A DNA stretch of 64,000 nt from Psychrobacter arenosus (lineage in GTDB: Bacteria > Pseudomonadota > Gammaproteobacteria > Pseudomonadales > Moraxellaceae). Location: assembly GCF_904848165.1 (NCBI RefSeq), contig NZ_LR884459.1, forward strand, positions 620,001 to 684,000, written 5' to 3'. A program made the position numbers and the translations under genes. The notes beneath the pieces were generated by a model, which did not search any database, was not told the DNA's origin, and saw only the letters and a program-made list of their open reading frames with translations. This document shows positions 1-64,000 of the stretch, piece by piece; the stretch's first letter is position 1; every line of letters starts with the position of its first letter.

Positions 1-32
1 AAACTCAATTTTTTTATAACTTAATGCAATGC

Positions 33-58
33 TAAGGGGGTACGGCTAAGCCCTTAGC
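33..58. terminator. Weak hairpin downstream of bamB
   Basis: An inverted repeat (GCTAAGGG ... CCCTTAGC) lies just after the bamB stop on the minus strand. It is not followed directly by a T-run, so it is a poor intrinsic terminator and may only be a transcript-end or processing hairpin. In related bacteria der follows bamB, and that gene would lie left of the window. Confidence 0.3.
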
Positions 59-75
59 AACAGCTGCTCACTGAC

Positions 76-1275
76 TTAGCGAGCCACTTGCCACACAGCA
101 ACCTGACCGCTACTGCTTTGCGCCATTAATAAGTTGCCTTGTACCTGTAAGCTGCGTAAAGCACCTTTAGTCTGTACACGGCTAACGATATCGCCCGTAG
201 TCGCGTCAAAGATATGTACGATACCCTCTAAATCCCCTACAGCCAAGTAGTTGCCGATAGCAACAGGGTTGGTTAACTGACGGTAAGTTAAGTCTTTGCT
301 TTCCCACACAGGCTCACCGGTAGTGCGATTATAAGCTTGGACAGCACCGTCTAAAGTCGTGGCAAACACCATACCTTTGGCTACTGCTAGCGCACGAGTG
401 CTGGCAGCTTCGTTGACGAACATCACTTGACCAGCGGCCAAATCAACCCCAATCATCTGCCCGCTATAGCTGATAGCATACAACTGGCCTTGATCAACGA
501 TAGGCATAGCGTCAAGATCGCTCATGCGCTCTACTTCACTACTGCCCATGCCCAAACCAATCCGGCGTGACCACAAAGGAATCCCTGACTCAATACCGAT
601 GGCATGCACACGACCATCCGCAGTCGCTAATAAAGCCGTATCGTTATCTAGCAAGGTTGGCTTCGCACTACCGCGAATACTCACGGCAGGAACTTGAGTA
701 GCAAACTGCCAGATAGATTGGCCTGTTTGTAGCGAGAGACCATGTAAGAAACCATCATTCGCCGATACGATTACACGGTTATTATGGATGAGCGCAGGCG
801 TAAGCACACTGCCTGAGAGTTGCTGCACCCAACGCTGCGCCCCTGACTGGGCATCAACGGCGATGATGCGGCCTGAGCGCGTACTAACGATAGCCGTCTG
901 GCTAGCGACATCATAAGCCACCCCACCCGTAACTGGCTCTTTTAAATCTACTGACCACAGACGCTTACCCGCCGTATCATGAGCAGACAATACGCCACCC
1001 CGTGAAGACGCAATTAAGCGACCTTCACCATAGCCGACTTGCAAATCTAGAGGGTCTTTGCTGCTAGCGCCCTTACTGCCCACATCAACGCTCAATACGG
1101 GCTGTAACACCGCTAATGGTTGAGCCAACTTGACCAGTTTCACCGGCTCTTTAGCTTCAGGTTTGATGCCGCGGTTACAGCCAACGACCTGAGTCGCGAG
1201 CACACCAATTAACGCTGAATACAGTAAAGTCGTCTTCAGAGGAGATTGGCGTAATTTAGAAGGGAATACAGTCAT
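76..1275 (-). CDS. bamB: Outer membrane protein assembly factor BamB
   Basis: Lipoprotein of the BAM complex, which folds beta-barrel proteins into the outer membrane; BamB is an eight-bladed propeller that binds BamA. The 399-aa product has a signal peptide ending in a VVGC lipobox (Cys33), then repeated PQQ-like blades rich in G-x-(I/L)-x-A-x-D and GxxxW motifs, as expected for this family. It follows the yfgM-like gene by about 75 bases on the same strand, the gammaproteobacterial order hisS-yfgM-bamB-der. The start ATG has a GGTGAG-like ribosome site 8 bases upstream. The lipobox has Val-Val rather than Leu in front of Gly-Cys, slightly atypical. Confidence 0.93.
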   Translation of the reverse strand: MTVFPSKLRQSPLKTTLLYSALIGVLATQVVGCNRGIKPEAKEPVKLVKLAQPLAVLQPVLSVDVGSKGASSKDPLDLQVGYGEGRLIASSRGGVLSAHDTAGKRLWSVDLKEPVTGGVAYDVASQTAIVSTRSGRIIAVDAQSGAQRWVQQLSGSVLTPALIHNNRVIVSANDGFLHGLSLQTGQSIWQFATQVPAVSIRGSAKPTLLDNDTALLATADGRVHAIGIESGIPLWSRRIGLGMGSSEVERMSDLDAMPIVDQGQLYAISYSGQMIGVDLAAGQVMFVNEAASTRALAVAKGMVFATTLDGAVQAYNRTTGEPVWESKDLTYRQLTNPVAIGNYLAVGDLEGIVHIFDATTGDIVSRVQTKGALRSLQVQGNLLMAQSSSGQVAVWQVAR

Positions 1276-1350
1276 TGTATGATCTCACCACAGGTAAACA
1301 AAAGGAATAATAGACGGGGTTGGTGGACAGCTACCCAAGCGCTCTGCTAC

Positions 1351-2181
1351 TTAATTAACAGGCGCGCTTGCAGCTTCATTTTCAATACTGGCTACTGCAG
1401 TCTCGTCCGCTGCAGCAGGCGCGGCTATAGCTTCATTCACGCTAGGCGCCGGCGCATTGACTAGACTTGCAGGACCTTCGATAGGCTCAGCCGCAATACC
1501 TAAGCTTTCCATTTTTAGCGCTAGCACCGCACGATTCTCTTGACGGTCTCGCAGTTGTGCCCAGGCATTGTTATAAGCTTGGGTAGCAGCCGCTTTATCG
1601 CCTTGAGCCACATGAATATCACCCAACAACTCTTGTTTGCTGGCTTCAAAGGCGCCTGGCAACTCTTTACTAAGCGTCGCTAAAGCCGCTTTAGCATCGC
1701 CACTAGCCAATTGCACTTGAGCATAACGGATAATGGTCAACGCTTCTAAGCCAGCATCTTGCAAATTAATATCTAAAGCTTGCTTTAAAGTAGCACTAGC
1801 GCCTTTAAAGTCATTCGCATCAGATTGTTGACGGGCTTGAATCAGCAAGGCCTGCCAAGCGTAGACCGTAACACCATGAGAGGCGACTAAGGCTTTAATA
1901 TCTTTGTCCAATAGAGCTTGCTTGTCCGCTAAGACTTTTTTAGCATCGGCTTCTAAATCGGGATTTTGTGCTGCTAAAGCCACTTCACTATTGAGCTGTT
2001 GGATATCTGCGTACTGATCCGCTGCTACGGTATCCACTTTTGCATGGTTATTTTGCCAGTAAGTCCAGCCAAAATAGCCAGCAAGCGCCAATAAAATCGC
2101 TGTGACGATATAACCGCCATAGGTCTTTAAGGCTTCCATCTGATTTTCAGGAACATTATTAGTGGGCTGTGGTTGCGCCAT
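1351..2181 (-). CDS. YfgM-like membrane-anchored TPR protein
   Basis: A 276-aa protein with a short cytoplasmic N-terminus, one transmembrane helix (about residues 20-42) and a periplasmic helical TPR-like domain. The tail after about residue 225 is Ala/Pro-rich and probably disordered. This matches the YfgM/UPF0070 family, which in E. coli works beside the PpiD chaperone at the SecYEG translocon. Its place between hisS and bamB is the family's usual one. A clear AGGTAAG ribosome site precedes the ATG. The family call rests on architecture and neighbourhood. Confidence 0.85.
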   Translation of the reverse strand: MAQPQPTNNVPENQMEALKTYGGYIVTAILLALAGYFGWTYWQNNHAKVDTVAADQYADIQQLNSEVALAAQNPDLEADAKKVLADKQALLDKDIKALVASHGVTVYAWQALLIQARQQSDANDFKGASATLKQALDINLQDAGLEALTIIRYAQVQLASGDAKAALATLSKELPGAFEASKQELLGDIHVAQGDKAAATQAYNNAWAQLRDRQENRAVLALKMESLGIAAEPIEGPASLVNAPAPSVNEAIAAPAAADETAVASIENEAASAPVN

Positions 2182-2338
2182 GGTTCTTACCTAATTAAGA
2201 GATAATCAAGATGCTGTATTAAGCCAGCATCCTACATAAGTTTAAATAGCGCGTTAGTATAACTATTGTCAGACTCACAAAATATAGCAAATAATGACTT
2301 TAGCCAATAACGCCAGCAAAAAGTGCTATCTGGGCGCT

Positions 2339-3637
2339 TTATTGGGGTACGGGCAGCAAAGTATTATCCGCTGCTGTAAACCAATCCTGACCATATAGAT
2401 TTTGCTCACCCGTTTGCATATTCTTGACACTGATTTGCCCAGCCTCTAACTCTTGCTGCGCTAAGATAACCGTAGCTACAGCGCCTGACTTATCCGCTCT
2501 TTTCATCTGTGACTTTAGGCTAGTAGCACTGGCCATCTTGACCCGTAAATCGGGACGCTCGCGACGCAAATTCTCAGCAAAGACAATACCTTGGCCATAG
2601 ACGTCAGGGTGAGCGACGATAAACACTTCACAAGCTGTCATCTCAGCCATAGGATTAACGGCTTCTATTAACAGCAATAAGCGCTCAAGCCCCATAGCAA
2701 AGCCAACCGCAGGGTCAGACTTAACGGCTTTGCCATTGTCTTGACCCATTGACTTAAGCTGCCCTATCAGACCATCATAACGGCCACCAGCACACACCGT
2801 AGCTTGACTGCCTAGCTTGTCGGTGACCCATTCAAATACGGTCTTATTATAATAGTCTAAGCCGCGGACTAGGCGTGGGTTAATTTCAAATTTGATATTC
2901 AAAGCAGTTAGATAAGTCTGCAGCGTAGTAAAATGTGCTTGGCTGTCTTCACCCAAGAAATCGCTTAGCGCGGGCGCGTTATCAAGAATCGCTTGCGTCT
3001 GTGCATCCTTACTGTCCAAAATACGCAGCGGATTGGTGGTCAAGCGACGTTGGCTGTCTTCATCTAACTGGTCTTTTTTATCGGTCAGGTAAGCAACTAG
3101 GGCAGCGCGATAAGCATGACGCTCTTCTAATTCTCCCAAACTATTAATCTGTAAGGTCAGCTCATGGTCGATACCCAGTTGCTGCCACATGAGATAAGTC
3201 ATGGCAATTAGCTCAGCATCCGCATCCGGTAGCTCGCTACCAAAGCTCTCTACCCCTATTTGATGAAACTGACGATAGCGACCTTTTTGTGGACGCTCAT
3301 AGCGAAACATAGGACCGATATACCAAAGCTTAGGGTTATCGCCGCGCAGCATATTATGCTCAATCACAGCCCGTACAGCGCCGGCAGTCCCTTCTGGACG
3401 CAAAGTCAAAGGTGTTGGTGGCTCTGATTTATCTGCAAAGCTATACATCTCTTTTTCGACAATATCCGTAGCGCCGCCGATAGCTCGAGCAAATAGATCG
3501 GTTTGCTCAACGATGGGCAAACGAATCTGCTGATAGCCATAGCGGGCTAACACGTCCGCTAAGACGGCTTCAAGGTGCAACCACTGGCCACTTTGCTGCG
3601 GTAATATATCGTTGAAACCTTTAATTGCTTTGATCAT
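2339..3637 (-). CDS. hisS: Histidyl-tRNA synthetase
   Basis: Class II aminoacyl-tRNA synthetase charging tRNA-His in the cytosol. The 432-aa length is normal. Visible signatures are the N-terminal KGFNDILP segment, class II motif 2 ([16 protein letters not shown], about residues 112-127), the histidine-specific [13 protein letters not shown] segment near residues 259-271, and motif 3 ([11 protein letters not shown]). The C-terminal anticodon-binding domain follows from about residue 335. It lies between ispG and the yfgM-like gene on the same strand. The ribosome site is weak, but the ATG start matches the expected N-terminus. Confidence 0.97.
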
Positions 3638-3701
3638 AACGGGTCTACTATTTCCAAATCTATTCTAATTATGGGTGAAACTGCTACTGCGCTATATACC
3701 A

Positions 3702-4817
3702 CTATTTTACGCGAATAATTTCATTTTCACGTTGTTTTGCGAGGACATCGGCGTGCTCGCGTACCATTTTTTCAATTTCGTCGGCAAGATTATTAGTATC
3801 TATTAAATGGCTCTTTTCGCCCATCCGATAGACCAAAGATCGGGGCGCCGCGCCCACAATACCAATATCAGCTTCTTTTGCCTCGCCAGGACCATTCACT
3901 TTGCAGCCAATGACCGATAGATTCATAGGCTCACGGATGTCTTCTAAACGTGCTTCCAAATCATTCATGACGCGGATTACGTCAAACTCTTGGCGTGAGC
4001 AGCTTGGGCAAGCAATGAAGTTGACGCCATTAGCACGGATATTCAATGACTTTAAGATATCGAAACCGATTTTGATTTCTTCTTCCGGCTCTGCCGCTAG
4101 GGAAATACGCATCGTATCGCCAATACCGTCTAATAATAAACCGCCTAAAGCAATCGCTGATTTTACGGTACCCGTACGATAGACGCCAGCTTCCGTGACC
4201 CCTAAATGTAGCGGGTTATCAATCTGTGCTGAGATTAAGCGATAGGCGTCTAAAGTTAAAAAGACATTACTGGCTTTGACTGAAATTTTATACTGATCAA
4301 AGTTCAGACGCTCAAGAATATCAATATGGCGTAGCGCTGACTCCAACATCGCCTCACCCGTAGGCTCACCGTATTTGCGTTGGATTTCTTTTTCTAACGA
4401 GCCGGCATTCACGCCAATACGGATAGGAATATTATGGTATTTAGCACACGCCACCACTTCACGAACTTTTTGGTCGCTACCAATATTACCTGGGTTAATG
4501 CGCAAACAGTCGGCACCGGCTTCCGCCACCGCCAAAGCAATTTTATGATCAAAATGCACATCGGCCACTAGCGGCACACTGACGCGGCGGCGAATCTCAC
4601 CGAAAGCCTGCACCGTCTCCATAGTTGGGGTAGAGACCCGCATAAAGTCAGCACCCGCATCCACACAGCGCTCTATTTGTGCAACAGTAGCGTCAACATC
4701 GCACGTATCGGTGTTGGTCATACTCTGGACACTGATTGGAGCATCGCCACCGACAGCGACATCTCCAACATGAATCTGTTTGGTAAGGCGTCGTTTAATG
4801 GGAGAAGGCGTTGACAT
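3702..4817 (-). CDS. ispG: 4-hydroxy-3-methylbut-2-enyl diphosphate synthase IspG (GcpE)
   Basis: [4Fe-4S] enzyme of the MEP isoprenoid pathway that converts methylerythritol cyclodiphosphate to HMBPP. The N-terminal TIM barrel begins at [16 protein letters not shown]. The C-terminal iron-sulfur domain shows CPSCSRQ and the later [10 protein letters not shown], giving the three cluster cysteines. The frame is open 21 codons further upstream, but I chose the ATG at 4817 (371 aa, MSTPSP...) because AAGGA lies 7 bases before it and the family normally starts near there. It lies between rodZ and hisS, the conserved order; a roughly 260-base gap after rodZ may hold its own promoter. Confidence 0.96.
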
Positions 4818-5079
4818 AATACAGTCCTTAAGAGCTGATAGTTGACTCATTTTATAGGGTCGATTGGGGTAAATAAACACCCTACCCTGTAAAACATATT
4901 TTATTCACAATGGACGCTAGTGGCTATACGCTGAAAGCCTTACAAATAAATGGCTACCTAAGTAGCCAAATAATGGGATGCCTATTTTTTTGAATGGTTT
5001 GACTGGCTTAACTAATGTAACTAAGCCGATTGGGTTAATCGAATCAGTTAGACCAAGTCTAGCCTATTGTAGCGACCTA

Positions 5080-5964
5080 TTATGGCGCTAGTGTGAAGCT
5101 GGCTTTATTATTTGTGGCAAATTTGCTTAAGCTGACCGCTTCTTGATTCAAGTTTAAATCGACTTTATCGACATCATTAATTTGAATTTGGAAAGGAGGT
5201 TTGCCCGATAATTTATAACCACCACGGCTTTGTGCCCCCGACATTAGCGAATTGCCCGCTGCGTCTGTAACCGTGATATCCGTATTGCCTTTTACCCAAA
5301 ACTCTAGGTTGGCATCGCCAGCAGTAGCCGTGCTAGTTGCAGCATTATCATCAAGATTTAGCGCATTACCTGAGGCGTTGGCCGCAGTATTATTTGCCCC
5401 TATAGCCACACCTGAAGCCGCTTCGGCTCCTGGCACATATGCCCCTTCAGCTTGCTCAGCCGGACTAATGGTATCGACAGTTGGCGTCGGTTCTACGGTC
5501 TCTTCTTTAGCATTGGTCACCATACGCAGTAAGAATACTGCCAGTGCGATGACCCCAATGACTGCCAATAACAGTAACGGGTTGAAGCGGATTTTGGCGC
5601 GACCTTCACGCTGTAGAGTGCCCATAGGACGTAAGGGCGATTCGATATCCCCAACGGCTTTGGTTCTTAATTCGCTAGGATAAGCGGCATCAAAACTGTC
5701 AGCCACTGCATGCGGGTCTAGCCCCAAATACTTGGCATAATTGATAGCAAAACCACGGGCAAACGTCACTTGCGGCAGCGCTTGAAAATTCTCTTGCTCC
5801 AAGGCTTGTAAGTGACGCTTTAAGATAAATAACTCAGCAGCGGCATCGTCAAGAGATAATTTTTTGGCTTCACGAGCTTGCAAAAGCATGGCACCAAATG
5901 AAGTTGCTGGTGTGATTTGTGAATTTTTCGATTGAGCATTGGGGTTCGGGTTGGTTATTTCCAT
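5080..5964 (-). CDS. rodZ: Cytoskeleton protein RodZ
   Basis: Bitopic membrane protein linking MreB to the cell-elongation machinery. It has an N-terminal helix-turn-helix domain (HTH_25 type, about residues 20-90), one transmembrane helix (about 135-155: LLLLAVIGVIALAVFLL), a low-complexity Ala/Thr/Asn linker and a C-terminal beta-rich DUF4115 domain containing FWVKGNTDITVTDAAG. About 294 aa. The ATG at 5964 is preferred over an in-frame TTG at 5988 because AGAGG sits just upstream; this start overlaps the end of pilF by 10 bases, suggesting translational coupling. Confidence 0.92.
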   Translation of the reverse strand: MEITNPNPNAQSKNSQITPATSFGAMLLQAREAKKLSLDDAAAELFILKRHLQALEQENFQALPQVTFARGFAINYAKYLGLDPHAVADSFDAAYPSELRTKAVGDIESPLRPMGTLQREGRAKIRFNPLLLLAVIGVIALAVFLLRMVTNAKEETVEPTPTVDTISPAEQAEGAYVPGAEAASGVAIGANNTAANASGNALNLDDNAATSTATAGDANLEFWVKGNTDITVTDAAGNSLMSGAQSRGGYKLSGKPPFQIQINDVDKVDLNLNQEAVSLSKFATNNKASFTLAP

Positions 5965-6818
5965 GATGCCTCTGGATTGTTCAGCCAAGTCTTAAGTTGT
6001 TTTGCTTCGCTACTAAGGGGATAGCTTGATAAAAGTTGTTGAGCTAGGGCTTGTCTGTCATTAATGTTGCCATGCGCGGCAGCCAATTTGATACCTTGCA
6101 GCAGTAAACGAGGGCTTTGCGGCTCGTGGCGCAAGAGCTGTCCTGTCTCTTCATAAAGGCTCTGCGCCTGGGCAATACGGTTTTGCTCAAGCAGCAAATC
6201 TACCAGCTCGATATGGGCAATTATGCTGTTGCGGTTGCCTTCGAGAGCGCGAATAAATGCTTGGGTGGCCGCAGGCTTATTGCCCAAAACTAAATAAGTG
6301 CGTCCTAGGTTTTCTAGCGCACCAATACGACCTTCGTAGCCTAAAGCAGCACCCGCTACTTCAAATTGCTGCACCGCTTCAGGATAGCGCTTCATCTGGG
6401 AGAGATAAACCCCATAGTTATTGCGCGCCTGCACAAACTCTGCATCGAGAGCAATGGCTTTTTTAAAAAACCCATCTGCCTTTTGCAGATTAATCGTGCT
6501 GCCTTCCTGCTGTAAAAGGATGCCCATCATATCATAGGCGGGGGCATAACGGCTATCGGCGGCAAAGGCTTTTTCAAGCTCACGTTGCGCCGCATCAAGC
6601 TTGTTTTTACGGATATACTCTGCCGCTAAAGTCGTGCGAATCTTCGCAATCTCGCCTTTATCGCGGTTATAGTTATTACTAGGTTGGGTACTGGTTTGAT
6701 ACTGTGCCGTTTTTATGCCACTGTCCGGAGCCGTCTGACAACCATTCAGTAGCATGGTCATGCTTAGTATTACGGCGGCCGGGATACCTATGGAAAAGTG
6801 CTGCAACTGAATTCGCAT
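5955..6818 (-). CDS. pilF: Type IV pilus biogenesis lipoprotein PilF/PilW
   Basis: Outer-membrane lipoprotein pilotin needed for PilQ secretin assembly and pilus stability. The 287-aa product has a lipoprotein signal (MLLNGC, Cys27) followed by tandem TPR motifs from about residue 55 to 270 (for example AAEYIRKNKLDAAQRELEKAF and ARNNYGVYLSQMKRYPEAVQQFE). It lies between rlmN and rodZ, the order typical for gammaproteobacteria. With the FimL-like gene at 26.8 kb it points to a type IV pilus in this organism. Confidence 0.9.
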   Translation of the reverse strand: MRIQLQHFSIGIPAAVILSMTMLLNGCQTAPDSGIKTAQYQTSTQPSNNYNRDKGEIAKIRTTLAAEYIRKNKLDAAQRELEKAFAADSRYAPAYDMMGILLQQEGSTINLQKADGFFKKAIALDAEFVQARNNYGVYLSQMKRYPEAVQQFEVAGAALGYEGRIGALENLGRTYLVLGNKPAATQAFIRALEGNRNSIIAHIELVDLLLEQNRIAQAQSLYEETGQLLRHEPQSPRLLLQGIKLAAAHGNINDRQALAQQLLSSYPLSSEAKQLKTWLNNPEASWK

Positions 6819-7030
6819 ATTGATACTCGGTCGTCTTAATCGAAGAAATTAACGCCTGCTATTTAACAGCGGGCTTAGCGTCCTGCCCATTATTATATGA
6901 TTAAGTGGTGAAGTGCCACTCATTTTTCAAATTAACCGCTGATTTTCAGCCCTGCCATAGTAAAGCAATCTCACTATAGCATTCAAGTTATTAGCGCAGA
7001 TACGTAGTTTTCACTAAGTTGAAATACTGA

Positions 7031-8224
7031 CTAACTGTTCGCTTGCTCAGTTTCTAAGCGCTCTTTCACACTTTGCTGCCACTTCGCTGAACGGCGCGTA
7101 CGGTCTGCAACCTGCCCTACCAACTGTCCACAAGCTGCATCAATATCATCGCCACGGGTCTGCCGAATGGTACTGACAAAACCGGCGTTATTTAAAATAT
7201 TGCTAAAGGTATGGATGCGATTGTTACTAGAGCGACCATAAGGCGCATGCGGGAACGGGTTAAAAGGAATGAGGTTAATTTTGCTCGGCAAATCGCCTAA
7301 TAACGCTACCAATTGCTCAGCATGCTCATCACTGTCATTCACCCCAGCTAGCATAACGTACTCAATAGTCACATGTTTTTTATGTCGAGGATTATCAAAA
7401 ACATAGGCACGAGCGGCGGCCATCAATTGCTCAAGCGGATACTTTTTATTAATGGGGACCAGCTCATTGCGCAGCTCATCGTTAGGCGCATGCAACGAAA
7501 TAGCTAGAGCGACATCGATATCTTTATACAAGTCATACATCTTCGGTACGACGCCAGAAGTAGAGAGTGTCACCCGGCGCTTAGAGAGCCCATAAGCATG
7601 ATCCGATATCATTAGGCTCATAGACGCTACTACAGGTTTATAGTTCAATAGCGGCTCGCCCATCCCCATCATGACCACGTTGGTGACATTATTATGCCAC
7701 TCGCTGCTGTCGACCCCTTCCATATAGGAGGCATTGGCTACCCACAGCTGACCAATAATTTCAGCCGCAGTTAAGTCGCGCTCGAAGCCTTGCTTGCCGG
7801 TACTACAGAAACTACAATCCAGCGCACAGCCCACTTGCGAAGAGATACATAAAGTCTTACGGCCATTCACCTTGCTGTCGTCTGCAGGGATCAATACCGT
7901 CTCAACCAATGAGCCACCTGCGACTTTAAACACCCATTTACGCGTCCCATCATCGCTATACTCTCTATGCACGACTTCTGGCGCGATTACGCAAGCATGC
8001 TCAACCAACTTATCGCGCAGACCTTTGGATAGATTGGTCATCTGGGTAAAGTCGGTGACCCCGTGCTGATAAATCCACTTCATCACTTGGGTAGCACGAA
8101 AAGGCTTTTCGCCTAAGGTCTTAAAGTAGTCGCCAAGCTCGCTCTGGCTCATGCCCAATAGATTGGTGCGTGATTCAGGGATAGCTTGTGGCTCTGGCGT
8201 ATGTACGAGAGGTATTTTAGTCAT
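7031..8224 (-). CDS. rlmN: Dual-specificity 23S rRNA / tRNA adenine-C2 methyltransferase RlmN
   Basis: Radical-SAM enzyme that methylates A2503 of 23S rRNA and A37 of some tRNAs. The radical-SAM CxxxCxxC motif is visible as [15 protein letters not shown], followed by the GMGEPLLNY segment that contacts SAM and [10 protein letters not shown]. The C-terminal DIDAACGQL supplies the methyl-carrying cysteine. The 397-aa length fits. It is the first gene of the rlmN-pilF-rodZ run and follows ndk after a 434-base gap containing the ndk terminator. Confidence 0.97.
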
Positions 8225-8658
8225 GGCAGAATATCAATTTCGCTGTGGCTAGAGGTTGCGAGACAAAGGTCGTCGCAAAAGCCGGTGAATATAAAGGTGC
8301 GCGTATAAACCATCAATGCGTGGTGAATATACAGAGTGTGCATAGCAGGAGAAAATAGGGCTATAGCATCGGTGAAATAGGTCAAAAACCTTACCAACGC
8401 TCGCGCCTATTATAACGTAATAACTACGGGTGCGTCATAATCGATTCAAATGGTTGGCTTACTGGTAATTAATCCTGCTAAATTTTGCTGTTATAAAGCT
8501 ATTATAGGGAGGCTTAGCCAAGCCTAGGCAGACCAGTCCTACTAAAAAAACGCTCTACAATAGAAAACGGCTAAGCAAGCGCCTAGCCGTTTTTAGATGA
8601 GTTCAAACTATAGCTAATTCAAGCCCCATCTATTTAGAAAAATAGTATGGCCGCTCGA
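8225..8658. other. Intergenic region between ndk and rlmN
   Basis: A 434-base gap with no coding potential I can support. It holds the strong ndk terminator hairpin (8564-8594) and presumably the rlmN promoter; no clear -35/-10 pair stood out. Confidence 0.6.
8564..8594. terminator. Bidirectional rho-independent terminator after ndk
   Basis: A 10-bp perfect stem, AAAACGGCTA / TAGCCGTTTT, with a 10-base loop and T-runs on both strands. It is placed to end ndk transcription on the minus strand. Confidence 0.85.
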
Positions 8659-9090
8659 TTAACGAGTACGGGCTACTACTTCGCCGTCGTTGAAGAAATA
8701 CGCGATTTCACGAGCAGCAGACTCAGCAGAGTCAGAACCGTGCACAGCGTTTTCGTCGATGCTAGAAGCAAAATCTTTACGGATAGTACCGTCAGCGGCT
8801 TCAGCTGGATTAGTCGCACCCATGATTTCGCGATGCTTAGCGATAGCGTTTTCGCCTTCTAAGACAGAAACGATCACTGGACCTGAAGTCATGAAAGATT
8901 TAAGGTCGTTGTAGAATGGACGCTCTTTGTGCTCAGCGTAGAAACCGCCTGCTTTTTCGTCGTCTAATTGCAGCATTTTAGCGCCAACAATTTTTAGACC
9001 ATTTTTTTCGAAGCGGCTGTAGATTTCGCCGATGTTATTGTTGCCAACTGCGTCAGGTTTGATGATAGATAAAGTACGTTCGATAGCCAT
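8659..9090 (-). CDS. ndk: Nucleoside diphosphate kinase
   Basis: Transfers the gamma-phosphate of ATP to NDPs through a phosphohistidine, balancing NTP pools. 143 aa, the usual length. The active-site motif NAVHGSDS holds the catalytic His near residue 118. The N-terminal [12 protein letters not shown] and the RPFYNDL segment are typical. Transcribed alone, with a strong terminator downstream. An ndk-rlmN-pilF arrangement is common in gammaproteobacteria. Confidence 0.98.
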
Positions 9091-9307
9091 GATAGACTCC
9101 TAATGAATAAAGCTAAAATTTTAATAAGTAACCGCTGGAATAGGTAAAGCTGCGGTTAGCTCTTGAGTGTCGCCTATTATAATGATTCAAAGCGTAAATG
9201 ATAGGGGAAATTTGGTCAATTTATCTTAAGCTATCGTTAAGGTTAGCCATACACCCGCTCCCCTATGGCTATTATTAAGCCAATAGCAAAATGACTGTAG
9301 CGTATAC

Positions 9308-9772
9308 TTAGGCTATTTTGGACTCACGGCGAAAGGCGACCATATTACAAGTGAAGTTTTGCACTGCTTCCCCATGCTGATTTAACGTATCAATCTGTAC
9401 AGTGACAATACCGCGATCCGGTTTCGAGCGTGAAGGCTTCACCGCAATCACTTCAGAGACGACTTGCAGCGTATCACCGGGACGAGTTGGTCTAGACCAA
9501 CTGATTTGCCCGCCTGCCCCAATTAACCCAGAAGCAATGGGAATAGAGGCGACCATCAAGCGCATGGTAATACCTGATGTATGCCAACCACTAGCAGCGA
9601 GTCCTGCAAAGAAAGTCTCTTTAGCAGCCTCTGTATCTAAGTGAAAAACCTGCGGATCAAACTGCTTAGCAAAGGCAATAATCTCTTCTGTGGTCATCGT
9701 ATAGTGCTCACTAACCCATTTATCTCCTACGGCGATATCTTCTAGATATTTTTTAGCTAACTCTTGTGTCAT
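9308..9772 (-). CDS. MaoC-like (R)-specific enoyl-CoA hydratase family protein
   Basis: A 154-aa single hot-dog-fold protein. The MaoC dehydratase signature is visible around FDPQVFHLDTEAAKETFFAGLAASGWHT, with the Asp/His pair of the hydratase 2 motif. The family hydrates enoyl-thioesters or related substrates; the exact substrate cannot be read from sequence. It lies alone between purA (upstream, ending in its own terminator) and ndk, so it is probably monocistronic. Confidence 0.85.
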   Translation of the reverse strand: MTQELAKKYLEDIAVGDKWVSEHYTMTTEEIIAFAKQFDPQVFHLDTEAAKETFFAGLAASGWHTSGITMRLMVASIPIASGLIGAGGQISWSRPTRPGDTLQVVSEVIAVKPSRSKPDRGIVTVQIDTLNQHGEAVQNFTCNMVAFRRESKIA

Positions 9773-9850
9773 TTTCTACAGTCCTATTGTCTAGGTTATT
9801 AATCTGGTCAGTCAATTTAGCTTATCGATAGCTTTAATATGCTCTTAAAT

Positions 9851-9881
9851 CAAAAAGACCCCATAACGAAGTATGAGGTCT
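9851..9881 (-). terminator. Rho-independent terminator of purA
   Basis: On the minus strand, a 10-bp stem with one mismatch (AGACCTCATA / TATGGGGTCT), a 6-base loop and a following T-run, 50 bases after the purA stop. Confidence 0.88.
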
Positions 9882-9931
9882 AAGCGAGCTAATCATTTAA
9901 TCGAGCTAATAGACTTTGGCGTACTGCCTAA

Positions 9932-11230
<1,299 letters not shown>

Positions 11231-11347
11231 TTATAACACTTGATATTAAGCGCGTAGCTAGTGAAATTGAGTCTATAAAGACTGACTGTAAAATTAAAGG
11301 GACTGCTTTAGCTTAAAACTGTATGGCAATGGTGTTTAAAATGGCGC

Positions 11348-12664
11348 TTAAATAGACAGCTGCCAAACCCCATTTTGTAACTGTAAGCGCTGTGATTGCT
11401 GGCTATGTGAGTCGGACGCTGTTAGCGGCTTAATCACGCGGTAACCTTGCTCACGTAACTCTGCAATTTTGTTATTTAGCGCGCTCTGCCCGTCGCTATT
11501 TAGCTGCTGGCAAGCGGCATAATCCACCACGATCAAGTCTTGCTCAGGCAATTCGATATGGCTTTGCAGGCGGGTCAAATCGAGACTGAAACCCGCAGCA
11601 CAGCGCTTGTCTTTTTCTGTACTATTAGCCATAGTATTAACATCGATATCGGCATTCATCACCATGCCATCAAAGCGGCCACCACGAGCGACCGCTTGAA
11701 TATCATTGTTTAGATAGACGTTGAATACTAGGCCAGTATGGTAGTGATAACCTGACAGCTCAGTAATATCTATACTGACATGACACTGCCAATTTTGCTC
11801 TAAATGCTGCTTTATAGTAGCGATTTGGCTCATGGCTTCGTTAATTTGTGGGTCTTCGCTAGCCACAGGAGATAGGGCTGCTTTTAAAGTGGCTAGGTCA
11901 TGGCCATTGGCGGCTAGCGCGTAAAAGTCTGCGCCCATAGGCATCTCGGTACTGATGCGCTTAAGCTCTGGCAAGGCTTTATTGGCATATAAAGACATCA
12001 GTTGTTGCGAATCACTGTTACTGATTTGCGCGATTTCACACAACCGTTTAAAGATGCTGACCTGACCAATGTCGACATGGCGGCTGGCTTTAAGATCCGC
12101 ACGGTCAAGCAAACCGAACAACACGTCGAGCAATTCAATATCAGCGCTGATATCGGCACAACCAAAGATTTCGGCACCCAACTGTAGCGGGGTGCGTGAG
12201 CCGAACAGACCCGTAGGTAAGGTATGAATGACATGACCGGCATAGCAGTAGCGAGCAATGTGCTGGCGTCCTTGATGCTGGTTAAGATGGGCGTCAATCC
12301 GTAAAATTTGCGGGGTAATGTCCGCGCGCACACCCATTAAACGACCGGTTAATTGGTCAATAATCTTAAAAGTCTGTCTTTTTAAATCTTCAGAAGCATT
12401 GTTCAATAAAGACTCTGTGTACTCTATCATCGGCGGACAGATGAGCTCATAACCACAACCGACCAGATGCTTAGTCATTTGATAACGCAGCATCTCTTGT
12501 TTTTGTGCTTCATTCGATAGCAAGTCAGTCACTCCATCCGGCAATAGCCAAATGTTAGCGATATCTGACCCAGCGTTTAGCTGCGGAGATGGAGCGGATA
12601 CAGTGGATTTAGGTTGTGATGACGAGCTTAAATTTGCAGAATCAGAACAAGCAGACACAATCAT
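11348..12664 (-). CDS. hisZ: ATP phosphoribosyltransferase regulatory subunit HisZ
   Basis: A HisS-like paralogue lacking tRNA-charging activity that serves as the regulatory subunit of short-form HisG in histidine biosynthesis. The 438-aa product has a Ser/Ala-rich N-terminal extension of about 35 residues before the family start WLLPDGVTDLL. Class-II-synthetase-like segments follow: motif 2-like GVRADITPQILRIDAH and the later SGYHYHTGLVFNVY and ARGGRFDG. The extension may be real, or a later start may be used. An internal same-strand frame at 11998-12333 is a shadow. It lies directly upstream of purA. Confidence 0.9.
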   Translation of the reverse strand: MIVSACSDSANLSSSSQPKSTVSAPSPQLNAGSDIANIWLLPDGVTDLLSNEAQKQEMLRYQMTKHLVGCGYELICPPMIEYTESLLNNASEDLKRQTFKIIDQLTGRLMGVRADITPQILRIDAHLNQHQGRQHIARYCYAGHVIHTLPTGLFGSRTPLQLGAEIFGCADISADIELLDVLFGLLDRADLKASRHVDIGQVSIFKRLCEIAQISNSDSQQLMSLYANKALPELKRISTEMPMGADFYALAANGHDLATLKAALSPVASEDPQINEAMSQIATIKQHLEQNWQCHVSIDITELSGYHYHTGLVFNVYLNNDIQAVARGGRFDGMVMNADIDVNTMANSTEKDKRCAAGFSLDLTRLQSHIELPEQDLIVVDYAACQQLNSDGQSALNNKIAELREQGYRVIKPLTASDSHSQQSQRLQLQNGVWQLSI

Positions 12665-13387
12665 TCCTTGTTTGGCGTGGCTAATATCTCGCCAAAACGT
12701 TGGTAAAAAGACTAATAAAGTATGAAGGTTGGTAGCGGAGCATGAGCTAAGTTTGCTCAGACCTTAGTCTACCATAGCCTACGGACTTCGACTAGGGTTA
12801 AGGCGGATTAGTCACAGCAAATTTATACGCAATTACCCATTGACTTAATAGTGACTTTAAATTGAAAAAGTCCTTATTATTCAGTCTGTATTTGCTGCCT
12901 CGACTTACCGTATAGGGTTTCACAAACGCTCATGACCAGGTAGTGAAAACCCCAATTTAACCGATTTCTTTATACGGCTAATAACCACAAAAATAACGTC
13001 ATGATTTGTTACTTATTTATAAAAAAACGGTCTTTCTATCTGTTTGACCCCTGCTTAACTCCTGCTAGCCGTTAGCACAAAGCACGTATCACTGCGGTTA
13101 TTTTAGCCAAAATGTGCTACTATTTTGCCCATTAACCGGACACTTTGACAGCGGCTATTTCTACCCTATTAATAACGCCCTCTTACCTGTATTTCTTATC
13201 AGACCGTTTATCGTATTACTCTGATTGCAATCAAGTGCTAGCGAATCTAGTTAGCACTTACGGTCGGTTCGTTAGCACTTATAGTTGGTTAATTAAGGAC
13301 GCTAGGATTTATTAACGACCGTTACTGACTATGCTGTCTATTGTCCGCACATTTTATTTTATATTTTATTAAAGAAGGCAAGCCTCT
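12665..13387. other. Divergent intergenic region, hisZ / DUF2237 gene
   Basis: 723 bases without a convincing gene, between divergent hisZ and the DUF2237 gene. It contains an imperfect hairpin (GGGTTTCAC at 12915 with GTGAAAACCCC at 12943) and, near the right end, a cluster of related 10-11-base repeats listed separately. Both divergent promoters should lie here. Confidence 0.5.
13233..13281. promoter_or_regulatory. Repeat cluster, candidate operator
   Basis: GTTAGCACTTA occurs twice in direct orientation (13250-13260 and 13271-13281), 21 bases apart, two turns of the helix. An inverted near-copy AAGTGCTAGC lies at 13233-13242. The cluster sits about 110-155 bases before the DUF2237 start codon, a plausible regulator-binding position. 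No matching known operator was recognised. Confidence 0.35.
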
Positions 13388-13774
13388 ATGTCTGAGTTGC
13401 ACCCCAACCCTGCGATCAATCAACGTAACGTGTTAGGTGGCGAGCTTGCCAGCTGCTGTTTTGCCCCTATTACTGGCTATTATCGCAATGGCTTTTGTCA
13501 TACTGGCCCGCGAGACCTTGGCCAACATACCGTCTGTGTCAAAATGACCGCCGACTTTTTGAATTTTTCTGCCAGTCGCGGTAATGACCTTATTACCCCT
13601 TTGCCTGAGTACAACTTTCCTGGATTACAGCCGGGCGATTATTGGTGCGTCTGTGCCACACGTTGGGTAGAAGCCCTGGAGCACGATGCCGCCGCGCCCC
13701 TTAAATTAGAGGCCTGTCATGAAAGCCTTTTAAGTTTGGTAGACCTCAAGACTTTAATGGAATATGCGCTGTAA
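13388..13774 (+). CDS. DUF2237 family protein
   Basis: A 128-aa soluble protein matching the uncharacterised DUF2237 family: NVLGGELASCC, TGYYRNGFCHTGPRDLGQHTVC, the FSASRGNDLITPLPEYNFPGLQPGDYWC core and the final WVEALEH stretch. Several conserved Cys, including a CC pair, suggest metal or redox chemistry, but no function is established. It is followed 61 bases later by corA on the same strand and may be co-transcribed with it. Confidence 0.85.
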   Translation: MSELHPNPAINQRNVLGGELASCCFAPITGYYRNGFCHTGPRDLGQHTVCVKMTADFLNFSASRGNDLITPLPEYNFPGLQPGDYWCVCATRWVEALEHDAAAPLKLEACHESLLSLVDLKTLMEYAL

Positions 13775-13835
13775 TTTGCTGCTCACATTCTTTTAGCTAT
13801 TGACCATTATAAGTATTAAAATTTGAGACCTCTTT

Positions 13836-15104
13836 ATGCTCCAACCCGACTCCTCATCCAATCGTCCTGACCCGCACACCAATAAACGCAGTTTCGATGG
13901 GGCGCAGCCAACCGATAGCGTCAATATGGCGATTCCCGTCGCTACCAGCAGTCATAGTGCCTATGAGCATCCGTTGTCTGAACATTCTGAATTAATGTCA
14001 GGCACTAGCTTTATTTATGGTGACGTTAACGCGGATGATGAAGACGCTTACGAGATTATGACCGTCTATGACCCTGAAGCCGAGCGCTTTGAGGACATTA
14101 CCTATTCGGTCGAAAATGAAGTGGTCAATTGCTACTCATACTCGCGTAAAACGGGTGAGCCGATAGAAGAGCTAACCTTAGATGAAGTCAGTAAAACATT
14201 AACCAATAACAATCAATTTATCTGGTTAGGTTTGTATAACCCTAGCCTTGAAACTGTGTCTGAAGTCCAGGAAGCCTTCGATTTGCACGAATTGGCGATT
14301 GAGGATGCTTTTACTGAGCATCAGCGTGCCAAGGTAGAAAACTATAGCAACGATACGGTTTTCGTCGTGGTTCGTACGGCCAAGCTCGATGGTAATAAAA
14401 TCTGCTATGGCACCACCTCAATGTTTTTAGGCAAAAACTACATCATTACCATTCGTACCGGGGCTTCCAACTCTTATAAACCAGTGCGTGATCACAGTCA
14501 TCGTTACCCCGAAAAGCTGCGTATGGGTCCCATCTTCGTCCTGCATGCTATCTTGGATTTTATTGTCGATAACTATTTGCCTATTACCGACCGTCTGGGC
14601 AGCTATTTACGTGAGCAAGAGCGCGATATTTTCTCTTATGAATTTAGCAAAGAGACGCTACAAAGCCTTTATGAGCTTAAATCGCAATTGGTTCATATGC
14701 GCGCGGTATTGCTGCCGGTCAAAGACATCTGTAGCTTCTTTATTAATCATAAAAGAAGTGAGATGCTCTCCTCTTTCCCTAGTGCTGCCAAACCTTACTT
14801 CCGCGACGTGAATGACCACCTCCTGCGCTCGCTAGATGCGGTTAATGGGCTCAATGAGATGCTCAGTGTGGCGATGAATACCTATACGACGATGGTCAAT
14901 GTGGGTCAGAACGATGTGGTGAGAAAATTAGCGGCTTGGGCGGGTATCTTGGCTGTCCCTACTGCAGTGGCAGGTATTTACGGGATGAACTTCGACTTTA
15001 TGCCGGAGCTGCATTATAAATATGCTTACTTTGTGGTACTCGGTCTGATATTAATAGTCTGTGTCGTGCTTTATCATAAGTTTAGACGGGCGGGTTGGTT
15101 GTAG
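13836..15104 (+). CDS. corA: CorA family divalent metal ion transporter
   Basis: Pentameric inner-membrane Mg2+/Co2+ (or Zn2+) channel. 422 aa: a long cytoplasmic domain to about residue 355, then two C-terminal transmembrane helices with the diagnostic GMN motif (IYGMNFDFMPEL) between them. The first about 65 residues, before EDAYEIMTVYD, are a polar low-complexity extension not needed for the family match. A shared terminator with the convergent psiE-like gene follows. Confidence 0.93.
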   Translation: MLQPDSSSNRPDPHTNKRSFDGAQPTDSVNMAIPVATSSHSAYEHPLSEHSELMSGTSFIYGDVNADDEDAYEIMTVYDPEAERFEDITYSVENEVVNCYSYSRKTGEPIEELTLDEVSKTLTNNNQFIWLGLYNPSLETVSEVQEAFDLHELAIEDAFTEHQRAKVENYSNDTVFVVVRTAKLDGNKICYGTTSMFLGKNYIITIRTGASNSYKPVRDHSHRYPEKLRMGPIFVLHAILDFIVDNYLPITDRLGSYLREQERDIFSYEFSKETLQSLYELKSQLVHMRAVLLPVKDICSFFINHKRSEMLSSFPSAAKPYFRDVNDHLLRSLDAVNGLNEMLSVAMNTYTTMVNVGQNDVVRKLAAWAGILAVPTAVAGIYGMNFDFMPELHYKYAYFVVLGLILIVCVVLYHKFRRAGWL

Positions 15105-15123
15105 ACCAGTAGTAAATTTCAAG

Positions 15124-15158
15124 TAAAAAAAAGCGCCTCTATAATAAAGGCGTTTTTT
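15124..15158. terminator. Bidirectional terminator between corA and psiE-like gene
   Basis: An AAAAAA-flanked CGCCT / AGGCG stem followed by TTTTTT, working on both strands between convergent genes. Confidence 0.85.
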
Positions 15159-15180
15159 CTTTGGGTCATATCTTCATTAT

Positions 15181-15636
15181 TTATTCACGACGTGTACTGG
15201 GCGCCCCTTTATGGACATTATCCTCGGGACGACCAAACTCTTTTGCCGTCCAAGTTAATAGCACTATGGCAATACTTAAAACGAAGATAGCGACTGTAAT
15301 CGTCATTAACAGCCATAAGTGAAAAGTATCTGAAACCGCCTGTACATCAACCACTAAGTGGCGAGATAAGGCGGTAATGGCAATATAAATTAGGAACTGT
15401 ACTGGCAGGCGATGAGTCTTAAAATAAATGCCTATCATGGCCAACAGCTCAAGATAGATGAATAACATCAAAATATCTTTTAACGCCGCCTCGCCTTTGA
15501 AGACAATGCCATAAAACTCCGTACCTGCCCCCCAAATAACCACAAAGACAATTAGAAATAACGCCATATAATGGGCTATATCGACTAACAACTCGCCAAA
15601 ATTTTGCACTCGGTGTTGCCAGCTGCTGTTATTCAT
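15181..15636 (-). CDS. PsiE-like phosphate-starvation-inducible membrane protein
   Basis: A 151-aa integral membrane protein with about four hydrophobic helices (about residues 18-40, 55-75, 80-95 and 108-130) and a charged C-terminal tail. The pattern, with YLELLAMIGIYF and ITALSRHLVV, matches the PsiE family. Function is unknown; in E. coli psiE responds to phosphate starvation. No pho box was recognised here. Convergent to corA. Confidence 0.78.
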   Translation of the reverse strand: MNNSSWQHRVQNFGELLVDIAHYMALFLIVFVVIWGAGTEFYGIVFKGEAALKDILMLFIYLELLAMIGIYFKTHRLPVQFLIYIAITALSRHLVVDVQAVSDTFHLWLLMTITVAIFVLSIAIVLLTWTAKEFGRPEDNVHKGAPSTRRE

Positions 15637-15882
15637 TCAAGGGTCGCCTCTATAGTTGAGGCGGGATGAACTCTATCACGCCCCGTGGGGTCAATAGTCA
15701 TCCTTAGCACTTTAAATTAGCATAGTGTTTAATTAATGAAAAGCTTAATAGAAAGTTTAATGAAAATAATTTCTTCAAACCTATTGGAAAGCGTCCGCCT
15801 TAAACGACCGCCTGTCATTAAGCCACTTTTATAAAGCTCTAACCCTATTTTTTCTACAAATAATAGCCCCTACCCTATTAGC

Positions 15883-16758
15883 TTACAGCCCTGCCGCTTT
15901 TTCAGCCGCTTCAACCGTTTGACGAATTAGTGTATTGATCGTCATCGGACCGACACCGCCTGGTACTGGGGTATAAGCACTAGCTTTGGCTTCGATGCCT
16001 GCCAACTCGATATCACCAACCCCACCATTATCAGTAGGATGGAAACCGGCATCGACTACGACGGCACCTGGCTTAATCCAAGCTTGCTGAATCAATTCAG
16101 GCACCCCTACTGCACCTACGATAATATCGGCAAGCGCCACATGGTCCGCTAGATTTTGCGTTCTTGAGTGGCAAATGGTCACAGTACAGTTGGCATTTAA
16201 TAGCATCTGCGCCATAGGCTTGCCTAAGATAGCGCTACGACCTACAACGACGGCATGCTTACCCGACAGCTCAATACCTTCATGCTCAAGCAAGTGCATA
16301 ATGCCTTGAGGCGTGCAAGAACCATAAGCGGGCTCACCCATGCTCATACGACCAAACCCAAGGCAGGTGACCCCATCCACGTCTTTAGCTAAATCAATGG
16401 CATCAAAGCACGCACGCTCTTCAATCTGCGCAGGTACCGGATGCTGTAGCAAGATACCGTGTACGTTTGGATTATTATTCAATTCATCAATCTTTGCTAG
16501 CAGCTCTTCTGTGGTAGTCGCTGTTGGCATTTCCACGCGCATAGAATCCATCCCAACACGCTTACAAGCATTGCCTTTCATACGCACATAAGTGGCAGAG
16601 GCAGGGTCTTCGCCAACCAAAATCGTCGCTAATATCGGGGTGTTGCCCGTTTTAGACTTAATGGCCGCTACCCGCTCACTCAGTGATTGCTCAATCTGTT
16701 TGGCAAGGGCTTTACCATCTAGGCAAATAGCAGTTGTAGAATCAGATACTTGGGTCAT
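15883..16758 (-). CDS. folD: Methylenetetrahydrofolate dehydrogenase / cyclohydrolase FolD
   Basis: Bifunctional cytosolic enzyme converting 5,10-methylene-THF to 10-formyl-THF with NADP. 291 aa, normal. Signatures: the [14 protein letters not shown] segment with the catalytic Lys, [10 protein letters not shown], the [13 protein letters not shown] stretch, the [17 protein letters not shown] nucleotide-binding motif, and C-terminal [18 protein letters not shown]. Monocistronic by appearance. Confidence 0.97.
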
Positions 16759-17096
16759 AAAAACTCCATAACAACGTTTGTTAGATAAAAGGGTTATACG
16801 AAGAAGCTTTCGATAAAAATCTCAATCAAAAGGCACTAATTGAAAAGTCTGGCAATAAAAAAAAGGTTGAGCAAGCCAATCAGAGGATAAAGCTCACTAA
16901 ATAAAATAGGCAGCAAACCACCTTAATAAGATATAAAACCAAGCATGTGCCATTAGCAGCGCTATTGTAACGGTAGCAGCCCAAAAGATACAGACACGGC
17001 TGAAACTTATGCCCTGACTTTTTCATTTAAGCTGAGTTAGTTAAATTTAAGACAACAAAAAAGGCCTCCAGATATCTGAAGGCCTTTCTCTTGTAA
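16759..17096. other. Intergenic region between folD and the tRNA pair
   Basis: 338 bases holding the tRNA-operon terminator at its right end (17057-17087). Upstream folD promoter elements must be here but none was clear. No coding potential was seen. Confidence 0.5.
17057..17087 (-). terminator. Terminator of the tRNA-Cys/tRNA-Leu transcript
   Basis: A long near-perfect palindrome (AAAGGCCT-C-CAGATATCTG-A-AGGCCTTT) followed on the minus strand by a T-run, ten bases after the tRNA-Leu 3' end. Confidence 0.9.
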
Positions 17097-17183
17097 TGGT
17101 ACCCGGAGCCGGACTTGAACCGGCACGCTATTACTAGCGAGGGATTTTAAATCCCTTGTGTCTACCAATTTCACCACCCGGGC
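17097..17183 (-). tRNA. leuZ: tRNA-Leu(TAA)
   Basis: An 87-base class II tRNA. It begins GCCCGGG, has anticodon loop TTTAAAA with TAA as positions 34-36, a long variable arm, the T-arm GGTTCAAGTCC and an encoded 3' CCA. It lies second in a tRNA-Cys/tRNA-Leu transcript, the order of E. coli cysT-leuZ. Confidence 0.96.
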
Positions 17184-17316
17184 AAAACTTGTATTACCTT
17201 ACTGCTGGTAGATTTGGACTTGGTTGCAGTAGGATAAGAGAGCGTTATTATATAGAGATGTATTAATAAATCAAGACTTTATTTATACTTTTTTTATCTA
17301 TATTTTAAAGCAAATT

Positions 17317-17390
17317 TGGAGGCTGGAGCCGGAATCGAACCGGCGATCAAGGAGTTGCAGTCCAGTGCATTACCACTTTGCTATCCAGCC
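17317..17390 (-). tRNA. cysT: tRNA-Cys(GCA)
   Basis: A 74-base tRNA starting GGCTGGA, with anticodon GCA in the loop CTGCAAC, T-arm GGTTCGATTCC and encoded CCA. The discriminator base is T, a known identity element of tRNA-Cys. Upstream of tRNA-Leu on the same strand. Confidence 0.96.
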
Positions 17391-17404
17391 AATCAAGGTG
17401 GACT

Positions 17405-17432
17405 ATATTAACAAAAATAATTTAAATTACAA
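17405..17432 (-). promoter_or_regulatory. Candidate promoter of the tRNA pair
   Basis: On the minus strand TTGTAA (-35-like, 17427-17432) and TAATAT (-10-like, 17405-17410) are separated by 16 bases, 15 bases before the tRNA-Cys 5' end. Imperfect matches in AT-rich DNA, so tentative. Confidence 0.35.
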
Positions 17433-17580
17433 GTCATTTTTGCCGCTTTTCTGAGCTTTTATAAATTCATTCTCTAAAATATAGGATAAAGACCTATTGC
17501 TAGGAATATTTCGCTCAGAACCGCCCTAGTCAGGGTGCGTATTATCCCTATAAGCGAGCTCTTTGGCAAGCCCAAACTGT

Positions 17581-18510
17581 CTATTGAGTTGCCATAGCCT
17601 GATCCCAATACGGTGGTGACCCATAATAACCGTCAATAAAGTCAATAAAACACCTGACTTTATGCGGTAATAATTTTTTATGTGCATAAACCGCATAGAG
17701 GTCTAAAGCCGCGGGCTCAAACTCAGGTAAGATTTGCACCAACTTGCCACTACTTAGTGCCTCACTGGCAATAAAGGTCGGCTGTAATACCACGCCTGCC
17801 CCTTCTATAGCGGCATTGACCAACACATCGCCATTATTGCTGCTCATCACATAGCTTTTGGTAATATAGCTTGGTTCTATGCCGTGCGTCAGCCAGCGGT
17901 AAATCTCTTCTTGATCATCCCTCTCCATATAGCTGTAATGCAAATAGCGATGGTCTTTGAGGTCATCTAAGCTCTGCAGTGTGCCATAGTCTGCAAGATA
18001 ACTGGGCGATGCGCACAATACCACGCGAATAGGCGCGACTTTTTTAGCAATAAGCGCCGAGCTCTTTAGACGACCAATACGCAAGGCAATATCAAAACCC
18101 TCGTCTACGATATCGACCTTACGATCATTCAATTGCAAATCAACATGTACCAAAGGATATACGGCCTGAAAATCGGTAATGAGTTTGGCCATATGTTTGA
18201 GAGCAAAAGACACTGGGGCACTAATGCGCAAGGTCCCCTGAGGGATATGCTGCAAGCCGCCCAACTGTGTCTCCATCTCATCGATGCTCGCCAAAATCTG
18301 CTGCGAATGTTGAAAATAATGACTGCCAGCTTCGGTCAAGCTAACTTTGCGCGTAGTGCGGTGGAGTAAGCGCACCCCAAGGCGCTCCTCAAGTTTGGCG
18401 ACATATTTGCTCACCAATTGTGGGGACATAGCCATGGTCTCAGCCGCTTGGCTAAAGCTGCCCTCTTGCGCTACGGCCACAAAGGCTCGCATGGCATCAA
18501 TTCTATCCAT
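17581..18510 (-). CDS. LysR family transcriptional regulator
   Basis: 309 aa. N-terminal winged HTH (residues 1-60, MDRIDAMRAFVAVAQEGSFSQAAETMAMSPQLVSKYVAKLEERLGV region) followed by a LysR substrate-binding domain (about 90-295). The subtype resembles the large DmlR/CrgA-like branch. It is divergent from the DoxX gene, with 282 bases between them, so regulation of that gene is plausible. The inducer cannot be told. Confidence 0.92.
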   Translation of the reverse strand: MDRIDAMRAFVAVAQEGSFSQAAETMAMSPQLVSKYVAKLEERLGVRLLHRTTRKVSLTEAGSHYFQHSQQILASIDEMETQLGGLQHIPQGTLRISAPVSFALKHMAKLITDFQAVYPLVHVDLQLNDRKVDIVDEGFDIALRIGRLKSSALIAKKVAPIRVVLCASPSYLADYGTLQSLDDLKDHRYLHYSYMERDDQEEIYRWLTHGIEPSYITKSYVMSSNNGDVLVNAAIEGAGVVLQPTFIASEALSSGKLVQILPEFEPAALDLYAVYAHKKLLPHKVRCFIDFIDGYYGSPPYWDQAMATQ

Positions 18511-18792
18511 TGTTTATCCCAATTTTATACTGACTGCGCAACATGGTGATTGTGTAAACCATCTGCTGCTTAAAACCCAACGCTAGCTAGTTAAAATCAA
18601 ATATCAACTACTTTTCACAGCTGCTTTGGCGATTGCTCATACCGGCTATTATCAACGTTTTGTTGTTAATTATTCTATATCTAATGGGTTACTCTTACCT
18701 TATGTTGCTAGTAAAGTGGGCGCACTGTAGCGATTAATCCATTAATCCTAACGCCCCTTATAACCTAACTATAATGACTAGAGTAACCCCAT

Positions 18793-19236
18793 ATGAACGA
18801 TTCTATGTTAAATAAAATTTTACGCACTGATGCCGGTATAGCCGCGCTCATACTCCGTGTGCCTGTAGGCATCATCTTAGCCGCTCATGGGGCCCAGAAG
18901 CTGTTTGGGTGGTTTGGAGGTAATGGTTTAGCCGGCACAGCCGGTTGGATGAGCAGCATAGGCATAGAACCTGGCTATCTGATGGCGATACTGGCAGGAA
19001 GCGCTGAGTTCTTTGGCGGCCTAGCTTTAATCTTAGGCGTACTGACTCGCCCAGCAGCAGTTGCAGCAGCTTTTACTATGCTAGTTGCCATCTTTAGTGT
19101 GCATATTAGTAACGGTCTATTCGCAGCTAATAATGGCTACGAGTACGCTCTGACTTTGATGGTGGCTTTAATTGCCCTAGCTGTACAAGGTGGTGGGCAA
19201 CTGAGTGTCGATCAGGCGCTAACGCAACGGTCTTAG
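18793..19236 (+). CDS. DoxX family membrane protein
   Basis: A 147-aa inner-membrane protein with four hydrophobic helices and the DoxX signature: LRVPVGIILAAHGAQKLFGWFGG near the N-terminus and LAGSAEFFGGLALILGVLTRPAA in the middle. DoxX-like proteins are often under LysR control and tied to redox or thiol stress, but their activity is not settled. Divergent from the LysR gene at 17581. Confidence 0.88.
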   Translation: MNDSMLNKILRTDAGIAALILRVPVGIILAAHGAQKLFGWFGGNGLAGTAGWMSSIGIEPGYLMAILAGSAEFFGGLALILGVLTRPAAVAAAFTMLVAIFSVHISNGLFAANNGYEYALTLMVALIALAVQGGGQLSVDQALTQRS

Positions 19237-19422
19237 TACAGAAGCTTAAAGCTGACTACCGTATGACGGACAGATTTTGTAAGGATCTATAATAACCCAG
19301 CTCACAGAACGTGGGGTTCGAGGATAAGGGCTATATCTTAGCTCTATTATTAGCCTAGTAAATAAGGGCTAAGGTAAGTGCTAGTAAGCGTTATATGGCT
19401 GGCTACTGCTCACAGCTAATTG

Positions 19423-19659
19423 TCACCCCACCCCACTATCGCAAGCTTGACTCAACCAACTTTGAGATTGTGCTCCATCTTGCGCCACCCCTATCCCTAG
19501 AGAGTACATAGTAGCCAGTCTGACTTGCGCTGTTATATCCCCTTGCTCGGCTTGCATTTTAGTCGTCGAAAAATCACTGGCCCAAGCAGTAACCGTCAGC
19601 CCCATAGCCAGTACTAGCATCCCTAGTTTATGTATCACCATCTGTCCTAGTATGCGCAT
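19423..19659 (-). CDS. Small secreted single-Sel1-repeat protein
   Basis: A 78-aa product with a signal peptide (hydrophobic residues about 11-27, cleavage near AWA-SD) and then one Sel1-like repeat (AEQGDITAQVRLATMYSLGIGVAQDGAQSQSWLSQAC). Sel1 proteins usually carry several repeats, so this may be a truncated remnant of a longer gene or a minimal secreted peptide. The stop codon falls right after a full repeat. Isolated between the DoxX and cupin genes. Confidence 0.55.
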   Translation of the reverse strand: MRILGQMVIHKLGMLVLAMGLTVTAWASDFSTTKMQAEQGDITAQVRLATMYSLGIGVAQDGAQSQSWLSQACDSGVG

Positions 19660-19971
19660 GGCTATTCCCTTCCCTGAAAAGGGAATCTTGCACGACTTTG
19701 TTGTAATAACTTGGTGTCATTAGTCGCACTATATACACTATTGCCACACTTTGGCTAAGCTATAAGGTAATAATATATCTAAGGTTTGTAGATAGCTTAT
19801 AAGCAGCATTCTGCTGAAATAAACTATTAGTAAATTAGCCAAGCCCTGCATTACCATCTTGTTAATAACAATAGCCAATCTTGAGCTAAACACTGATTTG
19901 AACGCTTATAAAAACTGGTCGATGATAGTCATTTAGCCAGTGTCTCTATACTATTTTTTGGAAAAATTCTT
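19660..19971. other. Intergenic region before the cupin gene
   Basis: 312 AT-rich bases between the divergent small Sel1 gene and the cupin gene. No gene, terminator or recognisable operator was seen. Confidence 0.5.
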
Positions 19972-20652
19972 ATGCTAGTGAATGCCGATTTCTCACAACG
20001 CGCAGTATCCCTGCCAGCAGAACAACATTGGGTGAACTCGCCACAACAAGGCGTTGAACGTATTATGCTAGACCGGTTGGGCGATGAAAAAACTCGGGCT
20101 ACTAGTATTGTGCGCTATGCCCCCGAGTCTTATTTTCCGCATCATCAACATCCGGGTGGTGAAGAGATTTTGGTTTTATCCGGCGTATTTTCTGATGGTG
20201 ACGACCATTACCCTACAGGCTGGTATATCCGCAATCCGCCAAGCTCTGGGCATCAGCCTTATAGCCGTGAGGGCGCTATTATTTTCGTTAAGCTTTGGCA
20301 GATGTCGCCCGATGAAGACCAGCATGTACGGATCGATACCAACGATGCTGCTAATTGGCAGCGCCAAGAGGATCGCGAGGTTTGTCCTCTATTTGCCGAT
20401 GAAAGAGAAGACGTCAGCTTACGGCGCTGGCAGGCAGGAACAGCATTAACTATTGAGAATGTAAAGGGTGCTGAGATACTGGTAGTCGCTGGCGAGCTCA
20501 TTGAAGGAGAAAAAACTTATCAACCTAATAGCTGGTTACGCTATCCGATAGGGTCCAATATTGAATTAGCCGCTGGGTCAGAAGGCGTAACGGTATATCT
20601 AAAGACTGGACACCTCGCCCATATCAATCCAGACGATTTTACAGCGAACTAA
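19972..20652 (+). CDS. ChrR-like double-cupin protein
   Basis: A 226-aa soluble protein with two cupin repeats. The first has the metal-binding pattern YFPHHQHPGGEEILVLSGVFSDG and GWYIRNPPSSGH; the second, from about residue 125, keeps the fold (GAEILVVAGELIEGEKTYQPNSWLRYP) but lost the histidines. This is the cupin type found in the C-terminal half of ChrR anti-sigma factors, here without the N-terminal zinc anti-sigma domain and without a neighbouring sigma factor. It is followed 64 bases later by a flavin amine oxidase, a probable operon. Confidence 0.8.
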   Translation: MLVNADFSQRAVSLPAEQHWVNSPQQGVERIMLDRLGDEKTRATSIVRYAPESYFPHHQHPGGEEILVLSGVFSDGDDHYPTGWYIRNPPSSGHQPYSREGAIIFVKLWQMSPDEDQHVRIDTNDAANWQRQEDREVCPLFADEREDVSLRRWQAGTALTIENVKGAEILVVAGELIEGEKTYQPNSWLRYPIGSNIELAAGSEGVTVYLKTGHLAHINPDDFTAN

Positions 20653-20716
20653 TTTTAATGGTTAGGTTGTATAGAGATAGTTTTCAAGAAATAGAATCTA
20701 AGTTAGGAAAATAATT

Positions 20717-21865
20717 ATGCAAAAGATACCAGTAGCTATTATCGGCGGCGGTTTAAGCGGTCTATACGCTGCTTATTTATTAGAGCAACAAGGTATCGAT
20801 TATATCCTTCTGGAAGCGCGCGATATTTTAGGGGGACGAATTTTATCAAGCCAGTCTTTAGCAAGTACCAACACTGATATTGATACTGACACTAATAAGG
20901 GTACTGAAAATAATAAAAACAGCTTTGATTTAGGACCTTCATGGTATTGGCCCGCCTATCAGCAGCAACTGGCCCATCTAGTCGATGAATTAGCCTTAAA
21001 AAGCTTCGCCCAATTTGAAGACGGGGACATGATGGTAGAGCGCTCAGCCGTCCAGCTACCTATACGGTCACCCGGCTATAAAAGCTCACCACCTTCTATG
21101 CGCTTAGTAGGCGGCATGACGGCTTTGATTAAGGCGCTATATAGTCGTTTAGACAGTACTCGTATCTGTACTGGTCACATTGTGCGTAGTATTCATCATA
21201 CCGGTGACTATGTTGAGATAAGTAGCGAAGATAGCTTAGGTAAAACGGCGACCTTGCAAGCTAAGCAAGTGTTACTCGCCTTACCGCCACGCTTAGCGGT
21301 AACTAATATTGACTTCCAACCTGCCATACCTGTTGAGTTAGCGACACAATGGCAGGCGACAGCGACTTGGATGGCCCCGCATGCCAAATATTTTGCGGTA
21401 TACGATAAACCGTTTTGGCGAGAGCAAGGTCTGTCCGGTGAAGGTCGCAGTGCGATAGGACCTCTGGTTGAGATTCACGACGCCTCTATGGAGAATGGTC
21501 GTGGTGCGCTATTTGGCTTTGTCGGTGTGCCGGCAGCATCTAGGCAAAGTGTCTCTACAGCGGTTTTAAAAGACTACTGCCGAGCACAATTGGTACGCCT
21601 ATTTGGCTCAGAGGCCGATGCGCCAATAGCAGAGTATCTTAAAGACTGGGCGCAAGACCCTTTTACCGCTACTAAAGCAGATGCGAATAGTGACTGTCAG
21701 CATGCTTCAGCGCCAATGGTTAAAGTGAATTCGGGAGTTTGGGCAGACTACCTGACCGGTATTGGTAGTGAGTGGTCGCGGCAGTTTCCGGGGTATGTGG
21801 CGGGGGCGGTTGAGGCTGCTGGTTTTGGGGTAGAAAGTTTGGTTGGAAATTTATCCAAGGATTAA
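20717..21865 (+). CDS. Flavin-containing monoamine oxidase family protein
   Basis: A 382-aa FAD-dependent oxidoreductase. The N-terminal dinucleotide-binding motif GGGLSGLYAAYLLEQQG and the LLEARDILGGRI segment are typical of the amine oxidase family, and the C-terminal second FAD motif appears as FPGYVAGAVEAAGFG. The protein is somewhat short for the family (usually 420-500 aa); the substrate-domain loop after residue 50 contains an Asp/Thr/Asn-rich insertion. Likely co-transcribed with the upstream cupin gene. Substrate unknown. Confidence 0.85.
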   Translation: MQKIPVAIIGGGLSGLYAAYLLEQQGIDYILLEARDILGGRILSSQSLASTNTDIDTDTNKGTENNKNSFDLGPSWYWPAYQQQLAHLVDELALKSFAQFEDGDMMVERSAVQLPIRSPGYKSSPPSMRLVGGMTALIKALYSRLDSTRICTGHIVRSIHHTGDYVEISSEDSLGKTATLQAKQVLLALPPRLAVTNIDFQPAIPVELATQWQATATWMAPHAKYFAVYDKPFWREQGLSGEGRSAIGPLVEIHDASMENGRGALFGFVGVPAASRQSVSTAVLKDYCRAQLVRLFGSEADAPIAEYLKDWAQDPFTATKADANSDCQHASAPMVKVNSGVWADYLTGIGSEWSRQFPGYVAGAVEAAGFGVESLVGNLSKD

Positions 21866-21948
21866 AACTTAAGGTATTAAAGTACAGCTCTTTTAACACT
21901 GTGGCATGGCAATAAGAGACTACGTTAAATCAACCGCACGAGAACCCC

Positions 21949-23178
21949 CTACCACAAAGCCTCAGCCCGAATAAGACCACGCTCAATCACAGGATAATCA
22001 CTAAACGCCATAGTCATACCTGCCCCATTAGCGGTCAACTGGCAAGTTGCCCCAAGCGGAAAGCTATGCTTGCGAGCAACATGACCAAAAGGTACGCCTG
22101 TGAATACTGGCAGCCTCGTTACTTGGCGCAGCTGCATAATGACTTCAGCCATATCGTAGCGACTATCATAGCTGTCCTCGCCCGAGCTGGTGAAAGGCCC
22201 TAAGACAATGGCTTGCTGATTTTTAAAGGCACCCGCCAGATATAGACTATATAACATACGCTCAACCCGATATGGCTGCTCGCCAACATCCTCTAAAAAG
22301 ACAATACCGCCATCGGGTTGCGGTAGATAGTTACTGCCCGCCAGCGCAGAAACGACACTAAGATTACCACCCCAAAGTGTACCTGTAATCCCTGTAGAAG
22401 GTAATACGGGGGACTGAGTATTGGCGGTCGCAACCGATTGAGTAAGCTCTATCTTTAAGGCAGGATTGGTCAAGGCTTCGACAAACCCTTGCGAGCTGAT
22501 TTGATCCGGTTTGGTTTTGCCAAATTCGCTATAAAGCATCGGGGCGGCAAGACTGCTCATCTTCCCTTGCGCCAGTAGCGCACACTGCACAGCCGTGACA
22601 TCGCTAAAGCCCGCCATAATCGTGCCATGCTCCTGCATGACGCGACCCAACGTTACCCAGTCCACCATCGGCAACACGCGCATGGCGCCATAACCGCCGC
22701 GTACCCCAAGTAACAGTTGCGGAGCAGCAATAGCACCGGTAGCAATATTCTGTAAATCGCTAGCCCGCTGGCTATCAGTACCAGCGAAACGTAAGAACTG
22801 TCGATGGACTATTTGTGGGTTTTCAATGTTAAAGCCGGCACAGCTTAAACGCTCCAAGCTTAACTGGTTGCGCTCATCATCAAGACCGGCATTGGAGCTG
22901 GCAAATAAGCGGGTGGCAATCGTCGCCGGTAAACAGGCAGCCCCTGGGCTAGCAGGAATGTTCGTAAGTACAGTCTCATTATTCACAGGCTGAGTCACCG
23001 GCTGCGTCACCACCTTACCCAACGCACTGCCGGTCATCGTTAGTGCCCCTACCCCGATGCTCGCTTTGGTCAAAAACTGCCGACGGCTTAGTGGCTTACG
23101 CTGAATTACTATAGAGGTAGACGATGGCTGCGTATCGAGAGCAGCATCAATAGCAGCATTGATAGGAGGGTTTGACAT
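21949..23178 (-). CDS. LD-carboxypeptidase (peptidase S66), Tat-exported
   Basis: Murein LD-carboxypeptidase family, which removes the terminal D-Ala from tetrapeptide stems. 409 aa. The S66 motifs are present: GVRGGYGAMRVLP, the nucleophile in GFSDVTA (Ser192), the GGNLSV and EDVGEQPYRVERML segment, and GHVARKHSFPLG with the catalytic His. An N-terminal SRRQFL twin-arginine signal and hydrophobic stretch (about residues 31-55) indicate export, unlike cytosolic LdcA of about 305 aa. It may act on periplasmic muropeptides. Confidence 0.88.
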   Translation of the reverse strand: MSNPPINAAIDAALDTQPSSTSIVIQRKPLSRRQFLTKASIGVGALTMTGSALGKVVTQPVTQPVNNETVLTNIPASPGAACLPATIATRLFASSNAGLDDERNQLSLERLSCAGFNIENPQIVHRQFLRFAGTDSQRASDLQNIATGAIAAPQLLLGVRGGYGAMRVLPMVDWVTLGRVMQEHGTIMAGFSDVTAVQCALLAQGKMSSLAAPMLYSEFGKTKPDQISSQGFVEALTNPALKIELTQSVATANTQSPVLPSTGITGTLWGGNLSVVSALAGSNYLPQPDGGIVFLEDVGEQPYRVERMLYSLYLAGAFKNQQAIVLGPFTSSGEDSYDSRYDMAEVIMQLRQVTRLPVFTGVPFGHVARKHSFPLGATCQLTANGAGMTMAFSDYPVIERGLIRAEALW

Positions 23179-23260
23179 AGGGAGACTCGCTAACTACGCT
23201 TAAGGCAGTATGGTTTGGGGCAGTGTATGTGAGAGAGTATTTTTAAAACTGACCGGACTA

Positions 23261-23566
23261 TTAATCAGGCAGGTCATAACGCACTTTGTCTGGATTGACC
23301 CCAAACGAAAAGACGAAGGTAGCAACCAAGGAGTTGACCACAATAAAGGCAAGATCGGCGGAAGGATGGCCCATAACAAACTTACCCAATAGCCAAGAGA
23401 CGATCAGCATAATGACAAAAAACACCGCTAAACACTGCATGATAACGGGGTGCGTCAAATGGTAAGGCTGCTTAGGAGCGGGTTTTTTATCCAATATACA
23501 GGTGCGCGTAGCCCAACCTAGAGCGTAGGCAATGCCCCCTATCAATACATAACTTATAAATCCCAC
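23261..23566 (-). CDS. Small three-helix membrane protein
   Basis: 101 aa with hydrophobic stretches at about residues 3-22, 42-65 and 70-90, separated by a basic, Pro-rich loop. The start is GTG with GAGG 6 bases upstream. I do not recognise the family. It lies between the LD-carboxypeptidase and a putative lipoprotein on the same strand, all possibly envelope-related, but gaps of about 80 bases give no proof of an operon. Confidence 0.6.
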   Translation of the reverse strand: MGFISYVLIGGIAYALGWATRTCILDKKPAPKQPYHLTHPVIMQCLAVFFVIMLIVSWLLGKFVMGHPSADLAFIVVNSLVATFVFSFGVNPDKVRYDLPD

Positions 23567-23653
23567 GGTATGCCTCGTTATTTATTTTTTGCACTAAAAA
23601 TGGCTAGTAACTGCTTCAATAAGATCGCCGCTTAGTGCGGCGCAGACCCCTGA

Positions 23654-24268
23654 TTACTTTTCGTCCACTTGTTCAATCACAATATTGGCATGCGGATCAG
23701 CCAAAATATCAGTATTAACCTCATCACACTCTACCTTATAGACCGTATTCGCGCCTTTATAGATATAAGCTAGATATTCACTGTCAAGTAACGGATCAAT
23801 ATTGGCATAGGCACTTTTGACATGCGCTAACACTAAAAAGCGGTCTGGACGGCCCAGCATGGCGTCGATATTGCTCGTATCAATAGAGAAAAACTCAGTC
23901 ACTTTTGAGATGGGCAGCACTTCTAAGGCTTCTGGAGTATCCCAAACGCGTTTGGCACTGGCCGGTTCCTTCATCTGCATGATGTAGCCATCACCCTGCT
24001 GACTCACTTTGATTTGGGCAGGCTCACCGTACCCTACTGTATAGCAACCGACAAGCTCGGCTAGGTTCTGCTTCGTTGCTGTAGTATCAGCCGTAGCCGT
24101 ATTGGTCGGCTCAGGGTCTTTATTACAGGCGGTTAGGCTTAAAGCACTTACGGCCATGACGCTGATGACTATTTTACGTGACCACTCCAAGTAAATAGCA
24201 CGCCGACTGAGCTTATGGGGCGCTGCTACAGAGCGCTTAGGATTAACAAGCTGGCTTAAAGCGGGCAT
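23654..24268 (-). CDS. Putative lipoprotein of unknown function
   Basis: About 204 aa from the ATG at 24268. In-frame GTG (24277) and TTG (24292) starts are also open and none has a clear ribosome site. A basic stretch precedes a hydrophobic segment ending in the lipobox SLTAC (Cys48), then a Thr/Ala linker and a globular domain with LVGCYTVGYGEPAQIKVSQQGDGYIMQMKEP. Probably an envelope lipoprotein; the family is not recognised. Confidence 0.65.
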   Translation of the reverse strand: MPALSQLVNPKRSVAAPHKLSRRAIYLEWSRKIVISVMAVSALSLTACNKDPEPTNTATADTTATKQNLAELVGCYTVGYGEPAQIKVSQQGDGYIMQMKEPASAKRVWDTPEALEVLPISKVTEFFSIDTSNIDAMLGRPDRFLVLAHVKSAYANIDPLLDSEYLAYIYKGANTVYKVECDEVNTDILADPHANIVIEQVDEK

Positions 24269-24548
24269 AGACTTCACACTACCATCGTCCAATATAAACG
24301 CCTATATTAGCAAATATCCCAGAATATCTATAGACATACTGTCAGTAATGCCGCAAATGTCGCGAAGCTACTCCCCTAAAGGACACTCACACAATTTATC
24401 GCTTTATTTGTGCGCTACCCTTCATAATGCTAGCGTTAAGCCTTATAATCCTTAGTCAATAGTTGCCAGTAGGCAGCGCCTTGTTATTAAAAATATGATT
24501 AAGAACGTTCGCGAAAGTTCTGATTATCATGACTGTAAAAGAGAGTCT

Positions 24549-26273
24549 ATGTCTGTTTTAGATGCAAAAGCCAATACCACCGTCGCCTTTACTGATGGTG
24601 CTTGTAAGGGCAACCCTGGGGCTGGTGGTTGGGGCGCGTTTTTAGTCTTTGCCGATGGGCAAACGCAAGCGTGGTGTGGTGGGGATAAAACCACTACCAA
24701 TAACCGTATGGAGCTGATGGGCGCCATTCAAGCCTTGCAAAATAGCCCCCGCGATGTGACCTTAGAGCTTTGGACCGACTCGAGCTATGTCAAAAATGGC
24801 ATTACCCAATGGATTGAGGGTTGGAAAAAGAAAGGTTGGAAAACGTCTGGTAATAAACCCGTTGCCAATCAAGACTTATGGCAGCAGTTAGATAGTCTAT
24901 GCCAAGGCCGTGACGTCAGTTGGCATTGGGTTAAAGGTCATGCAGGGCATGCTGGTAATGAAAAAGCGGATGAGCTGGCTAATCTTGGGGTGGAAAGAGT
25001 GTTAGCAGGCGCGCCTGAACCGTTTAATTCTACTGGAGCTAGCGTCGCCCAGGTCAATGCTGAGCCCGAACTTAACTCTGCAGCAACCGCTGAACTAAAA
25101 AAAAACACTAACGTCCCTGATCAAGACGATTGGCTAGCTTTTGACCCCTTAGGTTTAGACATGGCAGATGAGTTGCCCGAAGACCTCGCGGATGAGCTGC
25201 CAGAAGACTTCGCAAATGAATTATTAGCAGAGGACTTAGTGGCGAATGGTTCCTTAGATAATGGTTTTTTAACCAACGATAATTTGCTAACTGGTGCGGC
25301 GCCAAGTCATAATCTTCAAGGCAGTGATTTGCCCTCCGTTAGCTCTCCTTCTTCACCAAGCTTGCAACCCTATGACAGTACTCCTATGACTCAAGACCAT
25401 GTTTCTGCTCCTAATACTGATTCTCCCAATATGCCTGCACCTATTGCCGCCACTGAAAACAATCAAATGGTAAACGAGCAGACTATAGCCAATGAAACTG
25501 AGGAAGCGCCCGTAGCTTTTGATGGCGATACCAGTAAATTTAACCCCCACTTTGTGCCTTTACTGCCTGAACCCATCCATCGTGGCCGTAATGCTCGCCA
25601 GCTGATTATGGATACAGAAACCACCGGTCTAGATGCCGGTAAGGGTGACCGTATTATTGAAGTCGGTATTGTCGAGATGATTGGCCGTAAGTTTACCGGC
25701 GAGAAGTTGCACGTCTATATCAATCCAGAACGCGGTATGGACGAAGGCGCTATCCGTGTTCACGGTATTTCTGAAGCTTTTTTGCAGGACAAGCCTAAGT
25801 TTGCGGAAGTGGCGCAACAGCTGTTTGACTTTATGGCCGGTGCCGAAGTTATTGCCCATAACGCTCCATTTGATATGGGCTTCTTAAGCATGGAATTTGA
25901 CCGCGTTGGGCTTAATGGCTTTGCCGATACGGTTCAAGTTACTGACTCTTTAGTGATGGCGAAGCAGCAATACCCAGGGCAGCGCAACACGCTAGATGCC
26001 CTAGTACGACGTTTAAACGTAGGTAAGCAAGACCGAACCTTTCACGGCGCCTTACTCGATGCGGAAATTTTAGCCGAAGTCTATTTGGCTATGACCGGTG
26101 GGCAGGTAGCTTTAGCGATTGATGAAGATATTCAAAGTGATGGCGGCGGCTCTCATGCGACCTTTGCGCAATTGGCCGCACAACTGGTAGCCTCTCCTGT
26201 CGATACTACTGCGCATGAAGCTTGGCTGGCTGAATTAAGTGAGCAATATCCAGCCCTAAAAGAAGTGTGGTAG
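24549..26273 (+). CDS. rnhA-dnaQ: Ribonuclease HI - DNA polymerase III epsilon (DnaQ) fusion protein
   Basis: 574 aa from the ATG at 24549 (AGAGAG upstream; the frame is open 18 codons further). Residues about 9-150 are a complete RNase HI with Asp16, Glu55, Asp77, His131 and Asp141 in canonical contexts (FTDGACKGNPG, NNRMEL, WTDSSYV, GNEKADELA). Residues about 155-345 are an acidic, Ser/Pro/Asn-rich linker with a repeated ADELPED unit. Residues about 350-520 are the DEDDh proofreading exonuclease: DTETTG (Asp355, Glu357), HNAPFDMGF (Asp442), and HGALLDAEI (His499, Asp504). QVALAI (519-524) sits where E. coli epsilon has its clamp-binding motif, followed by a C-terminal tail that would bind the alpha subunit. 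The fusion joins RNA-primer/hybrid removal to replicative proofreading. Confidence 0.96.
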   Translation: MSVLDAKANTTVAFTDGACKGNPGAGGWGAFLVFADGQTQAWCGGDKTTTNNRMELMGAIQALQNSPRDVTLELWTDSSYVKNGITQWIEGWKKKGWKTSGNKPVANQDLWQQLDSLCQGRDVSWHWVKGHAGHAGNEKADELANLGVERVLAGAPEPFNSTGASVAQVNAEPELNSAATAELKKNTNVPDQDDWLAFDPLGLDMADELPEDLADELPEDFANELLAEDLVANGSLDNGFLTNDNLLTGAAPSHNLQGSDLPSVSSPSSPSLQPYDSTPMTQDHVSAPNTDSPNMPAPIAATENNQMVNEQTIANETEEAPVAFDGDTSKFNPHFVPLLPEPIHRGRNARQLIMDTETTGLDAGKGDRIIEVGIVEMIGRKFTGEKLHVYINPERGMDEGAIRVHGISEAFLQDKPKFAEVAQQLFDFMAGAEVIAHNAPFDMGFLSMEFDRVGLNGFADTVQVTDSLVMAKQQYPGQRNTLDALVRRLNVGKQDRTFHGALLDAEILAEVYLAMTGGQVALAIDEDIQSDGGGSHATFAQLAAQLVASPVDTTAHEAWLAELSEQYPALKEVW

Positions 26274-26786
26274 CTTTAACTTTACTGGCTGTACTTTACG
26301 GATAGTATTTTATCAGTGTGAAGCTTGCCGGAGTTGCGCATACTAATAGCGTCTCCTTATTAGTATTACGCAAATGGCTAATACTATAAAATTGCGCCAA
26401 TAGGTAAGGTAAAATACCCTTATCATGAATTTTATTTGTGTCAGTTGAATACTTATGGCTAAAATGCTGTAATGGGGATATGCTGATGATAACTATAGGT
26501 TATCAATGGGCCTGATTCCGAGCACCAAGGTAAGGGTGCTAAGTAGTTGGTATGAACACTAGCAGTCATCGTCTTTACGAGGGATAGCATTTACTATAAT
26601 AGGTAGGGTTTCTAACTGCGGGGGCTTACAAAGTAGGTACTCCCAAAGCGGGAACTTTCGCAGTAAACAGTCCTGTTAAACCCAAATGCTTTTGGGCTAT
26701 AGACGTGCTTTAAAGACGATAAGAATTAGCAGAATACAAAAAGCAGTGCTTATTGCTTATATAAATTTAATTGGAATATTTTTACT
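26274..26786. other. Intergenic region between rnhA-dnaQ and the FimL-like gene
   Basis: 513 bases with no coding potential. It has a long hairpin near its left end (listed separately) and smaller inverted repeats further on (GCACC...GGGTGC near 26520-26540; ACCCAAA...TTTGGGCT near 26680-26697). A small RNA or long leader is possible but not shown. Confidence 0.4.
26334..26373 (+). other. Long hairpin after rnhA-dnaQ
   Basis: TTGCG-CATACTAATA and TATTAGTATTA-CGCAA form a stem of about 14 bp with one interior mismatch/bulge and a 9-base loop, 60 bases after the stop codon. There is no following T-run, so it is not a standard terminator; it could protect the mRNA end or be an operator. Confidence 0.45.
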
Positions 26787-28481
26787 ATGATGCAGCCTAA
26801 TACCGCTATTTCGACAAGTAACCCGCCAACCTTATCGGCGAATAACTTTGATCTACCTTCTTTGCATCTGTTGCGTAGTGAAATAGATGTGGCATTAAAA
26901 GATGCCGAAACTCATCTTAGTGAATTCAATGACGATAGCGAGCAAGGTCCGTTACTTTTAGACTCGGTAGAAGTGTTACTGCAGCTGACTGATGTGCTAA
27001 AGCTCATCTCTTTGCAGGGAGCAAGTGAGTTAGCGGAAGCCATCGCCCTATGCTTAAAACAGCTATATGATGCCGGTGATAATAATGACTCTGAGCGCAT
27101 TATGGACCTGTCAGAAGCCATCATGACCTTGGATCGCTATATCGAGTTTGTTTTATTAAAAGAGACTTTAGAGCCAACGTTGCTGTTGCCTATCATTAAT
27201 AAGCTCTATAAGCATCTCGATAAACCTGAGTTAGATATCACTACCTTTGCTCGATTAAACAGCACCAGCATCTCTATTGCCAACCCAGAAAAAAACTATC
27301 AGTCATTAAGCAGCCTTAACTTAGATATTGATAAGCTGAGTAAAGCTTACCGTGCGGGTTTGAGTGTCTTATTGACCAAGACTACCGCCACGCTTAGTGA
27401 AGGTGAGCAGAAAAAGCTGACAGCTATGACCGCAGCTTGTGCCTTGATTGCTGCGCATACCGATACCTTATTTTGGCAAGCCGCTACGGCTGCAGTCACA
27501 GATATTGCTGAGATTTTGCCGTTAAGCAATGCGCGCAAACGCACCCTAATCTTCGTAGAACAACAGTTCCACGATTACCTGCCTATCAACGACCATCGCT
27601 TTGCAGACTTGGTGAGCTTCGCCAGTAAGCGCGATCATGCCCAAGCGCGAGCCCTCGAGCAGCAGTACGCTATCAACCGTATGGATGATCAGCAACGCGA
27701 GCAAATGAAGCGTTTCTTATTTGGTCCTAATCGCAAGGTAACGGATACCTTAAACGAGTTAATCCAAGCGCAAATCAATGAGATTAAGCAAAAGGTGGAT
27801 GTTTATACCCGCCAAGATGACACTCAATCGTCTAGCACAGACAATCAACAAATAGCGGGCGACCTGACGGCATTAGGCGGGGCTATGAAGCTGCTTGGGC
27901 TGCAAGATGCCACGGATGCTTTGTATCAAGCAGCTGAGGCGGTCAAAACTTGGCAGACCCCCACTCCTGAGGATTTCGATAAGCTATTAAATTCAATGAT
28001 GGTGGCTGAAAACGCTTCTATCCTTATGGCTAAGGCGCATACCCCTGGAGCGGTTAACATGCCTTTGCACAACCGCAATATTTCTATGCATCAGCTCGAT
28101 ACGGCCTATGAGACTTTGGTAGCCGAATGTCGCTTAGCGATTAAAGAGATTGAAGCGACTATTAGCAGCTATATCATGGACCCGTTATCCAATCAGGATA
28201 GTATTGATGTGGTCGCTGCGATGTTGCAGCAAGTGTCTGGCGCCGTGCGCTTTTTACAGCTAGGCAACTCGGTCCATCTGTTAAGCCGTTTGGTAAAATT
28301 CATTCAAAACTATGTCTTTGATGAAGCCCGCGGAGTAAACCAAGATAATTTAGAGTATATCGCGGATATTTTGATGGCGGTAGACTACCAATTGGATGGC
28401 TTGGAGAAGAAGCATCCTGTGGGTAAACAAGCTATGATTATCGGACAACGCAGTCTTAGTCAGTTGCTAGCAGCGTCATAG
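26787..28481 (+). CDS. fimL: FimL-like twitching-motility / ChpA-N-terminal-like protein
   Basis: 564 aa, all-helical, with no export signal. It resembles the N-terminal Hpt-like modules of ChpA/PilL and the stand-alone homologue FimL of Pseudomonas, which tunes type IV pilus function and cAMP signalling. Two related blocks are seen: LLQLTDVLKLISLQGASELAEAI (about residues 65-90) and the C-terminal VAAMLQQVSGAVRFLQLGNSVHLLSRLVKFI (about 475-505), both of the phosphotransfer-bundle pattern but without the phosphorylatable His, as in FimL. Length fits FimL. Assigned from remembered family patterns and not by alignment, hence moderate confidence. Confidence 0.65.
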   Translation: MMQPNTAISTSNPPTLSANNFDLPSLHLLRSEIDVALKDAETHLSEFNDDSEQGPLLLDSVEVLLQLTDVLKLISLQGASELAEAIALCLKQLYDAGDNNDSERIMDLSEAIMTLDRYIEFVLLKETLEPTLLLPIINKLYKHLDKPELDITTFARLNSTSISIANPEKNYQSLSSLNLDIDKLSKAYRAGLSVLLTKTTATLSEGEQKKLTAMTAACALIAAHTDTLFWQAATAAVTDIAEILPLSNARKRTLIFVEQQFHDYLPINDHRFADLVSFASKRDHAQARALEQQYAINRMDDQQREQMKRFLFGPNRKVTDTLNELIQAQINEIKQKVDVYTRQDDTQSSSTDNQQIAGDLTALGGAMKLLGLQDATDALYQAAEAVKTWQTPTPEDFDKLLNSMMVAENASILMAKAHTPGAVNMPLHNRNISMHQLDTAYETLVAECRLAIKEIEATISSYIMDPLSNQDSIDVVAAMLQQVSGAVRFLQLGNSVHLLSRLVKFIQNYVFDEARGVNQDNLEYIADILMAVDYQLDGLEKKHPVGKQAMIIGQRSLSQLLAAS

Positions 28482-28616
28482 TTCGTCCCTGTTAGGGCGT
28501 TAAGCACCGCTTGATATTTTTAAACTTTGCCAGTTTTTTATTGAAAATTTTTATTGAAACTTTTGATTAGGAACCGCTACCGCAGCAACAGAGTATCGGT
28601 TCCTGAGTACTTTTAG

Positions 28617-29534
28617 ATGACTATAACAGCCTTAGTAATAGACGGTGATCTCGTCTTATGTCAAAAAACGGCAACCGATTGGTTGCCGTTTGGTTTAGCC
28701 CTACCCGTACACAAAGATGCTGCGCCTAATGAGCGTACAGTAGCGCAGCCATTAGCGAGCACTGCTGGCCCATTATCCTATGCACAATTGGGTCTACTGC
28801 CGCTAAGCCACTCCTTTACCGCAGTAGCTGACAATGATAATCCGCCTATTACTGCAGCAATGAGCCTTGCGTTTGCTCAAGAGCAGCAGCTAGCTATTGA
28901 TGAGACGCTAAGCTTTATTCCCTATCGGTTATTAATAGCGAATCTCTCTGCACAAGATTGTCAAAGTTTAAGTGAGGCCATTCAACTGTTACGATGGCAG
29001 GCGCAGACTCGCTTTTGCAGCGCTTGTGGGGGACCGGTAGCGCCGCATCGCTCTGGCGAACGTGCGATGGTATGCTTAGACAGCATTTGTAATCATGCTC
29101 AATACCCGCGTATTCAACCATGTATTATTACGATTATTACCCGACCCAACCCTGAAACGGGCGTTTTGCAAATACTATTGGCTCAGCATCATCGTCATTC
29201 GCAACGGGCTAGTATTCCGAAGAGCAATCCCTTATATGGCTTGATTGCCGGTTTCGTTGAAGTCGGTGAAAGTCTAGAGCAAGGATTAAGGCGCGAAGTG
29301 TTTGAAGAAGTGGCGCTGACTGTCGGCAAAATTCATTATATGGGCAGCCAACCTTGGCCTTATCCGTCAAACTTAATGATTGGGTTTCATGCTGAATACA
29401 AGTCTGGTGAAGTCGTGATTGAAGCAGAAGAGCTATCGCATGCCGCATTTTTTGATATTACGGACTTGCCGCACATTCCCTCAGCAGGCTCGATTGCTTT
29501 TGATATGATTCAGCAAGTTATTAAGCAGGCATAA
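28617..29534 (+). CDS. nudC: NADH pyrophosphatase / RNA decapping hydrolase NudC
   Basis: 305 aa. A zinc ribbon (FCSACGG ... CLDSIC, near residues 138-160) precedes the Nudix domain; the Nudix box is GFVEVGESLEQGLRREVFEEVAL, and the NudC-specific SQPWPYPSNLMIGF follows. The enzyme cleaves NAD(H) and NAD-capped RNA to NMN and AMP or 5'-monophosphate RNA. The N-terminal about 120 residues are less conserved, as usual. It starts a co-directional run with rsxB and nth, separated by about 90 bases. Confidence 0.94.
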   Translation: MTITALVIDGDLVLCQKTATDWLPFGLALPVHKDAAPNERTVAQPLASTAGPLSYAQLGLLPLSHSFTAVADNDNPPITAAMSLAFAQEQQLAIDETLSFIPYRLLIANLSAQDCQSLSEAIQLLRWQAQTRFCSACGGPVAPHRSGERAMVCLDSICNHAQYPRIQPCIITIITRPNPETGVLQILLAQHHRHSQRASIPKSNPLYGLIAGFVEVGESLEQGLRREVFEEVALTVGKIHYMGSQPWPYPSNLMIGFHAEYKSGEVVIEAEELSHAAFFDITDLPHIPSAGSIAFDMIQQVIKQA

Positions 29535-29623
29535 GCTGATATAGCTACTTATAATTATAATGGATTGACCTTCTCCATATTACTACCCCTATTTAACTCT
29601 CTTTAAGTAATGACCTATATTCA

Positions 29624-30559
29624 ATGACCCATTCTGACCATTCGTCTTATAGCATCAACGCTGAGCCTAGCGCTGTTAGCAGTAGGACTAGCACTAGCGA
29701 AGATACGGCAGCGCAGTCGAGTATCCTTGCACCTATTACTAATCGTTTAGCCACATTGCCTATCTTATTCGATAGTCTACAGCTCGATGCCTTACCACCC
29801 CATGAGCAACAGCTCATCGCGCAAATTGATGCTTGCCTGCCACAGACGCAGTGTGGTTTATGCGACCACCCTGATGGTTGTTTGCCGTATGCTACCGCCA
29901 TCGTCACGCAGCAAGAACCGGTGAATAAATGCGTACCGGGTGGCCAGCCTGTTACTGATGCTATTGCCCAGCTTATGGGTCAAGAAACATTGCCTGTCAC
30001 CCCGTCAAAGTGGTCAACTGATTTGACCTCGGGTCGACCCAGAGAAGTTCGCGCTATCATTCGCGAAGCCGACTGTATTGGCTGTACCAAATGTATCCCT
30101 GCCTGCCCCGTTGATGCTATCGTCGGGACGGGCAAGCACATGCATACTATCTTTACCGACCTCTGTACCGGCTGCGAGCTATGTCTTCCGCCCTGCCCTG
30201 TAGATTGTATTGACCTAGTAGAAGTCGAGCATACCCCAACGGCTGAGGAGCGCGTACAAGAACAAGCGCATCTACGCCAGCGCTACCATACCCATTTAGA
30301 CCGGGTCACTGAGCAGTTGGCGGATCGCAGTCATGCCAAACCGGTAATCAGTATGGTCGAGGCCAAGCTAGGCAATGCTACCAATCAAAGTATTGTTATC
30401 GGTGAGGATGAAGCCAAACAGACCATCGCCGCAGCCAAGCTACGTACCAAAATTAAGAAGTTAGAGAAACAACTTGTCGTACGTGATAATGCTAAAAAAC
30501 AAGCGGAGCTGGCCGCCTTACAACTAGAGTTAGCCGAACTGACAGCGTCTGTAGAATAA
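29624..30559 (+). CDS. rsxB: RnfB/RsxB-like iron-sulfur protein, stand-alone
   Basis: 311 aa. An N-terminal CLPQTQCGLCDHPDGC cluster motif (4Fe-4S domain, about residues 68-85) is followed by two ferredoxin-type CxxCxxCxxxCP motifs (CIGCTKCIPACP and CTGCELCLPPCP, about 155-200) and a charged coiled-coil C-terminus. RnfB normally starts with a membrane helix and belongs to the six-subunit Rnf/Rsx complex; here the N-terminus is polar and no rsxA, C, D, G or E is nearby. The rsxB-nth order is kept, so this is the remnant of an rsx-nth operon or a soluble ferredoxin-like role. Confidence 0.88.
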   Translation: MTHSDHSSYSINAEPSAVSSRTSTSEDTAAQSSILAPITNRLATLPILFDSLQLDALPPHEQQLIAQIDACLPQTQCGLCDHPDGCLPYATAIVTQQEPVNKCVPGGQPVTDAIAQLMGQETLPVTPSKWSTDLTSGRPREVRAIIREADCIGCTKCIPACPVDAIVGTGKHMHTIFTDLCTGCELCLPPCPVDCIDLVEVEHTPTAEERVQEQAHLRQRYHTHLDRVTEQLADRSHAKPVISMVEAKLGNATNQSIVIGEDEAKQTIAAAKLRTKIKKLEKQLVVRDNAKKQAELAALQLELAELTASVE

Positions 30560-30619
30560 AACTCAATAGCCAACCTTCATTATGAATAAAAGCATCATTA
30601 CGAGTGAAAAAGAGCCATT

Positions 30620-31315
30620 ATGAGTAAAGCCGTTAAACATAAAACTGCCGATACCCCGCCTTCACGCCGTCTGCCCAATCGCGACGTTCGCCCTTTTTTT
30701 GAAAAGCTTGCGGCCACCATCGATGAGCCGGTCACCGAGCTGCAATACAACAGCACGTTTGAATTGCTGATTGCGGTAATCCTATCCGCGCAAGCCACGG
30801 ATATCAGCGTGAATATTGCGACCGGACCGCTATTTGCAGTCGCTAACACCCCTGAGGCTATTTTGGCATTAGGCGAAGACGGGCTCAAAGACTATATCAA
30901 AAGTATTGGGCTATATAACGCCAAAGCCAAAAACATCATTAAAACTTGTGCCGACCTCATTGAGAAACACAATAGCCAAGTGCCAGAGACTCGCCCTGAG
31001 CTAGAAGCTTTAGCGGGTGTGGGTCGAAAAACCGCCAACGTAGTTTTAAACACCGCTTTTGGTCAACCTACAATGGCGGTCGATACCCATATCTTTCGGG
31101 TAAGTAACCGTACCGGCTTAGCGACTGGCAAAACTGTCTTAGCGGTAGAAAAGAAGCTGGTTGAGCGTATCCCAGACGATTTTATTGTCGATGCGCATCA
31201 CTACCTTATCCTACATGGTCGCTATACTTGCCAAGCGCGCACGCCCAAATGTGGCGCCTGTCCAGTGTATGCAGAATGCATGTTTAAAGATAAGGCAAAA
31301 TTTTTAGAGCTTTAA
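30620..31315 (+). CDS. nth: Endonuclease III
   Basis: Bifunctional DNA glycosylase/AP lyase that removes oxidised pyrimidines. 231 aa. It has the helix-hairpin-helix LEALAGVGRKTANVVLNTAFG with the catalytic Lys, the catalytic Asp in AVDTHIFRVSNR, and the C-terminal [4Fe-4S] loop CQARTPKCGACPVYAEC. About 15-20 residues longer at the N-terminus than the E. coli enzyme. It follows rsxB by 60 bases. Confidence 0.97.
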   Translation: MSKAVKHKTADTPPSRRLPNRDVRPFFEKLAATIDEPVTELQYNSTFELLIAVILSAQATDISVNIATGPLFAVANTPEAILALGEDGLKDYIKSIGLYNAKAKNIIKTCADLIEKHNSQVPETRPELEALAGVGRKTANVVLNTAFGQPTMAVDTHIFRVSNRTGLATGKTVLAVEKKLVERIPDDFIVDAHHYLILHGRYTCQARTPKCGACPVYAECMFKDKAKFLEL

Positions 31316-31611
31316 CCGCTAAAGGGCTGAATATAGACGGAGTAATGCGTACTTTAGCCGTCCCTATTTAGCCAAGGTAAGCGCTAATGATTCTCCTATA
31401 ATTCTGTTAATGTTCTAAAAATATCCATTTGCCTTAATAGTAAGAACCACTGCTAGAGTTTTATAGCGTTTCACGGTAAAATACGCTATTTTATTTATTC
31501 TTCTCCGCCTGCTTACACTGAATCTTTGTCTTTATAAAATAAGCGCATAGAACTTATCATTACGGATAAGTATAGTGATGGCAGTGCCTGCAAATAAGCG
31601 ACGTCCCGATT

Positions 31612-32778
31612 ATGCGTGAATACGAAATTTTTACTTCCGAATCTGTCAGCGAAGGCCATCCCGATAAAATGGCCGATCAAATTTCCGATGCCCTGCTTGA
31701 CGCTATCATGCGTGAAGACCTGCATGCGCGAGTAGCGTGCGAAACTTTGGTAAAGACAGGCGCGGTAGTATTGGCCGGTGAGATTTCTACCACTGCCAAT
31801 ATCGATATTGAGCGCATCGTCCGTGACACGGTCAATGACATTGGCTATAACCATTCAGATTTAGGCTTTGATGGCGAGACTTGTGCCGTTATCAATATGA
31901 TTGGCAAGCAGTCGCCTGAAATCGCTCAAGGCGTCGACCGCAGCAACCCTGAAGACCAAGGCGCGGGTGACCAAGGCCTGATGTTTGGTTATGCGAGTAA
32001 CGAGACTGAAGTCTTAATGCCCGCTCCGATTGAGTACGCGCATCGTCTTATGGAGCGTCAGTCAGAACTGCGTCGTTCAGGCGAGTTGGCTTGGTTACGC
32101 CCCGATGCCAAAGCTCAGGTCACACTGCAGTATGAAAACGGCATCCCTTCTGCTATCGATGCAGTCGTCTTATCCACGCAGCATGATCCAGACGTTTCGC
32201 AAGCAGACTTGCAAGAAGCGATTATGGAAAGCCTAATCAAGCACGTGTTGCCGGCTAATTTATTGCATGCGGGCACCCGCTACCATATCAACCCAACGGG
32301 TAAATTCGTCATTGGCGGTCCAGTAGGTGATGCGGGCCTAACCGGTCGTAAAATTATCGTCGATACTTATGGCGGTATGGCGCGTCATGGTGGTGGTGCT
32401 TTCAGTGGTAAAGACCCTTCCAAAGTAGACCGTAGCGCAGCCTATGCTGGTCGTTATGTCGCCAAAAACTTAGTGGCCGCCGGTATCGCTGAGCGTTGTG
32501 AAGTGCAGATTAGTTATGCTATCGGCGTAGCAGAGCCGACTTCTATTTCTATCAACACTTTTGGCACCTCTAAAATCAGCCATGCCGCCATTATCGAGCT
32601 GATTCGCAGCCACTTTGACCTGCGTCCGTATGGCATTACCCATATGCTCAACCTATTACAACCGATGTATCAGCAGACCGCTACCTATGGTCACTTTGGC
32701 CGTGAAGGCTCTGAGACGGCATTTACTTGGGAAAAAACGGATAAAGCAGAGTTGTTAAAAGCGGCTGCTGGCCTTTAA
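31612..32778 (+). CDS. metK: S-adenosylmethionine synthetase
   Basis: Makes SAM from methionine and ATP in the cytosol. 388 aa, normal. Signatures: [36 protein letters not shown], and the [23 protein letters not shown] phosphate loop. The roughly 300-base leader holds a short hairpin (ACTTATC/GATAAGT, 31552-31571) but no recognised SAM riboswitch. A long terminator hairpin follows. Confidence 0.98.
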
Positions 32779-32786
32779 TTTTCGAT

Positions 32787-32868
32787 AAATAACGGCGGCT
32801 GTACTATGTAAGCTACTTTGCTATATAGACGACTTGATTCTATAAAAGCCAGCCGTTATTTATTTTTT
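32787..32868 (+). terminator. Rho-independent terminator of metK
   Basis: AAATAACGGCGGCT pairs with AGCCAGCCGTTATTT (one bulge) across a loop of about 46 bases, followed by TATTTTTT. The outer stem is strong although the loop is long. Confidence 0.7.
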
Positions 32869-32898
32869 CATTACCACCACTATTAAGGCGGAGACCCT

Positions 32899-33267
32899 AT
32901 GAGCAACGATAATATTGATAGCCAAGCTAATCTAAATGATCCTAATGACGCCGCCAATGCTGCAACAGAAACTGAAGTTACGGCTGATATGCAGGCTTTT
33001 TATCATCGTGCCGATGCTGTGATTGAATTAGCAAACGGTCAATTGAGCCCGACCTCACATTCAGGTCAAGTAGGCGCTTCACTATTATATGCGGCGGCTC
33101 GCTATAGCGCTTCAGTAGCCTCTATTGGCTTTGTCAAAGGCGATGACTTGCGTAAAGAGAAAGAAGATATCTTAGACTTTTATACCAAGCAATATCGTCA
33201 AATGCTAAGTGACAATCTAGACGATTACGCGCAAAACTTTGATAAATATATTCAGGTTGGCAAATAA
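32899..33267 (+). CDS. DUF3144 family protein
   Basis: A 122-aa acidic soluble protein. After an Asn/Asp-rich leader the conserved core FYHRADAVIELANGQL...VGASLLYAAARYSASVA matches the uncharacterised DUF3144 family. GGAG precedes the ATG. It has its own terminator. No function is known. Confidence 0.85.
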   Translation: MSNDNIDSQANLNDPNDAANAATETEVTADMQAFYHRADAVIELANGQLSPTSHSGQVGASLLYAAARYSASVASIGFVKGDDLRKEKEDILDFYTKQYRQMLSDNLDDYAQNFDKYIQVGK

Positions 33268-33310
33268 TTTTATTTATTCACCTGCCCAATCTGTAACTAA
33301 CGTATTATCC

Positions 33311-33343
33311 AAATAGCCTGTCTTATTGATAGGCTATTTTTTT
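33311..33343 (+). terminator. Rho-independent terminator after DUF3144 gene
   Basis: A perfect 9-bp stem, AAATAGCCT / AGGCTATTT, with an 11-base loop and seven T's in the 3' arm and tail. Confidence 0.92.
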
Positions 33344-33560
33344 GGGTTATTTTTACGACTGTTCTAGCCTTTCTTATTCCTACCTTTCATACCCCTGCTT
33401 TTTACAATCCTGCCTTAGTCACCAATACCCTACTTGTTAATCCAATAAATTTCGTTAAGATACAGACTAGGGCGTGTCCTCAATTGAATCATGCAAAAAT
33501 ATTTATAATATTAAAGAACCACCACTAGCCGCTCGTTATTAATAACTAAAAGGATGTTCT

Positions 33561-33977
33561 ATGCACAGTCATAACCCACAACGGAAAATGGATAAAAAAA
33601 CAGCCTCTAAACAACGACCTGCCTATAAGTCGTGGTCAGCGCTACTGTGTTTGTCCCTAAGCCTACCTTTGGGATTATCGCTAACGGGGTGTGACCCTAT
33701 GGTGACTATCCCAGCCCCACAAACGCAGCCGTTAGAAGCGCCAGTGCAATCCACTACGACCCCCATAAAATATGATAATAAAACAGCCACCCAATGCCCT
33801 ACCTTTAACCCTGAAAAAACCATGTGTACCATGCAATACGACCCCGTATGCGTTAAAGTTAAAACTGCAAAGGGTATTAGCTATCGTACTAGCGGCAATG
33901 CTTGTAGCGGCTGTATGAGCGCTGAAGCCATCAGCTATGTGCCGGGCGAATGTGGTGGTGGTGACGCCAAAAAGTAG
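33561..33977 (+). CDS. Putative lipoprotein with a Kazal-like cysteine domain
   Basis: 138 aa. Basic N-terminus, hydrophobic segment and lipobox SLTGC (Cys44), then a Pro/Thr linker and a Cys-rich domain (about residues 78-135) with CTMQYDPVC, ...NACSGC and PGEC. The spacing resembles bacterial Kazal-type protease-inhibitor folds, but lacks part of the usual pattern. AAGGA lies 7 bases before the ATG. Probably an envelope lipoprotein; inhibitor function is speculative. Confidence 0.7.
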   Translation: MHSHNPQRKMDKKTASKQRPAYKSWSALLCLSLSLPLGLSLTGCDPMVTIPAPQTQPLEAPVQSTTTPIKYDNKTATQCPTFNPEKTMCTMQYDPVCVKVKTAKGISYRTSGNACSGCMSAEAISYVPGECGGGDAKK

Positions 33978-34063
33978 CTTGTACAATATTGGTATTAAGA
34001 AAGCCTGTTATTAGAATTAAAAAAGCTCTTCATTAGAGTTAAAAAAGCCCCTTATCGGCATAA

Positions 34064-34102
34064 AAAAACCCCTCAGTAGCTTAGATACCGAGGGGTTTTT
34101 TC
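34064..34102. terminator. Bidirectional terminator
   Basis: AAAAAACCCCTC / GAGGGGTTTTTT with a 15-base loop that itself extends the stem; sits between the convergent lipoprotein gene and BCCT gene and can serve both. Confidence 0.93.
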
Positions 34103-34167
34103 ATAGGCCTATAACGGGTTAAACCGTTAGATTAGCAAGATTAAAACGTTAAGTAGGGAGCAAGCTA

Positions 34168-35874
34168 TTACTCACCGGTCTCAATCTTCGGCGGACCTTT
34201 AAGCAGATGCTCATCCACAAATTCATTGGCAGAGTTATGCTCAGCCGACTCATCGGTAATAAATTTCTGTTGGTTGCGATAAAGAATAAGACGGTCTCGA
34301 CCCAAAGCACGCATGAGGGAATACAGCATCACAAATACCACGATAGCGAATGGGAAGCCTGCGACAATAGCCGCCGCTTGTAGCGCTTCTAGACCACCAG
34401 CCGCTAATAAAATAGCCGCGATGACCCCTTCTGTGCCCGCCCAAAATAGACGCTGAATCTTCGGTGGATTGGTATCTCCCCCCGCCGTCAGCATATCGAT
34501 CACGAAGCTAGCTGAATCCGATGACGTCACAAACCATAAGACAATCATAATCATAATGATGAAATTGACTATCGAAGTAAACGGATAGAATTCCATCAGT
34601 TTAAAGATAGCACTGCCCGTATCCGCTTGCACAGCTTCGACCAAACCAGGACTTGCCACAGTAGGATCTAAGGCGGCCATTAGCTCCATATGCACCGCTG
34701 TACCACCGAAAGTAGTAAACCATAAAAACAGAATAGTCATGGGGATAAAGAGCACACCCAATAGGAATTCGCGGATAGTCCGACCGCGTGAGATACGTGC
34801 AATGAATACCCCTACGAATGGTGACCAACTGATCCACCAAGCCCAATAGAAAATAGTCCAAGAAGCTTGCCAATCCGTACCACTATAAGCCTCGCGCCAA
34901 AAACTAAGCGGAACTATTTGGTGAATGTAATTCCCAATATTTTCGACAAAACTGTCAAAGATAAACTGTGTAGGGCCAAATAGGATGACAAAGGCTAATA
35001 AGATAAACGTTAGGACAATGTTGATATTACTCAGCCGCTTGATACCTTTATCTAAACCCATCATCAGCGAACCACAAGCTAAAAGCGTGATAAGCACAAT
35101 TAAAATAATCTGTACCGTCACGCTGTTGGGAATACCAAACAGCCCTTTTAAGCCTGAGTTAATCTGCAACACCCCCAGACCTAGCGTCGTCACCACCCCA
35201 AACATAGTCCCGAATACCGCTAGGACATCGACGGTATGACCCCATTTGCCATAGATTTTTTGGCCTAAAATGGGAAACAAGGTTGAGCGTATTGATAACG
35301 GTAGACCACGGCGATAATGGAAATAAGCTAGAGATAGCGCGACGATGGCGTATATGCCCCAGGCATGAATCCCATAATGTAGGAAGGAGATGTTCATGGC
35401 TTGCTTGGCGGCGGCAACCGTCTGAGCCTCACCCATAGGCGGCGCCATATAGTGGTATAGCGGCTCCGCTGTACCCCAATAAAGCAGACCAATACCGATA
35501 CCGGCTGAAAACAGCATGCCGATCCAAGAAGGTAAATTATATTGCGGCGTTTCGGTCTGATTGCCTAAACGGATATCTCCATATTTACTCATGACGAGAA
35601 ATAGGCATAGGAAAACGGCTAAGTTCATCAAGATGATGAACATCCAACCAAAGCGGTGGGTGATAAAAGATTGCATGGCACTGAACACAGTGCTGGCCAT
35701 GTCATTGAAAAATGCACCAAAGATAATAAAGCCGACGATTAACAACGCCGAAGTAATAAAAACGGGTTTATTGACCCGCGGAAATGGCCCTAAACGGCCA
35801 ACTTTCAGCTGATCCATAGTGTCTCTCAAATTTTTTGGGGGAGCCACCATAACAATTTGTTTACTTATTTTCAA
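34168..35874 (-). CDS. BCCT family transporter, tandem copy 1 (choline/glycine betaine type)
   Basis: 568 aa with 12 predicted membrane helices. Sodium- or proton-coupled uptake of quaternary-ammonium solutes. The betaine-site helix is canonical (FYWAWWISWSPFVGVFIARISRGR), as is GTAEPLYHY. The cytoplasmic C-terminal tail (YRNQQKFITDESAEHNSANEFVDEHLL region) is nearly identical to that of the next gene. A second ATG 15 codons in (about 35829) is also possible. Transcribed after copy 2, with copy 2's terminator between them, so each probably has its own promoter. Likely osmoprotectant uptake. Confidence 0.93.
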   Translation of the reverse strand: MKISKQIVMVAPPKNLRDTMDQLKVGRLGPFPRVNKPVFITSALLIVGFIIFGAFFNDMASTVFSAMQSFITHRFGWMFIILMNLAVFLCLFLVMSKYGDIRLGNQTETPQYNLPSWIGMLFSAGIGIGLLYWGTAEPLYHYMAPPMGEAQTVAAAKQAMNISFLHYGIHAWGIYAIVALSLAYFHYRRGLPLSIRSTLFPILGQKIYGKWGHTVDVLAVFGTMFGVVTTLGLGVLQINSGLKGLFGIPNSVTVQIILIVLITLLACGSLMMGLDKGIKRLSNINIVLTFILLAFVILFGPTQFIFDSFVENIGNYIHQIVPLSFWREAYSGTDWQASWTIFYWAWWISWSPFVGVFIARISRGRTIREFLLGVLFIPMTILFLWFTTFGGTAVHMELMAALDPTVASPGLVEAVQADTGSAIFKLMEFYPFTSIVNFIIMIMIVLWFVTSSDSASFVIDMLTAGGDTNPPKIQRLFWAGTEGVIAAILLAAGGLEALQAAAIVAGFPFAIVVFVMLYSLMRALGRDRLILYRNQQKFITDESAEHNSANEFVDEHLLKGPPKIETGE

Positions 35875-35993
35875 ATTTCTGTCATGTTTTTAACGTAAGT
35901 ATTTATAACTGCAGCTAATAAAACCTGCTGTAAAATTAATCTTAAAAAACCTTAATCCCCTCTACTTACCTGACATAAACCGGAAATTTGGCC

Positions 35994-36021
35994 AAAAAAA
36001 CAGCCCTGCATGGGCAGAGCT
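35994..36021 (-). terminator. Rho-independent terminator of BCCT copy 2
   Basis: On the minus strand an 8-bp stem (AGCTCTGC / GCAGGGCT, one G-T pair), a 4-base loop, then G and seven T's, 40 bases after the stop codon. Confidence 0.9.
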
Positions 36022-36060
36022 ATTCTTTAGTTCAAAATGTTAACTGTTAATAGTTAGTCG

Positions 36061-37710
36061 TTAATCTCCTGAAACAATCTTAGGCGGGCCCTGTAACAGG
36101 TGCTCATCGACAAACTCATTTGCAGAGTTATGCTCTGCTGACTCATCGGTGATAAATTTCTGCTGGTTGCGATAGAGTATCAGGCGATCGCGGCTCAACC
36201 CTCGCAATAGCGCATACATCATTACAAAGACCACCAAGGCAAAGGGAAAACCGGCAACGATAGCCGCAGCTTGCAAAGCCCCTAAACCACCAGCAGCCAA
36301 TAAAATAGCGGCAATAACCCCTTCAGTCGTTGCCCAAAATAGACGCTGTATCTTTGGTGGGTTGCTATCTCCCCCAGCCGTCAGCATATCAATCACAAAG
36401 CTAGCGGAGTCTGAAGAGGTCACGAACCACAGCATAATCATAACAATGATCAATAAAGTAATCGGCTTCACCAAGGGGTAGTACTCAACCATTTTAAAGA
36501 TGGCGCTACCACTGTTTTCCTGTACCGCGGCGACCAAACCTGGGCTCGCTAGCGCCGGATCAAGGAGAGCAGCTAATTCCATATGAATAGCGACCCCACC
36601 AAAGGCAGTAAACCAGAAAAATAGAATCATCATCGGGATAAATAACACCCCTAGCACGAACTCTCTGATAGTACGGCCACGGCTAATACGAGCAATGAAT
36701 ATCCCTACGAATGGCGACCAACTGACCCACCATGCCCAGTAAAAAATGGTCCAAGCGGCTTGCCAATCGGTTTCGCTATAAGACTCACCCCAAGTTCCTA
36801 GTGGCACAATAGCAGCTAAATAATTGCCCAAGTTTTCCACAAAACTGTCGAAGATAAATAAGGTTGGCCCTAACAACACCATAAACGCTAATAGAATGGC
36901 AGTGAGGCCAATATTAATATCACTCAGGCGCTTTATGCCTTTATCCAACCCCATCATAACGGAGATTGCCGCCAACGCAGTGATAAAAGCGATTAAGGCA
37001 AATTGCACCACCAAGTTATTGGGAAGGCCAAACAGACTCTCCATACCGGAATTAATCTGCATCACCCCTAATCCTAGCGAGGTGACTACCCCAAACATGG
37101 TCCCAAAGACCGCTAAGATATCCACCGTATGCCCCCAAGGGCCATAGATTTTCTTGCCTATTAAGGGATAGAGTGTTGAGCGAATGGACAGAGGCAGACC
37201 ACGGCGGAAATGGAAATATGCCAACGCTAAAGCGACCATAGTATAGATAGCCCAACCATGCAGCCCCCAATGTAAAAAGGAGATATTCATGGCTTGCTTC
37301 GCGGCCTCAATACTCTCTGCAGCACCCAAAGGCGGCGCCATATAGTGGTATAGCGGCTCAGCCGTGCCCCAATACATAAGACCAATACCGATTCCCGCTG
37401 AAAACAACATGCCAATCCATGACAACAGACTGTACTGCGGTGTTTCGGTCTGATGACCTAAGCGAATATCCCCATAGCGACTCAGCGCTAAATATAGACA
37501 GAGTACCAGAGCAATATTGACTAAAATTATGAAAAACCAACCAAACTTGGTGGTTATAAAGGTTTGTAGAAAACTAAAAACTGCCCCTGCAGTTTCCGTA
37601 AATAAAACGCCAAAAATTATAAAGCCCACAATTAATAAGGACGATACAATAAAAACGGGTTTACTCACCCGTGGAAAAGGACCCAATCTACCCACTTTGA
37701 CTTCATGCAT
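36061..37710 (-). CDS. BCCT family transporter, tandem copy 2 (choline/glycine betaine type)
   Basis: 549 aa, 12 predicted helices, a close paralogue of the gene downstream. Canonical substrate segment FYWAWWVSWSPFVGIFIARISRGR and GTAEPLYHYMAPP. The two differ mainly in the loop near EAYSGTDWQ/ESYSETDWQ and within helices. The DNA has many synonymous changes relative to copy 1, showing an old duplication with the C-terminal tail kept under selection. Its upstream region (37711-37953) is very AT-rich. Confidence 0.93.
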   Translation of the reverse strand: MHEVKVGRLGPFPRVSKPVFIVSSLLIVGFIIFGVLFTETAGAVFSFLQTFITTKFGWFFIILVNIALVLCLYLALSRYGDIRLGHQTETPQYSLLSWIGMLFSAGIGIGLMYWGTAEPLYHYMAPPLGAAESIEAAKQAMNISFLHWGLHGWAIYTMVALALAYFHFRRGLPLSIRSTLYPLIGKKIYGPWGHTVDILAVFGTMFGVVTSLGLGVMQINSGMESLFGLPNNLVVQFALIAFITALAAISVMMGLDKGIKRLSDINIGLTAILLAFMVLLGPTLFIFDSFVENLGNYLAAIVPLGTWGESYSETDWQAAWTIFYWAWWVSWSPFVGIFIARISRGRTIREFVLGVLFIPMMILFFWFTAFGGVAIHMELAALLDPALASPGLVAAVQENSGSAIFKMVEYYPLVKPITLLIIVMIMLWFVTSSDSASFVIDMLTAGGDSNPPKIQRLFWATTEGVIAAILLAAGGLGALQAAAIVAGFPFALVVFVMMYALLRGLSRDRLILYRNQQKFITDESAEHNSANEFVDEHLLQGPPKIVSGD

Positions 37711-37953
37711 ATTATTATAAAAACGCCTATTAAAAGAACAACCTTAACAAGCTAATTTACAATTATCAATTTTGCAAAGCTAATGAAATCAGGGCATATA
37801 GCGAATTATTGTTTAAAATTTTTAATCACAAAGCATAGAATTTCTTTTACTTTCATCTATTTAATTAAACTTAACTAGCTAGTAAATAAATTAATAAATA
37901 ATTGCAAAAGAAATGTAACTTAGGAGCAAATATTACGAATAGGGGCTATTTAC

Positions 37954-39285
37954 CTAAGTCGTTGGCAACAATTGTAGTAAGCGAGCATTGGGACCATCTT
38001 CCAATAAAAAGACCTGCCCATCGATGGTCAAGACACTACGAATCCGCTCACCCATCTCATAACGGTATAATTCTTGGGCTGTTTGCCCTTTATTTGCCGT
38101 ATCTAAATCAGCGATTACTAATGCTTTAGAAGACAAACCACTGATAAGCGCCTTGCCTTGCCAAGCGGGAAAGTCAGCATGCTCGCCCGCTTGATAGATA
38201 CTCAATGCCGATGGCGAAATTACGGGGCTCCAACTGATCTTAGGGGGAGCAAACTCTGGGCCCGTATCATGGTCAGGGATAGGAATGCCCGAATAGTTGC
38301 GACCATTAGAGACTTCAGGCCAACCATAGTTTTGCCCTTTGACGATAAGATTGAGCTCATCACCGCCGCGTGGTCCCATCTCGTGCGCCCAAAGATTGCC
38401 ATTGTCATCAAAGCGCATCCCTAAGACATTGCGGTGGCCCAAGCTCCAAATCTGCTGGGTGACGGGATTGCTGTCTGATTGCGCAAAAGGATTGTCTTTG
38501 GGGATTGAGCCATCAGTATTCAGCCGGACTATTTTGCCCAAGTTCATCGCCATATCTTGTGCGGGGTCTTTCTCTTGCCGCTCGCCCGAACTGATATACA
38601 AATAGCGACCATCAGGGGAGAAAAGCAAACGGTGGCTAAAGTGGCCTTGCCCGCTCATCTTAGGAAACTGCTGCCAAATTGGCGTGATACCTTGCAGACT
38701 TGGTGACTCCGTGTCCAGTCCTTTAAGCGTGGCTTTGACCACCTTAGCGCCAAATTTACCCTTATCCTGACTTGCATTCGTGTTAGTCCCTGCCTCCACA
38801 TAGCTAAGATAAACAGCTTGCGACATGGCAAAGTCAGGCGCTAGGATAATATCGCCAAGACCACCCTGCCCGCCATAAGCGACTTCGGGAACCCCAGTTA
38901 TTGGAGTTTTCTTACCCGTAATGGCATCGACAATAAAAAGCTCACCGGTTTTTTGCGTAACCAGTAATTTTATAGACCCCTCTGCTGCTTTAGGTAGCGC
39001 AGTCATTGCCCACGGCTCTGCAAAAGTCGCATTAGCTTTGGCAGTAAAATTGGGTCTAGTTTCTTTTGCTTGATTAACAGTATTAGCATCTGACTTTGAT
39101 TCATTGGTCTTATTAATAGGCGCTGCTGTGGCAGAGATTTCACGACCTTCTTCTTTAGACTCCGCCGAATTCGAGCAGCCTAATAGTAGCCCTAATACTA
39201 TGACAGACCCTGTAAGTGCCGCCCCATTTCGCGAGCGGTTTGGCATATTTACCCGTCTGCTTTCACCTTTAGCCTCGTGCTTCAT
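37954..39285 (-). CDS. PQQ-dependent soluble sugar (aldose) dehydrogenase, lipoprotein
   Basis: About 443 aa from the ATG at 39285, chosen because GGAG lies 7 bases upstream; an ATG at 39246 is an alternative. Signal segment and lipobox GLLLGC (Cys37), a polar linker, then a six-bladed propeller of the GSDH/YliI family: GGQGGLGDIILAPDF, GQGHFSHRLLFSPDGRYLYISSGER, LGHRNVLGMRFD and HEMGPRGGDELNLI with the calcium/PQQ-site residues. Probably a periplasmic aldose dehydrogenase anchored to the envelope. Substrate not known. Confidence 0.87.
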   Translation of the reverse strand: MKHEAKGESRRVNMPNRSRNGAALTGSVIVLGLLLGCSNSAESKEEGREISATAAPINKTNESKSDANTVNQAKETRPNFTAKANATFAEPWAMTALPKAAEGSIKLLVTQKTGELFIVDAITGKKTPITGVPEVAYGGQGGLGDIILAPDFAMSQAVYLSYVEAGTNTNASQDKGKFGAKVVKATLKGLDTESPSLQGITPIWQQFPKMSGQGHFSHRLLFSPDGRYLYISSGERQEKDPAQDMAMNLGKIVRLNTDGSIPKDNPFAQSDSNPVTQQIWSLGHRNVLGMRFDDNGNLWAHEMGPRGGDELNLIVKGQNYGWPEVSNGRNYSGIPIPDHDTGPEFAPPKISWSPVISPSALSIYQAGEHADFPAWQGKALISGLSSKALVIADLDTANKGQTAQELYRYEMGERIRSVLTIDGQVFLLEDGPNARLLQLLPTT

Positions 39286-39449
39286 CTTTGTACTCCCTGT
39301 TTTGTACAGCCAATACTTGTTATTCACTATGTGTCATTTACTATAGCGGCTTTAACTTACTGTCACTATAGCAAAATAGCGCAGCCATACCTTAAATAGA
39401 CCCGTAATAGCATTGCGATAACATCTTAATCACAACAACTTTAAACCAT

Positions 39450-39486
39450 AAAAAACCCCGCACTTGCCTGGGCAAATACGGGGTTT
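39450..39486 (-). terminator. Rho-independent terminator of clpB
   Basis: AAACCCCG / CGGGGTTT stem closing an inner TTGCC/GGCAA hairpin, followed by T-runs on both strands; about 60 bases after the clpB stop. Confidence 0.88.
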
Positions 39487-39543
39487 ATTTTATTACATAG
39501 TACTCAGTCTATAGTTGCTGATTAATACCAAACAAACTTAGCC

Positions 39544-42150
39544 TTACGCTTTGTTGATATTGACCGCTTTACTAAAGCTTAACTCATCATCGTCACCCAC
39601 ATCGACTTGGATAGTATCGCCGGGGACAAACTCACCTGCGAGCAGTTTCAAGGATAATGGGTTTTCGATCTGCTGCTGAATCGCCCGTTTAAGCGGACGC
39701 GCACCATACACCGGATCGTATCCTACCGCGACCAGCTTGGTCATAGCATCAGGCGATAAAACAATATCCATCTCACGCTCGTGCAAACGCTGACGCAAAC
39801 GGTTCATTTGGATATCAGCAATACCCGCCATTTGTGCCATACCTAGCGGATGGAACACCACAATCTCATCGATACGGTTGACGAACTCAGGACGGAAATG
39901 TTGACCGACTGACTCCATGACTGCCGCTTTGATTTCGTCGTATTCATCGCCCGCCATCTCTTGGATTTTATGCGAACCCAAGTTACTGGTCATGATGATG
40001 ACCGTATTTTTGAAGTCGACCACGCGACCTTGCGAGTCAGTCAAGCGACCATCGTCGAGCACTTGCAATAAGATGTTAAACACATCGGTATGCGCTTTTT
40101 CGACCTCATCAAATAACACGACACTATAAGGCTTACGACGAATCGCTTCCGTCAGCGTACCGCCCTCTTCATAACCGACATAGCCAGGAGGCGCACCCAC
40201 CAAACGACTGACGCTGTGTTTTTCCATATATTCACTCATATCGATACGCACTAGCGCATCCTCTGAGTCAAACAGGAAGTTGGCCAAAGACTTGGTCAGC
40301 TCTGTTTTACCCACACCCGTTGGGCCGAGGAATAGGAACGAGCCTGAAGGACGGTTGGGATCCGAGAGACCCGCACGGCTACGACGCACAGCATTCGCCA
40401 CCGAAAGGACGGCTTCGTCTTGACCAATCACGCGCTCATGGAGTTTTTCTTCCATAGCTAGCATTTTGTCACGCTCGCCCTGCAACATCTTAGCAACTGG
40501 GATACCGGTTGCCGCACTTACCACTTCGGCAATCTCGTTATCCGTAACTTTGTTACGCAACAGCTTGATGCTAGGTGCTTCGCCAGACTGCTCTCTTTGC
40601 TCCGCCAAATCGGATTCAGTGATACGCTTCTCTAACTGTGGAATAGTCTCGTACTGCAATTTAGACATGGTCTCATAATCGCCTTCACGACTGGCTTTGT
40701 CATAGGCAATACGGGCTTTATCCAATTCATCTTTCAGCTGCTGGCTGCCTTTGACTAAGGCTTTTTCCGCCTGCCAAATCTCGTTCAAATCTGCATACTC
40801 TTTTTCTAGCGCTTCGATTTGCTCATCGAGAACTCTACGCTCAGCTTGTGCACCAGCGTCTTCTTCATTCTTCAACACTTCGCGTTGCATTTTTAGCTGA
40901 ATTAGACGGCTGTCCAATTTGCCTAAAGACTCAGGTTTGCTGTCCATCTCCATGCGCAAACGGCTGGCTGCCTCATCGACTAAGTCGATCGCCTTATCCG
41001 GTAACTTACGGTCGGTGATATAGCGATGGCTCATACGGGCAGCAGCAATAATCGCGCTGTCTTGAATATCGACACCGTGATGCAGCTCATAGCGCTCTTT
41101 TAGACCGCGAAGGATAGCAATGGTATCTTCTACGGTAGGCTCATCGACCAATACTTTTTGGAAGCGGCGCTCAAGAGCGGCATCCTTTTCGATATATTGG
41201 CGATACTCATCTAGGGTCGTTGCGCCGACACAGTGTAGCTCACCGCGGGCCAAGGCAGGCTTGAGCATATTGCCCGCATCCATCGCCCCATCCGACTTAC
41301 CAGCACCGACCATTGTATGCAGCTCATCGATGAACAGAATGACGTTGCCTTCTTGTTTGGCTAGGTCGTTGAGGACACTTTTGAGTCGCTCTTCAAACTC
41401 ACCGCGGAATTTCGCACCGGCAATCAGAGCGCCTAAATCTAAAGACAATACTTCTTTATGACGCAAGCCTTCAGGCACATCCCCATTAATAATCTTTTGT
41501 GCCAGACCTTCTACAATAGCGGTCTTACCCACACCGGGCTCACCAATAAGTACTGGGTTATTTTTAGTACGGCGTGACAATACTTGAATGGTACGGCGAA
41601 TTTCTTCATCACGGCCGATGACCGGGTCAAGTTTGCCCATCTCAGCGCGTTCGGTCAGGTTGATGGTGTATTTATTCAACGCATCACGTTGGTCTTCAGC
41701 ATTTTGACTGTTCACGGTTTGCTCTCCGCGTAATTGTTCAATCACCGCTTTCAATTTTGCTGCGGTTACTCCGGCTTCTTCAAATATCTTCTTAGTTTCG
41801 CCTTGTTCCGCCAACGCTAGCATCACCCATTCGGTCGCAATAAAATCGTCACCAGATTTCTGCGCTTGGCGATCGGCTAGGTTTAGGATTTTTGCAGCGG
41901 CCGGATTTAGGTTAACCTCACCAGTTGGGTTGGCAATAGTAGCTTGGTTATTTAGTGCTTTGGCCACACCGTTTTTTAGCGCAGGAATACTCGCGCCAGC
42001 CTGTTGGCATACGGACAGATTAGACTCGTCTTCGAGCAATACTGCCATAATATGAACGGGATCAATGCCGGTATGGTCACGACCCAGCGCTAAGCTTTGC
42101 GCTTGTTGGAGGGCCGATTGTAATTTTTGGGTAAATTTCTCAAATCTCAT
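39544..42150 (-). CDS. clpB: ATP-dependent disaggregase ClpB
   Basis: Hexameric AAA+ chaperone that rescues aggregated proteins with DnaK. 868 aa: N-domain (1-150), first AAA+ module with GEPGVGKT Walker A and the ELHTMVGAG segment, the long coiled-coil M-domain (about 400-530), then a second AAA+ module with GPTGVGKT and the C-terminal domain. The M-domain separates it from ClpA/C. A heat-shock type promoter lies about 115 bases upstream. Confidence 0.98.
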
Positions 42151-42597
42151 TAGGATATCCTTTTATAATTAGTATTAGACCACTTAATCAATCAGCTCAA
42201 TATCTTATAACCCTATTAATCATAACGTTATTTTCTATCAAGCCGGTGTCTTATCTTGTTCTATATATGTGGTTAACTCACGCAAATTTCAAGCTAAATT
42301 CGATGATTATATTAATTGTCAATTTAGAAAAATTACCATTTAGTCAATGCTGTATACCGTTGAAATGCTAATACTTTCTAGCCTCTCTTTATATACTTTG
42401 CCAACTTTTCTCAAGCACTTATCACAATCAGCTTGGCCCCAGTAAGTCTGCCAAACGACTCTAATCAACTAAAGGCAAATTATGGCAGCTTTACTTAGGC
42501 TATTTCTTATAGGGATAATAGGAATGAGCAATCGCAAATTCAAGGTGATACGCTAAGAAATTTTAATTGCATAATGACTAAGCCTTGCCCTGCCTTA
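42151..42597. other. Intergenic region upstream of clpB
   Basis: 447 bases containing the heat-shock promoter at 42264-42293. The rest (42294-42597) shows no gene or structure that I can support. Confidence 0.5.
42264..42293 (-). promoter_or_regulatory. Heat-shock (sigma-32 type) promoter of clpB
   Basis: On the minus strand CTTGAAA (42287-42293) is followed after 14 bases by CCACATATA (42264-42272). The known sigma-32 consensus is CTTGAAA, 11-16 bases, CCCCATNTA, so the -35 is perfect and the -10 has one mismatch. It lies about 115 bases before the clpB ATG. Confidence 0.85.
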
Positions 42598-43212
42598 CTA
42601 CCACACGATTTCAATCGGGGTGCCTAACTCCACCACGCTCATAATTTCATCCATTTCCTCATTAGTCACGGCGATACAGCCATTGGTCCAATCGCGCTGC
42701 TGCATAATATTGGCCAGCGACCCAAAGCCATTCATTTGCCCATGAATCATGATATCACCGCCAGGACTCACGCCGCGACTGGCTGCGTCCGCCTTATCTG
42801 CCGCATTGGGGTAACTGATATGGATAGAGCGATGGGCAATAGAATTTTCGTTTTTATAATCTAGAGTATAGATGCCTTCTGGCGTGCGTTCATCCCCCTC
42901 TTCGCGCTTATGTCCTTGCGGATTATCCCCTAACGCAATGCGGTAGCTTCTCACCACTTCCCCTTGGCTTAACAATGCCATATTACGAGAGGATTTATCG
43001 ACGACGACCTTATCTATCTTGACCTCATTCAGCGGAATATTACCGACAGGAATACTAGCCACCGCTACGTTAGGTTCAAGCGAATTGGGCAACTTGAGCC
43101 AATACAATACCCCTAACGTCAATATGACTAATAGCGCCAAAATCAGTAAGGGCTTAGCTAAACTCAGCAGCGCTACCATTGAATGCCTTGATTGAGCCTT
43201 ATTTTTTTTCAT
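42598..43212 (-). CDS. L,D-transpeptidase (YkuD) family protein
   Basis: 204 aa. An N-terminal signal anchor (about residues 14-36) and a YkuD domain (about 60-204) with GGDIMIHGQMNG and the catalytic cysteine in RDWTNGCIAV. The domain sequence is of the ErfK/YafK-like type; the family makes or removes peptidoglycan 3-3 crosslinks or lipoprotein links. Located in the periplasm. Single gene. Confidence 0.88.
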   Translation of the reverse strand: MKKNKAQSRHSMVALLSLAKPLLILALLVILTLGVLYWLKLPNSLEPNVAVASIPVGNIPLNEVKIDKVVVDKSSRNMALLSQGEVVRSYRIALGDNPQGHKREEGDERTPEGIYTLDYKNENSIAHRSIHISYPNAADKADAASRGVSPGGDIMIHGQMNGFGSLANIMQQRDWTNGCIAVTNEEMDEIMSVVELGTPIEIVW

Positions 43213-43312
43213 AGCCGTCTACTCTGCGGATTATTTACCCTTAGCATTGCAAACCGTTATGTAGAGAGAGCGTAAAACGAATGGAGTTTTTATGGAAATA
43301 AACTGTCACCCA

Positions 43313-43342
43313 TAAAAAAGCACCTTACCGAAGTAAAGTGCT
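43313..43342 (-). terminator. Rho-independent terminator after the SDR gene
   Basis: On the minus strand AGCACTTTAC-TTCG-GTAAGGTGCT then T-run: a 10-bp stem with one mismatch and a stable UUCG tetraloop, 80 bases after the stop. Confidence 0.92.
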
Positions 43343-43419
43343 TGTGCTTATTGACCCGTTAAGGTTGCGACCTGCATTACAAACATTAAATCAATACAAC
43401 AAGGCAACCGATACCACTA

Positions 43420-44196
43420 TTAGGTCATACGAATAGCGCCATCAAGACGGATAACTTCACCGTTTAAATAGCCGTTGCTAGCGATATGACACACCAACTC
43501 ACCAAACTCTTTTGGTGCGCCCAGACGTTTTGGATAAGGCACAGCCGTTTCCAATTGCCCGCGAGCTTTTTCCGGTAAGCTTTCCATCATCGGCGTATTA
43601 AAGATGCCAGGAGCAATGGTCATCACGCGGATACCGTGACGCGTTAACTCACGCGCTAAAGGTAGGTTTAGACCCACCACGCCCGCTTTTGACGACGCAT
43701 AGCTGCCCTGACCCACTTGACCATCATAGGCGGCGACCGAAGCGGTATTAATAATAACACCTTGATCTTCATTAGCCGGACCACCGTTTGCAGCGACTCT
43801 TTTAGCAATGCTAGCAGCTACCAAACGTGCTACGTTAAAGGTGCCTACTAGGTTGATATTGACGCCTTTGCTGAATTGATCGAGGTCAGCAGGGTTGTTA
43901 TCACGGTCTAGCAACTTCTGCACGACAGCAATACCGGCACAGTTGACTGACCCATGGATACCGCCAAATTCTGACTCAGCTAAAGCTACGGCAGCTTGTA
44001 CATCATCGCCACTGGTCACATCACAGCGAGAGAAACGCACGCTATCGCCCAACTCATTCGCCAGTGCTTCACCTTTATCACTATTTAAATCAGCGATGAT
44101 GACATTCGCGCCTGCGGCTACTAACTCACGTGTAGAAGCCTCGCCCAATCCTGACGCGCCGCCCGTTACTAAAAACGTCTTTCCTTGAATCTGCAT
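43420..44196 (-). CDS. Short-chain dehydrogenase, 3-hydroxyacyl-CoA dehydrogenase type II-like
   Basis: 258 aa Rossmann enzyme. NAD motif TGGASGLGEAS (residues 11-21), NCAGIAVV, catalytic Ser in INTASVAAYDGQVGQ and YASSK (Tyr/Lys), then APGIFNTPMM. This resembles HSD10-type 3-hydroxyacyl-CoA dehydrogenases of fatty acid or branched-chain acid breakdown. The acyl-CoA ligase gene lies 200 bases upstream on the same strand, supporting a role in acyl-CoA metabolism. Confidence 0.88.
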   Translation of the reverse strand: MQIQGKTFLVTGGASGLGEASTRELVAAGANVIIADLNSDKGEALANELGDSVRFSRCDVTSGDDVQAAVALAESEFGGIHGSVNCAGIAVVQKLLDRDNNPADLDQFSKGVNINLVGTFNVARLVAASIAKRVAANGGPANEDQGVIINTASVAAYDGQVGQGSYASSKAGVVGLNLPLARELTRHGIRVMTIAPGIFNTPMMESLPEKARGQLETAVPYPKRLGAPKEFGELVCHIASNGYLNGEVIRLDGAIRMT

Positions 44197-44399
44197 ACGG
44201 TGTCCTTGTTTTTAATACTTAAGTTATTAATAATTAAAATCTAGTTTGCAAGCATAGCTGTTACTAGGTTTACGACCTTTTAGGTCGCTATATCTGTCAC
44301 GCTCGATGTACGATAGTAAACCCAATCTGCAGGTAAACCTAGTGCAGAAAGTAGACTTGCTCGTCAACTCATTACGCTGAATACGCTCAATTACAGTAT

Positions 44400-46094
44400 T
44401 TACGCCTGACGCAATAAGAAGCGTTGCGTTTTGCCACTAGGGGTCTTTGGCAAGGCCTCAATAAATTCAACGTAACGTGGATAAGCATGCGCCGATAAGC
44501 GCTTATGTACTAGCGTCTTAATCTCTTGCGCCAGCTCATCACTACCTTCATAGCCGGGTTTTAATACCACAAAAGATTTAATCACATGGCCGCGCACTTC
44601 ATCTGGCACGCCAACCGCCGCAGACTCTGCCACAGCCGCATGCTCCATCACACAGTTTTCCACATCGGTCGGCCCTACACGATAGCCAGCGGTAGTAATG
44701 ATATCGTCATCACGGCCTGCATACCAATAAGTGCCATCGCTGTGGCGTTCTACCACATCACCCGTTAGGTAGTAATCTCCGTGGAAGGCATCTTTTTCAT
44801 TCCAACTGTAGCCATTAAAATAGAAGGTAGGCGATTGACTAACTACGATAGCCAACTGTCCCTGCTCGCCATCCGCCACTTCGTTCATATCATCATCCAA
44901 AATGGCTAAGGTGTGGCCTGGTAGTGGCATGCCCATCGAACCAGTAGGCGCTTCATGGCTTAAAGAATGGTGCACACAACAGGTCATCCCGGTCTCAGTC
45001 TGCCCGTATTGATCACAAACGCGGCAACCCAAATTGTCAGTGACCCAACCGACTACTTCAGTATTTAGAGTCTCGCCCGCTGAGTTGGCTACGCGTAAGA
45101 ACAGCTGCTCGCTATTGCCCTCAAAAAGACCGCTCGACTTCATCATCCGGAAAGCGGTCGGTGAAGATGCTAAGTTGGTGATTTTATGACGCACTAGGAA
45201 ATCAAAGACGTTTTGGGCATCGAAACCGGCTTCATTAAAATAGGTCGTTGAGCCCAACAGTAACGGACCGGTGATCGCGTAATACAAGCCATAAGCCCAG
45301 CCAGGATCCGCCATATTCCAATAGGTATCTTCTTCTTGTAGGCCGATAGCAAAACGCATATACAGATAGAAAGCAGGCAGCGCAGATAACGGCACGCTCA
45401 CCCCTTTTGACTTGCCTACGGTACCTGAGGTAAACATCTGCAAGAAAGCATCGTCTTCCGATAATAATACTGGCTCACACTCTGTGGCTTGCTGCGCCAC
45501 TAGGGCATGATAGTCATCATCGTTCCACTTATTCTGTGAGTCGCCTGCACCTTCATGACGCTCAGCGTCGGTGGTTACCAATACCATTTTAGTTGGGGTT
45601 TGTACTTCTTCGAATTTATGACGGTTGTCAGGGTTGGTAAAGACCACTTTGGTCTGTGCTTTTTCTAAACGATACTCGATAGACTCTACGCCAAAAGCGG
45701 TAAATAAAGGCTGATAAATCGCGCCTAGACGCCATGTCGCTAAAACCACGGTCAATAGCTCAGGAGTACGTGGCAGCATAGTGGCGACTCTATCGCCTGC
45801 TTTTACGCCGTAAGATTTGAGTAGATTGGCTACTTGAGCGCTTTGCTCAGCCAATTCATTAAAGGTCAGACTAGTGACTTTACCATTAGTGTCTTCATGC
45901 ACTAAAGCAACTTTATCGCCCTTCCCATTACGGACGTGACGACCACAACAAGCTAAATAAGCATTGCGACTGTCATCCAACTCGCTGCCAAAGATGTCTT
46001 GCATCAAAGTATCTTTATCAAAATTTTGATAATAATCGCTGTAAGCTTGGATAGAGGTGTCATTGTCAGAGGGAGTACTGGTAGTAGAGGTCAT
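44400..46094 (-). CDS. AMP-binding acyl-CoA synthetase
   Basis: 564 aa adenylate-forming enzyme activating a carboxylic acid to its CoA thioester. The P-loop-like FTSGTVGKSKGV, DQYGQTETGM, YLTGDVVERHSDGTYWYAGRDDDII hinge and the C-terminal catalytic Lys in PKTPSGKTQRFLLRQ are all present. The sequence type resembles medium/short-chain acyl-CoA (MACS/acetyl-CoA-like) ligases; the acid is not identifiable. Same strand as the SDR gene, a probable functional pair. Confidence 0.88.
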   Translation of the reverse strand: MTSTTSTPSDNDTSIQAYSDYYQNFDKDTLMQDIFGSELDDSRNAYLACCGRHVRNGKGDKVALVHEDTNGKVTSLTFNELAEQSAQVANLLKSYGVKAGDRVATMLPRTPELLTVVLATWRLGAIYQPLFTAFGVESIEYRLEKAQTKVVFTNPDNRHKFEEVQTPTKMVLVTTDAERHEGAGDSQNKWNDDDYHALVAQQATECEPVLLSEDDAFLQMFTSGTVGKSKGVSVPLSALPAFYLYMRFAIGLQEEDTYWNMADPGWAYGLYYAITGPLLLGSTTYFNEAGFDAQNVFDFLVRHKITNLASSPTAFRMMKSSGLFEGNSEQLFLRVANSAGETLNTEVVGWVTDNLGCRVCDQYGQTETGMTCCVHHSLSHEAPTGSMGMPLPGHTLAILDDDMNEVADGEQGQLAIVVSQSPTFYFNGYSWNEKDAFHGDYYLTGDVVERHSDGTYWYAGRDDDIITTAGYRVGPTDVENCVMEHAAVAESAAVGVPDEVRGHVIKSFVVLKPGYEGSDELAQEIKTLVHKRLSAHAYPRYVEFIEALPKTPSGKTQRFLLRQA

Positions 46095-46245
46095 GCTGGC
46101 TATTCCTTTAGCTAAGGGTGATAAGTAAAATCCTATATCCGTATTAATAACTGATTTCTCCAGTTATTTCAATACATATCGTATCATTTAAATTAATAGA
46201 TTTATATATCTGGCTTATTTTACAATGATTTACAGTCAAATCCGT

Positions 46246-47331
46246 TTAACTTGCTTTCGCCTTCAAAAAGGCTAATAGAGCTTTTTCATCGACATGTTGA
46301 TGGTTCCGACAACGACCACGGCGGGCTTGCTTATAAGGCTCGATAAATTTGCCCTCTAGAAAAGCAGCAATAACTTGGGGATGGATATAAGACTCACGGC
46401 ACACAGTCGGCGTATTGCCTAACTTCTCTGCCACCGCCTTCACCATATCGGTCACGCATTGCTGCCGCGCCTTACTATCCGGCTCACTAGCTAAGATTGC
46501 ATCATCCGCATTTTCATAGAGATAACTCGCTGCTAAAACCGACGCCATCCAAGTGCGAAAGTCTTTGGCGCTATATTCATGCCCAGTATGTTGGCGTAAA
46601 TAATCATTCACATCACTACTATCAACGACTTGTTTATTGCCTTCTTCATCTATGTATTTAAAAATGCGATAGCCTGGTAAATCAGAGCAAGCATGGATAA
46701 TATCAATCAACCTTTCATCTTGCAGTTCGATATGATGCGTTTTAGCACTCTTACCTACGAAATCAAACGCTAGCCCCTCTTCCGTATGGCTCACATGCTT
46801 ACTGCGTAACGTGCTTAACCCATAGCTGTTATTTTGCTTGGCATAACGGTCGTTACCAATACGAATCAAGGTGGTTTCTAACAACTTAACCACGGCTGCC
46901 AAAACATTATTACGTGATAACTGCTCACTCTCCAAATCCTCTTCCAACTGAGCGCGTAAAGCGGGCAAGTTTTCGCCAAAACCAATGACCGCATCAAACT
47001 TCGCTTGATCGCGTACGGTATTCCATAGCTCGTGATAGAGATATTGTTTGCGGCTTTTGTCATCGCGGCCGGTAGATTGCAAATGGCCATCCTCAAAACG
47101 GCAAATCCATACCTCGGACCACATCGGTGGAATCACTAGCATCTCAAAGCGTTGGCGTAATTTTTTATCTTTAATCGTATTGCCTAGCTCATCTTTATAG
47201 GTAAAACCTTTGCCGTGACGCTTGCGCGAATAGCCGGGTTCTTCATCACTTACGTAGCGGAGTTTGGCACGTTTGGCGAGGGCTGCGTAGTCATGGCGCA
47301 GGTCTAACGATGCAGTTGCTGAGGTTGGCAT
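46246..47331 (-). CDS. DNA topoisomerase IB (poxvirus/bacterial type)
   Basis: About 361 aa from the ATG at 47331, favoured over 47361 because AGGGA lies upstream. It relaxes supercoils through a 3'-phosphotyrosine. N-terminal domain with YSRKRHGKGFTY and IPPMWSEVWIC; catalytic core with RIGNDRYAKQNNSYGLSTLRSKHV (Arg), KDFRTWMASVLAA (second Arg), and the nucleophile Tyr in ESYIHPQVI. Type IB enzymes are scattered in bacteria; this is the full-length bacterial form. Confidence 0.93.
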   Translation of the reverse strand: MPTSATASLDLRHDYAALAKRAKLRYVSDEEPGYSRKRHGKGFTYKDELGNTIKDKKLRQRFEMLVIPPMWSEVWICRFEDGHLQSTGRDDKSRKQYLYHELWNTVRDQAKFDAVIGFGENLPALRAQLEEDLESEQLSRNNVLAAVVKLLETTLIRIGNDRYAKQNNSYGLSTLRSKHVSHTEEGLAFDFVGKSAKTHHIELQDERLIDIIHACSDLPGYRIFKYIDEEGNKQVVDSSDVNDYLRQHTGHEYSAKDFRTWMASVLAASYLYENADDAILASEPDSKARQQCVTDMVKAVAEKLGNTPTVCRESYIHPQVIAAFLEGKFIEPYKQARRGRCRNHQHVDEKALLAFLKAKAS

Positions 47332-47649
47332 AGCAGGGTTCCCTATAGTTATGCATAGCAAGTCAATTGTTATTTTTTAAAGCACTATAATGGCTAGAGT
47401 CTAGGTAATTTTGCTAATTTATAACAGAGGATTGCCATAGCAAAATGGTTAGCCCTTGTAACTGCTATCAAGTCCTATTTTGGCACTCATTAAACTATAA
47501 CCGTGCCGCTCAATTCTTGCTCTACCTACCGCTACTGACTATAAATTTTATCTAAAAAAAACGCTAAGACTTTCGCCCTAGCGTTTACTTTACGTTTAAC
47601 TGTACGCGCCCACTATTTCAATGCAGACCTGAGCTAATGGCGGTCTATA
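47332..47649. other. Intergenic region between ppnP and topoisomerase IB
   Basis: 318 bases holding the ppnP terminator at 47553-47584; the remainder, presumably with the topoisomerase promoter, shows nothing recognisable. Confidence 0.5.
47553..47584 (-). terminator. Rho-independent terminator of ppnP
   Basis: AACGCTA / TAGCGTT stem with a 12-base loop, partly paired, followed on the minus strand by eight T's. Confidence 0.88.
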
Positions 47650-47934
47650 TTACTTACCGTAAGTGCATAAATAGGCGGTTTCGACTTCGACTTTTACGCC
47701 AAATTTTTGGTCGGCTTCGATGGTGAAGCTTTGACCGGCTGCAAAAGTTTCCCATGAGTCTGACTCTGGTAGTTTGACGGTTAAGGCACCGCTCACGACA
47801 GTCATGGTCTCAAATTCGCTAGTGCCAAACTCGTACTCACCGATTTCCATCACACCTACGGTAGCAGGTAAAGTGGCGGTTTGGAAAGCAATTGAAGTGA
47901 CTTTATTATCAAAATATTGATTAACGCTGGGCAT
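47650..47934 (-). CDS. ppnP: Pyrimidine/purine nucleoside phosphorylase PpnP
   Basis: A 94-aa cupin-fold enzyme (formerly DUF1255/YaiE) splitting nucleosides into base and ribose-1-phosphate. Full-length match: [40 protein letters not shown], and W...[17 protein letters not shown]. Monocistronic with its own terminator. Confidence 0.95.
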
Positions 47935-48069
47935 ACTTTGCTCCTAAAAGGGATAGTAAATACACTATCGAAAAATTGGTGTTGGAATACTAGCACGGAC
48001 GGTGGTTATAGCGACAGGGTGATGATAATAAATAGTTATGGGTTGTCTGTTGTAAGGGCGGCAGCGCTG

Positions 48070-48104
48070 ACCTCACCCAAACCCTCTCCTACGAGGAGAG
48101 GGCT
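48070..48104. repeat. Intergenic repeat family A, copy 1
   Basis: Contains CCCTCTCCTACGAGGAGAGGG, a perfect stem around CCTCTCC. At least 34 bases are identical to copy 2 at 48441, and similarity continues about 20 bases further. Confidence 0.85.
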
Positions 48105-48130
48105 TTAAAGCTGATTCTATTTACGGTAGG

Positions 48131-48236
48131 ACGGTAGAACCCCCTCCTAACCTCCCTGAGTCGTGCTCAGCAAAGCATGTCTTTGCAGCGACGCAAGACA
48201 AGGGCTATGCCCGCAGTAAACAGGGGGAGGGACACA
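48131..48236. repeat. Interrupted inverted repeat
   Basis: CCCCCTCCTAACCTCCCTG on the left and CAGGGGGAGGG on the right form imperfect arms around about 75 bases. The interior carries a GCAAAG...CTTTGC hairpin. It looks like a short hairpin repeat with an insertion between its arms. Confidence 0.45.
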
Positions 48237-48302
48237 ATCTTGTAAAATTCAAAATGGAAACGTAGCGTGGGTACAACCCACGGTTTTAAATCTTAATAAT
48301 CC

Positions 48303-48332
48303 CGTGGGTTACGCTTCGCTAACCACACGCTA
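48303..48332. repeat. Intergenic repeat family B, copy 1
   Basis: GTGGGTTACGCTTCGCTAAC palindromic core; this 30-base copy is identical to copy 3 at 51671. Just upstream (48261-48283) is a related GCGTGGG...CCCACG hairpin. Confidence 0.85.
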
Positions 48333-48383
48333 TGATCGCTCCTTCTTAAACCTTGTTTATATAATGAATTTGCTACATTTTCT

Positions 48384-48404
48384 GGTGCGTGGAACGCACC
48401 CTAC
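48384..48404. repeat. Intergenic repeat family C, copy 1
   Basis: GGTGCGTGGAACGCACC hairpin; differs at one base from copy 2 at 51555. Confidence 0.8.
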
Positions 48405-48436
48405 GGATCTTGTAGAGTTTAATATGGAATATAGAG

Positions 48437-48474
48437 CTAACCTCACCCAAACCCTCTCCTACGAGGAGAGGGCT
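48437..48474. repeat. Intergenic repeat family A, copy 2
   Basis: Same orientation as copy 1, about 370 bases away, with a near-identical core and partly conserved flanks. Confidence 0.85.
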
Positions 48475-48507
48475 ACAAAGCAAACTCTACTTACGTTACA
48501 TTCAAAG

Positions 48508-48738
48508 TTAAATATCCGAAAGCCAATCGGTCTGCCGCAAACTTTGCTTGGTCTCGCGGCGGCGCTTTTTGCGAGCGATGGTCACGTCCTCTTTTTCGTG
48601 AATGCCGGCCTTTTTAAGCAGCGGGTTGAGCGCCAAATAGTTGCGCGGTTTTACTGCGCCTTGAGATTGAGATAACGTCCCGGCTGCTATCTCACGCTCT
48701 AGCTTTTTGGCTTGTTTTAATGTGTCTTTTAAACTCAT
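48508..48738 (-). CDS. Small basic protein of unknown function
   Basis: 76 aa, rich in Lys and Arg, with a helical N-terminus (MSLKDTLKQAKKLEREIA) and a basic middle (ARKKRRRETKQSL). No signal or membrane segment; a nucleic-acid or ribosome contact is possible from charge alone. I do not recognise the family. It lies downstream of rtcB on the same strand, but the 586-base repeat-filled gap argues against one operon. Confidence 0.55.
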   Translation of the reverse strand: MSLKDTLKQAKKLEREIAAGTLSQSQGAVKPRNYLALNPLLKKAGIHEKEDVTIARKKRRRETKQSLRQTDWLSDI

Positions 48739-48889
48739 TGAGTCTTCCTATTTATTTATCTGTCAGCAACTGGCTTGTAGCCTAGCTGCTGAATGATTAT
48801 TTGGTTGAATTAGCTTGTTATTCGATTTATTTAATGACATTTTTATTCTCCTAGGTGGTTAATTGGGTGCTTAGCTAAAACTAACGGGA

Positions 48890-48913
48890 TGTAGGCTGGC
48901 GCTTTAGCCCAGC
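48890..48913. repeat. Intergenic repeat family D, copy 1
   Basis: TAGGCTGGCGCTTTAGCCC hairpin; the 24-base unit is identical to copy 2 at 51599. A second CTGGGC...GCCCAG hairpin follows within 40 bases. Confidence 0.8.
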
Positions 48914-49041
48914 TTCGTTTATAACTGCAAATCTGCTGGGCAAAATGCCCAGCTTACTCGCCAATTTTTATCTATTCGCATGGCTTTAATACACTTTTGC
49001 TTCAGCTCTTATCCATGGGAAATACAAAACCGTTAGCTCAC

Positions 49042-49076
49042 GTAGGGTGGGTTACGCTTCGCTAACCACACCCTAC
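49042..49076. repeat. Intergenic repeat family B, copy 2
   Basis: Same core as the other B copies, with longer arms GTAGGGTG / CACCCTAC making a perfect extended hairpin. Confidence 0.85.
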
Positions 49077-49298
49077 GGTAAATCGCTTGGGCTCAAAGTT
49101 AAAGGCTTTTGCTGTTGCCTCTGGAAGAGGCGCGCGGCCATAGTCATTAAAGGACGCTTACCTTTATCGGCATATCAGTAAATCCTATTTAAAGTATTTA
49201 CTCTTGCAAACCTAACAAAGCAGTGCTTTGTTTTAACGGTTCTCATCAATATCTAAAAGACTGGGATGTTAAGGCTAAAAATCTTAAATCCATCCCCG

Positions 49299-49323
49299 AC
49301 CCTTCCTTTACAAAAGGAAGGGG
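49299..49323 (-). terminator. Hairpin at the 3' end of rtcB
   Basis: CCCTTCCTTT / AAAGGAAGGG stem immediately after the rtcB stop. No T-run follows on the minus strand, so it may be an mRNA-stabilising repeat and not a true terminator. Confidence 0.4.
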
Positions 49324-49324
49324 G

Positions 49325-50539
49325 TTAGCCCTTAATACACATCACCTGCTTCAGCGTATGCACCACTTCCACCAAGTCGGACTGGTTGGCCATCACCTCG
49401 TCGATGTCTTTGTAAGCCCCAGGGATTTCATCTATCACGCCTTTGTCCTTACGACATTCGACGCCTTCAGTTTGTGCCTTTAGCTCATCAATGGTGAAGG
49501 CGCGCATCGCCTTACCTCGGCTCATCTTACGTCCTGCCCCATGCGAGCACGAGCAGAACGACTCATCATTACCAAGACCACGCACAATAAAGGACTTTGC
49601 GCCCATGGAGCCGGGAATGATACCAAGCTCGCCTGCGTAGGCACTAATCGCGCCCTTGCGGGTGACGAAGACTTGCTCACCGAAATGAACCTCTTCATTG
49701 ACGTAGTTGTGGTGGCAGTTGATGGCCTCTTTGGTTAATTGGAAACGTGGCAGTCCCGCTTGCGGGGATTGCAGCGCCTTGATGACCAAGCGCATCATCT
49801 CCTTGCGGTTTTCCATCGCGTAGTCCTGCGCCCATTCTACCGCCTCGACATAATCGGCAAAGCTGTCCGAGCCTTCTGCGAAATAAGACAAGTCTCTATC
49901 GGGGACATGACCAAAGCGCGATTGCCGTTCCTTTTTGGCGAGATTGATAAAGTACTGCCCGATACAATTGCCTAAACCGCGACTGCCGGAATGCAGCATA
50001 ACCCAGACGTCGTTATTTTCATCGAGGCACAGCTCGATAAAGTGATTGCCGCCGCCGAGGGTGCCCAACTGCTTAGCCCACGTACGCTCAAACCCTCTGA
50101 GCATCTTGATAAGGCCGGGATGCTTATCGGTGATTGGTTTCAATCGTTTTGCTAAGGGATCTAGCGTCGACATCTTGGCTTGGATTTGCTTATGCATATT
50201 AAAGCCGACGGGCACTTGCTGCTCGACCGCCAATCGTAGTGCTTTTAAGCTATCGGGTAAATCACTCGCGGTTAGCGATAAGCGCACGGCATTCATCCCG
50301 CAGCCGATATCAACGCCAACGGCTGCTGGGATAATCGCCGACTTGGTAGGAATCACGCTGCCGACGGTCGCGCCTTTGCCGACATGCACATCAGGCATCA
50401 CCGCAATGTGCGAATGGACAAACTCCAACTGGGCCAGATTACGCAGTTGCTGAATAGCGCCCTGCTCCACATCGGTGGTATAAATTTTGACCGGTACGCC
50501 GTGCTTGCCGCTAGTATTTAAAGTGAGTTGAATGCTCAT
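49325..50539 (-). CDS. rtcB: RNA-splicing ligase RtcB
   Basis: GTP- and Mn2+-dependent ligase joining 2',3'-cyclic phosphate (3'-phosphate) and 5'-OH RNA ends, for RNA repair. 404 aa, the compact bacterial type. Visible: AVMPDVHVGKGATVGSV, the metal cysteine in VGVDIGCGMNAV (Cys80), GGGNHFIE, HSGSRGLGN and the guanylylated His in CSCSHGAGRKMSR. No rtcA, rtcR, rsr or prfH lies alongside; neighbours are repeats and gene-poor DNA. Confidence 0.95.
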   Translation of the reverse strand: MSIQLTLNTSGKHGVPVKIYTTDVEQGAIQQLRNLAQLEFVHSHIAVMPDVHVGKGATVGSVIPTKSAIIPAAVGVDIGCGMNAVRLSLTASDLPDSLKALRLAVEQQVPVGFNMHKQIQAKMSTLDPLAKRLKPITDKHPGLIKMLRGFERTWAKQLGTLGGGNHFIELCLDENNDVWVMLHSGSRGLGNCIGQYFINLAKKERQSRFGHVPDRDLSYFAEGSDSFADYVEAVEWAQDYAMENRKEMMRLVIKALQSPQAGLPRFQLTKEAINCHHNYVNEEVHFGEQVFVTRKGAISAYAGELGIIPGSMGAKSFIVRGLGNDESFCSCSHGAGRKMSRGKAMRAFTIDELKAQTEGVECRKDKGVIDEIPGAYKDIDEVMANQSDLVEVVHTLKQVMCIKG

Positions 50540-50720
50540 GAGTTGTTTCTCAAAATTATTTTAATTTTATACGGTATTTATTTAAACCCACTCTTTATTA
50601 AATTTAGGCAATAGTCACCCATACTATTTAATTAAAAAATTAAACAGGATTTTAATAAATTATAGGCGTGAAAATACCGTGGTTTTATTTATCCCATTTA
50701 TAGGGCTTAATAAAACTTAG

Positions 50721-50900
50721 CTAGTTTCTATAGGGGAAGATATTTTTAAGAAATGGCAATGCTAATCGCAGCCCACTAGTCGTGACGGCCGTTGTAAAAG
50801 CTGTGAAGACAGACATTGGGAGGATTGCAGACATCGACGAAATATGTGAGACCAACGCCAGTGATGCGCCTAGGCCCACATGCAGATAGGCATTTGCGCG
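50721..50900 (-). pseudogene. Possible remnant of a membrane-protein gene
   Basis: A 59-codon frame that opens right after an in-frame stop and has no good start. It reads as a hydrophobic, Ala/Leu/Ser-rich segment (GLGASLALVSHISSMSAILP and on), like the end of a membrane protein. It lies 200 bases after the short frame at 51027-51101 on the same strand, and together they could be ends of one decayed gene. Base composition is higher in G+C than the flanking DNA. Confidence 0.25.
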
Positions 50901-51026
50901 CTAAAGTGACTTAGCACCGCATACTGGGTATTAGTGTCTCAAGGGTTGACTTAGGTAGGAGTAAAGCAATATTACAGAGGGGCTATGGGATTAAACGGTA
51001 TAGCGTACCGAAATCATAGCTGCTGC

Positions 51027-51101
51027 TTAGCCAAACCTTACCGAGGTCATCGTCGTGTCTTGCTCAATCTTTAAAAACGTCTTGCTATTTAGATAGGACA
51101 T
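51027..51101 (-). CDS. Short 24-codon frame with a strong ribosome site
   Basis: GGAGG lies 7 bases before the ATG, one of the best ribosome sites in the window. The product is MSYLNSKTFLKIEQDTTMTS followed by VRFG. It may be a real small protein, a leader peptide, or the surviving 5' end of a decayed gene. Confidence 0.3.
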   Translation of the reverse strand: MSYLNSKTFLKIEQDTTMTSVRFG

Positions 51102-51380
51102 AGTGATTCCTCCGTCGGTTATGGCTGGGCTTATAAAGATAAGCTAGCGAATTATGATGAGTCATTAACCTGGCCTGATGGCGCGAGTGGTTAATGAGTA
51201 AGTGCGGTAATAATAAACTTTTAAAATTAAATGTCAATATTATTTTTATATTTTATTTGAATATTAATTTAATTCTATGGCCCGCCTATTTATTTTTAAA
51301 ATAATTTTATTTATTTAATTAATTCCTATTTATTTATTTTTAAAACATTAAGATTAACTTTCCTTTTAAATCTTCCTCTA

Positions 51381-51412
51381 GCCCCTCCTTTGAGAAAGGA
51401 GGGGTAACTTTA
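51381..51412. repeat. Hairpin repeat, CCCCTCCTTT type
   Basis: CCCCTCCTTT-GAG-AAAGGAGGGG perfect 10-bp stem; similar in design to the hairpin at 49299. Confidence 0.7.
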
Positions 51413-51554
51413 TTTTAATACATTCTAGATAGGCTAGCAATTTCCTTCATCCCGTAGGTTCCTGGACCCACGCTACGTCTTCTCAGATAGAATGCAATAC
51501 ATATAAAATGAACTGTAAGAACGTCTTTTTAAAGGTAAATATCTTGTTCTAAAT

Positions 51555-51575
51555 GGTGCGTGGGACGCACCCTAC
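51555..51575. repeat. Intergenic repeat family C, copy 2
   Basis: GGTGCGTGGGACGCACC hairpin, one base different from copy 1. Confidence 0.8.
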
Positions 51576-51598
51576 TCTCAAGGTCATATATTAAACAT

Positions 51599-51622
51599 GT
51601 AGGCTGGCGCTTTAGCCCAGCA
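51599..51622. repeat. Intergenic repeat family D, copy 2
   Basis: Identical 24-base unit to copy 1 at 48890, same orientation. Confidence 0.8.
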
Positions 51623-51670
51623 TGGTTCCTCATATCCCCCCGTGGATTGCACCCACGCTACTTTTCATTC

Positions 51671-51700
51671 CGTGGGTTACGCTTCGCTAACCACACGCTA
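51671..51700. repeat. Intergenic repeat family B, copy 3
   Basis: 30 bases identical to copy 1 at 48303. Related CCCGTGG...CCACGC hairpins flank it at about 51637-51660 and 51718-51745. Confidence 0.85.
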
Positions 51701-51765
51701 CTTAAGTATATTTTCTCAACCCGAGAGTTGCACCCAAGCTACCTATACTCCTAACTTATCATGCA

Positions 51766-51801
51766 CAAAAAAATCGCTATCAGTAAGTACCAATAGCGAT
51801 T
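51766..51801 (-). terminator. Rho-independent terminator of the YeeE/YedE genes
   Basis: A 9-bp perfect stem AATCGCTAT / ATAGCGATT, 12-base loop, and seven T's on the minus strand, 60 bases after the stop codon. Confidence 0.92.
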
Positions 51802-51860
51802 GTATCTTTGCAGCCCCTCCTCGTAAAAGAAGGTTTAGGCAAGATGCCTCTAGGCTAAGC

Positions 51861-52295
51861 TTAACTCTTTACCGTCTTAGCATGTACCCAATAGCCCACT
51901 AGCATAGCCGCAAGGAATAATATGGCCTCAGAATAGCCTGCTAATGCAGTGACCAATGCGGGTGCTGGGCAAAAGCCTAACATACCCCAACCAATACCGA
52001 ATAGCATACTACCAATGATTAATTTTGGCGTGATTTGGGTAGCCGTGGGTAAGGCGATTTCATCACCGTTAAGCGCAGGCTGATTATTACGGATACGCTG
52101 CTTGACGTAAAAGAACGCCGGCATGGCCACCGCAATTGCCGCTCCCATCACCAATCCTAGCGAAGGGTCCCAACGGTCGAATACCCGTAGGAATGCCACC
52201 ACTTTATTAGGGTCTACCATCTGCGCGATAATAAGACCGATGCCAAAAACCATCCCAGCGATAAGGCTGATAACGAGGGTCATTGTCCGATTCAT
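51861..52295 (-). CDS. YeeE/YedE-type half transporter (DUF6691 type)
   Basis: 144 aa with four hydrophobic helices and GMLGFCPAPALVTALAG, the cysteine motif of the YeeE/YedE sulfur-transport family. It is one of a split pair; the partner lies 29 bases upstream on the same strand. Pairs like this are thought to move thiosulfate or other reduced sulfur compounds across the inner membrane. Downstream of the ArsR gene at 52922. Confidence 0.88.
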   Translation of the reverse strand: MNRTMTLVISLIAGMVFGIGLIIAQMVDPNKVVAFLRVFDRWDPSLGLVMGAAIAVAMPAFFYVKQRIRNNQPALNGDEIALPTATQITPKLIIGSMLFGIGWGMLGFCPAPALVTALAGYSEAILFLAAMLVGYWVHAKTVKS

Positions 52296-52324
52296 AGTAA
52301 GTCTCCTAGGGTCTTATAATGACC

Positions 52325-52753
52325 TTATAACAACGCAAATAGCGAGGCCGTCGCCACACCACCAATCATAAAAGTAACCGTCGCCGCTATTGAGCGCGTT
52401 GACAACCGTGAGATACCGCAAACCCCATGACCACTCGTGCAACCTGAGCCAAGACGGGTGCCATAGCCGACTAAGAGACCCGCTAAAATAATGCGCCAAA
52501 GAGGCTGATCAATGGTGAATTCTGGGAAACCCACTGTCAGAGCATAGCCCCAAGTTGCTAGCGCCATCCCTAAGATAAAAGTCAATTGCCAGCTGAGTTT
52601 GGGCAGTTGCTTAAGCATGCTGCTGGTGATACCGCTGACACCGAGGATACGGCCAATACCGACGATAAGAATAGCCGCTGCTAAACCAATTAAAGCACCG
52701 CCAAGCAAGGCACTACCCGGCGTAAAATTCGCAAAATTTATCCAAGTGTCCAT
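52325..52753 (-). CDS. YeeE/YedE-type half transporter
   Basis: 142 aa, four hydrophobic helices. The conserved GSGCTSGHGVCGISRLS motif carries the two cysteines of the YeeE/YedE family. Together with the downstream gene (29-base gap) it makes a full-size transporter. The ArsR gene about 170 bases upstream probably controls it. Confidence 0.9.
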   Translation of the reverse strand: MDTWINFANFTPGSALLGGALIGLAAAILIVGIGRILGVSGITSSMLKQLPKLSWQLTFILGMALATWGYALTVGFPEFTIDQPLWRIILAGLLVGYGTRLGSGCTSGHGVCGISRLSTRSIAATVTFMIGGVATASLFALL

Positions 52754-52921
52754 GCGCCCTCCTAATAGAGCGTAAAATAATAGTAAGTCTGGGGATTGAA
52801 GGTATAAGGCTAAGACTTAACCACTCAAAGCGGTTGGCTCTGAGCTGAGCTGAGCAGCTAAGCTAATGACTGACTTTTGCAGATGGCCGCAGTGTCTTAA
52901 CACCGCCCTTAAAGCTAGTGA

Positions 52922-53272
52922 TTAAGCTTCTTTGGCAGGACCACAAAAGCGCTGATAGAGCACTTCCATCACTGCCATCGCATCCTCGCTAGCAATGCTG
53001 TAGTAAATTTGACGGCCTTCGCGACGAGTTGCCACTAAATCGTTGTCGCGCAGTTTGCCCAATTGCTGAGATAAGCTCGGCTGTTTAATACCCGTTAAAG
53101 TCTCCAGCTCTTGCACGCAAGCCTCGCCTTGTACCAGTTGACAAAGCAGCAGTAAGCGATCGGGATGCGACAATAACTTAAGCAAGTTTGAAGCCTCTGT
53201 CGCAGCAGCTTTTAATTGCTCAAAATCAATTTCGGCAGCAGGTGCTGCAGCAGCAAGAGTAGACGAAGTCAT
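52922..53272 (-). CDS. ArsR family sulfur-responsive repressor (BigR/YgaV type)
   Basis: 116 aa from the ATG at 53272 (AGGA upstream; an earlier in-frame ATG at 53305 lacks one). Winged helix with LLKLLSHPDRLLLLCQLVQGEACVQELE and the recognition helix KQPSLSQQLGKLRDNDLV. Cys44 and Cys110 are 66 residues apart, the same spacing as the persulfide-sensing pair of BigR and SqrR. No metal-binding ELCVCDL motif is present. It should repress the two YeeE/YedE genes and be released by persulfide; this is inferred from the family. Confidence 0.88.
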   Translation of the reverse strand: MTSSTLAAAAPAAEIDFEQLKAAATEASNLLKLLSHPDRLLLLCQLVQGEACVQELETLTGIKQPSLSQQLGKLRDNDLVATRREGRQIYYSIASEDAMAVMEVLYQRFCGPAKEA

Positions 53273-53454
53273 GGTGGCTATTCCTATAAATGGAGCTATG
53301 AACACGGTGGAGCGCTATATTAATAGGCTACTGCCTGATAATAAAGAAAAATCACAGGTTCAAATACAATATAAATGATTATAGCTAATTATAACATTAA
53401 ATATTATATAAATTTGTATATTGTTAGATATTTATTTTCAGTTAACGTTTAGGG

Positions 53455-54345
53455 TCAAGCATTTTCAGTAATGCCTTGCACATAATCCACGCACAAGTCA
53501 GAAAAAGCCTGGGCCTGTGGCGAGATGCTTTTGCCCGCATTGCTGAATATCCCAATTTGTCGTTGCAATGCAGGCTCTAACAGAGGCAGCCAAACCAAGG
53601 TGGGCTCATGGGCTGGAAAAGCCAATTTAGGCAGCGTGGTGATACCCAGTCCGTGGTTGAGTAAAGAAAATAGCGAGGTGATATTTTCTACAACATATCT
53701 TGGTTTCTGATTCAGCTCTTGTGCCGCTGTGCCCTCCAATAGACGACAAGTCCCATTATAGATAAAAGGCTGCGCTACTAAATCTTGCCAAGTCACCCCA
53801 TTGGCAAATTGAGCCAAAGGATGATCGATGGTGCAAACTACCCCTACGGGATCGGATAACAAATAGCGAAAGTCTATTTCAGCCGAAGCTACTGACGTAT
53901 AGTTGCCGAGCGCAATATCTACCTCTCCTGCCAGCAGCCGCCTAGTAACGCCAACGGAACTGTCATCGACTAAACTGACCTCGACATTGGGATAGCGTTT
54001 AGAGTATTCGGCTAAGACATTCGGTATCAGCTTAGTCGCCAGTGAAGGCACGCTAGCGATACGCACCTTACCCTGTTCACCAATGGCAGCCGCCTTTAAA
54101 TCGGTCTCTAATATCTCATAAGAGGTCATAAACTGCTGAATTTTCACTAGGCATACCTCGCCAAAAGGCGTCAGTGTCGCCTTATTGCCGCGCTCAAATA
54201 AACGTTGCCCTAAAGTCTCCTCTAAAGCCTTGATTGATGAGGATAAAGACGCTTGTGACCGATTGGCTTTCGTCGATGCTGCTCGAAACCCCCCTTCTGC
54301 TACCACCAGTAAAAAATGCCGCAATTGCTGTAATTTTATATTCAT
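53455..54345 (-). CDS. LysR family regulator of the 54.5-62.1 kb gene set
   Basis: 296 aa: winged HTH (residues 1-62, with FRAASTKANRSQASLSSSIKALEETLG) and a LysR ligand-binding domain (about 90-290). It is divergent from the RidA gene, and the 198-base space holds two palindromes with GATAG/CTATC arms, suitable for a LysR tetramer. Likely regulates the catabolic genes to its right; ligand unknown. Confidence 0.9.
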   Translation of the reverse strand: MNIKLQQLRHFLLVVAEGGFRAASTKANRSQASLSSSIKALEETLGQRLFERGNKATLTPFGEVCLVKIQQFMTSYEILETDLKAAAIGEQGKVRIASVPSLATKLIPNVLAEYSKRYPNVEVSLVDDSSVGVTRRLLAGEVDIALGNYTSVASAEIDFRYLLSDPVGVVCTIDHPLAQFANGVTWQDLVAQPFIYNGTCRLLEGTAAQELNQKPRYVVENITSLFSLLNHGLGITTLPKLAFPAHEPTLVWLPLLEPALQRQIGIFSNAGKSISPQAQAFSDLCVDYVQGITENA

Positions 54346-54368
54346 AAACCTCTCTTTTATCTGGCTTA

Positions 54369-54412
54369 GATAGCGCTATCATCTCGTAGTGACTGATAGA
54401 TAAAATCTATCA
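54369..54412. promoter_or_regulatory. Two GATAG-armed palindromes, candidate LysR operator
   Basis: A 12-bp perfect palindrome GATAGCGCTATC (54369-54380) and a 19-base palindrome TGATAGAT-AAA-ATCTATCA (54394-54412) share the same half-site. The second contains the LysR T-N11-A pattern. They lie 24-67 bases before the LysR start and 132-175 bases before ridA. Confidence 0.6.
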
Positions 54413-54543
54413 TAATTAAAATATAACTTGTTAGATTTATCACTTACTGTGGCGTAGCATACAGGGTAATCCTCAAGCACTTCTATTAATATTGACGCTA
54501 ATAGCAAGCATGGACGAGGTAATAATATAATCAGGATGCCCCC

Positions 54544-54942
54544 ATGAGCAACACAACCCCAAAAAAGACCCCCGTGAAGACCTCTCTTTATGCTTCCAAG
54601 GCCCCTTTAGAATGGGCAGTGACCAGCCAAGGGACGCTTTACACCGCACAGATTCCTATCGATGAAACCGGCAATGTGGTCGCAGGTGGTATCGAGCCAC
54701 AAACGCGGCAGACTTTCGAAAATCTAAAACACACACTAGCTTGCGCAGGCGAAGATATGGATTCGGTGCTGCAAGTCTTAATCTATGTCACGGATCGCAG
54801 CTATCTAACTACAGTCAACCAAGTTTATGCCGAATACTTCACGCCACCGTATCCTAATCGCGCGGCGATGGTAGTGGCTGGGCTCGCCCGCGAAGAAATG
54901 TTGGTGGAGTTTGTAGTCTATGCTGCGACGGCCACGCCTTAA
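54544..54942 (+). CDS. RidA family (enamine/imine deaminase) protein
   Basis: 132 aa trimeric RidA/YjgF fold. Conserved YTAQIPIDETGNVVAGGIEPQTRQTFENLK, VLIYVTD, and the substrate-binding Arg in PYPNRAAMVVAGL, with the VEFVVYA end. RidA proteins hydrolyse reactive enamines and imines to ketones and ammonia. Placed first in the catabolic set, so it probably clears or converts an enamine intermediate of that pathway rather than being the housekeeping copy. AGGA precedes the ATG. Confidence 0.9.
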   Translation: MSNTTPKKTPVKTSLYASKAPLEWAVTSQGTLYTAQIPIDETGNVVAGGIEPQTRQTFENLKHTLACAGEDMDSVLQVLIYVTDRSYLTTVNQVYAEYFTPPYPNRAAMVVAGLAREEMLVEFVVYAATATP

Positions 54943-55074
54943 GCCAGCAACCAGCCAATAAACAAAACCAGGCAATAAACTTTTCGCAAATAACCTTATA
55001 TTTTTAATAGCTCCTTATTTTATTTTTAACAGTCTTTGATTTATTTTAATTCACTTTTAGCAATAGGACTTTTT

Positions 55075-56529
55075 ATGACCACGCACCCTACTGAAAACGC
55101 CCTCTATATCAATGGCGAATGGCGCACAGGCGACCACACTGTCACCAATATTAACCCCTCTGACATCAGCGAAATCATTGGCGAGTATGCGCAAGGCAAT
55201 GCTGAGCATGTACAAGAAGCCATAGCAGCGGCCCGTCAAGCACAACCGCTGTGGGAACGCACGCCTATGGAGCGCAAGCAAGCCATTTTGCAGGCTATCG
55301 GGGATGAAATGATCGCCCGCTGTGATGAGCTGGGTCGCCTATTGTCTCGTGAAGAAGGCAAACCCTTTGCTGAAGGTCGCGGTGAAATCTATCGTGCAGG
55401 CCAGTTTTTTCATTATTTTGCCGCTGAAGTATTGCGCCAAATGGGCGATCTCGCAGACTCAGTAAGAGCCGGCGTGAAGGTCGAGGTGACCCGTGAAGCT
55501 GTGGGTGTTGTGGCGATTATTTCCCCTTGGAACTTCCCTACCGCCACTGCCGTTTGGAAGATTGCTCCAGCACTTGCTTTTGGCAACAGTGTCATCTGGA
55601 AGCCGGCTAACCTCACTCCAGCCAGCGCCGTCGCCATGACCGAAATCATTCATCGTCATGGTCTGCCACCGGGTACATTTAACTTGGTATTGGGCAGTGG
55701 CAGTAGCGTCGGTGATGCTTTGATTAACTCGCCAGATATCGACGCGGTTAGCTTTACCGGCTCAGTACCTACGGGTCGCAAAGTCGCTGCCGCAACGGCG
55801 CCTAACTTTGTACGCTGCCAGCTTGAAATGGGCAGTAAAAATGCTTTAGTCATCGCCAACGACGCCGATTTAGAAATCGCTATCCAAGCGACTATCGCAG
55901 GCTCTTTTTCAGGCGCTGGGCAGAAGTGTACCGCCTCCTCGCGCTTACTGGTCATGGACAGCATCTATGATGAATACGTTGAGCTGCTTACAGAGCGTAT
56001 GAAAGGCCTAAAAGTTGGTCATGCGTTAGAGGACGGTGTCTTTATGGGACCGGTTGTCGATGACAAACAGTTGGCTGCCAACCTACAGTGGATTGATCGT
56101 GCCAAAGCACTGGGTGCGACACTTGCGCACGGTGGCGAGCGCCTCGATATGCCCCATGAAGGCTACTACATGGCTCCTACCCTATTCGTTGATACGCAAA
56201 ACGACTGGGATATCAACCAAGAAGAAGTGTTTGCCCCGCTCGCCTGCGTCATCCGTATTGAAGATGATATCGAAGAGGCCATCGCCTTAACCAATGCCAC
56301 TCGTTTTGGTTTGACCGGCGGCATCATCACCCAGAGCTTGCGCAACAGTGCTTTGTTTAAAGAGCAAGTCCAAGCCGGCTGTACGATGGTTAACCTTGCT
56401 ACAGCAGGAACCGATTATCACGTGCCGTTTGGCGGTCGTAAGTCATCGAGCTTTGGTCCGCGCGAGCAAGGTCAGTACGCCAAAGAGTTTTACACAGTCG
56501 TCAAAACTTCATATCAACGCGCTTATTAA
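55075..56529 (+). CDS. Aldehyde dehydrogenase, alpha-ketoglutarate-semialdehyde type
   Basis: 484 aa from the ATG at 55075 (AGGA 6 bases before; the frame is open 13 codons further). NAD(P)-dependent ALDH with ISPWNFPTATAVWKIAPALAFGN, FTGSVPTGR, catalytic Glu in LEMGSKNAL and catalytic Cys in SGAGQKCTASSRLL. The C-terminal NLATAGTDYHVPFGGRKSSS with GPREQGQYAKEFYT resembles bacterial 2,5-dioxopentanoate (alpha-ketoglutarate semialdehyde) dehydrogenases. In this set it would oxidise a dicarboxylate semialdehyde; the exact aldehyde is inferred. Confidence 0.9.
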   Translation: MTTHPTENALYINGEWRTGDHTVTNINPSDISEIIGEYAQGNAEHVQEAIAAARQAQPLWERTPMERKQAILQAIGDEMIARCDELGRLLSREEGKPFAEGRGEIYRAGQFFHYFAAEVLRQMGDLADSVRAGVKVEVTREAVGVVAIISPWNFPTATAVWKIAPALAFGNSVIWKPANLTPASAVAMTEIIHRHGLPPGTFNLVLGSGSSVGDALINSPDIDAVSFTGSVPTGRKVAAATAPNFVRCQLEMGSKNALVIANDADLEIAIQATIAGSFSGAGQKCTASSRLLVMDSIYDEYVELLTERMKGLKVGHALEDGVFMGPVVDDKQLAANLQWIDRAKALGATLAHGGERLDMPHEGYYMAPTLFVDTQNDWDINQEEVFAPLACVIRIEDDIEEAIALTNATRFGLTGGIITQSLRNSALFKEQVQAGCTMVNLATAGTDYHVPFGGRKSSSFGPREQGQYAKEFYTVVKTSYQRAY

Positions 56530-56543
56530 GCTATTGGCTAGAC

Positions 56544-56585
56544 CGTCAGTTAAAGAGCGTCGGTTAAAGAGCGTCAGTTAAAGAC
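56544..56585 (+). repeat. Three 14-base tandem repeats
   Basis: CGTCAGTTAAAGAG, CGTCGGTTAAAGAG and CGTCAGTTAAAGAC follow each other without gaps between the aldehyde dehydrogenase stop and the dipeptidase-like gene. They could be an upstream regulatory repeat or replication slippage. Confidence 0.8.
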
Positions 56586-56624
56586 AATCAGGATGTGGCC
56601 GGCAACGGCCTATAGGGACATATT

Positions 56625-57659
56625 ATGTATCAGCAGCACACCGTCATTGATGGATTGCAGTATAGCAACTGGACACGCGAGTATTTCTTAATGCTGCAAG
56701 CCAGTGGTATCCACGCCGTCCATGCCACCTTGGTTTACCACGAAGACGCCCGCGCCACCTTGACGCGCTTCGCTGAGTGGGATGCTCGCTTTGAGCGCAA
56801 CGCCGATATTATCATGCCCATATATTCGGTAGCCGATATCGCACAGGCCAAAGCTCAAGGCAAAGTGGGTATCTTATTTGGCGCACAAAATTGCTCACCC
56901 ATCGATGATGAAATCGGCCTAGTTAGCGTGATGCGCCGACAAGGACTGCTCATTATGCAGCTCACTTATAACAACCAAAGTCTACTGGCTACGGGCTGTT
57001 ATGAGCAAAACGACACCGGTATCACCCGTTTTGGTCGGCAGGTCATCCGTGAAATGAACCGCGTGGGCATGATTATCGATATGTCACATAGCGCTGAGCG
57101 TTCCACGCTAGAGGCCATCGAGCTATCCGAGCGCCCTATCTGTATCAGCCATGCCAACCCTACTTTTGCTCACGATGCGCTGCGCAATAAATCGGACACC
57201 GTGATTAAAGCTCTGTGCGCCAAAGGCGGCTTGCTCGGCTTTAGTCTCTATCCTTTTCATCTGCCCAATGGTAGCGACTGCCGCCTAGAAGATTTCTGCA
57301 GCATGGTAGCCCGCACCGCCGACATGGTAGGTGTGCAGCACTTAGGTATTGGTAGTGACTTGTGTCTGAATCAACCGACCGCTGTCCTCGAATGGATGCG
57401 TAATGGTCGCTGGTCCAAAGACATGGATTATGGCGAAGGCTCAGCCAGTAACGCTGGCTGGCCGGACTCGCTCCCTTGGTTTGCGGGCAAGTCAGGGATG
57501 GAAAACATTTATAACGGACTGTTAAAGACAGGCTTTTCAGATGCTGAAGCCGGTCAAATTATTGGCGGCAATTGGGTAGATTTTTTACAACAATCGCTGA
57601 CCCCTATGACTGAGCTTAATCAAGCTCATAACCTTATGCCAATGAGCGCCGATGCCTAA
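56625..57659 (+). CDS. Membrane-dipeptidase (M19)-like protein with missing metal ligands
   Basis: 344-aa TIM-barrel protein of the renal dipeptidase family. His155 (IDMSHSA), His176 (CISHANP) and Asp245 (IGSDL) are kept. The N-terminal His-x-Asp pair is replaced: the motif is DGLQYSNW (Leu11, Tyr13) in place of DGHNDLP, and the bridging Glu region reads ILFGAQN near residue 86. From memory, a similar DGL..SNW subfamily occurs beside glycine-betaine catabolism genes in Pseudomonas, also without known function. It is unlikely to be an ordinary dipeptidase. AGGGA precedes the ATG. Confidence 0.85.
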   Translation: MYQQHTVIDGLQYSNWTREYFLMLQASGIHAVHATLVYHEDARATLTRFAEWDARFERNADIIMPIYSVADIAQAKAQGKVGILFGAQNCSPIDDEIGLVSVMRRQGLLIMQLTYNNQSLLATGCYEQNDTGITRFGRQVIREMNRVGMIIDMSHSAERSTLEAIELSERPICISHANPTFAHDALRNKSDTVIKALCAKGGLLGFSLYPFHLPNGSDCRLEDFCSMVARTADMVGVQHLGIGSDLCLNQPTAVLEWMRNGRWSKDMDYGEGSASNAGWPDSLPWFAGKSGMENIYNGLLKTGFSDAEAGQIIGGNWVDFLQQSLTPMTELNQAHNLMPMSADA

Positions 57660-57678
57660 CTAAGTCGTGCTTAGTTTT
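57658..57678 (+). terminator. Weak hairpin after the dipeptidase-like gene
   Basis: AACTAAG / CTTAGTT stem, 5-base loop, followed by TTAG. Too weak for a certain terminator; may attenuate read-through to the BCCT gene. Confidence 0.35.
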
Positions 57679-57822
57679 AGCCTACCTTAAAGCTAGGTTC
57701 TGTCATCGCTATCAGCGCTTTAAACTTCCACTTATCGGCAAGGAAGCCGAGGTCCATACCCGCGACTCTAATAGTTAAGCTTCGCTGGGTTTGACCCTAT
57801 GGTTCTTTCAGGGAGCAAAACC

Positions 57823-59403
57823 ATGCCACCTATTAATGAAGTCAATGTTCAGCCCATTACTACCACCAGCCCTGTCCAGCCTACTGACGCTAGCGCTACA
57901 GATGCCTTAGGGCTCAAAAACCCTGCGCTTTGGTATAGCGGTGGTTTTATCGCCATATTTGTCCTTATGGCGATCTTTAATGAAAAACTTCTAGCCAGCT
58001 TAGTGGACACAGGCTTTGCTTGGTCGGTGAAAATCTTTGGTCCTTATTGGCAAATCTTATTGCTCGCTACCTTCGTGATAGGGATTTTGCTAGCGGCTGG
58101 GCGCACGGGACGGGTCGTATTGGGCAACCTTGCTGCTCCAGAAATGGACAATTTTAAATGGATGGCCATCTTATTTTGTACCCTACTCGCTGGTGGTGGA
58201 GTCTTTTGGGCCGCCGCTGAACCCATCGCTCACTTCGTCACAGCGCCGCCTTTATATGGTGTGCAAAGCGATCCGCAACAAGCCGCCTTCAATGCCTTAT
58301 CACAGTCCTTTATGCACTGGGGATTCTTGGCCTGGGCGATCGTTGGAAGCTTAACATCCATCGTCGTCATGCATTTACACTATGACAAAGGCTTGCCGTT
58401 AAAACCCCGCACTTTACTCTACCCTGTACTTGGCGACCGTGCTTTGACAGGTCATACCGGTGCGCTTATTGATGCTTGCTGTATCATCGCTGTCGCGGCG
58501 GGTACGATTGGTCCTATTGGCTTTTTGGGCCTGCAAGTCAGCTATGCGCTAAATGCTCTTTTTGGCATCCCTGATGGCTTTACCACCCAGCTTATCATCG
58601 TCTTATTTGCTATCGCCTTATATACCATCTCAGCGATTAGTGGCCTGAATCGCGGTATGCAATTACTCAGCCGTTTTAACGTCATCTTGGCTGTAGCTTT
58701 AATGGTCTATATCCTTCTCTTTGGTCCCACTAACTTTATCATTAATGGCTATATCCAAGGCATGGGGACGATGATAGATAACTTTATCCCGATGGCGACT
58801 TACCGTGGTGATGAAGGCTGGCTTAGTTGGTGGACCGTGTTTTTCTGGGGCTGGTTTTTGGGTTACGGTCCGATGATGGCTATCTTTATCGCCCGTATCT
58901 CTCGCGGCCGCACTATCCGCCAACTGATTGTCACCGTCAGTATCGTGGCCCCGCTAGTCACTTGCTTTTGGTTCACTGTCGTTGGGGGTACAGGTTTAGC
59001 CTTTGAAATTGCCAACCCAGGTAGTGTTAGTACCGCTTTTGAAGGATTTAACTTACCAGGGGTGTTGCTCGCCGTTACTCAGCAGCTGCCTTTCCCGCTA
59101 TTAACTTCAGTCTTATTTATCATCTTAACCACCATCTTTATCGTGACCACTGGTGACTCCATGACTTACACCATCAGTGTGGTAATCAGCGGTGAATCCG
59201 AGCCCAATGCCATGATTCGTACCTTTTGGGGCGTCATGATGGGGGTTACGGCTATCGTACTTATCTCGCTTGGCTCCGGTGGGGTTACGGCACTCCAGTC
59301 CTTCATTGTCATTACCGCGGTGCCTGTCTCGCTAATCCTACTGCCCTCTTTATGGAATGGCCCGCAGATTGCTAGGCAAATGGCCGACGAACAAAACTTA
59401 TAA
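57823..59403 (+). CDS. BCCT family transporter with divergent substrate segment
   Basis: 526 aa from the ATG at 57823 (AGGGAG upstream; the frame is open 8 codons further), 12 predicted helices. The family stretch IFIARISRGRTIR is kept, but the substrate-site helix is FFWGWFLGYGPMMAIF instead of the FYWAWWISWSPFVG of the two other BCCT proteins here, and AAEPIAH replaces GTAEPLYH. The C-terminal tail is short, so osmotic sensing is unlikely. Probably imports the substrate of the surrounding catabolic genes. Confidence 0.92.
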   Translation: MPPINEVNVQPITTTSPVQPTDASATDALGLKNPALWYSGGFIAIFVLMAIFNEKLLASLVDTGFAWSVKIFGPYWQILLLATFVIGILLAAGRTGRVVLGNLAAPEMDNFKWMAILFCTLLAGGGVFWAAAEPIAHFVTAPPLYGVQSDPQQAAFNALSQSFMHWGFLAWAIVGSLTSIVVMHLHYDKGLPLKPRTLLYPVLGDRALTGHTGALIDACCIIAVAAGTIGPIGFLGLQVSYALNALFGIPDGFTTQLIIVLFAIALYTISAISGLNRGMQLLSRFNVILAVALMVYILLFGPTNFIINGYIQGMGTMIDNFIPMATYRGDEGWLSWWTVFFWGWFLGYGPMMAIFIARISRGRTIRQLIVTVSIVAPLVTCFWFTVVGGTGLAFEIANPGSVSTAFEGFNLPGVLLAVTQQLPFPLLTSVLFIILTTIFIVTTGDSMTYTISVVISGESEPNAMIRTFWGVMMGVTAIVLISLGSGGVTALQSFIVITAVPVSLILLPSLWNGPQIARQMADEQNL

Positions 59404-59488
59404 CAGTAATACATTAAAAAACCCATTAAAATTATGCTCGGTAATGACCCAAGGATTAGGGTCATTACGTTTAATAAGGTAGTTTGCC

Positions 59489-61378
59489 ATGAATACTCAA
59501 AACCTTAATACTCCGCTATCTGCCACGCTGCCCCCAGCCCAACCTTGGTTTAATGAATGCCAAGTTGATGCTACAGATGCCCTCTGCCGCTCTCCAAACG
59601 TGGTCATGCAGCCTGAAAGACTGGGTGCCATGCACCAGACTCGCTTAAGTTTTGTGCGCCGACTGTTGCGAAAGATTGATAGGGAGTCTTGGCAATTAAC
59701 CAAGCACGTCTGGGCCCTATCGCCAGAAGGTTTTGGTCATGTTATCTACCGGTTAACCACCCCTAACGCTATCTACCATCTGGTGGTATTCTGCAATGAG
59801 ATCGCCGATGACGAGCGCAACGACCGGGTCATCGCACAAAAATGGGACGTGACTTTTTGCCTAGTTTACGGTGAAGTCCACGAGGAGCTGCTACAACAAC
59901 TGCAAGATAACGTGCCGCTACAAGAAGCGGGTCGCAACTCCAATATGGTGATGGTGCTAGCACGAGCGAATAAAAGCGTGCGGGTGTTTGACCATATCGT
60001 TAGCAGCTTAGCGCAAGGCGAGCAGCCTGACCCAGAAGTCTTGGCGCAAGTTGGTTATATCCTGCGCACCACGGCGGTCTATGGTAATGGCAAATTTGGT
60101 ATCTATGACTTTACCCCGCTCAAAGATGATGCGGACTTTGGTCAGTCCTTTAGCGTGCAAATGTGTGCGGTCTATCTGCTCAAACAGTTTAGCGTGGACT
60201 GGGTAGACTATCTGGCGCAGCAGCGCGGTGGCGATCAAGCCGTCAGCTTACATCCTCAGCTTAAACGCTATTTGGGCGTTGGCAATGCCACCGGTTTAGG
60301 CATGGCCCCGTATCTCATTACCCACCCTTGCATCGTCGACCAATGGTTAAGTACCCGTGAGCGCGCCTTAGCGACCGTCTTAGCGACTCCCATAACCCCT
60401 GAACCAGTCCATTATTTACAAAAACTACTGAGCCGAGCTGTCCGTCATCTTGATGAAACCGTCACTATTAATGAGCCGCAGCAGCAACGCAACGCTCAAG
60501 CTGTCATTGAACTGACCGCGCTAATGGCTAGTTTTAAGGATAAAAAACCTGCTGTTAATGACAGTGGAATTACGGGCGCAAATACTGACGGAAATGCGAA
60601 CCAAAACGCTATAGCACTCGCTAATGCCGATACTTGGGGAGCGTTTTTGCAAGCGCATAACGAGCTAAGCTTTGAGGCGCAAGAAGTCCTCATTGCTTGC
60701 TTAATGGAGCTATACCCTGAGCAAGTCGATGCCTTTGAAGATTTAATGAATACCGATGAAAACTTAGAATTGCCCAAAGGTAAAACCATTGCCGATCTCA
60801 TCGAGGTCTTAGAGCAACGCTATGCGTGGGCTATTCACACGGACTTTGACAGTGGCGATAATGCCTATTGGTTTTGGTATCGCTCAGAAGATAAAGAAGA
60901 GCCGCGCTTAGGCATCCGCGGTCAAGAGCCTGGGGTCGATAAAGAACTGCCGCTTGATATTGCTCGGCAGGTGCAGCGTCTATATGCCGCGTTACAAGAT
61001 ACTGATCAATCGCAGACCATTGTGGCTTTTATCCTCAAACATCCCAAGTACCGGGCTATAGCACGGCGCGTCTGGACGCTGGGGCATAGACTTATGGGAG
61101 ATATTCAGATGAATGTGTTGCATAAAGACGCCCTGCCTATGCATCTGCTGCGCTGTAAGCTATCCATGTTTGGCGCTACTAAATTTGATCCACGCTCTGA
61201 CCGCTGGGTCCGTGTCACCCTATTTCAGGGCGCACCGCTGTTTGATGAAATCCATAGCGATGAGTGGTTATTTCCATTGCTGCCCACCCGTGCTGATCTG
61301 AATGCGGATACTTTTAACAACGCAGATATCCCAGTGGCTAGCCCGCTGGTACCGGCTAATTTGGGAGCGCAGTCATGA
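59489..61378 (+). CDS. Uncharacterised 629-aa protein of the catabolic gene set
   Basis: Soluble, with no signal or membrane helix. The N-terminal region carries LCRSPNVVMQPERLGAMHQTRLSF and FGHVIYRLTTPNAIYHLVVF; the middle has RTTAVYGNGKFGIYDF; after an Asn/Ala-rich linker (about 350-380) the C-terminal part has FWYRSEDKEEPRLGIRG and a final RVTLFQGAP. It contains many Trp, Arg and His but no motif I can tie to a known enzyme class. I recall similar proteins beside comparable genes in Alphaproteobacteria, unverified. ATGA overlap with the next gene indicates coupled translation and probably a joint function. Candidate enzyme of the pathway. Confidence 0.85.
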   Translation: MNTQNLNTPLSATLPPAQPWFNECQVDATDALCRSPNVVMQPERLGAMHQTRLSFVRRLLRKIDRESWQLTKHVWALSPEGFGHVIYRLTTPNAIYHLVVFCNEIADDERNDRVIAQKWDVTFCLVYGEVHEELLQQLQDNVPLQEAGRNSNMVMVLARANKSVRVFDHIVSSLAQGEQPDPEVLAQVGYILRTTAVYGNGKFGIYDFTPLKDDADFGQSFSVQMCAVYLLKQFSVDWVDYLAQQRGGDQAVSLHPQLKRYLGVGNATGLGMAPYLITHPCIVDQWLSTRERALATVLATPITPEPVHYLQKLLSRAVRHLDETVTINEPQQQRNAQAVIELTALMASFKDKKPAVNDSGITGANTDGNANQNAIALANADTWGAFLQAHNELSFEAQEVLIACLMELYPEQVDAFEDLMNTDENLELPKGKTIADLIEVLEQRYAWAIHTDFDSGDNAYWFWYRSEDKEEPRLGIRGQEPGVDKELPLDIARQVQRLYAALQDTDQSQTIVAFILKHPKYRAIARRVWTLGHRLMGDIQMNVLHKDALPMHLLRCKLSMFGATKFDPRSDRWVRVTLFQGAPLFDEIHSDEWLFPLLPTRADLNADTFNNADIPVASPLVPANLGAQS

Positions 61379-62142
61379 TTGTCTCACACAACGAAATTGT
61401 CACTTTGGTCAATAAAGCTTTTCTAGGCATGCACCGCGAAACCGGTGAGGCTGATTTGATTGCGAATATGGTAGCCGAGCTGCAAATGGCTGGGCTCGAA
61501 GGTATTCGTCACTTTAATAATGCTAGCGACTATATTTTGACAGAACAAGATGCGCCCATTGATATTCTTTCAGACGGTGTCACAGAGCATGCCGGTGCTC
61601 AAGAGTTGCTGACCAGCACTACCATCGTCTTTGATGTGCATGGCAGCAGTATCGCTTGCCACCTCCCCGCTATCCTTGATTATGCGCTCGAGCGTATGAC
61701 AGACTGCCCGCATATTATCTTGGACCTACATAACTGCCATAACCGTTGGTTGGCCTATGGCGAGCTGATCAAGCTGGCTTCCAAAGGCATCGCATGTGTC
61801 GCCCGTTGGGACAATGGCAGGGCGCCCAAACACACACTATTTGTATTAAACCAAGGCCACAGCTACCCTGAGCTGTACTTTTTTGACGACAACCCCAGCA
61901 GCGACTATCGTACCCAAGACTTGGTCATTGAACTATCCTTACTGAATTTTGATCTGCCCACTTATCATCGCGATGATTACAGCCACCGTATCAGCTCAGA
62001 GCAAATTATCGAGCTGCACCAACAGGCTTGGAAATCCGGTATTTATGTAGATGATGGCGAGTGGCAGACGCTAAAGCAGACCGCGACGAATATTCTGGTA
62101 GAGAACAGTGAACAATCGCGCCAAGGTGCGGGCGGGGTATAA
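61375..62142 (+). CDS. Uncharacterised 255-aa protein (DUF3726-like)
   Basis: Soluble, overlapping the previous gene by four bases (ATGA). The N-terminus MIVSHNEIVTLVNKAFLGMHRETGEADLIANMVAELQMAGLEGI resembles the DUF3726 family, which begins with a similar helix-turn pattern. Later parts include TTIVFDVHGSSIACHLPAILDYAL and WDNGRAPKHTLFVLNQGHSYPELY. The tail is acidic. No catalytic motif is obvious; it may be the partner subunit of the 629-aa protein. Function unknown. Confidence 0.8.
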   Translation: MIVSHNEIVTLVNKAFLGMHRETGEADLIANMVAELQMAGLEGIRHFNNASDYILTEQDAPIDILSDGVTEHAGAQELLTSTTIVFDVHGSSIACHLPAILDYALERMTDCPHIILDLHNCHNRWLAYGELIKLASKGIACVARWDNGRAPKHTLFVLNQGHSYPELYFFDDNPSSDYRTQDLVIELSLLNFDLPTYHRDDYSHRISSEQIIELHQQAWKSGIYVDDGEWQTLKQTATNILVENSEQSRQGAGGV

Positions 62143-62174
62143 GCTAAGTATTGAGCTCATCACTCCGTGGGCAG

Positions 62175-63011
62175 CTATAAAGTGCCCGAAAACTGATAAC
62201 GATTGCCGGCATGCCACATATTTACACAAGTCACCACCTGCCCGGCGGAATAGGTCTTACGGCTTAACAATAACGCCGGTGCGCCTTCGCTAATCCCCAA
62301 GACTTGGGCGACTTCCGCGGGGGCAGCAACCGCTTTAATGGTATAACTGCCGCCCTCTAAAGGCACCTGCGCAATCAAATAATCGCTAGTGTTGGTGACG
62401 CTGAAGTCCTGCTCGATAAAGTTGGGCACCAGTTGCGCATCTACCCAGCGCTCCTCAAATTGCATGGCCTCACCATCTGCAATATGTACAATCTTAACCA
62501 CATCTACCTCGCCGTCTACTACCGGCATATTCTTACCTTCATTAGTCACTGCATTTTGGAAATATGTCCTTAATTTTTTATCGATAGCGGTGAAAGGCAC
62601 ACGCTGTATGCTTAATACTTTCGCCTCATAAGTTTTATGGGCGGATTTAAGGTCTTCAGCGATGTTTCTCACTTCGACAAAGGTATGGTTAAACTGTTGC
62701 TGCGCGACAAAAGTCCCTGAACCTTGGCGACGCTCTAATACCCGCTCTTCGCTCAATTCTTTAAGCGCTCTATTCACCGTCATCCGCGAAACGCCAAAAG
62801 TGTCCGCTAAAGCAAATTCTGTGGGGATAGCATCGCCCGCCTGCCACACACCCGAATGAATATTCTGTAAGATACTGTCTTTAATCCGTTGATAAGCCGG
62901 AATAGCTTTGGCTTTAGTGCCAACAGTACTCGTAGACTTCGTCAGCGCTTGCTTTTGCGACTTAGCTTTAGGCTTGGCAATGGGGTCGGATATGGGCATA
63001 GATTTAGACAT
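62175..63011 (-). CDS. hutC: HutC-type GntR family regulator
   Basis: 278 aa. A basic, low-complexity N-terminal extension (about 35 residues) precedes the GntR winged helix (AYQRIKDSILQNIHSGVW ... SRMTVNRALKELSEERVLERRQGSGTFVA), followed by a UTRA ligand domain (about 125-270). The UTRA details (FEERWVDAQLVPNFIEQDFSVTN, SYTIKAVAAPAEVAQVLGI, QVVTCVNMWHAGNRYQFSG) resemble histidine-utilisation repressors, whose inducer is urocanate. It sits 13 bases after the DUF2058 gene, so is probably co-transcribed with it, and is convergent to the 255-aa gene. A matching palindrome lies at 63899. Confidence 0.88.
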   Translation of the reverse strand: MSKSMPISDPIAKPKAKSQKQALTKSTSTVGTKAKAIPAYQRIKDSILQNIHSGVWQAGDAIPTEFALADTFGVSRMTVNRALKELSEERVLERRQGSGTFVAQQQFNHTFVEVRNIAEDLKSAHKTYEAKVLSIQRVPFTAIDKKLRTYFQNAVTNEGKNMPVVDGEVDVVKIVHIADGEAMQFEERWVDAQLVPNFIEQDFSVTNTSDYLIAQVPLEGGSYTIKAVAAPAEVAQVLGISEGAPALLLSRKTYSAGQVVTCVNMWHAGNRYQFSGTL

Positions 63012-63024
63012 AGCTTCCCCAACA

Positions 63025-63558
63025 CTACCACATCAAATCATCAGGAATCACATAAGCGGCGTACGGATCATCCTCATCTAACTCAGTATCGGACTTATCA
63101 TTGGAAACTACCATAAAGCCTTCAAGTTTGGCGTTAATACGATCGGCAAGCGGACGCGGCAGTAAGGCATACCCTGTCTCTAAACGAGCAATCACCACAT
63201 GACCCGCCACGATTTGGTCATACAACTTTTGCGTGACGTCTATTTTTTTAATCTTAGACTCATCGACGAATTGATAAGTGACCTCGCCTTGCGTATCGGT
63301 AATCTGATGCTGCTTAATCATCTGCACGACGTTGGCTCTTAAAGATTTTTCCTCTAAAGCTTGCTGTCGTTCTTGATTTAACTTTTGGTCTTTTTCTAAC
63401 TTTTTCGCTTGGGCTTCTGCCAAAGCTTTTTTGACTTCCGCATCTTCTGAGTTGCCGGTACGTTTGGCATGGTCATTCTGTTTGCTGATTTTTTTGGCTT
63501 TTTTACTGTCCACCAATCCCGCTTTCAAAAGTTGCGCCTGCAAGGCATTCTTGGCCAT
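63025..63558 (-). CDS. DUF2058 family protein (YaiL-like)
   Basis: 177 aa, strongly charged. The family start ALQAQLLKAGLVDSKKAKKI is followed by a long Lys/Glu coiled-coil (about residues 40-85) and a small C-terminal domain with YALLPRPLADRINAK. Proposed nucleoid- or polynucleotide-associated protein; function not settled. Its stop lies 13 bases before the hutC start. Confidence 0.9.
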   Translation of the reverse strand: MAKNALQAQLLKAGLVDSKKAKKISKQNDHAKRTGNSEDAEVKKALAEAQAKKLEKDQKLNQERQQALEEKSLRANVVQMIKQHQITDTQGEVTYQFVDESKIKKIDVTQKLYDQIVAGHVVIARLETGYALLPRPLADRINAKLEGFMVVSNDKSDTELDEDDPYAAYVIPDDLMW

Positions 63559-64000
63559 AATCGCATTACCTAAATTAGAGAACTTAAATCATAAAATTTC
63601 AATAGCCCATGGTAGCAAATTTTGCTCTGCTGTGTTGTCAATTCCACTTTATCTATCCCCTATCTTGCCCTCGATAACCCTTATAAATAAATTTTCTGAA
63701 TTAAAATTTTAGCCTCTAACTCTGCTATCTCTCCCTACCTAGCAAAAAATTCCTAACTTTTTCTCTCTAGCCCTCCTTCCTCCGTATAGCCTGTGGTTAT
63801 AGGAATACGCACTATTTACTGTCTCTCATTTTTCATTTTTAACCCATATTTTTTACTCGTTCTCATAAAAATTTCTTGCACAATAATTTTTTTCTTGATA
63901 ATTTGTATATACAAATTAATACCGAGTTTGCTCTTAGCTAAATTTAGCTTAGCGGACTTCATTTACCCTGTAATAATCTTCAGCCTTAAATCTATTGCAA
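63559..64000. other. Right-edge intergenic region
   Basis: 442 AT-rich bases up to the window end. No gene. It contains a perfect 20-bp palindrome (63899-63918). The long T/A-rich stretch before it (63840-63890) fits a divergent promoter region for the next gene outside the window. Confidence 0.55.
63899..63918. promoter_or_regulatory. Perfect 20-bp palindrome, candidate HutC operator
   Basis: TAATTTGTATATACAAATTA with the core TGTA-TA-TACA, a GntR/HutC type operator pattern. It lies 340 bases upstream of the DUF2058-hutC genes and probably close to the start of a gene to the right of the window. Confidence 0.65.

Follow-up and report, generated by a model that had tools for sequence, protein, structure and literature searches.

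A RidA-bearing gene island of Psychrobacter arenosus, probably a variant of a conserved operon for homarine or a very similar N-methyl-pyridine-carboxylate

Described pathways and layout of the island

The tgn pathway of trigonelline degradation comprises the opening of an N-methyl-pyridinium carboxylate, the oxidation of a semialdehyde and the release of a one-carbon unit and of methylamine, and its TgnAB proteins form a two-component flavin monooxygenase. The tgn genes were reportedly described for Acinetobacter by Perchat in 2018. For homarine (N-methylpicolinate) a catabolic operon named homABCDER is said to have been reported by Ferrer-Gonzalez et al. in 2026 (Nat Microbiol 11:1531), and the name reportedly stands for five enzyme-type genes and a regulator. 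The available part of PMC13390433 cites a conserved homarine pathway published in 2026 and states that a role of Mgd in homarine catabolism has been reported; the available parts of PMC12817926, PMC9723723 and PMC9038784 name no homarine genes. Among the entries listed by literature searches under homarine degradation, trigonelline pathway, DUF3726 and homABCDER, none hinted at the gene set treated here.

The window, i.e., the stretch of 64,000 nucleotides of Psychrobacter arenosus DNA that was analysed, contains six co-directional genes facing a divergent LysR gene, and the coordinates and the Pfam families agree with this arrangement as given in a preliminary description:

53455 to 54345, minus strand: LysR-family regulator, divergent (Pfam LysR_substrate 141 bits, and HTH_1)
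54394 to 54412, no strand: putative LysR operator, dyad TGATA-N9-TATCA, a perfect 8-base inverted repeat
54544 to 54942, plus strand: RidA/YjgF family protein, proposed imine hydrolase (PF01042, Ribonuc_L-PSP, 82.7 bits)
55075 to 56529, plus strand: aldehyde dehydrogenase, ALDH (PF00171, Aldedh, 504 bits)
56625 to 57659, plus strand: degenerate M19 (membrane dipeptidase-like) amidohydrolase (PF01244, Peptidase_M19, 241 bits, cut-off 26)
57799 to 59403, plus strand: BCCT transporter (PF02028, 504 bits)
59489 to 61378, plus strand: U629 (629 aa), candidate core enzyme without Pfam or NCBIfam match
61375 to 62142, plus strand: DUF3726 protein (255 aa), degenerate Ldh_2-fold partner of U629 (Pfam DUF3726)

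The ALDH frame has an ATG start at 55075, and its longest form begins with TTG at 55036. The intergenic gaps measure 198 bases (LysR–RidA), 132 (RidA–ALDH), 95 (ALDH–M19), 139 (M19–BCCT) and 85 (BCCT–U629); of the range of 85–163 bases given before, the lower value was recovered but none of the measured gaps is 163 bases long. The ATGA overlap mentioned there is that of the last two genes, U629 and DUF3726.

The exact sequence TGATA-N9-TATCA is present in 22 of 34 LysR–RidA intergenic regions (the window included, and many of them from close relatives), where shuffling of the bases would lead one to expect 0.03; of 39 LysR–ALDH regions a single one contains it. The LysR protein may sense the substrate or an intermediate and act at this site between lysR and ridA.

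Proteins of the island

The RidA protein scores below the cut-off of TIGR00004 (72.9 vs 106.25 bits), and its membership in PF01042 supports the earlier suggestion that it could carry out an imine or enamine step. For the ALDH the best NCBIfam model is indeed the alpha-ketoglutaric semialdehyde dehydrogenase NF042993, as had been proposed, but its 468 bits are far under the cut-off of 770 and the nearest solved proteins are betaine aldehyde dehydrogenases. The transporter belongs to the BCCT family by PF02028, which supports a putative importer of betaine-type compounds; it remains under the cut-off of the betaine_BCCT model of NCBIfam (332 vs 650 bits), and the closest solved protein is the trimethylamine transporter 8zw8 (E 4.5e-66). 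The motif WW..W in the TM8 region of 8zw8, which we take to be involved in substrate binding, reads WF..Y in the window protein.

In M19 dipeptidases an HxD motif and a bridging Glu supply the ligands of the binuclear zinc site. The window protein belongs to this family and retains some residues of the site, two His, an Arg and an Asp: H155, H176, R187 and D245 are invariant in an alignment (A4) of 31 sequences, namely the window protein, those of L140 and L141 and 28 of 62 sequences. In contrast, none of the 31, the window protein included, has kept the HxD ligands or the bridging Glu, which are substituted throughout, and the term "degenerate M19" is thus appropriate. The same replacements are found in the nearest solved relative, the amidohydrolase 2i5g (E 1.6e-57).

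U629 matched no Pfam or NCBIfam family in profile searches. An alignment (A2) of 53 sequences, the window protein and 52 of 75 listed sequences, has 80 invariant columns, and the AF2 model (pLDDT 86.4) found no fold match in the PDB. A fusion of U629 with DUF3726 was also found. A further alignment (A3) of 43 sequences consisted of the window sequence and 42 of 61 sequences. DUF3726 has the Ldh_2 fold; compared with the Ldh_2 family (YiaK, sulfolactate dehydrogenase, DpkA) it is shorter and devoid of the SHG motif, which carries the catalytic His of these reductases. This motif is present in both linked true Ldh proteins aligned and missing from 7 of 7 rows of the DUF3726 type.

Conservation of the gene set and its two endings

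The gene order of the window is met again, beyond chance, at loci of Vibrio, Photobacterium, Shewanella, Moritella and other Psychrobacter, and a rearranged set is found in Halomonas, Marinobacter, Pseudomonas, Phaeobacter and Bacillota. One coherent LysR-linked catabolic unit, as in the preliminary description, is supported. The set is widely conserved; a restriction to close relatives, which that description had named as speaking against its proposal, does not apply. Within 10 kb of 129 distinct U629 loci (130 before near-identical ones were merged, some cut by contig ends) there are M19 in 122 cases, DUF3726 in 113, ALDH in 106, BCCT in 91 and a LysR gene of the window type in 89. U629 is present in many Rhodobacterales, and two SAR11-like single-contig genomes (1.20 and 1.32 Mb) carry M19-U629-DUF3726; the stretches read from them have a G+C content of 31 and 28% and gave no ALDH or Ldh match. 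Soil or plant isolates of Aminobacter, Caballeronia and Mesorhizobium also have the set, and homarine would be an unexpected diet for them. Two long open reading frames without Pfam match (831 and 684 aa) in the high-G+C locus L040 were dropped as extra genes because tblastn found the ordinary ALDH-M19-BCCT there. Pfam matches to TilS, a carbon-nitrogen hydrolase and a biotin carboxylase in L047 and L049 are apparently unrelated.

RidA and an Ldh_2 reductase nearly exclude each other at these loci. Among 132 loci, RidA without Ldh is present in 75, Ldh without RidA in 23 and neither gene in 34, and no locus has both (five Rid queries at E ≤1e-3 with half of the query covered; Ldh at E <1e-15; both within 10 kb), and the best quick U629 tree implies seven changes between the two; this tree holds 107 of the 132 loci (at least 5 kb of context and at least 250 residues, the window itself left out), and at 86 of these 107 one of the two genes is present. 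It is on this count and these changes that the exclusion is based. With 11 independent pairs on supported branches, 2–5 were opposite and none the same, which is not significant (median p 0.25). In a set of eight later loci, searched at E 1e-4 without the query-coverage and stricter Ldh filters, two (L229 and L231) have both genes within 10 kb.

The Ldh protein of Phaeobacter is closest in the PDB to a delta1-piperideine-2-carboxylate reductase (6.4e-58; the next match 5e-39), and among the NCBIfam models that of sulfolactate dehydrogenase fits it best, though far under the cut-off (184 vs 500 bits). According to the available part of PMC6775277, DpkA, a reductase of the former kind, also converts 2-oxo acids and methylamine to N-methyl amino acids. 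Of the 22 Ldh loci, 4 have a match to SoxB or SoxD within 10 kb, as do 2 of the 37 loci with neither gene and none of the 70 RidA loci. Fisher tests on such neighbourhood counts take no account of relatedness among the loci, and their values are left aside. Sarcosine-oxidase-type genes lie next to the operon in Phaeobacter, in Shinella and in a record named Roseateles, with the gene of an AraC/GlxA-type regulator in between; for the regulator of Phaeobacter the closest model is that of the choline regulator GbdR, far under its cut-off (203 vs 480 bits). The flanking heterotetramer may be either Mgd or a sarcosine oxidase; in R. pomeroyi the AraC-type tmaR adjoins mgdABCD, as stated in the available part of PMC13390433.

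In the whole genome of the window organism SoxD (PF04267) gave no match, in a search that was positive in 27 of 50 genomes; the published link of homarine to Mgd is therefore missing from this organism, and the absence fits the RidA ending. Within the class of the window organism SoxD is found in 1 of 13 mapped genomes of the RidA type (G327, which has both), in all 10 mapped genomes whose locus lacks RidA (nine with neither gene, four of them near a contig end, and G245 with Ldh) and in 0 of 11 genomes whose locus was unmapped. In another class of the same phylum, taken as the alphaproteobacteria, all 16 genomes have SoxD whatever their ending, and this holds also for G399, G414 and G577, which are outside the window's class and whose loci include a Rid gene. 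As the distribution follows lineage, at least in part, the presence of SoxD anywhere in a genome was rejected as a means of telling the two endings apart in general.

Proposed pathway and alternatives

We consider it rather likely that a conserved operon for homarine, or for an N-methyl-pyridine-carboxylate very similar to it, is represented by this island in its gammaproteobacterial variant with RidA, and homarine, one of the substrates named in the preliminary description, is the preferred one. In Alisedimentitalea (L200) the order is LysR, ALDH-M19-U629-DUF3726-Ldh and then BCCT, and we presume that its five enzyme-type genes and LysR match the composition of homABCDER. The likeness to the hom operon extends to the Mgd/Sox-type genes adjoining some U629 loci and to the presence of U629 in many Rhodobacterales and SAR11-like genomes. 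On the contrary, the window version has RidA and lacks the fifth gene, the Ldh_2 reductase, has its own BCCT gene and belongs to a genome in which SoxD, looked for as a sign of N-methylglutamate dehydrogenase, gave no match; its ending appears to differ from that of the operons which include a reductase. Judging from the citation in the available part of PMC13390433, the pathway of 2026 probably covers the core genes, and the label "undescribed" of the preliminary description is not supported.

Following this reading, the BCCT protein would import the zwitterion, and a complex of U629 and DUF3726, perhaps together with the M19-like protein, might open the N-methylated ring, which is the least certain step. 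The ALDH, by its family, would oxidise the resulting C5 semialdehyde, and the M19-like protein would probably remove a one-carbon (formyl) piece or hydrolyse another amide or imine. RidA could then hydrolyse the N-methyl-imino- or enamino-glutarate to 2-oxoglutarate and methylamine. In other, mostly alphaproteobacterial relatives a DpkA-like Ldh_2 reductase would in its place yield N-methylglutamate, to be converted to glutamate by the heterotetrameric N-methylglutamate dehydrogenase. A mass balance made by hand gives homarine + 4 H2O = N-methylglutamate + formate + 2[H]. The proposed chemistry is similar to that of the tgn pathway in ring opening, semialdehyde oxidation and release of a one-carbon unit and methylamine. 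However, by Pfam the proteins of the island include no known oxygenase or flavoprotein, a point against the homarine reading, and none of the TgnAB-type flavoprotein family.

The operon could instead serve another N-methylated heterocycle or betaine (trigonelline, or a proline, pyrrole or imidazole betaine) and only resemble the homarine operon, the trio of U629, DUF3726/Ldh-like protein and M19 being a module reused for several substrates. This is suggested by a divergent clade (28–30% identity) in which, in Sinorhizobium and Alloyangia, the trio is retained along with a Rid protein, an IclR regulator, an ABC transporter and adjoining aminotransferase and succinate-semialdehyde dehydrogenase genes, by the occurrence of the set in Bacillota, Pseudomonas and soil isolates and by the differing transporters of the loci (BCCT, glycine-betaine ABC, branched-chain-type ABC). 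Nevertheless, the loci with the gene order of the window are of one kind throughout the range between Psychrobacter and Vibrionaceae (43–83% identity by gene), and the Sox/Mgd-type neighbours together with the DpkA-like Ldh of some relatives suggest an N-methyl-2-amino acid as end product. We regard this alternative as unlikely.

Still less probable is a six-carbon route. Deaminases of the RidA family acting on 2-aminomuconate exist, and hydrolytic opening of the pyridinium ring to N-methyl-2-aminomuconate semialdehyde followed by oxidation by the ALDH would give N-methyl-2-aminomuconate as a substrate for RidA. The lack of an oxygenase and matches of the ALDH to muconic-type semialdehyde dehydrogenases, both under their cut-offs (TIGR02299 394 bits, TIGR03216 315 bits), would suit such a route, but the best model of the ALDH is that of the five-carbon enzyme, no clear role is left for M19 and Mgd, reported in homarine breakdown, acts on the five-carbon N-methylglutamate (available part of PMC13390433).

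Pathways of the glycine-betaine or carnitine type use Rieske or flavin demethylases. Catabolism of glycine betaine, carnitine or another aliphatic betaine is very improbable: BCCT and betaine-type ABC transporters occur at the loci, 7 of 129 loci have a Rieske gene like that of Phaeobacter at a distance of up to 10 kb and the GbdR-like regulator adjoins one locus, but the other 122 loci have no match to this Rieske protein, which itself is distant from known ones (CntA 7.9e-25; GbcA 97 vs 670 bits), and we know of no role of ALDH-M19-U629-DUF3726 in such pathways.

Returning to the homarine operon, we put forward with considerable reservation, as a possible but doubtful extension, that U629 and DUF3726, an unrecognised fold and a dead dehydrogenase, are the first example of a novel type of enzyme which opens the ring of N-methyl-pyridinium carboxylates and does so with no known flavin or oxygenase, that the pathway has two interchangeable ends (DpkA-like Ldh and Mgd via N-methylglutamate, or RidA hydrolysis to 2-oxoglutarate and free methylamine), RidA acting as an enzyme dedicated to catabolism, and that bacteria of the RidA type are a marine source of methylamine.

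Homarine is a nitrogen compound common in the sea and an abundant solute of phytoplankton and invertebrates. If the homarine reading is true, one core (ALDH, M19-like protein, U629 and DUF3726) would be combined with two endings that differ in the fate of nitrogen: the reductase ending would keep the nitrogen and the methyl group (N-methylglutamate, glutamate, tetrahydrofolate), whereas the RidA ending would release methylamine, and the type of ending would therefore decide which bacteria supply methylamine to others. In addition, two unnamed families, U629 and DUF3726, would obtain a concrete role and a RidA protein a catabolic one, and the place to search for the ring-opening step would be located.

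Gene set and borders of the island

The island (53455–62142) contains six genes read in the same direction and a divergent LysR gene. This arrangement and the single ATGA overlap, which joins the U629 and DUF3726 genes, were recovered as the preliminary description had them.

Gene order and features of the island and its right border
Divergent from the six genes: LysR regulator
54394–54412, LysR–RidA intergenic region: TGATA-N9-TATCA, likely LysR site
First gene: RidA
55075–56529, second gene: aldehyde dehydrogenase (ALDH)
56625–57659, third gene: M19-like amidohydrolase
Fourth gene: BCCT transporter
59489–61378, + strand, fifth gene: U629 (629 aa)
61375–62142, + strand, sixth gene: DUF3726 protein (255 aa)
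62175–63011, adjoining the island: HutC-type repressor, passes TIGR02018

To the right a HutC-like regulator follows and, beyond it in the genome, genes of the urocanase, aromatic amino acid lyase and amidohydrolase families are found, and therefore we place the end of the island at 62142. The repressor is probably part of a histidine-utilisation set farther right in L202, the rightward continuation of this locus. At 51861–53305 two small sulphur-transport-type proteins (DUF6691 and Sulf_transp) are encoded next to an ArsR-type regulator whose closest match is BigR (107 of 155 bits); this is probably a sulphur-handling unit of the ordinary kind. Between the BCCT and U629 genes there is a perfect 10-base inverted repeat (59441–59468; GTAATGACCC, 8 bases, GGGTCATTAC), with no clear T run 3′ of it.

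The motif TGATA-N9-TATCA is present between LysR and RidA at 22 of 34 loci, the window among them and many from close relatives, compared with 0.03 expected from base shuffles; among LysR–ALDH regions it was found in one of 39. It is a likely LysR site. The M19-like protein had been called degenerate, and indeed HxD and the bridging glutamate are missing in all 31 aligned sequences. Two histidines, one arginine and one aspartate are retained in all of them, and a new set of invariant residues is found, for example, QN.S, YNNQ, and WMR.G.W. The nearest solved protein, 2i5g, has the same replacements. The protein is not a normal dipeptidase.

Distribution of the gene set

Among the best 120 matches listed, the nearest named proteins to U629 are from Psychrobacter and one Neisseria; the genome is of the Psychrobacter type. 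Relatives occur in 15 of 36 genomes of the same genus, 16 of 57 genomes of relatives, 12 of 274 of the class, 29 of 398 of the phylum and 53 of 385 in the class of genome G429 (taken as Alphaproteobacteria), and titled genome records hold them at no fewer than 567 loci. Of 72,556 plasmid records, 168 carry a relative. The hosts comprise Vibrio, Photobacterium, Shewanella, Halomonas, Marinobacter, Pseudomonas, Paraburkholderia, many Rhodobacterales, rhizobia, Bacillota, and one haloarchaeon. Within 10 kb of U629 at 129 distinct loci, a few of them possibly incomplete because a contig ends there, we found M19 (122), DUF3726 (113), ALDH (106), BCCT (91), LysR (89), and RidA (70). As U629 is spread over many taxa and its neighbours are kept, the set is more than a local peculiarity; conservation outside close relatives, on which the preliminary description had made its proposal depend, is thus found. 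The island is a real, conserved catabolic operon.

One genome of the same genus (G030) has two full copies at different places (L052, L053), and the flanking genes vary among same-genus genomes, which suggests transfer of the island. In three Bacillota loci (L113, L124, L130) similar parts are rearranged: the order is U629–M19–DUF3726–ALDH, and the same two gene clusters plus BCCT come next at each locus; at L113, the one family-tested, the clusters are an IclR regulator and a YjgF protein (PF14588). A divergent clade of about 28–30% identity in Sinorhizobium and Alloyangia (L196, 9010–12456; L201, 8983–12385) retains U629 with a second protein next to it (weakly Ldh_2-like in L196) and a dipeptidase; an IclR regulator, an ABC transporter and a Rid protein accompany them. 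This clade may carry out the same chemistry on another substrate.

Proposed pathway and its two endings

The substrate is most likely homarine, one of the candidates among which the preliminary description had left the choice open. We suggest that U629–DUF3726 would open the ring, that ALDH would oxidise C5 and that the formyl group would be taken off by the M19-like protein. C6 of homarine would be lost as formate, whereas C2 to C5 would be retained along with the carboxyl carbon, giving N-methylglutamate (C7H7NO2 + 4 H2O = C6H11NO4 + CH2O2 + 2[H]). The best model for ALDH is the five-carbon alpha-ketoglutaric semialdehyde dehydrogenase, with a score far under its cut-off, and solved betaine aldehyde dehydrogenases are closer to it than the solved dehydrogenase of that semialdehyde.

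In some relatives, mostly alphaproteobacterial, a true Ldh_2 reductase stands in place of RidA; gammaproteobacterial cases are L046, L108, L119, L121, L122, and L136. Within 10 kb, a Rid protein occurs at 75 of 132 loci and Ldh at 23; 34 loci have neither, and at none do the two occur together. The best quick U629 tree requires seven changes between RidA and Ldh. A later set of eight loci gave one with Ldh, five with neither and two with both (L229, L231), so that the mutual exclusion is strong, though with exceptions. At the two loci with both, the Rid gene lies some 4–6 kb off, 3′ of a gene with weak similarity to dimethylglycine dehydrogenase, and Ldh is on the opposite strand.

Proteins of the RidA family hydrolyse imines. 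Both enzymes could act on the same N-methyl-imine, which Ldh would reduce and RidA would split; the last step would then yield N-methylglutamate in the Ldh form and 2-oxoglutarate and methylamine in the RidA form. The solved protein closest to the Phaeobacter Ldh is delta1-piperideine-2-carboxylate reductase; among NCBIfam models this Ldh scores best against sulfolactate dehydrogenase, but far below the cut-off. An excerpt of a study on DpkA describes reduction of cyclic imines and formation of N-methyl amino acids from 2-oxo acids and methylamine (PMC6775277). A search of the genome containing the window gave no match to SoxD, a sarcosine-oxidase-type subunit, as expected if the N-methylglutamate end is not used there. 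Within the class SoxD is present in one of 13 mapped RidA-type genomes versus 10 of 10 mapped genomes whose locus lacks RidA; in the other class all 16 genomes possess SoxD regardless of the ending.

Probable link to the homarine operon

A homarine operon named homABCDER was reportedly described in 2026, with N-methylglutamate and glutamate as products, and is said to occur in Rhodobacterales, SAR11, and SAR116. The Alisedimentitalea locus comprises a LysR gene, five enzyme-type genes and BCCT; leaving BCCT aside, this fits the name homABCDER. Two genomes from the class of G429, each 99% complete and on a single contig (1.20 and 1.32 Mb; G+C 31 and 28% in the stretches read), contain M19–U629–DUF3726 with a SoxA-type match within about 10 kb, which fits the homarine operon; ALDH and Ldh gave no match nearby in these stretches.

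In Phaeobacter, Shinella and a record named Roseateles, genes of a sarcosine-oxidase-type heterotetramer adjoin the operon, with a regulator of the AraC/GlxA type in between. The heterotetramer may be either N-methylglutamate dehydrogenase or sarcosine oxidase, as the NCBIfam models that match it best are the joint sox families. In R. pomeroyi the AraC-type gene tmaR adjoins mgdABCD, coding for N-methylglutamate dehydrogenase, according to an excerpt of PMC13390433, which also states that this enzyme is reported to act in homarine breakdown. A Rieske oxygenase and an aldehyde dehydrogenase lie near the operon in Phaeobacter and on a Pseudomonas plasmid (L140, 12508–17918; L143, 1–1942); the Phaeobacter oxygenase, the one tested, resembles oxygenases for glycine betaine or carnitine only distantly.

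The core of the operon has probably been published already, and the island can hardly be called undescribed, as had been proposed. New parts may be the RidA form, the unusual protein U629 and the nature of DUF3726.
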